A DNA stretch of 32,883 nt from Hoeflea sp. (GTDB lineage Bacteria > Pseudomonadota > Alphaproteobacteria > Rhizobiales > Rhizobiaceae): assembly GCF_030682515.1 (NCBI RefSeq), contig NZ_JAUXOD010000101.1:1-32883 (forward strand), written 5' to 3'. A program made the translations under genes and the position numbers. The first letter of the stretch is position 1, and every line of letters starts with the position of its first letter. Shown piece by piece: positions 1 to 32,883 of the stretch. The notes below the pieces were generated by a model. It was not told the DNA's origin. It was given only the letters and a program-made list of their open reading frames with translations, and ran no database searches.

Positions 1-2
1 CG

Positions 3-230
3 GCGGAAGACGCGCGCCACCAGGCGATGCTGATCAGTTGCCGCGCGCTGGTTGAGGCCACCGGCGGCCCCGATCCCGAGCTGCTGACCAATTCGATCGA
101 CGCCTTCACCGACGGGCTGTGGCTGCAGATGCACATCCAGAGCCAGCCGATCACCCGGGCCGAGGCGCTGGAGCAGGCACTGGCGCATCTGCGGCTGCTG
201 CTGCCGCAGCACGCCGGCCGGATCGTCTGA
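3..230 (+). CDS. TetR/BetI-family regulator, C-terminal fragment
   Basis: The reading frame enters from the left edge, so only about 75 C-terminal residues are present and no start codon or DNA-binding helix-turn-helix can be seen. The stretch ending in DGLWLQMHIQ and LLLPQHAGRI matches, in pattern and position, the end of the second TetR gene in this window (QEGLWLRMMLF, then CTIFPRHF). That is the ligand-binding C-terminal helical region of BetI-like repressors. The two are therefore probably paralogous regulators of the same neighbourhood. The family assignment rests on this internal comparison; the ligand is unknown. The gene is cut by the window edge rather than broken. Confidence 0.72.
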   Translation, partial: AEDARHQAMLISCRALVEATGGPDPELLTNSIDAFTDGLWLQMHIQSQPITRAEALEQALAHLRLLLPQHAGRIV

Positions 231-377
231 AGCAGGCCCCGGGGCAAGAGACTGAGACCGGTTCAGCGGCACCTCGCCCTGCAGCCGGGACGGTGAAAAA
301 CCCCTCGGCTTGCTGCGGGCGACCGTGCGCCGAAGCTCCGAAGACAGCCAGGTCGGGTCCTCGTCCTCCTTCCGCTA

Positions 378-397
378 TTGAATGAACGTTCAACAAA
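378..397. promoter_or_regulatory. Putative TetR/BetI-type operator
   Basis: A perfect 10-bp palindrome TGAACGTTCA sits in the centre of this site, flanked on the left by TTGAA. It lies 70-90 bp before the methyltransferase start in an AT-rich patch. A TATGAT at 408 and a TTGCAA/AATAAT pair at 402/425 are possible promoter elements. The half-site TTGANTGAAC recurs at 6471. TetR regulators of the BetI type bind palindromes of this kind; that either local TetR binds here is inference. Confidence 0.55.
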
Positions 398-466
398 ATT
401 CTTGCAATATGATGCCGTTGCGCCAATAATTCCGGAACTGCGATTGAGCAAGGAACCCGATCCATC

Positions 467-1303
467 ATGACAGATGGCCATCCCGATCCGACATCACAGG
501 CGCACTCAGGTCCCCTGGCGGACGCCGTTGCGCCGGAATATGACGACACGGCAATCCGCTTCCTGGAAGCGCTGTGGGGCGAGGGCTTCCTGTCTCCGGG
601 CGGGCCGGAGGAGGTCCGCCGGGTTGTCGCGGATCTCGATTTTACCGGCAGGCATGTGCTCGACATCGGCTGCGGCTCGGGCGGCATCACCCTGTTCCTG
701 GCGCGGGAATACGGTCCCGCCGCGATCACCGGCTTCGATGTGGAGCAGCCGGTCGTCGATCTCGCGACGCGCCGGGCGGCCGAACAGGGGCTCGACGCTA
801 TCGCCCGGTTCGTGCGCGGCGCGCCGGGTCCGCTGCCATTTGCAGACCAGAGCTTCGACATCGTCTTTTCCAAGGACGCGCTCATTCACGTGGCCGACAA
901 GGAAGCGCTGTTTGCTGACATCTTCCGGGTGCTCAAGCCCGGCGGCAGGTTTGCGGCGAGCGACTGGTTGACGTCCCATGACGGCGCACCCTCGGACGCG
1001 ATGCGGACCTATCTCGCCGCCGAGGGCCTGAGCTTCGGCATGGCGTCGGCCGCGCGCTACGAGGCGGCGATGGCGCAGGCCGGATTTACCGACATCCGCA
1101 CGGTCAACCGCAACGCCTGGTACCGCGATGTGGCCCGCGGCGAGCTCGACCGGCTCAAGGGTCCGCTCTACGCGCCCGTCGCCGAGGCGGTCGGTGCCGC
1201 CTATGTCGAGAAGAACATCAAGACCTGGAGCGCCATGCAGGTGGTGCTCGACAGCGGCGAACATTGTCCGACCCATGTGTTCGGAACCCGGCCCGCCGCA
1301 TGA
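467..1303 (+). CDS. Class I SAM-dependent methyltransferase (N-methyltransferase-like)
   Basis: This is a 278-residue Rossmann-fold methyltransferase. Motif I reads VLDIGCGSGGITLFLA (about residues 64-79) and binds S-adenosylmethionine. An acidic residue follows at ITGFDVE, and the post-motif region SKDALIHVADKEALF then RVLKPGGRFAASDWL is typical of class I enzymes. The C-terminal part, with an aromatic-rich WYRDVARGELDRL segment, resembles phosphoethanolamine and sarcosine/dimethylglycine N-methyltransferases, which suggests a small amine acceptor. It is the first gene of an operon with a BetI-like regulator (ATGA overlap) and a polyamine-type binding protein. The exact acceptor cannot be read from the sequence. 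An amine or betaine substrate is inferred from the neighbours. Confidence 0.82.
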   Translation: MTDGHPDPTSQAHSGPLADAVAPEYDDTAIRFLEALWGEGFLSPGGPEEVRRVVADLDFTGRHVLDIGCGSGGITLFLAREYGPAAITGFDVEQPVVDLATRRAAEQGLDAIARFVRGAPGPLPFADQSFDIVFSKDALIHVADKEALFADIFRVLKPGGRFAASDWLTSHDGAPSDAMRTYLAAEGLSFGMASAARYEAAMAQAGFTDIRTVNRNAWYRDVARGELDRLKGPLYAPVAEAVGAAYVEKNIKTWSAMQVVLDSGEHCPTHVFGTRPAA

Positions 1304-2028
1304 GCGCGAACCCGAAAAGGACCAGTCCCCTGGACGAGATGCACAAGGAAAAGGGCGATGACGGCGCCCTGCCGACCGCTGAGGCCGCAAGACGCCGCGA
1401 ACCCAAGGCGCTGCGCCGCGAACAGCTGATCAATGCCACGATCGATTCGCTCGCCAAGCGCGGCTATGCCGCCACCACGCTTGCCGACGTGGCCGATGGT
1501 GCCGGGCTGTCGCGCGGGATCGTCAATTTCCACTTCGCCAGCAAGGACAATCTGCTCGCCGAGACCATCAAGTTCCTGCAGGACGAGTACACCGCCAACT
1601 GGCAGGCGATGGTGAAGAAGGCCGCGCCCGACACCGCCTCACAACTGCTCGCCATGGTCACGGCGGATCTCGACAGGAAGATCTGCACCCACCGCAAGCT
1701 CGCCGCCTGGTTCGCGCTGATCACGGAATCCCGATCCAAGCCCGCCTACCAGGAGATGGCCTGGGACCGGGACGCCAAGTACCGCGCTATGCTTGCCTCG
1801 ATCTGCACGGCGGCCAAGGAGGAGGGTGGCTATGCCTTCGATCCGCAAAGCACGGCGGATGCGATCTACGCGATGCAGGAGGGCCTGTGGCTGCGGATGA
1901 TGCTGTTCGGCCGCGGCTACAAGCGCGAGGCGGCGCTCGGCGTCGTGCTCGACACCTTGTGCACGATTTTCCCCAGGCACTTCGCGAGTGGCGGCTTGCC
2001 GTTGAAATTTCACGAAGAAGACCACTAG
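1300..2028 (+). CDS. TetR/BetI-family transcriptional regulator
   Basis: A 242-residue TetR repressor. The N-terminal DNA-binding domain covers about residues 40-95: REQLINATIDSLAKRGYAAT, then TLADVADGAGLSRGIVNFHF, the helix-turn-helix with the N-F-H-F variant of the Y-H-F signature common in BetI. The rest is the helical ligand-binding domain. About 38 residues precede the DNA-binding domain, a longer N-terminus than usual. The ATG overlaps the stop of the methyltransferase (ATGA), which implies translational coupling, so this start is preferred over an in-frame ATG 36 bases upstream. The binding-protein gene follows after 13 bases. It probably represses its own operon through the palindrome at 378 and perhaps the divergent site at 6471. 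The inducer is unknown. Confidence 0.88.
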   Translation: MSANPKRTSPLDEMHKEKGDDGALPTAEAARRREPKALRREQLINATIDSLAKRGYAATTLADVADGAGLSRGIVNFHFASKDNLLAETIKFLQDEYTANWQAMVKKAAPDTASQLLAMVTADLDRKICTHRKLAAWFALITESRSKPAYQEMAWDRDAKYRAMLASICTAAKEEGGYAFDPQSTADAIYAMQEGLWLRMMLFGRGYKREAALGVVLDTLCTIFPRHFASGGLPLKFHEEDH

Positions 2029-2041
2029 AGGAGAGAACACA

Positions 2042-3124
2042 ATGCAGAACAAGACAACCAGTGGGCTGATTGCCAGTTTTGCCGTCGCGCTCGCGCTGGG
2101 CGTTGCCCCGATGTCCGCGCAGGCCGCCGATGGCGAACTCACCGTGTTCGACTGGGCGGGCTATGAAGATCCGGCGTTCCATCCGGCCTATGGCGAAAAA
2201 CACGGCGCTTCGCCGACCTTCGCCTTCTTTGGCGACGAGGAGGAAGCCTTCCAGAAGCTGCGCACCGGCTTCAAGGCCGATGTCGCCCATCCCTGCTCGC
2301 AAAGCGTTGGCAAGTGGCGCGACGCGGGCCTGCTCAAGCCGCTCGACACGTCGAAAATTCCGGAATGGGACAATATCGTTCCCGGCATCAAGGCGATGAA
2401 GGACCTGATGACCACGGCGGACGGCAAGGCCTGGATGGTGCCGTTCGACTGGGGCAACACCGCGCTCACCTACCGCACCGACACGGTGCAGGAGGCCGAC
2501 ATCGGCTCGCTCAAGGCCTTCGCCGATCCCAGGTTCAAGGACCGCGTCTCGATCGGCGACAATGTCGACGACGCCTATGCGCTGGCGTCGCTGGTGATCG
2601 GGCTCACGGACTGGACTGCGATGACCGACGCGCAGTTCGACGAAGCCTCGGCCTTCCTGCGCGAAGTGCACAAGAATGTGCGGCTCTACTGGACCGACAA
2701 CACCGAGTTGAGCCAGGCGATTGCCGGCGAGGAAGTGGATCTCGCCTGGGCCTGGAACGAGACCGCGACCACGTTGCAGGCCGACGGCGTGCCTGTCGCC
2801 ATCAAGAAGGATACCGCCGAAGGCCTGTCGACCTGGGTCTGCGGCTATGTGCTGCTGGAGGGCGGCACAGGCAGTGAGGACAAGGCCTATGACTACCTCA
2901 ACGCCACGCTCGACCCGGCGGTGTCCTCCTACATCGTGACGGAATGGGGCTATGGCCACGGCAACGCCACGGGCATGGCGGCGGTCGATCCGGAAACGCT
3001 GAAGGCCACCGGCTATGACGACGTGTCGTCCTTCGTCGACAAGACGCTGTTCCAGTCGCCGGTGCCGGTGGAACTCAAGCAGAAGATGATCGCCGAGTTC
3101 GAGAAGATCAAGGCCGGGTACTGA
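2042..3124 (+). CDS. Periplasmic solute-binding protein, PotD/PotF type
   Basis: A 360-residue extracellular solute-binding protein. It has a clear Sec signal peptide (basic MQNK, hydrophobic SFAVALALGVAPM, cleavage near SAQAADG). The mature N-terminus ELTVFDWAGYEDP is characteristic of the spermidine/putrescine-binding family, followed by FGDEEEAFQKLRTGFKADV and ADGKAWMVPFDWGNTALTYR. The ribosome binding site AGAGGAGA lies just before the ATG. It is the last gene of the operon, separated only by a hairpin and a palindromic repeat from the convergent operon that encodes the two permeases and the ATPase. It should deliver ligand to that membrane complex. PotD-like proteins in rhizobia also serve other amines, so the ligand is open. 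Confidence 0.9.
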   Translation: MQNKTTSGLIASFAVALALGVAPMSAQAADGELTVFDWAGYEDPAFHPAYGEKHGASPTFAFFGDEEEAFQKLRTGFKADVAHPCSQSVGKWRDAGLLKPLDTSKIPEWDNIVPGIKAMKDLMTTADGKAWMVPFDWGNTALTYRTDTVQEADIGSLKAFADPRFKDRVSIGDNVDDAYALASLVIGLTDWTAMTDAQFDEASAFLREVHKNVRLYWTDNTELSQAIAGEEVDLAWAWNETATTLQADGVPVAIKKDTAEGLSTWVCGYVLLEGGTGSEDKAYDYLNATLDPAVSSYIVTEWGYGHGNATGMAAVDPETLKATGYDDVSSFVDKTLFQSPVPVELKQKMIAEFEKIKAGY

Positions 3125-3150
3125 GCCCCAGACGGTCTGGTGAAGCTCAA

Positions 3151-3180
3151 GAGAAGGCGTCGGTCATGTGGCGCCTTCTC
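3151..3180 (+). terminator. Hairpin after the binding-protein gene
   Basis: A perfect 9-bp stem (GAGAAGGCG / CGCCTTCTC) with a 12-base loop lies 26 bases after the stop codon. No long T tract follows, so intrinsic termination is plausible but not certain. Confidence 0.55.
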
Positions 3181-3240
3181 GATTACTGACAAGCGCCCAA
3201 CTGCAGCTTCTTGTCGTTTGTGGTGTCAGCATATCAACAG

Positions 3241-3353
3241 CCGTCATGCCAGCGAAAGCTGGCATCCAGCGCGATCAAGTCCTTGATCGCAAAAGACTCT
3301 TTCACGGCGCGGGCGCGCCGTGGCTGGATGCCGGATCAAGTCCGGCATGACGG
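3241..3353. repeat. Intergenic palindromic repeat of the GTCATGCC...GGCATCCAG type
   Basis: Two nested palindromes face each other. The left arm reads CCGTCATGCCAGCGAAAGCT and continues GGCATCCAG; the right arm reads CTGGATGCCGGATCAAGTCC and continues GGCATGACGG. The outer ends are inverted copies (CCGTCATGCC / GGCATGACGG), as are the inner ends (GGCATCCAG / CTGGATGCC). Between them lie AAGTCCTTGATCGCAAAAGA and a GGCGCGGGCGCGCC palindrome. Elements with this sequence are scattered in intergenic DNA of many alphaproteobacteria. The rest of the 350-base gap between the convergent operons holds only the hairpin at 3151 and no gene that I can support. Confidence 0.75.
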
Positions 3354-3474
3354 AGGAGAGGTGAACGCCTGTTTCGGGAAGGTCTTTATCAACGAGTTGA
3401 AGGCGCCGGTCGTGCAGCGCTTTTTTCATGAGGCGGCGAAGGCGGGGGAAGGAAAGGGCCCGGCCCCGCGATGC

Positions 3475-4563
3475 TCAGCCCTGCATGATGATGAAGGCGT
3501 CGCCGTCGTAGGTGATGGTGATGTCAGAGCCCACGGGAATGTCGTCGGCGCCGAAATCATTGGTCTCGACGATCGACAGATGTCCGGCCTGGCCCTCGAC
3601 GCCCACCACCAGCGACGTCACCTCGCCGAAATAGTTGCGGTCGACCACCCGGGCGGTGACCAGATGCTCGGCGGTTTCACCTTCCCAGACAATGCGCAGG
3701 CGCTCGGGCCTGATGCCGATGATGGCGCTTGAAGGATCGGAGATCTCCTTGCCGGCGAGATGGCCGGAAATCTCGCCGATCCCCGGCAGCACGGCATTGA
3801 AGTGCCGGCCGTCGATGGCGAGCTGCGAGGAGGTCAGGAAATTCATGCCGCCCAGGAAATCCGCGACCTGGCGCGTGGCGGGGTTCTGGTAGATCTCCTT
3901 GGGGTCGGCGATCTGGGCGATCTGGCCAGAAAACATCACGGCAATGCGGTCGGACATGCTCAGCGCCTCATACTGGTCGTGGGTGACGAGGATGAAGGTG
4001 ATGCCGATCTGGCGTTGCAGGTGACGGAGCTCCACCTGCATCTGCGCGCGCAGGTTCTTGTCGAGCGCCGACAGCGGCTCGTCGAGCAACAGCACTTTGG
4101 GGCGCATCACCAGGGCGCGCGCGAGCGCCACGCGCTGGCGCTGTCCGCCCGAGAGCTGGTTGCCCATGCGCGGCCCGAGCCCGGAGAGTTCGACCTGGAC
4201 CAGCGCTTCCCTGACACGCTTTTCCTCCTCCTCGCGTCCGAGCTTGAGCCGCTTGAGGCCATAGGCGATGTTTTCCGACACATTGAGATGAGGGAAGATG
4301 GCGTAGCTCTGGAACACCATGTTGGTGGGGCGGAGGTTGGGCGGGATGCCGTCCATTGACCTGCCGCCGATCAGGATCTCGCCCGAGGACGGCGTGTCGA
4401 ACCCGCCGATCATCCGGAGCAGCGTGGTCTTGCCGCAGCCCGAGGGTCCGAGCAGCGAGAAGAACTCGCCTTCGCCGATGGTGGCGTTGAGCGTGTCGAG
4501 CGCCTTGAAGTTGCCAAAGCTCTTGTCGACATTCCGGATTTCGATCATCGGGGAGGCGGTCAT
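3475..4563 (-). CDS. ABC transporter ATP-binding protein, PotA type
   Basis: A 362-residue ATPase with every ABC motif: Walker A LLGPSGCGKTTLL (about residues 38-50), Q-loop at NMVFQSYAIFPHL, signature LSGGQRQRVALARAL, Walker B KVLLLDEPLSALD and H-loop ILVTHDQYEAL. A C-terminal TOBE-like regulatory domain follows (IIGIRPERLRIV and onwards), as in PotA/PotG/FbpC ATPases. It powers import by the two permeases encoded just upstream on the same strand, with a 49-base gap. An alternative start at the next ATG would remove five residues; neither has a strong ribosome binding site. It is the last gene of the permease/permease/ATPase operon, convergent with the binding-protein operon. Confidence 0.93.
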   Translation of the reverse strand: MTASPMIEIRNVDKSFGNFKALDTLNATIGEGEFFSLLGPSGCGKTTLLRMIGGFDTPSSGEILIGGRSMDGIPPNLRPTNMVFQSYAIFPHLNVSENIAYGLKRLKLGREEEEKRVREALVQVELSGLGPRMGNQLSGGQRQRVALARALVMRPKVLLLDEPLSALDKNLRAQMQVELRHLQRQIGITFILVTHDQYEALSMSDRIAVMFSGQIAQIADPKEIYQNPATRQVADFLGGMNFLTSSQLAIDGRHFNAVLPGIGEISGHLAGKEISDPSSAIIGIRPERLRIVWEGETAEHLVTARVVDRNYFGEVTSLVVGVEGQAGHLSIVETNDFGADDIPVGSDITITYDGDAFIIMQG

Positions 4564-4612
4564 GGTCGGTCGGCCCGGCTGGCTTGAGTGCGGAGGGGCA
4601 TCGGCTTGTCTC

Positions 4613-5419
4613 TCACGGGCGGAGCTCCATCTTGCGTTCCGCCCGGCGCCGGAACAGTTCCGCCGCGGTGAGCAGCACGAGGGACGCCGCGATCAGGATC
4701 GATCCGAGCGCCAGCACATTGGGAAGTTTGGCGGCAAAGCGCAGCTGGCCCCAGATATAGACCGGCAGGGTCGGCTCCGTGCCGCTCAGGAAGAAGGCGA
4801 GGATGAACTCGTCCAATGAGATGGTGAAGGTAACCAGCAGGCTCGAGACGATCGAGGGGGCGAGCATCGGCAGCGTCACCCGCCTGAGCGTTCCAAAGGC
4901 GGTTTCGCCCAGATCGCGCGAGGCCTCTTCCATGCTCGGATCGAAGCCCTCGAAGCCCGAGACCAGGACGGTGACCGAATAGGGCACGCAGATGAGCAGA
5001 TGGCCGAGGATGACGGTGACGAGCGACAGCTCGAGGCCAAGCCCGAGCAGGACCACCAGCAGCGAGATGGCGATGATGATCTCGGGCAGGATCAAAGGCG
5101 CCATGATCAGGCTGCTGGCCGCGCCCAGGCCGCGGAAGCGGTGGCGGGTGATGGCGCGAGCGGCGCAGATGCCCAGAACCGTGCTCAGGAAGGCCGCGCT
5201 CACGCCCACGATCAGCGAGTTCCAGGCAGCCCCCAGCATGGCGGCGTTGCCGGACAGGCCCTGGTACCATTTCAAGGTGAAGCCAGCCAATGGCAGCATC
5301 GGCGTGGCGGAATCATTGAAGGAAAACACCGGCAGCAGCAGCACCGGGAAATACAGGATCGCCACATAGAGGATGACATAGGTCGACAGCACGCGCCTGG
5401 GCGAGGGGAGAAGCTTCAT
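4613..5419 (-). CDS. ABC transporter permease, PotC type
   Basis: A 268-residue inner-membrane permease. It starts MKLLPSPRRVLSTYVILYVA, has about six hydrophobic segments, and carries the binding-protein-dependent permease EAA-type loop at SMEEASRDLGETAFGTLRRV followed by TLPMLAPSIVSS, which docks onto the ATPase. The ATG overlaps the stop of the partner permease (ATGA), which fixes the start. The open frame runs far upstream but has no permease-like sequence there. Together with the upstream permease it forms the heterodimeric channel of a spermidine/putrescine-type importer. Substrate identity is not visible. Confidence 0.92.
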   Translation of the reverse strand: MKLLPSPRRVLSTYVILYVAILYFPVLLLPVFSFNDSATPMLPLAGFTLKWYQGLSGNAAMLGAAWNSLIVGVSAAFLSTVLGICAARAITRHRFRGLGAASSLIMAPLILPEIIIAISLLVVLLGLGLELSLVTVILGHLLICVPYSVTVLVSGFEGFDPSMEEASRDLGETAFGTLRRVTLPMLAPSIVSSLLVTFTISLDEFILAFFLSGTEPTLPVYIWGQLRFAAKLPNVLALGSILIAASLVLLTAAELFRRRAERKMELRP

Positions 5420-6336
5420 TTGAAAAGCCTCTTCAAGCCCAGGAGCATGAGCACGATCGCGCCCGCGACCAGCGAGACGATGATCATGGTGCTGACCGCG
5501 AGCGCCGCGCCGAGCGGCCAGTTGGACGCCTTGCCGAACTGCACCTGGATGGCGTTGGCGATCATGACGCCGTCCTTGCCGCCGACGAGCCTGGGCGTGA
5601 CGTAATCGCCCACCGTGGGGATCATGACGATCAGAAGCGCGGCGATGATGCCGGGCATGGTGAGCGGCAGGGTGACGCGCAGGAACCGCCGCACCGGCCC
5701 GTCGCCCAGGTCGGCGGCCGCCTCGAGCAGCGAACGGTCTAGCTTTTCGAGCGAGACGAACAGCGGCAGGATGGCGAATGCCGCCCAGCTGTGGGCCAGC
5801 GTGATGATGACGGCGTTGACATTGTAGATGAGCCAGTTGAGCGGCTCGGCGATGACGCCGAGATAGAGCAGCCCGCTGTTGAGCACGCCCTTGTAGCCCA
5901 GGATCACCTTCCATGACAGGATCCGGAGCAGGTATCCCGACCAGAACGGGACGGTGATGATGAACAGCCACAGGCCCTTGTAGCGCCCGCCATGAAACGA
6001 CACGAACCAGGCGACCGGGTAGGCGAGGATGACGGTGACGAAGGCGACCGTCACCGAGACGAACAGCGAGCGCAACAAGAGATCGCGGTAGATCGGCTCG
6101 GTCAGCGCCGCCTTGTAGTTGTCGAGCGTGAAGGTGCGATCGATGGTCAGATAATCCTGCGTCCAGAAGCTGTGGGTGATGATGACGATGATCGGCCCGA
6201 TCAGCAGCAGCACGGCGTAAAGCAGCGGCGGCGAGATGGTCAGCCAGCCTTTGCCGGTCTCGGTCTGCAGGAAGCGCGGACCGCCTGTCCGGCGGCCCGA
6301 GCGCTCGACTGGCAGTGTGGGGGCAGATGGCTGCAA
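5416..6336 (-). CDS. ABC transporter permease, PotB type (TTG start proposed)
   Basis: About 306 residues. The conserved region begins ETGKGWLTISPPLLYAVLLL and includes HSFWTQDYLTIDRTFTLDNY, typical of PotB/PotH permeases, with an EAA-type loop at LLEAAADLGDGPVRRFLRVT followed by LPL. No ATG lies at a sensible position. A TTG preceded by a GAGGA ribosome binding site with six-base spacing gives the N-terminus QPSAPTLPVERSGRR and a normal family length, so that start is chosen. The open frame extends 50 codons further to a GTG, but that stretch is rich in C, H, R and P and looks non-coding. It pairs with the overlapping downstream permease. The operon diverges from the aminotransferase gene across a region that holds a TetR-like site. 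Confidence 0.87.
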   Translation of the reverse strand: MQPSAPTLPVERSGRRTGGPRFLQTETGKGWLTISPPLLYAVLLLIGPIIVIITHSFWTQDYLTIDRTFTLDNYKAALTEPIYRDLLLRSLFVSVTVAFVTVILAYPVAWFVSFHGGRYKGLWLFIITVPFWSGYLLRILSWKVILGYKGVLNSGLLYLGVIAEPLNWLIYNVNAVIITLAHSWAAFAILPLFVSLEKLDRSLLEAAADLGDGPVRRFLRVTLPLTMPGIIAALLIVMIPTVGDYVTPRLVGGKDGVMIANAIQVQFGKASNWPLGAALAVSTMIIVSLVAGAIVLMLLGLKRLFK

Positions 6337-6470
6337 TGCGCGTCCTCGCCGTGGGTGCCGACGGTTCCCGTGCCGGCTTGCGTTTGCCTGTTCTTCTGGG
6401 CAGGGCCCGGAACAGATCGTCCCGATTTGAGGCCAAAAGAGAGTTGAATGCAAGCCGTTTTTCTGCCAAA

Positions 6471-6490
6471 TTGACTGAACAGTCATTCAA
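6471..6490. promoter_or_regulatory. Second TetR/BetI-like operator, divergent promoter region
   Basis: The 20-bp element has the form TTGANTGAN4TCANTCAA, matching its own reverse complement at 14 of 20 positions. Its left half TTGACTGAAC differs by one base from the left half of the site at 378 (TTGAATGAAC), and the reverse-strand half reads TTGAATGA. It lies between the importer permease gene and the aminotransferase gene, where one repressor could control both. Binding is inferred. Confidence 0.5.
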
Positions 6491-6562
6491 TAAGCTCTGC
6501 CGGTGGGGCCCTCGAACCCGTTGAAATCCGGCGCCACCCCTTCGTTTCAGGAATCCCATCTC

Positions 6563-7957
6563 ATGCCCGACACCCAAGCCCTTCTGCACATGAAAGCCAC
6601 CCAGGACGCGAAGGATCACCTGATCCAGCCGTGGCCGTCGGCGGGGTCGATCGGTGCGGAGGCGCGCGGCATGCTGGGCTCGGGCGAGGGGATCTACGTG
6701 CATGACGACAAGGGCCGCAAGCTGATCGACGGACCGGCCGGCATGTGGTGCACCAATGTCGGCCATCGCAACGCGGTTCTCGCCGACACGCTCAGGGACC
6801 AGGCGATGGAGCTGTCCTACAATTCGCCCTGGTACACGTCGAACGAGCCGTCGGCGGAGCTGGCGCGGCGGATCGCCGACCATGCGCCCGGCGATCTCAA
6901 CCATGTGTTCTTCACCACCGGCGGGTCGACGGCGGTGGAAAGCGCGCTGCGCTTCGCCCAGTTCTACAACAATGTCCGCGGGCTCGAGGGCAAGAAGAAG
7001 ATCATCTGCCGCGATGGCGGCTATCACGGCTCCACCTATCTCTCAGCGAGCCTCAACGGCAGCCAGCGCTCGCGCAACTGGATGGATTTCGCCGATCAGA
7101 TGACCATCCGGCTGTCGTGCCCGGATCCGTTCCGCCGCCCTAAGGGGATGAGCCTGGAGGCGTTTTGCGACAAGCTGGTCCAGGAATTCCGCGACGCGGT
7201 CGAAGCCCACGGCGCGGAGACCATCGCCGCCTTCGTCGGCGAGCCGATCATGGCGTCGGGCGGCGTGATCGTGCCGCCCAAGGGCTATTTCAAGGCCATC
7301 CGCGAGATCTGCGCGGAGAACGACATCCTGTTCATCGCCGACGAGGTGGTCACGGCCTTTGGCCGGCTCGGGCATGTGTTTGCCTCGGAAGCCTGCTTCG
7401 ACGTGGTGCCCGACATCATCACCTTCGCCAAGGGCGTGACGTCGGGCTACTTTCCCCTGGGCGGCATGGTCGTGTCGGACCGGCTGTTGTCGAGCCTGCG
7501 GGCATCGAACCATCCCGAGGCGATGTATGCCCACGGGCTCACCTATTCCAGCCACCCGATCGGCTGCGCGGTGGCGCTCAAGAACCTCGATATCCTCGAG
7601 GGCGGGCTTCTCGACTATGCGCGCGAGATCACGCCCTATTTTCACGAGAAGCTGAAGGCGCTCGAGGAGCTCGAACTGGTGGGCGAGGTGCGCGGCATGG
7701 GGCTGATGGCCTGCATCGAATGCGTGGCCGACCGCGACAGCCACAATCCGATCCGGCTCGACACCGAAGTGGGCGTGCGCATCGACCGGCATTGCCAGGA
7801 ACTCGGGCTCCTGCTCAGGCCGCTGGTGCATATGTGCGTGATGTCGCCGCCGCTGGTGATCGCGCGCGCGCAGATCGACACCATGGCAGGCATCCTGCAC
7901 GAGGGGATTTCGCGCACCATGCGGGATTTGCGCGCGGAAGGCGTCTGGAACGGCTGA
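6563..7957 (+). CDS. Class III PLP-dependent aminotransferase (omega-transaminase)
   Basis: A 464-residue aminotransferase of the class III/omega family, of normal length. Visible features are GMWCTNVGHRN near the N-terminus, the phosphate-cup segment FFTTGGSTAVESALRFAQFY, the cofactor aspartate D260 in FIADEVVTAFGRLG, and the Schiff-base lysine K290 in FAKGVTSGYFPLGG. The family moves an amino group from amines such as putrescine, or from beta-alanine, to pyruvate or 2-oxoglutarate. Next to a polyamine-type importer, a catabolic role on the imported amine or its product is the best inference. The ATG is preceded by AGGAA. An upstream in-frame GTG at 6503 would add 20 residues, but it lies close to the putative operator and is not favoured. 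Confidence 0.93.
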   Translation: MPDTQALLHMKATQDAKDHLIQPWPSAGSIGAEARGMLGSGEGIYVHDDKGRKLIDGPAGMWCTNVGHRNAVLADTLRDQAMELSYNSPWYTSNEPSAELARRIADHAPGDLNHVFFTTGGSTAVESALRFAQFYNNVRGLEGKKKIICRDGGYHGSTYLSASLNGSQRSRNWMDFADQMTIRLSCPDPFRRPKGMSLEAFCDKLVQEFRDAVEAHGAETIAAFVGEPIMASGGVIVPPKGYFKAIREICAENDILFIADEVVTAFGRLGHVFASEACFDVVPDIITFAKGVTSGYFPLGGMVVSDRLLSSLRASNHPEAMYAHGLTYSSHPIGCAVALKNLDILEGGLLDYAREITPYFHEKLKALEELELVGEVRGMGLMACIECVADRDSHNPIRLDTEVGVRIDRHCQELGLLLRPLVHMCVMSPPLVIARAQIDTMAGILHEGISRTMRDLRAEGVWNG

Positions 7958-7989
7958 GCCTAAGTGCCCGGACCGGGTGCATCAGGCCG

Positions 7990-8035
7990 GAACGCAAACA
8001 TCCGCCCCGGGGCAACGGGGCGGATGTTTGCGTTC
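7990..8035. terminator. Strong bidirectional hairpin between convergent genes
   Basis: A perfect 20-bp inverted repeat with a 6-base loop (GGGCAA) lies between the converging aminotransferase and Rieske genes. GGCCGG/CCGGCC at the outside can extend the stem with a small bulge. There is no T tract. A terminator or mRNA-stabilising structure serving both strands is the likely role. Confidence 0.75.
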
Positions 8036-8046
8036 AGCCGGCCGGA

Positions 8047-9249
8047 TCAGGCGCTTGCCGCCATCTCGGCGTTGAGCCTTGCGATGTCGTCTTCGGGAGG
8101 CCGTTCGTCGCGCGTGGCGACCGGCAGCACCGTGCGCAGGTGATCATGGTGGCTGCGCACGCCATATTCGAGGTCGGAGAGATAGAATCCCCGGAAGGCG
8201 GTCGAGTTCATCGCCTCGTTCGACCATTCCGTGAGCCGCACATCCTCGCCCATTGTCTCGTGGTCGATGCGGGCGGCGAGCTTGCGTGCGAGCCTCTGCT
8301 GCCGTGTCTCGTCGCGGTAGCGGTAGATCGCGCCGCGCAGCAGGGTCTCGCCGGTCGACAGCGGAAATTCCTGGTAGAACTGCACGGATTCGGGCGTGGC
8401 GGCGATCACGGCGTTGGGGAACAGGCCGTAATAGAGCCATGCGCGGCCGAGATAGTCCGGCATGCCGGGACGCGGCTGCATGGTCTTGAGATAGTTGCGC
8501 ACGCTCCAGCGCCGGCCGTTGGCGTTGCATTCGGCATAGGAGCGCGACACGCCGCCGACAAAGGGCTCGTCGAAATAGGACCGGCCGTAGAGATCCTGCA
8601 GCGCCGGATGGGCGAGCGCCACGTGGTAGCCCTCATTGTCGACGTCGCGGACCGACTTCCAGTTGACCTTGGAGACCATCGTCCACGGCTCTCCGGTGGG
8701 GACCATTGCGGCGATGTCGAAATGGCCGATCTCCTCGGCAAAGGGCTTGTACAGCTCGGCCACGGAGGCCTGCGGGCCTTTTTCGAAGCGGACAAAGACA
8801 AAACCGTTCCAGATCTCGGCTTCGAGCGGCTGCAGGCCGAACTCGACCTTGTCGAGCTCTGGGAAAGACTTTGGCCGCGCCGCACCCCTGAGCGTGCCGT
8901 CGAGATTGTAGACCCAGCCGTGGAACGGGCAGACCAGCGCTCCCTTGCAGGAACCCTTCTCGTCGGCGACGACGCGGGCGCCGCGGTGCCGGCACATGTT
9001 GTGAAAGGCGCGCACCTCGCCGTCCTGGCCGCGCACCAGGAGCGCGCGCTCGCCGCACATGTCGAAGGCCAGGTAGTCGCCCGGTTCGGGAAGGTCGGAG
9101 ACATGGCAGGCGATCTGCCAGTGCTTGCGGAAAAGCTCCTGCTTCTCGAGCTCCAGAAAGGCGGGGCTGTGATAGGTCCAGCCCGGCAACCCGCAGCGGT
9201 CCCAGGTCTCGGGAATCGAGATATCGCGATGGGAGACGGGGCTGTTCAT
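8047..9249 (-). CDS. Rieske non-heme iron oxygenase, alpha subunit
   Basis: A 400-residue oxygenase. The Rieske [2Fe-2S] ligands are C86, H88, C107 and H110 (CRHRG ... CPFHGW). The catalytic iron site is H209 and H214 in DVDNEGYHVALAHP, with D204 as the bridging acid. This N-E-G-Y-H pattern occurs in enzymes that demethylate or oxidise quaternary ammonium compounds (glycine betaine, carnitine, stachydrine and choline monooxygenases), which fits the BetI-like regulators nearby. No reductase gene is adjacent. The start ATG has AGGTG six bases upstream; the frame opens 24 bases earlier inside a palindrome and is not used. The substrate is inferred only as an N-methylated or quaternary amine. Confidence 0.9.
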   Translation of the reverse strand: MNSPVSHRDISIPETWDRCGLPGWTYHSPAFLELEKQELFRKHWQIACHVSDLPEPGDYLAFDMCGERALLVRGQDGEVRAFHNMCRHRGARVVADEKGSCKGALVCPFHGWVYNLDGTLRGAARPKSFPELDKVEFGLQPLEAEIWNGFVFVRFEKGPQASVAELYKPFAEEIGHFDIAAMVPTGEPWTMVSKVNWKSVRDVDNEGYHVALAHPALQDLYGRSYFDEPFVGGVSRSYAECNANGRRWSVRNYLKTMQPRPGMPDYLGRAWLYYGLFPNAVIAATPESVQFYQEFPLSTGETLLRGAIYRYRDETRQQRLARKLAARIDHETMGEDVRLTEWSNEAMNSTAFRGFYLSDLEYGVRSHHDHLRTVLPVATRDERPPEDDIARLNAEMAASA

Positions 9250-9266
9250 GAGACACCTGTTTTTTT

Positions 9267-9311
9267 TGAGCAATTGCTCAGAAAAATAGGCCGATCGTGG
9301 CGCGACGTCAA
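9267..9311 (-). promoter_or_regulatory. Promoter and palindromic operator of the Rieske gene
   Basis: Read on the minus strand, TTGACG (9306-9311) and TATTTT (9283-9288) are spaced by exactly 17 bases. Directly after the -10 lies a perfect 14-bp palindrome TGAGCAATTGCTCA (9267-9280), with A/T runs mirrored outside it. A repressor bound there would cover the start of transcription. The sequence differs from the TGAACGTTCA site at 378, so a different regulator is likely. Confidence 0.65.
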
Positions 9312-9331
9312 GTCACGGCCGAGACCTCAGC

Positions 9332-9883
9332 TCAGACCAGGCGTTCCTGGCCACTGGAAAAACCGCGGATCCAGCGGATCGAAAGGAAGAGCGCGGCGCC
9401 GACATAGGTCAGCGGGCAGACGGCCAGCATCAGCAGTCCGGCGAGTTGCTGGTCGGCAATGGCTGTCTCCAGCGACGCGAGGGGAGCATGGCCGGGATAG
9501 AGGGCCGTCCGGCTGAAGGCGAACAGGGCGCCCAGCAGGCAGAACAGCTTTCCCGTCACCAGCAGCGCCACCAAGGCCCGCCAGATGCCGCGTTCGCTGG
9601 TCGTCACCACGGCGCTCCAGAACCACAGGGCCGACAGGAACAGGGTGAGATGCATGGCCATGCCGGCCGCCGGATTGTGCATCGCCGTCTCGAGGGCCGC
9701 GGGACTGTGCCATCCCCACAGCAAGATGATCTGCAGGGCCGCCGCGCCGAACACCGTGCGCTCGAGCGTGGCTGGCAGACGGGCGCGCAGGACGTAGGCG
9801 ATCGCCGGCGCCACCGCATTCATGACCACGATATGCCAGAACATCATGGCGTCGATGCTGTTGATCATGGCGTGGGTGTGCAT
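9332..9883 (-). CDS. CtaG-like membrane protein (cytochrome oxidase assembly family)
   Basis: About 183 residues with roughly five membrane segments, e.g. FWHIVVMNAVAPAIAYVL, LFLSALWFWSAVV, LVALLVTGKLFCLLGALF and QQLAGLLMLAVCPLTYVGAA. Histidines at the membrane faces (MHTHAM, WHIVV, WGWHS, AMHLT) and the DQQLAGLLM segment resemble the caa3_CtaG family, membrane proteins associated with assembly of cytochrome c oxidase copper sites. The oxidase genes lie about 4 kb away. The start at MHTHAM has AGGAG about 11 bases upstream; the frame is open 34 codons further but that part is not membrane-like. Family assignment is moderate because the protein is shorter than typical CtaG. Confidence 0.68.
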   Translation of the reverse strand: MHTHAMINSIDAMMFWHIVVMNAVAPAIAYVLRARLPATLERTVFGAAALQIILLWGWHSPAALETAMHNPAAGMAMHLTLFLSALWFWSAVVTTSERGIWRALVALLVTGKLFCLLGALFAFSRTALYPGHAPLASLETAIADQQLAGLLMLAVCPLTYVGAALFLSIRWIRGFSSGQERLV

Positions 9884-10174
9884 CTCGACTGTGGCTCCTG
9901 AAGGGATAACGTCAGCTCCTGGAAAGGCGGCCCGCGGTTGATCCAGACCTGTACAACACCTGCCGGGCCAGAATGTTCCAGCCATGGGCGCGGGTCAACC
10001 GCCCGAAGGCTCCGGCAACACCCCCGCGCCCAGGCTGGTCATGCCCCTCGCAATCGGCATCGGAGCCGGGGACGCGCGGTTGGCGGCGCAGCGGTGCCCG
10101 CATCGTCGTTGTCCGCGCGATCGGCGGAAAAATTCGCGCGCCGTTCGGAACGATCACGCGGAGAGGCCGTTGAC

Positions 10175-10198
10175 ATGGACATCAACGAAAGCACCTGA
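10175..10198 (+). CDS. Possible 7-codon leader ORF before otsB
   Basis: A start codon with a good ribosome binding site (GGAGAGG) opens the peptide MDINEST, which stops three bases before the otsB ATG. otsB itself has no obvious ribosome binding site, so ribosomes finishing this peptide could restart there. The rest of the 318-base gap to the divergent membrane-protein gene holds no gene or promoter that I can support. Confidence 0.3.
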   Translation: MDINEST

Positions 10199-10201
10199 GC
10201 C

Positions 10202-11011
10202 ATGGAACAACGATTGGATTACTACACTCTGGTCGGTTTTGCCCCGGAGTCCACAGGGCCGGACGATCTCGAGAGCCTGAGCATCAAGGCCGATGAAACC
10301 GCCCTCTTTCTTGATTTCGACGGCACCTTCGTCGACATCGCCGAGACGCCGGATTCGGTCAGGGTCGGCAGGCGCGACAAGCTGCTGCTCGACGAATTGA
10401 GCCGGCGCCACCAGGGCGCGGTCGCCATCGTCTCGGGGCGCAATCTCAGCGACATCGACCATTATCTCGCAGGCTTTTCGGGCACGGTGTCCGGCGGCCA
10501 CGGCGCCGAACTGCGCCACGCCGGCCAGGATTTTCTTGGCGCAAGCTGCGATCTCGAGCGGCTCGAGCACATCAAGAACGCGGTGATGGAATTTGCCATC
10601 ATCGATCCGCGGGTTCTGGCCGAGGACAAGAGTTTTGGGATCGTGCTGCATTTCCGCCAGCATCCCGAGCTTGAGGGCAAGGTGCATGACTTCCTCAGGA
10701 GCCTGGTCGACGGCGACGCCGAATTCGAGATCCAGCCGGCCAAGATGGCCTTCGAGGTCAAGCCCAAAGGCTTCTCCAAGGCCAGCGCGATCGAGCGCAT
10801 CATGAGCTTTGTCCAGTTCGGCGGGCGAAGCATGCTGTATGCCGGCGATGACGTGACCGACGAGGGCGCCTTCGCCCATGTCAACGCGCGCGGCGGCGTC
10901 ACGGTCAAGATCGGCGACGGCCCGACCGTGGCCCGCTACCGGACCCAAAGCCCGGCAAGCTTCAAGGACTGGCTCAGGGCGCAGCCCGGTCCCTCCAGGC
11001 AGGGAGCGTGA
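10202..11011 (+). CDS. otsB: Trehalose-6-phosphate phosphatase
   Basis: A 269-residue HAD-superfamily phosphatase. The catalytic motif is LDFDGTFVDIAETP with nucleophile D38 and acid D40. HAD motif II is at IVSGRNL, and the magnesium-binding motif IV is YAGDDVTDEGAF (D216, D217, D220). GGHGAELRH and FEVKPKGFSKASAI are typical of OtsB. It removes phosphate from trehalose-6-phosphate, the last step of trehalose synthesis. The synthase gene follows directly with a four-base overlap (GTGA), so the two are an operon in the order otsB-otsA. Trehalose is a compatible solute, which suits the osmoprotectant theme of the betaine-like neighbours. Confidence 0.94.
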   Translation: MEQRLDYYTLVGFAPESTGPDDLESLSIKADETALFLDFDGTFVDIAETPDSVRVGRRDKLLLDELSRRHQGAVAIVSGRNLSDIDHYLAGFSGTVSGGHGAELRHAGQDFLGASCDLERLEHIKNAVMEFAIIDPRVLAEDKSFGIVLHFRQHPELEGKVHDFLRSLVDGDAEFEIQPAKMAFEVKPKGFSKASAIERIMSFVQFGGRSMLYAGDDVTDEGAFAHVNARGGVTVKIGDGPTVARYRTQSPASFKDWLRAQPGPSRQGA

Positions 11012-12423
11012 CGGTGGGGCGTCTGATCGTGATTTCCAACCGCGCGCCTTCGGTGGACGGGTCGGGCGATTCCGGCGGCCTGGTGGTGGCACTCAAGGAC
11101 GCGCTCGCCCAGAATGGCGGCTTGTGGATCGGCTGCGCGCCCGAGCAGACGGACACGCCCGCGCCGGAACTCGTCGTGCACCATCGGCCCGATTTCGACA
11201 TCGGCCTGTTCGAGCTCGAGCCCGAGCTCTACCGCGACTATTACCTGGGCTATTCCAATTCCGTTCTGTGGCCGGCGCTGCATGGCCGCGTCGATCTCAT
11301 CGATGTGCAGCCGCGCTATGCCGCGGCCTATCGCGACGTCGCCCGCCGCGTCGCCGGCCTGGTCGCCAAGGTGGTGCGCGAGGACGATCTGATCTGGGTG
11401 CATGACTATCAGATGATCCCGCTGGCGCACGAGCTCAAGGCGCTCGGGGTCACGTGCCGGATCGGCTTCTTCCTGCACATTCCGTTCCCCGACCTGCAGA
11501 CCTTCAAGGCCATTCCCGACTGGCAGAACCTGTCGGAGTGGCTTGCCGACCATGATCTGCTGGGCTTCCAGACCCAGCGCGATCTCGGCAACATGATCCA
11601 GATCTTCCGCCACACGCTGCGCGGCGAGTTGCGCGCAAACGGCAACATGGGGATCGGCGGGCGCGAGATCGTGATGGGCTGCTTTCCGATCTCGATCGAC
11701 GTCGGCGGCTTCCGTCGCCTGGCGGAAGAGGGCGCGGCCGACACGCCACCGCCCGCGCTGCCGCGGCTGATCGGCGTCGACCGGCTGGATTACTCCAAGG
11801 GCCTGCCGCAGCGGCTGGCCGGCTATGAGACATTCCTGGCCGACAATGCGGCGTTTCTGGGCCAGGTGGCGCTGGTGCAGATCGCCCCGCCCACCCGCGA
11901 CGATGTCGATGCCTACAAGGCGATCCGCTCGGAGCTCGAGCTGATGTCGGGCCAGATCAACGGCCGCTTCGGCACGGTCGACTGGACCCCGGTGCAATAC
12001 ATCCACCGCGCCATCCCCCGCGACGAACTGGCAGTGCTGTTCCGGCTGTCGAGCGTCGGGCTGGTGACGCCGTTGTTTGACGGCATGAACCTGGTGGCCA
12101 AGGAATTCGTCGCGGCCCAGGATCCTGCCGATCCCGGGGTGCTGATCCTGTCGCAGTTCGCCGGCGCTGCGGAGGAAATGCGCGAGGCGCTGATCATCAA
12201 TCCGCACGATCCGCAGGACATCGCCCAGGCGATCCGCACCGCGCTCGACATGCCGCTCACCGAACGCGTCGAGCGCCATCAGGCCCTCTATGCCCATCTG
12301 GAAAAGCATGATGTCGGCCATTGGAGCGCCGCCTTCCTCGACCGGCTTCGCGCCGTCGACCGCATCAGTCCGGACGGGGTGGCGCCGTTTCCCGGGATGA
12401 CGCCCTGGTCCAGGACCGGTTGA
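11008..12423 (+). CDS. otsA: Trehalose-6-phosphate synthase (glycosyltransferase family 20)
   Basis: A 471-residue GT20 enzyme that joins UDP-glucose (or a similar donor) to glucose-6-phosphate. Visible signatures are VISNRAPS at the N-terminus, WVHDYQMIPLAHELK, IGFFLHIPFP, the donor-site segment GVDRLDYSKGLPQRLAGYE and the C-terminal TPLFDGMNLVAKEFVAAQ. The upstream GTG overlaps the otsB stop (GTGA). A second GTG six bases later has better spacing to AGGGAG and would drop two residues. Length is close to that of other bacterial OtsA proteins, with no sign of damage. It works with OtsB in cytosolic trehalose synthesis. Confidence 0.94.
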   Translation: MTVGRLIVISNRAPSVDGSGDSGGLVVALKDALAQNGGLWIGCAPEQTDTPAPELVVHHRPDFDIGLFELEPELYRDYYLGYSNSVLWPALHGRVDLIDVQPRYAAAYRDVARRVAGLVAKVVREDDLIWVHDYQMIPLAHELKALGVTCRIGFFLHIPFPDLQTFKAIPDWQNLSEWLADHDLLGFQTQRDLGNMIQIFRHTLRGELRANGNMGIGGREIVMGCFPISIDVGGFRRLAEEGAADTPPPALPRLIGVDRLDYSKGLPQRLAGYETFLADNAAFLGQVALVQIAPPTRDDVDAYKAIRSELELMSGQINGRFGTVDWTPVQYIHRAIPRDELAVLFRLSSVGLVTPLFDGMNLVAKEFVAAQDPADPGVLILSQFAGAAEEMREALIINPHDPQDIAQAIRTALDMPLTERVERHQALYAHLEKHDVGHWSAAFLDRLRAVDRISPDGVAPFPGMTPWSRTG

Positions 12424-12584
12424 GAATGGCGTCGCAGGGCGTCTGCGCTCAAAGGGTCCCTGGCCCCGTTTCTCGGGCACGGATTGCCCCTCCACAGATT
12501 TCCGGGAGCTCTTGCGGTTTCGGGCGGAACCTTTCGGGGCCTCACGGGTTGGTCAGGATTGCCGATGGGTGAGGGGAACGCCGT

Positions 12585-13082
12585 TTGATCGCGATCTTGA
12601 AATTCGTTCACATCGCGACGGTCGCGGTCTGGATGGCCAGTCTCGTGGGCCTGCCGGGCCTTTATGTCCAGCGGGCGAGGCTCAGCGATCGGGAGGAACT
12701 GCTCAGCCTGCAGCGCATGGTCCGCTATGCCTATCTCAAGATCATGTCACCCGCCGCCTTCGCAGCCGTTGCAAGCGGCACCGGCCTCATCTTTCTCAGT
12801 GCGGCTTTCGAGCCGTGGCTGTCGGCGAAACTGGCGCTGGTTGGCCTTCTGGCCATGATCCATACCCTGGCCGGGCTGGTGATCATCCGCCTGTTCGACA
12901 AGGGCGAGGTCTACCCCTGCTGGCGCTTCATCGGCGTGACGATGATCACCCTCGTCCTCATTCTGGGCGTGCTTTACCTGGTCCTGGCAAAGCCCGTTTT
13001 TGGCGCGCAGCCTTCGGTGTTCACCGAACCGGGCGGCCTCGCCCGGCTGTTCGACGAGATCAATCCTTGGCGGAAACCATGA
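12585..13082 (+). CDS. CopD-like four-helix membrane protein
   Basis: A 165-residue integral membrane protein with four hydrophobic helices, beginning IAILKFVHIATVAVWMASLV; the histidine in the first helix is typical of the CopD superfamily. Further segments are AFAAVASGTGLIFLSAAF, LALVGLLAMIHTLAGLVII and GVTMITLVLILGVLYLV. CopD-type proteins are linked to copper or heme handling, which would fit the adjacent oxidase genes, but no ligand site is proven. It starts with TTG, preceded by GAGGGG at good spacing. Its last 23 bases overlap the end of the convergent DUF2231 gene. The 161 bases after otsA contain no recognised element. Confidence 0.7.
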   Translation: MIAILKFVHIATVAVWMASLVGLPGLYVQRARLSDREELLSLQRMVRYAYLKIMSPAAFAAVASGTGLIFLSAAFEPWLSAKLALVGLLAMIHTLAGLVIIRLFDKGEVYPCWRFIGVTMITLVLILGVLYLVLAKPVFGAQPSVFTEPGGLARLFDEINPWRKP

Positions 13083-13560
13083 GGCCGATACCGTGATGGA
13101 AGATCAGTTTGCCACCATGCCAGCCGGCCAGTCCCGTGAGCATCGCCGCGAGCACGGAGAGGAAGAGACCGTGCGGCAGGACGGAGTCCGGATAGGCCAG
13201 TCTGACGCCCCAGTTGAGACCCAGGACCGCGATCAGCGTCATGGCCGCCACGCCGTGCGCCCAGCTCGCGACCCGGCCGCGAATGCCCGCGACCAGCAGC
13301 AGTTCGGCGGTTCCCACCAGGCCGGCGGCGACACCGGAGGCGAAGGCGCCGCCTGCAGACCAGAGCCCGACGCGGATCCAGAACGGATCGCCCGTCCACC
13401 AGTAGATCATGTCGACCGCGAGGGTGGCGATCCCCAGGGCAATGGGGAAGTGCACGCTCATGGCGTGCAGCGGATGGCCGGCGACGGCAACCGCGGAGGT
13501 GACGTCCTGCTCCTTGAGCATTTTCTCGATCGGGTTCGATCCGTCGCTTTCAGATGCCAT
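13060..13560 (-). CDS. DUF2231 membrane protein
   Basis: A 166-residue membrane protein. The motif GHPLHAMSVHFPIALGIAT is the hallmark of the DUF2231 family, whose members have about four membrane helices and paired histidines that could bind heme. Other helices are seen at AGGAFASGVAAGLVGTAELL, GVAAMTLIAVLGLNWGVRL and LFLSVLAAMLTGLAGW. Function is not established. It is transcribed away from coxB, from which it is separated by only three bases, and its 3' end overlaps the CopD-like gene. Location between two respiratory-type membrane genes suggests a role in electron transfer or oxidase assembly; that is inference. Confidence 0.8.
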   Translation of the reverse strand: MASESDGSNPIEKMLKEQDVTSAVAVAGHPLHAMSVHFPIALGIATLAVDMIYWWTGDPFWIRVGLWSAGGAFASGVAAGLVGTAELLLVAGIRGRVASWAHGVAAMTLIAVLGLNWGVRLAYPDSVLPHGLFLSVLAAMLTGLAGWHGGKLIFHHGIGLMVSAKD

Positions 13561-13563
13561 TGC

Positions 13564-14283
13564 TTGGTTCCTCTTTCTGCTACAAGCCGGTCAACCCGCA
13601 TTTTGTTCCATGCCGTCACCGCGGGCGCGCTGATGGTGCTGGGCGGCTGCTCCGGATCCTACTCGGCTCTCGATCCGGCCGGCCCTCATGCACAGACGAT
13701 CGCGCAGCTGTGGTGGGTCATGCTCGGTGGCGCCGCCGTCCTGTTCGTCCTGGTCATGGTGCTGTTTGTCCTGACCCTGTTCCGGCCCGGTTTCGGCTCG
13801 GGCGTCTCGCCCAGGGTCTGGATCGTTGCCGGAGGCCTGCTGATGCCGATTCCGGTTCTGGTGGCGCTGACCTTCTACGCGCTGTTTCAAGGCGAGCGGC
13901 TGCTGCCCGGCAGGGACGATGGTGGGCCTGTCTACCGCATCGAGGCGCATGCGCGCCAGTGGCAATGGGAATTCCGCTATCTCGACGAACCCGGAACCCC
14001 CTCGACGCTCGACGTGCTGCACATTCCGGCGGGCCTGCCGGTCGAGGTCGTGGCCACGAGCGCGGACGTGATCCACAGCTTCTGGGTGCCGCGGCTCGGC
14101 GGCAAGATCGACGCGACGCCCGGGCATGCCGCCCGCATCCGCATTGAGGCGGATCAGGCCGGACAGTACGGCGGGGTCTGCGCCGAATATTGCGGAACCG
14201 GCCATTCCGGGATGCGGTTCCGGGTCGAAGCGCATGAGGGCGCGGATTTCCGAGCGCTTGCGGACAGAGGATTTGCACCATGA
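13564..14283 (+). CDS. coxB: Cytochrome c oxidase subunit II (lipoprotein, CuA)
   Basis: About 239 residues. The N-terminus is a lipoprotein signal with lipobox LGGC, followed by two membrane helices (AQLWWVMLGGAAVLFVLVMV; VWIVAGGLLMPIPVLVALTF). The periplasmic domain carries the complete CuA site: H171 in IHSFWVPRLGGK, then C206, E208, C210, H214 and M217 in CAEYCGTGHSGM. WQWEFRY is the aromatic electron-entry region. CuA accepts electrons from cytochrome c and passes them to subunit I. No ATG fits the signal peptide; TTG is proposed because it gives an arginine-containing n-region, but it has no clear ribosome binding site, so the first residues are uncertain. It overlaps subunit I by ATGA. 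Confidence 0.88.
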   Translation: MVPLSATSRSTRILFHAVTAGALMVLGGCSGSYSALDPAGPHAQTIAQLWWVMLGGAAVLFVLVMVLFVLTLFRPGFGSGVSPRVWIVAGGLLMPIPVLVALTFYALFQGERLLPGRDDGGPVYRIEAHARQWQWEFRYLDEPGTPSTLDVLHIPAGLPVEVVATSADVIHSFWVPRLGGKIDATPGHAARIRIEADQAGQYGGVCAEYCGTGHSGMRFRVEAHEGADFRALADRGFAP

Positions 14284-16796
14284 CGACACCCGCCAAGCCC
14301 GATCCCGTGGCGCTGCACAAGGCGCTTTCCGAGGCCTGGGGCACGAAACCTGGCCTCGGGCAGCTGGCGGCCGTCAACCACACCTCGATCGGCAAACGCT
14401 TCATGGTGACGGCCGCGGTGTTCTTCGTCATCGGCGGGCTGCTGGCGATGCTGATCCGCACGCAGCTTGCCACGTCGCGCAGTCCGTTCATGGAGGAGGG
14501 GACCTACGCGCAGGTCTTCACCATGCACGGGACGATCATGATGTTCCTGTTCGCCATCCCGATGCTGGAAGGTGCTGCCATCTATCTGCTTCCCAAGATG
14601 CTGGGCGCGCGCGACCTCGCCTTCCCGCGGCTGACCGCCTACGGCTACTGGTGCTATTTGTTCGGCGGGACGATGCTGCTGATGGCGCTGCTGTTCGGCG
14701 TGGCGCCGGATTCGGGCTGGTTCATGTACACGCCACTGTCGAGCAGCACCTATTCGCCCGGCATCAATGCGGATGTCTGGCTGCTCGGCGTGACCTTCGT
14801 CGAGATTTCCGCCCTGTCGGCCGCCGTCGAGATCATCGTCTCCATCCTCAGGCTCCGGGCGCCCGGCATGTCGCTCGAACGCATGCCGATCTTTGCCTGG
14901 TACATGCTGGTGGTGGCGGGCATGATGCTGGTGGGCTTTCCGCCGCTGATCCTGGGCTCGATCCTGCTCGAAGCCGAGCGGGCCTTCGACCTGCCGTTCT
15001 TCGACCCGACCCGCGGCGGCGATCCGCTGCTGTGGCAGCATCTGTTCTGGCTGTTCGGCCATCCCGAGGTCTACATCATCTTCCTGCCGGCAGCCGGCAT
15101 GGTCTCGACCTTCCTGCCGGTGTTTGCCGGCCGGCCGCTCGCGGGCTACCGCGCGGTCGTGGTCTCGGTGATCTCCATGGGATTCATCTCCTTCGGACTG
15201 TGGGTGCATCACATGTACACCGTGGGCATCCCGCATCTGGCGCTTGGCATCTTCTCGGCCGCCAGCGCGCTGGTGACGATCCCCACGGCGATCCAGATCT
15301 TCGCCTGGCTGGCCACGCTCGCCCACGGCCGGCCGCGCCTGAGCATACCCATGCTCTATGTGTTCGGCTTCCTGTTCGTCTTCATCCTGGGCGGGCTCAC
15401 CGGCGTGATGCTGGCGATGGTTCCGTTCGACTGGCAGGCGCATGACACCCATTTCGTCGTGGCGCATCTTCACTATGTGCTGGTCGGCGGCTTCGTCTTT
15501 CCGCTGCTCGCGGCCGCCTATTACTGGCTGCCGCACCTGACCGGCCGGTTCCCGCTGCCGCAGCTGTCGAAGGCGGCGTTCTGGCTGATCTTCATCGGCT
15601 TCAACGTGACGTTCTTCATCATGCACCTGACCGGATTGCGCGGCATGCCGCGGCGGGTGCATGTCTATCCGCAGGAGCCGGGGATGGAGCTGTTCAATCT
15701 CGTCTCCTCGCTCGGCTCCTTCGTCATGACCATCGGCTTCGCGCTGGTGCTCGTGGATTTCGTGCTGCAGGCCCGGTTCGGCCGCCATGCGGGGCGGAAC
15801 CCTTGGAAGGCGGGAACGCTGGAATGGGCGATGCCGACGCCGCCGCCGTCCTACAATTTCGCCTCGCTGCCAGCCATTGACGCGCGCGCCGACCAGCTCG
15901 ACCCCGATGCGCTCGGGCCGCAGCTGGCCGCAGGGAAGGGGTATCTCGGCTTCGTGCGCCACGGCCAGATGGAGACCCTGGCCGTGGACCCGGTCAGCGG
16001 GCGGCTCGAGCAGATCATCGTGTTGCCGCGATCAACCTTCCTGCCGCTTCTGACCGCGCTGGTGACGGGCGTCTTCTTCCTGCTGATGCTGGCCAAGCTC
16101 TATGCGCTGGCTCCGCTGGCGCTCCTGGGCGTGGCGGGGATGTTCCTCCTCTGGACGCGGGCGACGGGCGCGAGGGAGGATCTGCCGGCTCTCGACGCGG
16201 GCCGCGGAGAACAGGCGCCAGTGCATTTCCAGAGCCGCGGCGCGCCGTCGGAATGGGCGATGGTGCTGACGCTCACGGCCAACGCCACACTCTATGCGTC
16301 CCTGCTGTTCGGCGGGCTCTTCCTCTGGGTGTCGGCGCCTGGCTGGCCGGCTGAGCCAACCCCCTTCAAGACCAACGTCCTGCTCCAGGTCCTCGCGCTC
16401 GGCGCTCTGGCGGGGACGCTCTTGGCCTCCCGCCGGAGCCTGCGCGCCGGGGCCGAGGGTCGCATCGGCTGGCTTGCGGTTCTCGCCGCGTCGCATTTGG
16501 CGGCGGCAGTCCTGTTCGGCCTGATGGCCCTTGAACTGGTGCCGTTCAACACCCAGCATGCCCTGTTCGCCGTGATCTTCGCGGTCTACTTCTATGCCGG
16601 GTTTCATTCCCTGCTCGGCGTGCTCTTCGCGCTCTACGGCGTCTGGCGGGTCCTGAGCGGCCATGTCTCCGCCGTGCGGGATCTCGATCTGCGCATCGGG
16701 GCGCGGTTGCACACCTATGCGGCGTGTGCGGGCATCCTTGCGGTGGTGTTTGTCTGGCAGCTTTTGATGCTGGGCTCCGGGGGGGCGCCGGCATGA
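14280..16796 (+). CDS. ctaD: Cytochrome c oxidase subunit I fused to subunit III
   Basis: An 838-residue fusion. The subunit I part (to about residue 600) has heme a ligands H83 and H398, heme a3 ligand H396, and CuB ligands H261 (GHPEVY, with Y265 and E263), H310 and H311. The C-terminal part, from about residue 655 (SEWAMVLTLTANATLYASLL onward), has several helices typical of subunit III. Two residues differ from well-studied A-type oxidases: the K-channel lysine is glutamine (Q339 in PTAIQIFAW), and the D-channel asparagine seven residues after D112 is threonine (T119 in RDLAFPRLT). The enzyme reduces oxygen at the inner membrane. ATGA overlaps on both sides tie it to coxB and the next small gene. 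Confidence 0.92.
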   Translation: MTTPAKPDPVALHKALSEAWGTKPGLGQLAAVNHTSIGKRFMVTAAVFFVIGGLLAMLIRTQLATSRSPFMEEGTYAQVFTMHGTIMMFLFAIPMLEGAAIYLLPKMLGARDLAFPRLTAYGYWCYLFGGTMLLMALLFGVAPDSGWFMYTPLSSSTYSPGINADVWLLGVTFVEISALSAAVEIIVSILRLRAPGMSLERMPIFAWYMLVVAGMMLVGFPPLILGSILLEAERAFDLPFFDPTRGGDPLLWQHLFWLFGHPEVYIIFLPAAGMVSTFLPVFAGRPLAGYRAVVVSVISMGFISFGLWVHHMYTVGIPHLALGIFSAASALVTIPTAIQIFAWLATLAHGRPRLSIPMLYVFGFLFVFILGGLTGVMLAMVPFDWQAHDTHFVVAHLHYVLVGGFVFPLLAAAYYWLPHLTGRFPLPQLSKAAFWLIFIGFNVTFFIMHLTGLRGMPRRVHVYPQEPGMELFNLVSSLGSFVMTIGFALVLVDFVLQARFGRHAGRNPWKAGTLEWAMPTPPPSYNFASLPAIDARADQLDPDALGPQLAAGKGYLGFVRHGQMETLAVDPVSGRLEQIIVLPRSTFLPLLTALVTGVFFLLMLAKLYALAPLALLGVAGMFLLWTRATGAREDLPALDAGRGEQAPVHFQSRGAPSEWAMVLTLTANATLYASLLFGGLFLWVSAPGWPAEPTPFKTNVLLQVLALGALAGTLLASRRSLRAGAEGRIGWLAVLAASHLAAAVLFGLMALELVPFNTQHALFAVIFAVYFYAGFHSLLGVLFALYGVWRVLSGHVSAVRDLDLRIGARLHTYAACAGILAVVFVWQLLMLGSGGAPA

Positions 16797-17128
16797 GGAT
16801 GCTGAGCGCGCAAACCAGGCCGCTGGCGATGCTTCTGGCGGGATTTGTGCTGTGGGCCGGGGCGTTTTTGCTGATCTACTTCACGCAGGCGACCGGGTGC
16901 AGCCTTGGCTGGCAGGAGATCGAGGTTTTCGGGGGGCTCACCTTGCAGCGCGGTTCGCTGGTGGGGCTCTATCTGCTGGCCTGCGGGATGCATCTCGGGC
17001 TGATCGCGGGCTTCGGACGCGGCGATGCCGGCTCGTTTACCCATCGCACCGGCCGCCTTCTCTCCATCGCGGCCCTCGGGGCCAATGTCTTCTGCTTTGG
17101 AGGCGTGCTGTGGCTGACGACCTGCTGA
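16793..17128 (+). CDS. Small membrane protein of the oxidase operon
   Basis: A 111-residue protein with three hydrophobic segments (LAMLLAGFVLWAGAFLLIYF, GSLVGLYLLACGMHLGLIAG, LSIAALGANVFCFGGVLWL). It is not recognised as a named subunit. Its ATG overlaps the end of the subunit I+III gene, so it is almost certainly co-translated. Oxidase operons often encode a short accessory membrane protein like this. A role as a small oxidase subunit or assembly factor is inferred from position only. A second ATG two codons later is equally possible. Confidence 0.7.
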   Translation: MRMLSAQTRPLAMLLAGFVLWAGAFLLIYFTQATGCSLGWQEIEVFGGLTLQRGSLVGLYLLACGMHLGLIAGFGRGDAGSFTHRTGRLLSIAALGANVFCFGGVLWLTTC

Positions 17129-17190
17129 GGGCCGCGTCCGGCGTGACCCGATCGACATCGAAACCCTTGTCGAAGCGGTGAGGACCCAGT

Positions 17191-17622
17191 TTATTGGGTC
17201 GACATGTGACGCTGGCCGTCCTCGGGTCCATGGTCGTGAGAGCCCACGCCCGTATCGGGCGCGTTGCCCGGGGACTTGTCGATCAGATCCATCAGCAGAT
17301 CGGCCAGTCGGTCATAGTCGAGCGGTTTGGCCAGGCAGGTCACGGCATCGCCGAGCCGCGCAGACTGCGCCGCGGTGCTGCCGCCCAGCGCCACGATCGG
17401 GATTGCCCGCCGGCGAAGGGACAAGGCGATCCCCTGCGTCGTGAGGTCAGGTCCATGCAGGTCGAGAATGGCGGCTTCGCAGGGATGGGACTGCGGCCAG
17501 GTCCGTTGCTCGTCCGGTTTCATCGGCACAACCGCGAAGCCCCGGGCTTCCAACTCGCACAGCATGTCCACGACCAGCATGGGTTCGTCGGCAACAAGCA
17601 GAATCGTCGGGCTTCTATCCAT
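17191..17622 (-). CDS. Stand-alone response-regulator receiver protein
   Basis: A 143-residue single receiver domain with no output domain. The acidic pocket is D12-E13 (LLVADEPML), the phospho-acceptor is D54 (AILDLHGPDL), and the conserved lysine is K99 (CLAKPLD). The position normally held by Thr or Ser appears to be glycine (IVALGGST), which is unusual. The chosen ATG has GGAGG seven bases upstream, and the frame before it is not receiver-like. Single-domain receivers often act by binding a partner protein or as phosphate sinks. No histidine kinase gene is adjacent. The C-terminal 20 residues (HDHGPEDGQRH) are His/Asp-rich. Confidence 0.78.
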   Translation of the reverse strand: MDRSPTILLVADEPMLVVDMLCELEARGFAVVPMKPDEQRTWPQSHPCEAAILDLHGPDLTTQGIALSLRRRAIPIVALGGSTAAQSARLGDAVTCLAKPLDYDRLADLLMDLIDKSPGNAPDTGVGSHDHGPEDGQRHMSTQ

Positions 17623-17855
17623 GGGCAGGCCTCCGTCATCAACAATCGACAGTGCAAGAGCGCGTCCATTGCCGGAAATCCACCCCCCAACAGATGTCAA
17701 GGTAAACTCACCGCCCGCCGGTTTAAAGCCCCCGGTTGTGCTGGAGGCGCAAGCAGAGCCGGTATCTGACTTTTAGCCACTTGCAAAATAATCACCACTT
17801 ACTAACTTGTAGCAGCAATGCAGGTCTGGCTTTTATCAGCGCAGGGGTTCAGCAC

Positions 17856-18074
17856 ATGTACCGCGAGAGAAACGAGCGTCTACAGATCATGGTGTCGCCT
17901 GAAGAACTGAGCGCGCTGGACGACTGGCGCTTCTTGCAGCGGATGCCCAGCCGCGCCTCGGCCGTGCGCGAGCTGCTGCGCCGCGGCCTTCGCGCCGAAG
18001 GGGTGGAGATTGCAGAGGCGCATGAGAAGTCGAGCGACTTCGGCGTGCTTGAGAAACGCACGGACGGTCAGTAG
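17856..18074 (+). CDS. Small ribbon-helix-helix-like protein
   Basis: A 72-residue basic protein. ERLQIMVSPEELSALDDWRF and SRASAVRELLRRGLRAEG give the strand-helix-helix order of a ribbon-helix-helix domain, a DNA-binding fold of small regulators and antitoxins. The ATG is preceded by AGGGG at good spacing. The 230 bases before it, toward the divergent receiver gene, contain an AT-rich patch around 17765-17815 that could hold promoters, but none is clear. No toxin gene is adjacent, so a plain regulator is more likely than an antitoxin. Target unknown. Confidence 0.68.
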   Translation: MYRERNERLQIMVSPEELSALDDWRFLQRMPSRASAVRELLRRGLRAEGVEIAEAHEKSSDFGVLEKRTDGQ

Positions 18075-18086
18075 CCGGGGGCAATC

Positions 18087-18118
18087 GCCGCGGCCCCATC
18101 CTGCGGGGCTGCCGCGGC
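18087..18118. terminator. Hairpin between convergent genes
   Basis: GCCGCGGCCCC pairs with GGGGC...CGCGGC, leaving a three-base bulge and a short loop, and CTCTTT follows on the plus strand. It lies between two converging small genes and could end both transcripts. Confidence 0.55.
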
Positions 18119-18122
18119 TCTT

Positions 18123-18476
18123 TCAGGCGTCGGTGACGAGACCACGCGGACCCTCGGCTGCGGCATCGGATTCCAGGACGACGTGGTAGAGCTTGTCGTC
18201 GCGAAAGGCGCTGGCGAAATCGGTGGTGGTGCCGTCGCCCGGCTTTGCGCCGATGTCGAGAAAGTCGATCTCGGCCGCAGCCGCGACAATACGGGCGTCA
18301 GCGGGCGACAGGGCCCTGACCCGGACTTCGCCGTGACCAGGCGCATTGTCCCATCGCGGATCGTTCGGCGCGGCGCTTGGGATCAGCCGATAGATCTTCA
18401 GGTCTCCGCCGAGTTGATCGGCACGCGCTGTCATGTCGAGGGTTCCGACCGTCGGCTGAGCTGGCTTGTCGTGCAT
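18123..18476 (-). CDS. Hypothetical cytosolic protein, 117 residues
   Basis: Not recognised. The protein is soluble, has no signal peptide or membrane segment, and is mildly acidic. It contains the segments DQLGGDLKIYRLIPSAAP, GEVRVRALSPADARIVAAAA and FRDDKLYHVVLESD, which suggests an alternating strand/helix fold. The chosen ATG (MHDKPAQP) has GAGGAA nine bases upstream; the frame continues 52 codons upstream in R/P-rich sequence that looks non-coding. Neighbours (small regulator, glycine-zipper lipoprotein) do not suggest a function. Confidence 0.62.
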   Translation of the reverse strand: MHDKPAQPTVGTLDMTARADQLGGDLKIYRLIPSAAPNDPRWDNAPGHGEVRVRALSPADARIVAAAAEIDFLDIGAKPGDGTTTDFASAFRDDKLYHVVLESDAAAEGPRGLVTDA

Positions 18477-18588
18477 GATCTCGGTTCCTCTTCTGGGCGT
18501 CTTATCGTCACGGAGAACGGTTGAGCAGCGCCGGCGTGTGGCCGTTCTTCCGGGGCCGGCGGCGGGTGCCGGCCCCAGAGGGAGGGGA

Positions 18589-18843
18589 TTACTGGCAGGC
18601 GGCCTGGTAACGGCGGCCGTTGCGGTCTTCATAGATGCAGACGCCGGGTTCGCTGGCGCGGCCGATCAGATTGCCTGCAACGGCACCAACTGCGCCGCCG
18701 ATCACTGCGCCTTGCAGCGGGTTGCTGGCGACCACGGCGCCAACCGCGGCACCCGAGGCGCCGCCGATCGCTGTGCCGCGCTCGGTGGCTGTGCAGGCGG
18801 TGAGTGTCAGGGCGGCGAAGGCCACGACGAGAAGTTTAGTCAT
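18589..18843 (-). CDS. Glycine-zipper lipoprotein
   Basis: An 84-residue small lipoprotein. The signal peptide ends in the lipobox LTAC with the modified cysteine near residue 17. The mature part is glycine/alanine-rich with repeated GxxxG spacing (GTAIGGASGAAVGAVVAS and GAVIGGAVGAVAGNLIG), the glycine-zipper pattern of outer-membrane-associated small lipoproteins. The tail GVCIYEDRNGRRYQAAC carries two cysteines that could form a disulfide. The role is probably structural, in the envelope; family members are often stress-induced. It is followed by a 205-base gap toward the CBS-domain gene in which I see no gene. Confidence 0.82.
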   Translation of the reverse strand: MTKLLVVAFAALTLTACTATERGTAIGGASGAAVGAVVASNPLQGAVIGGAVGAVAGNLIGRASEPGVCIYEDRNGRRYQAACQ

Positions 18844-19048
18844 TGGAATGCTCCTTTGGTTACCAGGGTCAAACCCCTGACACTGGCAAAGGTTTCATCC
18901 TCGCCCGATTTATTTCGGGGCGGAAGCGATTGCTGGCCGGCTGCGGGCGCGTTGGCGCACCCGGCGCGGCGCGAAACCGGAGTTCAACGGTAGCCATGCG
19001 GTCCAGGGGAGCGACGCGGGAACCCTGGCGCATCGATGCCTCAGCGTC

Positions 19049-20116
19049 TCACCTGTCGGCATCGCTTTGCGACGGGGCGCCGGAGGAGATTCTGGCATGC
19101 CGTTCGTTCCAGCGTTTGCGGGCATAGGCCTGCAGGTCGGCCACGCCGTCGAGCTCATCGACGATCTCTTCGCCGATCAAGGTCTCGATGAGGTCTTCCA
19201 GCGTGACAATGCCCTCTGTTCCGCCATAGGCATCGACCACGAGCGCGACATGACGGTCGTTGTGGACAAGGGTGTCGAACAGATCCTCGAGCGACATGGT
19301 CGCGAACACGCTGCCCAGGTCGCGCCTGAGACGGGACAGCCGCTTTTCGGCGTTGCCGTCGAGCGCCTCGAACAGCAGGTCGGTCTTGAGGATGAAGCCG
19401 GTCACGGTGTCGATCGAGCCGTCATAAATCGGGATGCGGGAAAACCTGAGCTCCTGCTTGCGGGCAACCGCCTCGCCGACGGTCGTGGCCTGGTCGAGCG
19501 CGAAGATCACCGTCCGGGGCGTCATGATGTCCTCCACGGTCAGGCGGTCGAACCTCAGCAGATTGCCCACCAGCTTGGAATCGCCGTGATCGATCACCCC
19601 CTCGCGGTGGCCGATATCGGCCATGGCGGCGATTTCCTCGCGGCTGATCGGCGACTGCAGCCTGCCGCGCGACAACAGGCGGGTGATGGCCTGCGACAGT
19701 TTCACCAGCGGCCACATCGACCAGATCAGCACCGGCAGGATGCGCGCCGCCACCGGCGCGAAGCTTTTCCAGTACATCGCGCCAAGCGTCTTGGGGATGA
19801 TTTCCGAAAACACGAGGATCAGGAGCGTCAGCACCGCCGAGAAGATGGCGATCGACGCCTCGCCGAAGACGATGGCCGCCTGGGCGCCCGCGCCGGCCGC
19901 CCCGACGGTGTGGGCGACCGTATTGAGGCTGAGGATCGCCGCGAGGGGACGGTCGATATTGTCCTTCAATTCGTTGATCTTCTCCGCCATGCGCGGACGG
20001 GAGACCTTGATGGTGGCTGTGTAGGTCGGCGTGATGCTGAGCAGGCATGCCTCGAGGAGCGAACACAGGAAGGACACGCCGATGGCGAGCGCGATGTAGA
20101 GTGTCAGGAGCGTCAT
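19049..20116 (-). CDS. CNNM/CorC-family membrane protein with CBS domains
   Basis: A 355-residue protein of the DUF21-CBS (CorC/HlyC/CNNM) family. The N-terminal DUF21 region has about four membrane helices (LTLYIALAIGVSFLCSLLEA; IAIFSAVLTLLILVFSEIIP; VAARILPVLIWSMWPLVKL) and contains the E-I-I-P-K-T-L motif typical of the family. Two CBS motifs follow: VEDIMTPRTVIFALDQATTV and the segment around FATMSLEDLFDTLVHNDRHV with VVDAYGGTEGIVTLEDLIET. Members are linked to magnesium/cobalt resistance and transport. The usual extra C-terminal CorC_HlyC domain is absent. The start has AGAGG at good spacing. Ion specificity is not evident. Confidence 0.88.
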   Translation of the reverse strand: MTLLTLYIALAIGVSFLCSLLEACLLSITPTYTATIKVSRPRMAEKINELKDNIDRPLAAILSLNTVAHTVGAAGAGAQAAIVFGEASIAIFSAVLTLLILVFSEIIPKTLGAMYWKSFAPVAARILPVLIWSMWPLVKLSQAITRLLSRGRLQSPISREEIAAMADIGHREGVIDHGDSKLVGNLLRFDRLTVEDIMTPRTVIFALDQATTVGEAVARKQELRFSRIPIYDGSIDTVTGFILKTDLLFEALDGNAEKRLSRLRRDLGSVFATMSLEDLFDTLVHNDRHVALVVDAYGGTEGIVTLEDLIETLIGEEIVDELDGVADLQAYARKRWNERHARISSGAPSQSDADR

Positions 20117-20325
20117 TGTCGACCTCTGGCTCGCTCACAAATGGCTTGCGCGCAGTTCGAGCCCCTCACCACGCATGCAGGCCAACGCCCCGACAAGGGT
20201 TTTGTTCCGACCCGCGCCATCCCGTGCGCCGCGCCCCATGGCGCTCATGACCCGGCGCCGCTGATACTTTAAAATGGGAACAATTCTCCCGGCGCCGCGT
20301 TTGAAATCAAAACCGGGAGGTGAAC

Positions 20326-21060
20326 GTGACGTTACTGACACGCCGCGCAGCGTTGAACATCTTGCTGCTGGGAGGCACCGCGCTTGCCGCGCCAGCGGTT
20401 TTCGCCCGGGAGATGGGGCGCGGGGAGGGGATGCCGTGGAAGCCCTTCACGGGAGCGGTTCCCTATTACGGGACCGGGACAGAACGCTTCTTCACCGCCG
20501 CCGAGCGGACGGCTGTCGCGGCGATCTGCGCCCGGCTCATCCCCAGCGACGACGACGGTCCCGGCAGCACCGAAGCCGATGTCGTCACGTTCATCGACCG
20601 GCAGATGGCGGGCTTCTACGGCCGCGGCCAGACCTGGTACATGAAGGGTCCGTTCGCCAAAGGCGCGTCAACCCAGGGCTACCAGAGCGAACATGCGCCG
20701 GCGATGCTCTACCGCCTGGCGCTTTCGGAACTCGACCAACATTGCCAGCAAGCGCATGGCGCGGGCTTCGCCGAGCTGCCAGTCGCCGATCAGGACGCGA
20801 TCCTTGCGGCCCTCGACGACGAGGAACTCACCTTCGAGAGCGTTTCGGCCAAGACCTTCTTCGACCTGATCCTCGAGAACACGATCGAGGGCTTCTTTGC
20901 CGATCCGATCTACGGCGGCAACCGGGACATGGTCGGATGGCGCTATGTGGGCTTCCCCGGCGTTCGCTACGACTACCGCGACTTCGTCAACCACAACGGA
21001 TCTCCGATCCAGCTCGAACCGGTCAGCCTGACGGGCGGGCCCGGCTGGTCAAGAAACTAG
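20326..21060 (+). CDS. Gluconate 2-dehydrogenase-type subunit 3 (gamma), Tat-exported
   Basis: About 244 residues. The N-terminus TLLTRRAALNILLLGGTALA followed by APAVFA is a twin-arginine signal peptide with cleavage near AxA. The body (FFTAAERTAVAAICARLIPS, DVVTFIDRQMAGFYGRGQTW, ENTIEGFFADPIYGGNRDMV followed by GWRYVGFPG) is the signature of gluconate 2-dehydrogenase subunit 3. This small chaperone-like subunit carries the FAD catalytic subunit through the Tat system. GTG at this position has GGGAGG five bases upstream and is preferred to a GTG six bases earlier that overlaps it. It is the first gene of the three-subunit dehydrogenase operon. Confidence 0.9.
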   Translation: MTLLTRRAALNILLLGGTALAAPAVFAREMGRGEGMPWKPFTGAVPYYGTGTERFFTAAERTAVAAICARLIPSDDDGPGSTEADVVTFIDRQMAGFYGRGQTWYMKGPFAKGASTQGYQSEHAPAMLYRLALSELDQHCQQAHGAGFAELPVADQDAILAALDDEELTFESVSAKTFFDLILENTIEGFFADPIYGGNRDMVGWRYVGFPGVRYDYRDFVNHNGSPIQLEPVSLTGGPGWSRN

Positions 21061-21083
21061 ACTGACTGATCGAAGGGACAATC

Positions 21084-22844
21084 ATGACCAAGCAAATGCC
21101 AGGCGTCGATGTCGTGTTGGTGGGGTTCGGCTGGACCGGCGCCATCCTCGCCGAGAAGCTGACCGCGGCCGGGCTGGAGGTGCTGGCGCTCGAGCGCGGG
21201 CCCTGGCGTGACACGCCCACGGATTTTCCCACGACCTTCGCCCAGGACGAGCTGCGCTTCTACTGGCGCCACGCCATGTTCCAGGAAGCATCGCAGGAAA
21301 CGCTGACCTTTCGCAACAATGGCGCCCAGGACGCCCTGCCGATGCGGCGGTGGGGTTCGTTCCTGCCCGGCACCGGCGTCGGCGGCGCCGGCGTCCACTG
21401 GAACGGCCAGACCTATCGTTTCCTGCCGTCCGATTTCGTCGCCCGCAGCCACAACGAGGAGCGCTACGGCGCGCTGCCCGAGGACATGACCATCCAGGAC
21501 TACGGCGTGACCTATGAGGAGCTGGAGCCGCATTTCGACTATTTCGAGAAGATCTGCGGGATCAGCGGACAGGCCGGCAATGTCAATGGCGCGCGCGTCG
21601 AAGGCGGCAATCCGTTCGAGGGCATGCGCAGCGACCATTACCCGAACCCGCCCATGCAGATGACGTTCTCGCAGGACCGGTTTGCCGCTTCGGCGAAAGA
21701 ACTGGGGCTCAACCCGTTCCCGGTTCCCTCCGCCAACATGTCCCAGGCCTATGTCAACCCGCTCGGCATGCAGCTTGCCCCCTGCACCTATTGCGGCTTC
21801 TGCGAGAAATACGGCTGCGGCAACTACTCGAAAGCCACGCCGGAAACCACGCTCATTCCGGCCATCATGCGGCGGCCGAATTTCACGTTGCGAACGCTCT
21901 GCGAGGTGCTGTCGGTGGAAAAATCCGCCGACGGGTCGCGCGCGAAGGGAGTCACCTATGTCGACGCCCACGGCGAGAGCTTCTTCCAGCCGGCCGAAAT
22001 CGTCGTGCTGTGCGCCTATCCGCTGCAGAACACGCGGCTGCTGCTGCTCTCCGGCATCGGCCAGCCCTACGATCCTGCGACAGGCGAGGGCGTGGTCGGC
22101 AAGAACTACTGCTACCAGGTGATGTCGTCGGTCAACGTGTTCTTCGAGGACGAATACACCAACGGCTTTGTCGGCGCCGGCGCCCTCGGCATGGCTGTCG
22201 ACGAGTACAATGGCGACAATTTCGACCATTCGGGGCTCGGCTTCATCGGCGGCGGCTACATCGCCTGCCACACGACCAATGCCCGCCCGATCGAAAGCCA
22301 TCCGGTTCCCGAGGGCGCGCCCAGCTGGGGAGCAGAGTGGAAGCGTGCTGTCCGACAGAATTTCCTCAAGACCACCAGCGTCGGCGTGCACGGCGCGTCG
22401 ATGGCGCATCGCAGCAACTACCTCGATCTCGATCCGACCTACACCGACCGGTGGGGCCGGCCGCTCCTGCGCATGACCTATGACTTCACCCTCAACGACC
22501 GCCGGCTGACGCGGCACCTGACCCCCGTCGCCGAGCAGATCGCCCGCGGCATGGGCGGCCGCGAGGTAAAGGTGAACACGCGCCGCGGCTCCTATGATTC
22601 GATGCCCTACCAGACCACCCACAACACCGGCGGCACGATCATGGGCACCGATCCGGCCACCAGCGTGGTCAACCGCTACGGCCAGAGCTGGGATCTCGAC
22701 AACCTGTTCATCACCGGCGCGGGCCTGTTCCCGCAGAACGCAGGGTACAATCCGACCGGGACCGTGGCGGCGCTCGCCTACTGGTCGGTCGAGGCGATGA
22801 TCACGCAGTATCTTCGCGCGCCCGGCCCGCTGGTGCAGACATGA
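21084..22844 (+). CDS. GMC-family FAD dehydrogenase, large subunit, with cysteine cluster
   Basis: A 586-residue flavoprotein. The FAD-binding motif VVLVGFGWTGAILAEKL with E at LALERG is at the N-terminus; the GMC C-terminal signature is at LFITGAGLFPQNAGYNPTGT. It has no signal peptide and should be exported with the Tat-bearing subunit. Cysteines C234, C237, C240 and C245 (CTYCGFCEKYGC) match the cluster of membrane-bound fructose and glucose dehydrogenases that hold a [3Fe-4S] centre; a cluster here is inferred. The enzyme oxidises a sugar, sugar acid or polyol in the periplasm and passes electrons to the triheme subunit, whose ATG overlaps this stop. The substrate could be gluconate, glucose, fructose or another polyol. 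Confidence 0.9.
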   Translation: MTKQMPGVDVVLVGFGWTGAILAEKLTAAGLEVLALERGPWRDTPTDFPTTFAQDELRFYWRHAMFQEASQETLTFRNNGAQDALPMRRWGSFLPGTGVGGAGVHWNGQTYRFLPSDFVARSHNEERYGALPEDMTIQDYGVTYEELEPHFDYFEKICGISGQAGNVNGARVEGGNPFEGMRSDHYPNPPMQMTFSQDRFAASAKELGLNPFPVPSANMSQAYVNPLGMQLAPCTYCGFCEKYGCGNYSKATPETTLIPAIMRRPNFTLRTLCEVLSVEKSADGSRAKGVTYVDAHGESFFQPAEIVVLCAYPLQNTRLLLLSGIGQPYDPATGEGVVGKNYCYQVMSSVNVFFEDEYTNGFVGAGALGMAVDEYNGDNFDHSGLGFIGGGYIACHTTNARPIESHPVPEGAPSWGAEWKRAVRQNFLKTTSVGVHGASMAHRSNYLDLDPTYTDRWGRPLLRMTYDFTLNDRRLTRHLTPVAEQIARGMGGREVKVNTRRGSYDSMPYQTTHNTGGTIMGTDPATSVVNRYGQSWDLDNLFITGAGLFPQNAGYNPTGTVAALAYWSVEAMITQYLRAPGPLVQT

Positions 22845-24076
22845 CCCGGCCCGGCTCGATCTTCACGGCGATGGCGATCATCGCGGCCACCGGTGCGGCG
22901 GGCGTCGCGACCGCCCAGGAACTGTCCTATTCGCAGACCGAACGCGGCCGCTACCTCGCCACCGCATCGGACTGCATCGGCTGCCACACGGATGTGGAGG
23001 GCGGCGGCGTGCCGTTCGCCGGCGGCCGCGGGCTCGAAACCCCGTTCGGGATCATCTATTCCGCCAACCTGACGCCGGATCTGGAGACGGGTCTCGGGAA
23101 ATGGACGCGGGAGGAGTTCTACCGGGCGCTCAACGAAGGCGTGAACCGCCATGGCCAGCATCTCTATCCGGCCATGCCCTATCCCTATTTCACGCTGATG
23201 CCGCGCGACGATGTCGATGCGATCTACGACTATCTGCAGACGCTTGAGCCGGTGCATGCGGAGGCGCCGGAGCACGAGCTGCCATTTCCGCTCAGCATCC
23301 GCCAGTCGGTGGCCGGGTGGAAGATGCTCTATTTCGAGGACAAGCAGTTCGTGGCCGATCCGGACCAGTCGGCGGAATGGAATCGCGGCCGCTACCTTGT
23401 GGACGGTCCGGCCCATTGCGGCGCCTGCCACACCGGGAAGACCATGTTCGGGGCCGATGACGAGGACGAGTATCTCCGTGGAGGCGCCCTGGAGAACTGG
23501 TTCGCACCCAATATTCGCGGTGGCGAGAATGGCGGCATTGCCCATTGGGAGGCCACCGACATCGTCGAATTCCTGCGCGACGGCCGGTCGCGGCATACGG
23601 CGCCGATGCAGAGGATGGGCGAGGTCGTCTATTTTTCGACCCAGCATCTCCACGACGACGATCTGGACGCGATCGCCACCTACCTCAAGAGCCTCCAGGA
23701 CCCGGCCCGGGAGGCCAGCGACAGGCCCGACGAAGCCCGCGTCGAGACGGGCGCCGCCATCTACTTCGACAATTGCGCGGCCTGCCATGCGGCGGACGGG
23801 ACCGGCGTGTCGCACATCTTTGCCTCGCTCAAGGACTCCAACAAGCTGGCTTCCGAGGACTTGTCGACCGTGATCCGCATCATCCTCGGCGGCGCGCGGG
23901 CCGAGCCGACGGAGGCAGCACCTGCCATGATCGCCATGCCGCCATTTGCCTGGAAGCTGACCGACGGGCAGATCGCCGATGTTTTGACCTATCTGCGCCA
24001 GGCTGGCGACGTGAAGGCCGGACCGGTCTCTGCCTCGACGGTGGCCGACATGCGCGCCTACCTTCAAGACCAATGA
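22841..24076 (+). CDS. Triheme cytochrome c subunit of the FAD dehydrogenase
   Basis: A 411-residue periplasmic cytochrome c with three CXXCH heme sites: CIGCH at 45-49, CGACH at 193-197 and CAACH at 312-316. A signal peptide is visible (IFTAMAIIAATGAAGVATAQ). The spacing and sequence around the sites (GRYLATASDCIGCH; GRYLVDGPAHCGACH; GAAIYFDNCAACHAADG) are those of the alcohol/gluconate dehydrogenase cytochrome c subunit. It takes electrons from the FAD/Fe-S subunit and hands them to the membrane quinone pool or oxidase. It overlaps the large subunit by ATGA. No C-terminal membrane anchor is obvious, so membrane attachment may depend on other contacts. Confidence 0.93.
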   Translation: MTRPGSIFTAMAIIAATGAAGVATAQELSYSQTERGRYLATASDCIGCHTDVEGGGVPFAGGRGLETPFGIIYSANLTPDLETGLGKWTREEFYRALNEGVNRHGQHLYPAMPYPYFTLMPRDDVDAIYDYLQTLEPVHAEAPEHELPFPLSIRQSVAGWKMLYFEDKQFVADPDQSAEWNRGRYLVDGPAHCGACHTGKTMFGADDEDEYLRGGALENWFAPNIRGGENGGIAHWEATDIVEFLRDGRSRHTAPMQRMGEVVYFSTQHLHDDDLDAIATYLKSLQDPAREASDRPDEARVETGAAIYFDNCAACHAADGTGVSHIFASLKDSNKLASEDLSTVIRIILGGARAEPTEAAPAMIAMPPFAWKLTDGQIADVLTYLRQAGDVKAGPVSASTVADMRAYLQDQ

Positions 24077-24086
24077 GGAGTGATCG

Positions 24087-24611
24087 ATGAGACCGTCCGG
24101 CTGTGCCACCCTCCTGTCCTGCGCCATCCTGGTGCTTCTGGCAGGCCCTGCCGCGAGCCAGACGCTCTATCTTGGGCAACAGGAAGTCGACACGTCGGAC
24201 GAGGGCGTCATGGACGCGGCGCTCGGACGATGCGCCGAGCTGGCGGCGGCAAGCCCGGATGCCCGCATCGCTGCCACGTTTACGCACACGCAGCCTGCTG
24301 CACCGGATCCGGTTGCGGAAGCAGCTTCAGGCCGGGACCAGCCTCGGGCGCAGGAGCCAGCGGCCGAAGCGTCGGACGAAGACCAAATTGCCGCGCAGGA
24401 TCCGGCGGCGGACATGGCTTCAGGCGACGACGGGCCTGAAGTGCAGGATCCAGTTCCGGAAACAGTGCCGGGCGCAGCGGAGCCTGCCATCGATCCCGCA
24501 ACCCTGTCGCTCGAAGCGGGCGGCGCGGCAACGTTCGAGGAAAGTTCGGAGGGCATCGATCTGGACGCAGTCACCCTGGAGGCCTGCAAGGAGGCCGGGC
24601 TGGTCTACTGA
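24087..24611 (+). CDS. Small secreted acidic protein with imperfect repeats
   Basis: Not recognised. A 174-residue protein with a Sec signal peptide (LLSCAILVLLAGPAASQ). A short conserved-looking head follows (LYLGQQEVDTSDEGVMDAAL, then GRCAELAA), and then about 75 residues of low-complexity acidic sequence. This is built from four imperfect repeats that each start with a D/E-P-V/A motif (PDPVAEAASG, QEPAAEASD, QDPAADMASG, QDPVPETVPG). The end ITLEACKEAGLVY-like segment (VTLEACKEAGLVY) carries a cysteine, so two cysteines could pair across the repeats. The ATG has GAGGAGTG before it and lies ten bases after the cytochrome gene, so it is probably the fourth gene of the dehydrogenase operon. 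Function unknown. Confidence 0.7.
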   Translation: MRPSGCATLLSCAILVLLAGPAASQTLYLGQQEVDTSDEGVMDAALGRCAELAAASPDARIAATFTHTQPAAPDPVAEAASGRDQPRAQEPAAEASDEDQIAAQDPAADMASGDDGPEVQDPVPETVPGAAEPAIDPATLSLEAGGAATFEESSEGIDLDAVTLEACKEAGLVY

Positions 24612-24678
24612 CCGCCGCTGCCGATCGATCGCGAAGCGGGTCCTGTCCCTCCCGGTGGCCGTCCCGTTTTCTGAGTGG

Positions 24679-24744
24679 CCTCGCCTCGTCGGCGGACCCG
24701 AGGCGAGGCAAGGGGCCCGGAGCTGGCTGGACAGCTCCGGGCCC
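24679..24744. terminator. Tandem hairpins between convergent genes
   Basis: Two perfect inverted repeats follow one another: a 10-bp stem CCTCGCCTCG/CGAGGCGAGG (24679-24708) and a 12-bp stem GGGCCCGGAGCT/AGCTCCGGGCCC (24713-24744) with an 8-base loop, followed by TGTCTT. They separate the dehydrogenase operon from the convergent aztD gene and probably stop both transcripts. Confidence 0.78.
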
Positions 24745-24757
24745 TGTCTTCATCGCA

Positions 24758-25996
24758 TCAGTGCGAAGCGCCCGAACCGCCGACGGCGACGATCGAGAAG
24801 GGCTGGCCTTCGACAGCAATCGTGCGCGTTTCCTCGAGGGTGCCCGCATCGAAGACCCGCACGAGCGAGTGCCGGGGATCAGTGATGGCGATCTGTCCGT
24901 CGACCACCGCAAGACGCGGCCGCGGATCGCGCCAGTGGCCGTCCTTGCTGTAGGGCTCTGTGACATTGGCCTTGGCGACGATTTCAGCCTTGATGACATC
25001 GAGAACATGCAGGTCGCCATCTTCCGTCAGGATATAGGCGTTGCGCGGCGTCGCCGGATCGAGCGTGAAATCGACGCGCCGGGTCGGAAGCTCGATCAGG
25101 CGATAGGGCTGCGCATTGTCCGGATCGATCAGCACGATCTTGTCCTCTCCATAGTTGCCGAGAAAGAACTGCATGGCCGTTCCGCCGAGCAGCGTGCCGG
25201 TGTGCGCTTTGGGAAATTCGGACGGGTAGGGGATCATCTCCAGCTTCGGTCCGTCGAGGCCGCCCGGCCGGGCGACAAGAACGCCTTCCTTGCACCCGAA
25301 GGCGACAAGGCGGGCCGAGGTGGCCTCGCCGTGGAGGTCGGTGCAGGGGGCGATGTCGCCCACCTGCTCGCCGGTCTCGTCGACGACGCGAAGACCGACG
25401 CGCGGCGGCAGTTCATCCGGTTTCGTTTCAATGTCCGTGTTAGGCACCGAGACAAGCACGTAGCTGCCCATGGTAACGGCCACACCATGGTGGGGTTTGG
25501 TGGTGTCGACCGATCTGACTTCCGCCTTGCCTTCCAGCAGAGCCGCCTCGTCGATGATGTCGGCCTTGCCGCCGCGATCGTAGAACAGGATGGCGTGATC
25601 GCCGTGCGGGACCACGTGGCCCGGGCGCCCGCCTTCAAACGTCACGGGCAGAAGCGCGGGATCGGACACCTCGAGATCGCGGTGTTCGCCGTGGTCGGAG
25701 AAACGGATGCCGGTCTTGATGGCATGCACGATGCCGGCCTCGGTCTGCGCGGCGAAAACGGTCTGTCCCGAGGCGCTGGCCGTCAGGGCGGCATAGCCCT
25801 TGAGCTCGTATCGGCCAAGTTCTTCGCCGGTTTCAAGATCGATGACGCGAACCAGAGGCTGGGTGTGGTCGGCGACGAAGATGCGCCATGCCTCCGTCGT
25901 GTCCTGATCCGTGTCCGCCATCGCGCCGGGGACCAGGAACAGCGTGGTGACTGCCAAGGCGGACAGCAACTGGTTTCGGAGTAGAGACAATCTCAT
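24758..25996 (-). CDS. aztD: Periplasmic zinc metallochaperone AztD
   Basis: A 412-residue secreted protein that looks like a beta-propeller. The signal peptide is LLSALAVTTLFLVPGAMA. The mature start AWRIFVADHTQPLVRVIDLE followed by TGEELGRYELKG, and the metal-type cluster IRFSDHGEHRDLEVSDPALL, PGHVVPHGDHAILFYDRGG and TTKPHHGVAVTMGSYVLVSV, match AztD. AztD is the zinc chaperone that loads the AztC binding protein in Paracoccus. The histidine-rich segments are the likely zinc sites. The chosen ATG has AGGA at good spacing; an upstream in-frame ATG adds 13 basic residues and is less likely. No aztABC genes are in the window. It stands divergent from a B12-riboswitch importer operon, with a shared inverted repeat between. 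Confidence 0.82.
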   Translation of the reverse strand: MRLSLLRNQLLSALAVTTLFLVPGAMADTDQDTTEAWRIFVADHTQPLVRVIDLETGEELGRYELKGYAALTASASGQTVFAAQTEAGIVHAIKTGIRFSDHGEHRDLEVSDPALLPVTFEGGRPGHVVPHGDHAILFYDRGGKADIIDEAALLEGKAEVRSVDTTKPHHGVAVTMGSYVLVSVPNTDIETKPDELPPRVGLRVVDETGEQVGDIAPCTDLHGEATSARLVAFGCKEGVLVARPGGLDGPKLEMIPYPSEFPKAHTGTLLGGTAMQFFLGNYGEDKIVLIDPDNAQPYRLIELPTRRVDFTLDPATPRNAYILTEDGDLHVLDVIKAEIVAKANVTEPYSKDGHWRDPRPRLAVVDGQIAITDPRHSLVRVFDAGTLEETRTIAVEGQPFSIVAVGGSGASH

Positions 25997-26098
25997 TGGT
26001 TTCTTCCTTTTTTTGACAACGGCTTGGCGTTCCATGGGGTCCGCCCGTCACGCGGCGTAACTGTTCGACATAGTCCCGGCCGCGGCTATTTGAAATAA

Positions 26099-26139
26099 AT
26101 GTTATTACGTTACGTTTCTGTTGACGAACGTAATAACAT
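26099..26139. promoter_or_regulatory. Inverted repeat in the divergent aztD/importer promoter region
   Basis: A perfect 13-bp inverted repeat, ATGTTATTACGTT ... AACGTAATAACAT, with a 15-base spacer. TTACGTT is also repeated directly at 26110. The left arm with its flank (AAATGTTAT, then TTACGTTTC) resembles a Zur-type box of the form GAAATGTTAT-N-ATAACATTTC, as expected before a zinc chaperone gene. Assignment to Zur is inferred; the symmetry itself is seen directly. Confidence 0.7.
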
Positions 26140-26149
26140 CACATAGACA
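26121..26149 (+). promoter_or_regulatory. Promoter of the riboswitch-importer operon
   Basis: TTGACG (26121-26126) and TAGACA (26144-26149) are spaced by 17 bases, a good sigma-70-type promoter reading toward the riboswitch. The 17-base spacer begins with the right arm of the inverted repeat (26127-26139), so a protein bound to that arm would occupy the promoter. Confidence 0.6.
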
Positions 26150-26366
26150 ATCGCTGTCAACCCCGGAGGCGGCGATGAACGATCTTTGTCTGGACTCAAA
26201 CACTCTGGCGCCTGGCAGTCAGGCCGAAACCTTTGCGCCCCAGCTGGCCGGCGGGATTTCGGCGCGCAAGGTGCTTCTGGAGCCGGCGCGGCCAGATAAG
26301 GCCGGTTGCGAAAGCGGAAGCCAACTCCGCCTTGACTGGCGCTCAGCTTCTGCTCTAACTGGCCGT

Positions 26367-26570
26367 GACGGTTCCCCTACCCAAGAAGTGGAGGGGAATA
26401 ATAGGGAACACGGTGCGGATGACCCGAATGGGGCCAAAACCGTGGCTGCCCCCGCAACTGTAAGCGGATTGCCGTCCACCCTCGTGGCGCGAAAGCGTCA
26501 TGCCACTGCACCAGATGGTGCGGGAAGGCAGGTGGACAGCAGATATTCGTGAGCCAGGAGACCTGCCGTC
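26367..26570 (+). promoter_or_regulatory. Cobalamin (B12) riboswitch
   Basis: The conserved core of the B12 aptamer is present in order. The P1 stem is GACGG (26367) with CCGTC (26566). Then come GGGAACACGGTGCGGATGAC, CCGCAACTGTAAGCGG, the B12-box heptamer GCCACTG (26502-26508), GGGAAGGCAGGTGGA and AGCCAGGAGACCTGCC. It binds adenosylcobalamin or a related form and lowers expression of genes downstream when B12 is plentiful. A short CAGGC/GCCTG hairpin (26590-26605) and the AGGAG at 26610 could be part of the expression platform. A short open frame from 26175 across the aptamer is a shadow. The 200 bases between the promoter and the aptamer contain no gene that I can support. Confidence 0.95.
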
Positions 26571-26620
26571 ACCCATCGATCCACAGTCACAGGCGGGGTT
26601 GCCTGGAACAGGAGCATTGA

Positions 26621-26704
26621 ATGAAGATCATCAGCGCCTCACAGCGCGACCTCGCGCTTCTATTCCCCGATTCTGCCGATTGTCCGATCGCGCGGATGGC
26701 CTGA
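26621..26704 (+). CDS. 27-codon leader ORF between riboswitch and importer
   Basis: An ATG with a strong AGGAG ribosome binding site, six bases upstream, opens a 27-residue peptide that starts MKIISASQRDLALLFPD and ends IARMA. It lies 50 bases after the aptamer and 64 bases before the binding-protein gene. It has no repeated-residue stretch of the attenuator type. A riboswitch that hides this ribosome binding site would control this ORF first. Whether the peptide matters or is only read through is unknown. Confidence 0.4.
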   Translation: MKIISASQRDLALLFPDSADCPIARMA

Positions 26705-26768
26705 CCGCCTTCCGTGCCGTTCCTTCATGCCGTCTTGTGCGGCTCATAGTCATATTCGGGGATTTTCC

Positions 26769-27794
26769 ATGATATTTTTTTCCAGAACGCCGTTTAGGGC
26801 GGCCGTCCTTCTTGCGTCTTTCGTACCTGCCGGCTTCGCTGCCCAGGCCGCGGAGACTGTCTATCCGCTGACCCTTGAAAACTGCGGCCGGCAGGTGACC
26901 CTCCAGGCCGCGCCTTCGCGGACCGTCGCCATCGGCCAGAGCAGCACCGAGATCCTCTATCTGCTGGGCCTCGCCGACAAGGTCGCAGGCACCGCGCGCT
27001 GGGTCGGTCCGGTGCTCAAGGGCTATGAGGAGGTCAATGCCGGCGTCCACCGCCTGGCCGACAATGATCCGAGCTTCGAGAGCGTGCTGGCCCTCAAGCC
27101 CGACATGATCGCCGTCCAGTTCCAGGGCCAGGTCGGCCCGGAAGGGGCTGTGGCCACGCCCGAGCAGTTCGAGGAGCTGGGCATTGCGGTCTACACCTCG
27201 CCGTCCGATTGCGTCGGCAAGGAAAATGCCAATGCCGGCGACGGCGTGCGCCACCAGGTCTTCACCATGGATCTTGTCCATCGGGAAATCCGCGATCTGG
27301 CGCTCATCTACAATGTCCAGGACAAGGGCGAGGAGGTTGTCGCCGACCTCAAGCAGCGCGAAGAGGCAGCCCGCGCGACGATCGCCTCGGCCGAGGGCAA
27401 GCTTTCAGCGGTGTTCTGGTTCTCGAGTGCCGCGGACGCCGATCCCTATGTGGCAGGGAAGAACGGCGCGTCCGCCTACATCATGTCGGCGCTGGGCATC
27501 GAGAACATCATCACCACCGAGGAGGAATGGCCGACGGTGGGCTGGGAAACCATCGCCAAGGCCGCGCCGACCTTGATCGTCGCCGGCGCGATGGAGCGCC
27601 GCCGCCATCCGCAGGACAGTCTTGAGTCCAAGCTCGACTTTCTCAAGTCCGATCCGGTTGCAAGCCTGATGCCGGCGGTGACCAACGGCCATGTGTTCGC
27701 CATGGACGCGCAATCCATGAACCCGACGATCCGGACGATCGAGGGGATCGAGGTGCTGGCCGACAGCATCGCCAAGGCTGGCCTGGCCAAATGA
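26769..27794 (+). CDS. Periplasmic substrate-binding protein, BtuF/FecB type
   Basis: A 341-residue periplasmic binding protein. The signal peptide (FRAAVLLASFVPAGFAAQAA) is cut before ETVYPLTLENCGRQVTLQAA. The first half, AIGQSSTEILYLLGLADKVAG and ESVLALKPDMIAVQFQGQVG, has the pattern of BtuF and siderophore-binding proteins of the class with a rigid helix between lobes. The second half includes IIATTEEEW-like VGWETIAKAAPTLIVAGA (WETIAKAAPTLIVAGA). ATG with GGGGA upstream is the sensible start. It serves the permease and ATPase that follow with ATGA overlaps. B12 control suggests cobalamin or another corrinoid; a metal chelate is the alternative, given aztD next door. Confidence 0.87.
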   Translation: MIFFSRTPFRAAVLLASFVPAGFAAQAAETVYPLTLENCGRQVTLQAAPSRTVAIGQSSTEILYLLGLADKVAGTARWVGPVLKGYEEVNAGVHRLADNDPSFESVLALKPDMIAVQFQGQVGPEGAVATPEQFEELGIAVYTSPSDCVGKENANAGDGVRHQVFTMDLVHREIRDLALIYNVQDKGEEVVADLKQREEAARATIASAEGKLSAVFWFSSAADADPYVAGKNGASAYIMSALGIENIITTEEEWPTVGWETIAKAAPTLIVAGAMERRRHPQDSLESKLDFLKSDPVASLMPAVTNGHVFAMDAQSMNPTIRTIEGIEVLADSIAKAGLAK

Positions 27795-28819
27795 GCCGTG
27801 TCCCGCACTCGACGGGACGGACGGGCGCGGGCTTAGCCGCGCTCGTCATTCTCGTGGCGGCGCTGTGGATGGGGGCTGCAATCGGTGAAACATCGATCCC
27901 GTTTTCGACCGTCGCGCAGACCATCGCCAACCGGCTGTGGAACGCCGGCTATCCGCTGGAGCCGATCGACGAGGGCATTGTCTGGAGCTACCGGCTGAGC
28001 CGCGCGGTGATCGCGGCTGCCTGCGGCGCCGCGCTGGCGCTGTCGGGGGTGGTGCTGCAGTCGCTGCTGCGCAACCCGCTGGCCGACCCCTATCTGCTGG
28101 GCATTTCCGCGGGCGCCTCGACCGGCGCGGTCAGCGTCGCGATCCTCGGCGTGGGCGCCGGCTACCTGACGCTGCCGCTCGGCGCCTTCATCGGCGCCGT
28201 CGTGGCCTTCGCGCTGGTCAGCCTGCTGGCGCTCAAGGCCGGGCGGGGCACTGCGGCGATCATCCTGGCGGGCGTCGCCGGGTCGCAGCTGTTCAATGCG
28301 CTGACCTCGTTCATCGTCACCAAGGCGGCCACGGCGGAGCAGGCCCGCGGCATCATGTTCTGGCTGCTCGGAAACCTGTCGGGCGTGCGCTGGCCCGACG
28401 CCTGGCTGGCGGTGCCGGCGGCCCTCGTGGGCCTCGTCGTGTGCATCTGGCACGCCCGTGCGCTCGATGCCTTCACCTTCGGCTCCGAATCGGCGGCAGC
28501 GCTCGGCATTTCGGTGCGGCGCACCTATTTCGTCCTCGTCGGGATCGCAGCGATGATGACCGCCGTCATGGTCTCGATCGTCGGATCGATCGGCTTCGTC
28601 GGCCTCGTCATTCCCCATGCCGCGCGCCTGATCGTGGGGGTCCGCCACGGCGTGCTGCTGCCGGCGTCCGCCCTGATCGGCGCGGTCTTCATGATCCTTG
28701 CCGACATCCTGTCGCGCACCATCATCCCCGGCCAGGTGCTGCCGATCGGCGTCATCACCGCGCTGGTCGGCGCGCCCGCCTTCGCCCTGATCCTCGCCCA
28801 AAGGAGGGAGCGCGCATGA
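27791..28819 (+). CDS. ABC transporter permease, BtuC/FecCD family
   Basis: A 342-residue inner-membrane permease of the FecCD family with about nine to ten hydrophobic segments. Diagnostic motifs are RLSRAVIAAACGAALALSGV, LQSLLRNPLADPYLLGISAG with ASTGA (the family start-region signature) and VGSIGFVGLVIPHAARLIVG near the C-terminus, the loop that docks on the ATPase. The ATG overlaps the binding-protein stop and the end overlaps the ATPase start (ATGA on both sides). It moves large ligands such as cobalamin, heme or siderophores. The exact ligand is not visible. Confidence 0.94.
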   Translation: MSRVPHSTGRTGAGLAALVILVAALWMGAAIGETSIPFSTVAQTIANRLWNAGYPLEPIDEGIVWSYRLSRAVIAAACGAALALSGVVLQSLLRNPLADPYLLGISAGASTGAVSVAILGVGAGYLTLPLGAFIGAVVAFALVSLLALKAGRGTAAIILAGVAGSQLFNALTSFIVTKAATAEQARGIMFWLLGNLSGVRWPDAWLAVPAALVGLVVCIWHARALDAFTFGSESAAALGISVRRTYFVLVGIAAMMTAVMVSIVGSIGFVGLVIPHAARLIVGVRHGVLLPASALIGAVFMILADILSRTIIPGQVLPIGVITALVGAPAFALILAQRRERA

Positions 28820-29634
28820 TTCTTTCGGCCAGCCAAGTCTCCTGGTCCGCCGGCGGGACCGAGATCCTCAGGGACATCACGCTTGCGGTCGAGGCGGGCG
28901 AGTTTCTCGGCATCATCGGCCCCAACGGGTCAGGCAAGACGAGCCTGATGGCGCTGCTCTCGGGCATCCGAAAGCCGCGGTCGGGCGAAGTGATGCTCGA
29001 TGGCGCGCCGATCGGGTCTTTGGGCCGGCGCGCCGTCGCCCAGCGCCTGGCGCTGGTCGAGCAGCAGGCCGAGACCGGCGAGCGGATCACCGCGCGGCAG
29101 GCGGTCGAGATCGGCCGCACGCCCTATCTCGGGCCGCTGACGCCCTGGTCGGCGGAGGACGACAGGATCGTCGACGCCGCGCTCGCCAATGTCGACATGG
29201 CGCATCTTGCGGGACGGACCTGGCACACGCTGTCGGGCGGCGAGCGCCAGCGGCTGCATATCGCCCGCGCCCTTGCCCAGCAGCCGGACATCCTGCTGCT
29301 CGACGAGCCGACGAACCATCTCGACATCGGCCACCAGATCAGCCTGCTCGACCTGGTGCAGCGGCAGGAACTCACCGTGGTGGCGGCGCTGCATGACCTC
29401 AATCATGCGGCGATGTATTGCGACCGGATCGCGGTGATGCAGTCAGGCCGCCTGGCAGCACTCGGCCGGCCCCGCGATGTGCTGAGCGTCGAGCTCATTC
29501 GCGACGTGTTCGGCGTCGACGCGGAGATCGAGCTCGACGAGGGCGGGCTCTGCCACCTGCGCTTCCTGACGCAGCGGTCGCAGGGGCGCGTCAAGGCCGT
29601 GCGGCCGGCCCTTCGGTCCGCGCTGGGGAGCTGA
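28816..29634 (+). CDS. ABC transporter ATP-binding protein, BtuD/FecE type
   Basis: A 272-residue ATPase. Walker A GIIGPNGSGKTSLM, signature LSGGERQRLHIARALAQQ, Walker B DILLLDEPTNHLD and H-loop VVAALHDLNHAAMYCDRIAV are intact. ARQAVEIGRTPYLGPLTPWS is the helical-domain sequence typical of FecE/BtuD proteins. The ATG overlaps the permease stop; a longer open frame upstream in this frame is a shadow of the permease. The C-terminus (VFGVDAEIELDEGGLCHLRF) is the usual short regulatory end. It completes the three-part importer. Confidence 0.94.
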   Translation: MILSASQVSWSAGGTEILRDITLAVEAGEFLGIIGPNGSGKTSLMALLSGIRKPRSGEVMLDGAPIGSLGRRAVAQRLALVEQQAETGERITARQAVEIGRTPYLGPLTPWSAEDDRIVDAALANVDMAHLAGRTWHTLSGGERQRLHIARALAQQPDILLLDEPTNHLDIGHQISLLDLVQRQELTVVAALHDLNHAAMYCDRIAVMQSGRLAALGRPRDVLSVELIRDVFGVDAEIELDEGGLCHLRFLTQRSQGRVKAVRPALRSALGS

Positions 29635-29639
29635 GGCCG

Positions 29640-30425
29640 ATGGACATGCGCAATCACGATCTCAAGGAAGACATCCGCGACTACTGGTCGGAGCGTTCCA
29701 GGAGCTTCGATCACGACTTCGGCCACCGCATTCCCCAAGGGCCGGAACACGATGCCTGGGCCAGGGCGGTGCGCGAAGCGATCGGTCCGGAGCCGAAGAA
29801 GGTGCTCGAGCTTGCCTGCGGCACCGGCGAGGTGACCCGGGTTCTGCTGTCGCTCGGCCATGAGGTGACGGGGCTCGACTTCTCCGAAGCCATGCTCGGC
29901 GTCGCCCGCGCCAAGCATGAAGGCAACGGGCGGGCGCGCTTCATCCTGGCCGATGCCGAACGCACGATGGAGCCCGGGGAAACCTATGACGCGGTGATCT
30001 GCCGGCATCTGGTGTGGACGCTGACCGAACCCGAGCGGGCGCTCGACGACTGGTTCAGGGTGCTCAAGCCCGGCGGCCGGCTCGTCATTTTCGACGGGGA
30101 CTGGGCGAGGCCCACGCAAGCGGGGCGGCTTGCGGCCCTTGGGATCCGGCTGATCGAGCGCTTCACCGGCGCCGATCCCCAGTCCGACGCCGCCATGAGC
30201 CGGAGGCATGCGAGCATCATGGCGCGGCTGCCGTTCTGCGAGGGGCTGACGGCCGAACGGCTTCGTCCGCTTGCGCAAGACGCGGGCTTCGAGGCCATCC
30301 GCACGCCCTCGCACCGGCCGATCACCGCCGCCCAGCGCCGGACCGCCACGCTGCGAGACAGCCTGCGCACCCGGGTCTACCGCCGCTTCATCCTGGTCGC
30401 CTCCCGCCCCACGGCTGCGCCATAG
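29640..30425 (+). CDS. Class I SAM-dependent methyltransferase of the B12-controlled operon
   Basis: A 261-residue methyltransferase that starts five bases after the ATPase stop, so it belongs to the importer operon. Motif I KVLELACGTGEVTRVLLSLG binds SAM, with the acidic residue at VTGLDFSEAML. Motif II is YDAVICRHLVWTLTEPERAL and motif III RVLKPGGRLVIFDGDW. An N-terminal IRDYWSERSRSFDHDFGHRI helix precedes the fold. It is not similar in detail to CobI-type B12-ring methylases (class III), so it is not one of the corrin-pathway enzymes. It probably modifies the imported ligand or a chelator. That role is inferred from operon context. Confidence 0.83.
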   Translation: MDMRNHDLKEDIRDYWSERSRSFDHDFGHRIPQGPEHDAWARAVREAIGPEPKKVLELACGTGEVTRVLLSLGHEVTGLDFSEAMLGVARAKHEGNGRARFILADAERTMEPGETYDAVICRHLVWTLTEPERALDDWFRVLKPGGRLVIFDGDWARPTQAGRLAALGIRLIERFTGADPQSDAAMSRRHASIMARLPFCEGLTAERLRPLAQDAGFEAIRTPSHRPITAAQRRTATLRDSLRTRVYRRFILVASRPTAAP

Positions 30426-30430
30426 TGCGT

Positions 30431-30456
30431 GGCCGGCGCCTGCATGGCGCCGGGCC
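30431..30456 (+). terminator. GC-rich hairpin after the methyltransferase
   Basis: CCGGCGCC pairs perfectly with GGCGCCGG around a five-base loop, with GG/CC outside, just after the stop; TTCC follows. It probably ends the importer operon. The rest of the 372-base gap up to the integrase holds the two att-like repeats and no supported gene. Confidence 0.6.
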
Positions 30457-30574
30457 TTCCCATCTGCGCAAGGAGGCATCAACCGTATCCGATCGCCGCC
30501 GACCGCAGCCTGCGGCATCCGCAAGGGTGGCCGTGAGCCTGTCGGCCGTCAAAAAACTGAGGACATTGGCGGGG

Positions 30575-30592
30575 ATGGCGGAGGGGATGGGA
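30575..30592 (-). repeat. att-like repeat, copy 1
   Basis: An 18-bp sequence repeated 117 bases later with a single mismatch. On the minus strand it reads TCCCATCCCCTCCGCCAT. The form TCCCATCCTCTCCGCCA resembles the last 17 bases of a serine-type tRNA (T-stem end, acceptor strand, G discriminator, CCA). No tRNA body is attached, so it would be a remnant attachment site. Confidence 0.45.
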
Positions 30593-30691
30593 CGAAGTTC
30601 GAACTCGGAGCCCAGCGGGCCACTGCCCGCCGGCAGGTGAGGCCGCCCCCGCGGAGGCGTTGAGTGAAGCGAAACTGCCGTGAGCGAGACA

Positions 30692-30709
30692 ATGGCGGAG
30701 AGGATGGGA
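30692..30709 (-). repeat. att-like repeat, copy 2, next to the integrase
   Basis: It reads TCCCATCCTCTCCGCCAT on the minus strand, matching copy 1 at 17 of 18 positions and the expected acceptor end of a tRNA starting GGAGAGG. It lies 88 bases before the integrase start. Composition changes to the right of it, so it is the best candidate for the element boundary in this window. Confidence 0.5.
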
Positions 30710-30797
30710 AGCTCTCCCCCACACCGGCTAACCCACTGAACCCCTTGCAAAACAAGCATTCCGCCGCCACTCTTGGGGCAGAACGGTGGGGCAGAGC

Positions 30798-32207
30798 ATG
30801 GGCAAAGCTAGTTTTCTTGAGTTTCATGGCGGACAGTGGCGAGCACGGGTGGCGGTGCCGGTCAGACTTCAGGAGATCGTCGGAAGGACGGTCCTTAAAA
30901 AGGGGCTGCACACCGCCGACCTGACAACCGCCGAGCAATTGAAGTGGCCGCACATAGCAGCCTTCAAGGCCTATCTGGCAGACGCGGCGCGGGCGTTGGA
31001 AACCCAAGACCCTGTAGAAGCGGAAGCACTCAAAGCCCGCCTCGTACTCGCAGAGATACCGGAAGACGAGCGGGGCCGGGATGTTAAAGGGCCGGGAGTA
31101 GACGACGCCGTGCGGGCAACTCCGAGCCGATATGAGGTGCTTCATGACGGCGTTATTGAGCGGGCCTACCAGTTGGAGAAGACGCACGGCTTTGCGCGGG
31201 CGAAGGCATATGTGGCCATTGCCACCGGAGCACAGACCCCCCTTCGTCATCACGCCGATGATTTCATAGCCCAGTGGGGCGTCAAGGATAAAACCGCGAG
31301 CGACTTCAAAAGGGCCTTAGAGTGGCTGTGTGACTGGCTACGCGCCGCACCCCTCCCCATCACCGTTGAGGCAGTAACCCGGCGTGCAGCCGGGGATTTT
31401 ATCGTGCAGAGCCTTGAGGCAACGAGAAGCGCCAAAAAGGCTAAGTCCTACCTCGCCTTCCTCCGCGCCTACTGGGAGTATCTCGACAGGCGGGGGGCGC
31501 TGACGAGCGGAAACCCTTGGTTAGGCCAGCGTATATCGAAGGCCGCGCAGGTCCGCTCCAGAAGCCAGATAGCCGAGGAGAAGCGCCCGTTCACAGACGA
31601 GGAGCTAGCCGCCCTCTTGTCCAATTGCGGCGCTGACCCGGAGCTTCTCCTTGCCATGCACATAGCGGCCTTGGGCGGGATGCGGATTGAGGAAATATGC
31701 AGGCTCCGCCTATGGGATTGCTCCGGGGGTGTTTTCAGCGTCCGCGAGGGGAAGACCGTCAACGCTGTACGGCAGTTCCCAATCCACACCCGCCTTGCCG
31801 ATACAGTCGCCGCACGCGTCAAAAAGGGGAACCGGGATGACTACCTAATCCGGGGGCTCCGCGAGAGCACCCCGTCGAGCCCCCAGCGCTCCCACCCTTT
31901 GGTAAAGCGCTTTACCCGCTACCGGAGGAAGGTCGGGGTGGGGAGCGGCAGGAGTGAACACTCGTCCGTAGACTTCCATTCGTTTCGCCGCTGGTTTGCA
32001 CGGAAAGCACGGGACGCCATGCTAGCAGGGGACGCCGGATTTGATGAATGGACCCTCACTTGGATCATGGGGCACACGGACAAGGACCGGCCCAAATCCG
32101 TTGAGTTGTCCCAAAGAGGCTACGCCGGGATGGACCCGATGGAAGCCAAGCGCCGCCTAATAGAAGCTATTCAACTACCACCTCAAACAGGAGAAACGCA
32201 GCAATGA
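30798..32207 (+). CDS. Tyrosine-type site-specific recombinase (integrase)
   Basis: A 469-residue phage-type integrase. Catalytic residues can be placed in the C-terminal domain: R in GGMRIEEICRLRL, H and R in DFHSFRRWFAR, H in IMGHTDKDRP and the tyrosine in SQRGYAG. The central segment (ADDFIAQWGVKDKTASDFKR and RSAKKAKSYLAFLRAYWEYL) is the core-binding domain. The N-terminus (FLEFHGGQWRARVAVPVRL and onward) is an arm-type region as in large integrases of genomic islands. The ATG is used; an in-frame GTG 12 bases earlier is possible. It lies close to an att-like repeat that resembles a tRNA 3' end. Codon use is less GC-rich than in the chromosome. Confidence 0.92.
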   Translation: MGKASFLEFHGGQWRARVAVPVRLQEIVGRTVLKKGLHTADLTTAEQLKWPHIAAFKAYLADAARALETQDPVEAEALKARLVLAEIPEDERGRDVKGPGVDDAVRATPSRYEVLHDGVIERAYQLEKTHGFARAKAYVAIATGAQTPLRHHADDFIAQWGVKDKTASDFKRALEWLCDWLRAAPLPITVEAVTRRAAGDFIVQSLEATRSAKKAKSYLAFLRAYWEYLDRRGALTSGNPWLGQRISKAAQVRSRSQIAEEKRPFTDEELAALLSNCGADPELLLAMHIAALGGMRIEEICRLRLWDCSGGVFSVREGKTVNAVRQFPIHTRLADTVAARVKKGNRDDYLIRGLRESTPSSPQRSHPLVKRFTRYRRKVGVGSGRSEHSSVDFHSFRRWFARKARDAMLAGDAGFDEWTLTWIMGHTDKDRPKSVELSQRGYAGMDPMEAKRRLIEAIQLPPQTGETQQ

Positions 32208-32368
32208 TGACTTTCCGCATTTTCGGCCATGAATTCGGCATCGAGTTCTGGAGCAACCCACTCCGGATACAGGACTGGCAGCTAGGCCAGGAGCGCCTTG
32301 GGGACGCTTTCCAGACCCGGCTTTATTGGTTCGGACCGGCCCACGTCGCCGTCTGTAAGCCCGCGTGA
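32204..32368 (+). CDS. Small protein overlapping the integrase stop
   Basis: A 54-residue ORF whose ATG overlaps the integrase TGA (ATGA), with AGGAG about ten bases upstream, so it is probably translated. It begins MMTFRIFGHEFGIEFWSNPL and is rich in aromatic residues (four W, seven F, one Y). It was not recognised. Excisionase or recombination-directionality factors are often encoded beside integrases, but no winged-helix motif is clear here, so no function is assigned. A second ATG directly follows the first. Confidence 0.5.
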   Translation: MMTFRIFGHEFGIEFWSNPLRIQDWQLGQERLGDAFQTRLYWFGPAHVAVCKPA

Positions 32369-32476
32369 AGCACTTCCGACAGTTCGGCGTAAATTCCCAA
32401 ATCTTTACAATGGCTTGGAATTGAGTATTGTTCTGAATAAAGAATCACACTCCGTTTTGAACTACAAAGAGGCACC

Positions 32477-32863
32477 ATGCCAGGAGGCAAACCCCGCATT
32501 GATCAGGGCGAGGACGGCCTGCTGGTATGGTGTGCCGGGCGTTTGGAGCGAGTCCGGAGACCCCGAGCAGCGCGGGAGCTGGTTGACGAGTGGTATTCCC
32601 ATTGGTTTGGAAAAGCGGGCAAGCCGCGCTCCTGTTACCGGGATAGGCGGGGCCAGTTCAAGACCCACCACACCGACCGCGTTACCAAATGGATACAGCG
32701 CCAAGTCGCACAAGGAACGTTGGTCCATATCGATAATGCAGGGCCGCGAGGCACAGGGCGCTACCGCCTAGTTGAGGGCAAAAGGCTGACCGGACCACGC
32801 CGGAAGCCCGGCCCCGACCTCCTTGAAGAAAGCTCCGATGCTTTTCCGCCTAACTCTCTGTGA
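32477..32863 (+). CDS. Hypothetical basic protein of the integrative element
   Basis: A 128-residue basic protein, not recognised. The ATG is preceded by AGAGG at short spacing and by an AT-rich stretch (32395-32475) with a possible promoter (TTGGAA at 32415, TAAAGA at 32438, 17-base spacer). The middle region RVTKWIQRQVAQGTLVHIDN followed by AGPRGTGRYRLVEG could be a winged-helix-like end, a helix then two strands, as in small DNA-binding proteins; that is a weak impression. A longer frame starting at 32298 overlaps in another frame and is disfavoured because it lacks a ribosome binding site. Confidence 0.55.
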   Translation: MPGGKPRIDQGEDGLLVWCAGRLERVRRPRAARELVDEWYSHWFGKAGKPRSCYRDRRGQFKTHHTDRVTKWIQRQVAQGTLVHIDNAGPRGTGRYRLVEGKRLTGPRRKPGPDLLEESSDAFPPNSL

Positions 32864-32883
32864 TTGCAGGGGCGAAGAGATAG

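Follow-up and report, generated by a model that had tools for sequence, protein, structure and literature searches.

In the analysed stretch of Hoeflea sp. DNA (32,883 nt, hereafter the window), aztD lies next to a cobalamin-riboswitch importer because, as judged from related loci, the zinc transporter genes between them were deleted; the locus is the remnant of a larger zinc/B12 cluster. Taken as a whole, the locus is probably best explained by a deletion that fused Zur boxes upstream of a B12-riboswitch importer serving corrinoid uptake. Zinc supply and B12 supply are commonly assigned to two separate regulons. In several alphaproteobacterial families, the same importer is found under predicted Zur-like boxes plus riboswitch.

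Organization of the locus

The arrangement given in the original prediction, aztD divergent from a cobalamin riboswitch and an importer-methyltransferase operon (26727-30425), was confirmed by matches to NF038015, RF00174 (gathering threshold 31.5 bits) and Pfam (Table 1). The methyltransferase was scanned against Pfam as ORF 29418-30422, with the ATG placed at 29640. The leader ORF encodes 27 aa in the related loci L033 (R. rhizolycopersici), L035, and L337 as well, and 30 aa in L199. The start of aztD is probably at 25996 (MRLSL...), as in L033 and L337, rather than at 26035.

Table 1. Features of the aztD-importer locus in window coordinates.
Feature	Position	Strand	Evidence
aztD, zinc metallochaperone	24758..26035	-	NF038015 421 bits; conserved start probably 25996
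Zur-like box 1, AATGTTATTACGTTACGTT	26098..26116	.	matrix score 24.5
Zur-like box 2, AACGTAATAACATCACATA	26127..26145	.	matrix score 18.9
aztA 5'-end remnant	26175..26194	+	similarity to L033 and four-way alignment
Deletion scar	26195..26328	.	no significant match in fetched loci
Putative riboswitch promoter, TTGACT-16 bp-TCTAAC	26332..26359	+	alignment; promoter reading inferred
Cobalamin riboswitch aptamer	26352..26584	+	RF00174 126.9 bits
27-codon leader ORF between riboswitch and binding-protein gene	26621..26704	+	length kept in relatives
Substrate-binding protein (Peripla_BP_2)	26727..27794	+	PF01497 160.5 bits
FecCD-family permease	27791..28819	+	PF01032 286.5 bits
ABC ATPase (ABC_tran)	28816..29634	+	PF00005 121.8 bits
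Class I SAM methyltransferase (Methyltransf_11)	29640..30425	+	PF08241 83.3 bits

Deletion of the zinc transporter genes

In three relatives, the gene order is aztD-GTPase / aztA-aztB-aztC-GTPase-small ORF-riboswitch-importer. Positions 26097-26194 of the window are 83% identical to positions 11029-11127 of L033, which comprise the box and the aztA start, and in a four-way alignment the window retains both Zur-like boxes and the opening codons of aztA before it jumps to the riboswitch promoter. The AztABCD gene set of the genome is incomplete: AztA and AztC have no match above the family cut-offs in the genome (98.9% complete; the genome-wide search covered these two), and the locus keeps the aztA start alone. 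The best AztC-family matches reach 191 bits (cut-off 350). Judged by eye and by gene neighbourhood, the one on contig 68 is of ZnuA type and the one on contig 87 is a different metal binding protein. The earlier statement that the window is devoid of aztABC genes thus holds except for the first codons of aztA, present from 26175. The split locus suggested at the same time was not borne out, since AztA and AztC lack such a match elsewhere in the genome and the deletion is visible from the relatives.

The ancestral cluster would have had the order aztD-COG0523 GTPase / Zur boxes / aztABC-GTPase-small ORF-riboswitch-importer-methyltransferase. One loss would have removed the GTPase gene between aztD and the boxes; the other would have started shortly inside aztA and extended up to and including the small ORF. 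Together they would have left an orphan AztD and Zur boxes 207 bp upstream of the riboswitch aptamer. It is very improbable that aztABC were merely lost in the assembly and are present in the organism. The genome is indeed a draft of 144 contigs, but such an artefact would require two separate joins, it is at odds with the failure of AztA and AztC to exceed their cut-offs, and the scar sequences, 87 and 134 bp long, gave no significant match among the fetched loci, the search for their origin remaining empty. A misassembly caused by repeats was rejected, since the junction (25990-26340) occurs as a single copy in the genome.

Conservation of the aztD-importer neighbourhood, which had been proposed for comparison, is limited to a minority of the 95 distinct aztD loci: 7 of them, window included, carry the importer within the fetched stretch around aztD, but these are scattered over several separate branches of the tree.

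Zur-like boxes and AztD at the window locus

The promoter region at 26098-26145 contains a Zur-box motif in the form of two Zur-like boxes. Zur boxes are described as palindromic with a 15-bp core in PMC7029138 and PMC12183173. Scored with a matrix trained on aztD promoters alone, rather than on proven Zur sites, boxes 1 and 2 are the best and second best sites of the window, the next-best position scoring 13.4, and box 1 is its only site with 8/10 matches to TGTTA-N5-TAACA. A box with at least 8/10 matches is located near the start in 76 of 98 aztD entries (0.057 expected each).

Zinc-loaded Zur would repress the bidirectional promoter, and aztD would be made upon zinc starvation. Transcripts from the old aztA promoter could then extend into the B12 leader, whose riboswitch would permit importer production only at low B12; in addition, the importer retains a promoter-like sequence of its own. 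Zur binding and read-through at this locus we infer from the sequence.

AztD passes the NF038015 cut-off of 400 bits, has homologues in PDB 6cmk/6n01 and 6ck1, and contains all zinc ligands (H140, H183, H235; H115, H118, D120, H425), the positions for sites 1 and 2 being those given in PMC6689063. As in the AztABCD system of Paracoccus denitrificans, AztD is above the family cut-off with complete ligands, and in close relatives having this gene set the aztA promoter region carries similar Zur-like boxes; unlike that system, the window locus is without aztB, aztC, and aztA beyond its first codons, and aztD is divergent from an importer. With dN/dS values of 0.11 versus L033 and 0.15 versus L035, at dS near saturation, the gene looks like a functional orphan under constraint. 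In the tree, it belongs to an 8-row clade (98/93) whose other members are four AztDs linked to aztABC and three solitary ones. Many aztD genes have Zur-like boxes and no aztABC nearby, which raises the question of the role of AztD without AztC; it may act as a periplasmic zinc store.

The adjacency in the window could also be a deletion accident without regulatory effect, the importer depending on its own riboswitch promoter only and aztD being a relic or serving ZnuA. We regard this as a serious possibility, if somewhat short of an even one. It would fit the distance between boxes and aptamer, the frequent occurrence of solitary aztD among the Rhizobiaceae, and the preserved promoter-like sequence of the riboswitch, which is kept in L035 and present in a weaker form in L033 and L337. 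However, boxes upstream of the riboswitch recur at other importer loci, and P. denitrificans AztD passed no zinc to ZnuA according to PMC6689063.

Zur-like boxes in the importer family

Boxes with a score of at least 20 were found upstream of the importer in 16 of 47 close homologues (at least 48% identity). The same search gave 2 of 69 for other loci with a cobalamin riboswitch and 0 of 13 for importers of greater distance (Fisher p 6.6e-6). Counted by genus (hand count), 12 of 32 genera have a box versus 2 of 69 loci (p 1.1e-5), and sites scoring at least 14 occur in 20 of 61 importer upstream regions with 0.9 expected. P values from random segments were set aside, as this background contains the same sites. 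The remaining 31 of the 47 close homologues are without a box of score 20. L177, L047, and L244 (14.8-17.3) and L247 (about 14.0) have weak boxes and were left out of the count of 16. No box of score 20 was found within 800 bp preceding the importer in L033 and L035, nor at the importer loci of P. denitrificans, P. yeei, and Cereibacter. H219 of A. tumefaciens was left out due to the presence of a short binding-protein gene only, with no permease beside it. The box of L186 more likely serves a divergent GTPase gene, and those 400-600 bp upstream in L174, L199, L232, and L240 could belong to another gene.

Riboswitch and Zur-like box share one upstream stretch for 12 of the 16 boxed importers. 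In L175 and L181 the box precedes the aptamer by 29-50 bp; in L249, L250, L251, and L241 it follows the aptamer at a distance of 139-195 bp. The riboswitch pattern misses aptamers: Rfam, applied to 8 of the 16 pattern-negative loci, detected one near the importer in 5, and in L237 an aptamer is located about 0.7 kb upstream. Due to this recurrence of Zur-like boxes and cobalamin riboswitches, zinc and B12 both appear to control this importer family, which lends comparative support to the earlier suggestion that zinc and B12 status meet here. Whether alphaproteobacterial importers integrate Zur, sensing zinc at the DNA, and the cobalamin riboswitch, sensing B12 at the RNA, in at least two geometries, with the window deletion showing a possible origin, we consider evenly balanced. 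If true, zinc starvation would license the uptake of a corrinoid or a cobalt/zinc complex, and a coupled zinc/B12 supply would be predicted in bacteria. The S. meliloti homologue (laboratory strain 1021/2011; about 66.6 kb of pSymB) offers a case in a model strain, being preceded by a box at 66119-66137 and by a B12-box pattern near 66.44 kb.

As in the Rhizobiales Zur regulon (znuABC, COG0523 GTPases), a palindromic box precedes aztD and many importer homologues, whereas membership of the importer is predicted from motifs. The original prediction named no earlier description of the arrangement. Among the papers listed in the literature search, none concerned a pairing of Zur and B12 riboswitch; this search did not extend to the supplement of the 2019 AztD paper with its neighbourhood diagrams for 577 AztD sequences.

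Substrate of the importer

The substrate is most likely a corrinoid. Importer homologues adjoin cobO and cobW/cobN, or are flanked by the genes for CbiM and cobyric acid synthase. With cobalamin-riboswitch BtuFCD-type importers the operon shares the upstream RF00174 element and the Peripla_BP_2, FecCD, and ABC ATPase components, but it differs from them in the methyltransferase as fourth gene, in the Zur-like boxes of part of its family, and in scores below the NCBIfam cut-offs (BtuF 28.3/234, BtuC 231/461 and 202/334, BtuD 118/281). The methyltransferase gave nothing beyond generic matches in the NCBIfam and Pfam profile searches, its 73 bits against the corrinoid-protein methyltransferase CpaM (NF043040) lying below the cut-off of 180. 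L335, a P. denitrificans operon with the gene order of the window importer, fits pden2980-2984, which in PMC5387054 is up 1.5-2.2 fold in low zinc. This induction is not specific, since many iron/B12-type transporters also rise there (1.5-4 fold). It is not obvious that the organism requires a corrinoid, as the genome, inspected by eye, seems to hold B12-synthesis genes. The rationale that B12 import spares zinc by letting MetH replace zinc-rich MetE was rejected here, because no full-length MetE was found in the genome (76.5 bits, cut-off 930).

An alternative, which we consider unlikely, is that a zinc/cobalt chelate (metallophore) is the cargo of the importer and that the methyltransferase acts on the chelator, Zur and riboswitch both responding to a shortage of the imported metals. 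Dual control would fit one metal source serving both uses. The best NCBIfam matches are to the EitABC siderophore transporter, namely EitA, named a siderophore binding protein, for the binding protein (326 bits) and EitC for the ATPase (292 bits), but both remain below the cut-offs of 640 and 485, respectively. Sequence and structure model of the binding protein (mean pLDDT 74.6) are consistent with the siderophore/heme/B12 fold class. As the model matches heme and siderophore binding proteins and BtuF alike, structure was rejected as a discriminator; for the best structural match, 4mlz, the listing names no ligand. In S. chiapasense, a 10.4-kb gene with an amino acid adenylation domain (NRPS-like) is located about 3.5 kb from aztD, and in L067 and L085 the methyltransferase gene remains with the zinc genes where the importer was not found. 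Against a chelate, inspection of the other neighbourhoods by eye revealed no chelator biosynthesis gene, and the Rhodobacterales homologues occur among cobalamin synthesis genes.

The relation of zinc COG0523 GTPases to CobW is a long-noted tangle. A ZigA-like GTPase gene is situated directly upstream of a B12-riboswitch importer on contig 68 of the window genome, in L035, and in L186, and the present findings therefore bear on this matter as well.

Origin of the aztD-importer arrangement

The original prediction placed aztD next to a cobalamin-riboswitch importer, which is borne out by the profile matches to the AztD family and to the riboswitch (see table). While the arrangement itself stands, its explanation is very probably an ordinary deletion from an azt cluster, the layout of which is found in R. 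rhizolycopersici (L033), Hoeflea marina (L035, of the same genus as the window), and Sinorhizobium chiapasense (L337). In L033 and L035, the order is aztD-GTPase / aztA-aztB-aztC-GTPase-small ORF-riboswitch-importer-methyltransferase. The annotated record of S. chiapasense displays the same gene order with a cobalamin riboswitch at locus 11608-11839; its methyltransferase match is in two pieces without an annotated gene. A blastn comparison of the window with L033 yielded three main pieces, and the start codon and next codons of aztA are visible in the middle piece in a four-way alignment. Consequently, two parts of the L033 layout are absent from the window: approximately 1.1 kb with the GTPase gene, in place of which there are 87 bp of other sequence, and approximately 4.2 kb with the bulk of aztA, with aztB, aztC, the second GTPase gene, and the small ORF, in place of which there are 134 bp. 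Neither scar segment had a significant match among the fetched loci, and the junction is single copy in the window genome. The suggested split locus with aztABC elsewhere does not hold, since neither AztA nor AztC reached the family cut-off in the window genome (144 contigs, 98.9% complete). A znu-type locus, judged by eye and by its neighbours, is situated on contig 68.

Features of the window locus and corresponding L033 segments
Feature	Position	Strand	Remark
Gluconate-dehydrogenase-like trio	20320-24076		by eye and weak matches
blastn piece 1	24715-26009		L033 8662-9956
aztD	24758-26035	minus	AztD family profile, 421 bits (cut-off 400)
blastn piece 2	26097-26194		L033 11029-11127; divergent boxes and aztA start
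Zur-like box 1	26098-26116		matrix score 24.5
Zur-like box 2	26127-26145		matrix score 18.9
blastn piece 3	26329-29994		L033 15336-19000
Cobalamin riboswitch	26352-26584	plus	126.9 bits
27-codon ORF	26621-26704		between riboswitch and binding-protein gene
Binding protein, FecCD permease, ABC ATPase, class I methyltransferase	end 30425		3' of riboswitch
Tyrosine recombinase	30786-32207		with DUF6538

The 27-codon ORF, with the conserved ribosome-binding-site-like GGAACAGGAG, possibly encodes a leader peptide; the ORF at this place is likewise 27 aa long in L033, L035, and L337, whereas that of S. meliloti is 30 aa long. The recombinase gene immediately 3' of the importer operon possibly marks a mobile-element border. 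The trio consists of a small subunit without family match, a GMC-type oxidoreductase, and a cytochrome c.

Zur-like boxes and riboswitches upstream of the importer family

The TGTTA-N5-TAACA pattern (at least 8 of 10 matches), searched in a stretch that begins 350 bp upstream of the aztD match and reaches 60 bp into it, was found in 76 of 98 aztD entries (duplicates included) compared to 0.057 expected per entry, with one site in the window at 26100-26114. With a 19-position matrix derived from 68 unique aztD sites, the window left out, two boxes stand out in the window; the next-best position reaches 13.4, and after mononucleotide shuffling 1 of 200 windows contained any score of at least 18. 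According to excerpts of PMC7029138 and PMC12183173 the Rhizobiales Zur motif is a 15-bp palindrome, which the aztD motif resembles in kind.

The result that merits further work is the recurrence of such a box together with a riboswitch before this family of importers. The matrix scan covered 61 importer loci, in each of them the 800 bp that precede the binding-protein gene; these loci are the window, 47 homologues of at least 48% identity (by rounding), and 13 below. Boxes scoring at least 20 occur in 16 of the 47 close homologues, in none of the 13, and, within 900 bp of the centre, in 2 of 69 cobalamin-riboswitch loci of relatives without this importer (29 among the best-scoring riboswitches and 40 picked from the same list, three of these 40 from the window genome). 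With kinship not fully corrected, Fisher's test gives p = 6.6e-6 for 16/47 versus 2/69 and p = 0.013 for 16/47 versus 0/13. Collapsed by hand, 12 of 32 genera carry a box (p = 1.1e-5 versus the uncollapsed 2/69). The box of importer locus L186 more likely serves a divergent GTPase gene than the importer; omitting it leaves 15/47 (p = 1.8e-5). Sites of at least 14 number 21 inside the importer upstreams, in 20 of the 61 loci including the window, versus 19 in 1.04 Mb outside them in the same loci (0.015 per 830 bp). Boxes 400-600 bp upstream of the importer could serve another gene. Dual control of the importer family by a Zur-like box and a riboswitch, as predicted from these sites, is likely; that it is effective in the window is somewhat doubtful. 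At L311, one of the two boxed loci without the importer, the next gene is cbiX-like (by eye).

A riboswitch lies upstream in at least 36 of the 47 close homologues, 31 by B12-box pattern and 5 by Rfam, applied to 8 of the 16 loci that lack the pattern. For 12 of the 16 boxed loci it shares the upstream stretch with the box, confirmed by Rfam in nine (L174, L175, L181, L240, L249, L250, L252, L241, and L251) and by pattern only in L199, L232, and L254. It is located about 0.7 kb upstream in L237 and 4 kb off in L178, and none was detected in L185. The boxes of L175 and L181 are situated closely 5' of the aptamer, at 29 and 50 bp, and those of L240 and L174 precede it by 109 and 190 bp; in L252 the box and the 5' end of the aptamer overlap. 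In L249, L250, L251, and L241 the box follows 139-195 bp after the aptamer. In the window, box 2 ends 207 bp before the aptamer. A box before the aptamer would allow AND-like control, and a box after it may reflect a separate zinc-controlled promoter.

The S. meliloti candidate sRNA B31 (66313-66506, SMb20055/SMb20056), entered as "Repeat sequence" in the accessible part of PMC2780559, overlaps the B12-box pattern of L199 at approximately 32250-32450 (pSymB ~66.25-66.45 kb). Due to this overlap, a pattern match only, B31 is probably a cobalamin riboswitch.

Searches for Zur with cobalamin/B12 riboswitch, zinc limitation with B12, Zur regulon with corrinoid transport, and azt with B12 revealed, by titles and abstract starts, no description of such dual control, nor did the accessible portions of PMC2770081, PMC7689651, PMC5387054, and PMC7029138. 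Since supplements, subscription papers, and RegPrecise are outside this scope, some of the Zur sites may have been predicted before.

Substrate of the importer

We moderately favour a corrinoid as substrate, given the riboswitch control and the setting of homologues: those of Paracoccus yeei adjoin cobO and DUF1636-cobW-cobN, and in Cereibacter azotoformans there is cbiM on one side and cobyric acid synthase genes on the other. The rival reading, a metal chelate, would make sense of a dual control by metals; it also draws on the similarity to EitA and on S. chiapasense, where an NRPS-like adenylation-domain gene is situated about 3.5 kb away from aztD. The binding-protein model appears compatible with both substrates. 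The end of this 10.4-kb amino acid adenylation domain gene occupies L337 1-1375, and a role in metallophore synthesis is possible.

The P. denitrificans locus L335 has no Zur-like box; its riboswitch is accompanied by genes for a binding protein, a permease, and an ATPase, by a cupredoxin-like gene, and by a stretch that resembles a methyltransferase (36%). By its gene order it would correspond to pden2980-2984. In low zinc, pden2980, 2981, 2982, and 2984 were up 1.5-2.2 fold, and many similar transporters were up as much, according to the accessible text of PMC5387054.

Conservation and role of AztD

In the AztD tree of 93 rows, the window falls into an 8-row clade (support 98/93), whose other members are four rows linked to aztABC and three solitary ones; 18 of the 93 are labelled aztABC, including L064 on weak hits, and a solitary label may reflect a contig end. 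Three rows stand outside the tree, namely L036 and L088 (one locus with an in-frame stop) and L086. All zinc ligands described in the available part of PMC6689063 are kept in the window AztD. Pairwise dN/dS of aztD is 0.11 versus L033, 0.15 versus L035, 0.07-0.16 over eight pairs with the window, and 0.11 for L033 versus L035, ratios that are rough because dS is near saturation (about 1 or more). Judged from its sequence, the orphan AztD looks functional. Excerpts of the literature state that ZnuA of P. denitrificans received no zinc from AztD, that almost half of the AztD genes have a ZnuA-family gene in their vicinity, and that genes of the CobW family are frequently close by (PMC6689063), and propose AztD as a possible periplasmic zinc reservoir (PMC7731109). 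Our best guess is that the window AztD would act as a zinc store or buffer. The aztD of L132, on a contig labelled Bacillus subtilis SK6B4, is alphaproteobacterial and groups with Pseudochrobactrum, probably due to contamination or mislabelling.

Other zinc-B12 neighbourhoods

Further cases with the importer downstream of aztD come from R. sullae (L123), from R. mongolense (L127, riboswitch by pattern only), and from isolate AFS040727 (L124); genome G086 (L047) has it downstream of aztABCD. Among 95 distinct aztD loci, the window being one of them, the pattern places a cobalamin riboswitch within the fetched sequence of 14. Rhizobium loci L098, L109, L114, and L128 have nrdE-nrdF-like genes (by eye; nrdE of L098 confirmed) after the riboswitch pattern and a divergent, solitary aztD bearing Zur-like boxes, and three of the four have an nrdI-like gene; L110 is akin by position only.

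The window genome contains five cobalamin riboswitches. The one on contig 68 has znuA and a GTPase gene before it and a second importer after it, in the order (L051) zur-znuBC / znuA ... ZigA-like GTPase gene, riboswitch, DUF1636-like gene (by eye), second B12-type importer. The related L033 GTPase scores 595 bits versus the ZigA cut-off of 600. Parts of this arrangement occur in three genomes of the same genus (L283, L285, and L286), the riboswitches of which have no Zur-like box scoring 10 in their vicinity.

The methyltransferase occurs with azt genes, importer genes not being found, as the last gene of the aztABC run in L067 (5002-5817) and divergent from aztD in L085 (9002-9880), and thus its staying with azt genes hints at a zinc-linked role.
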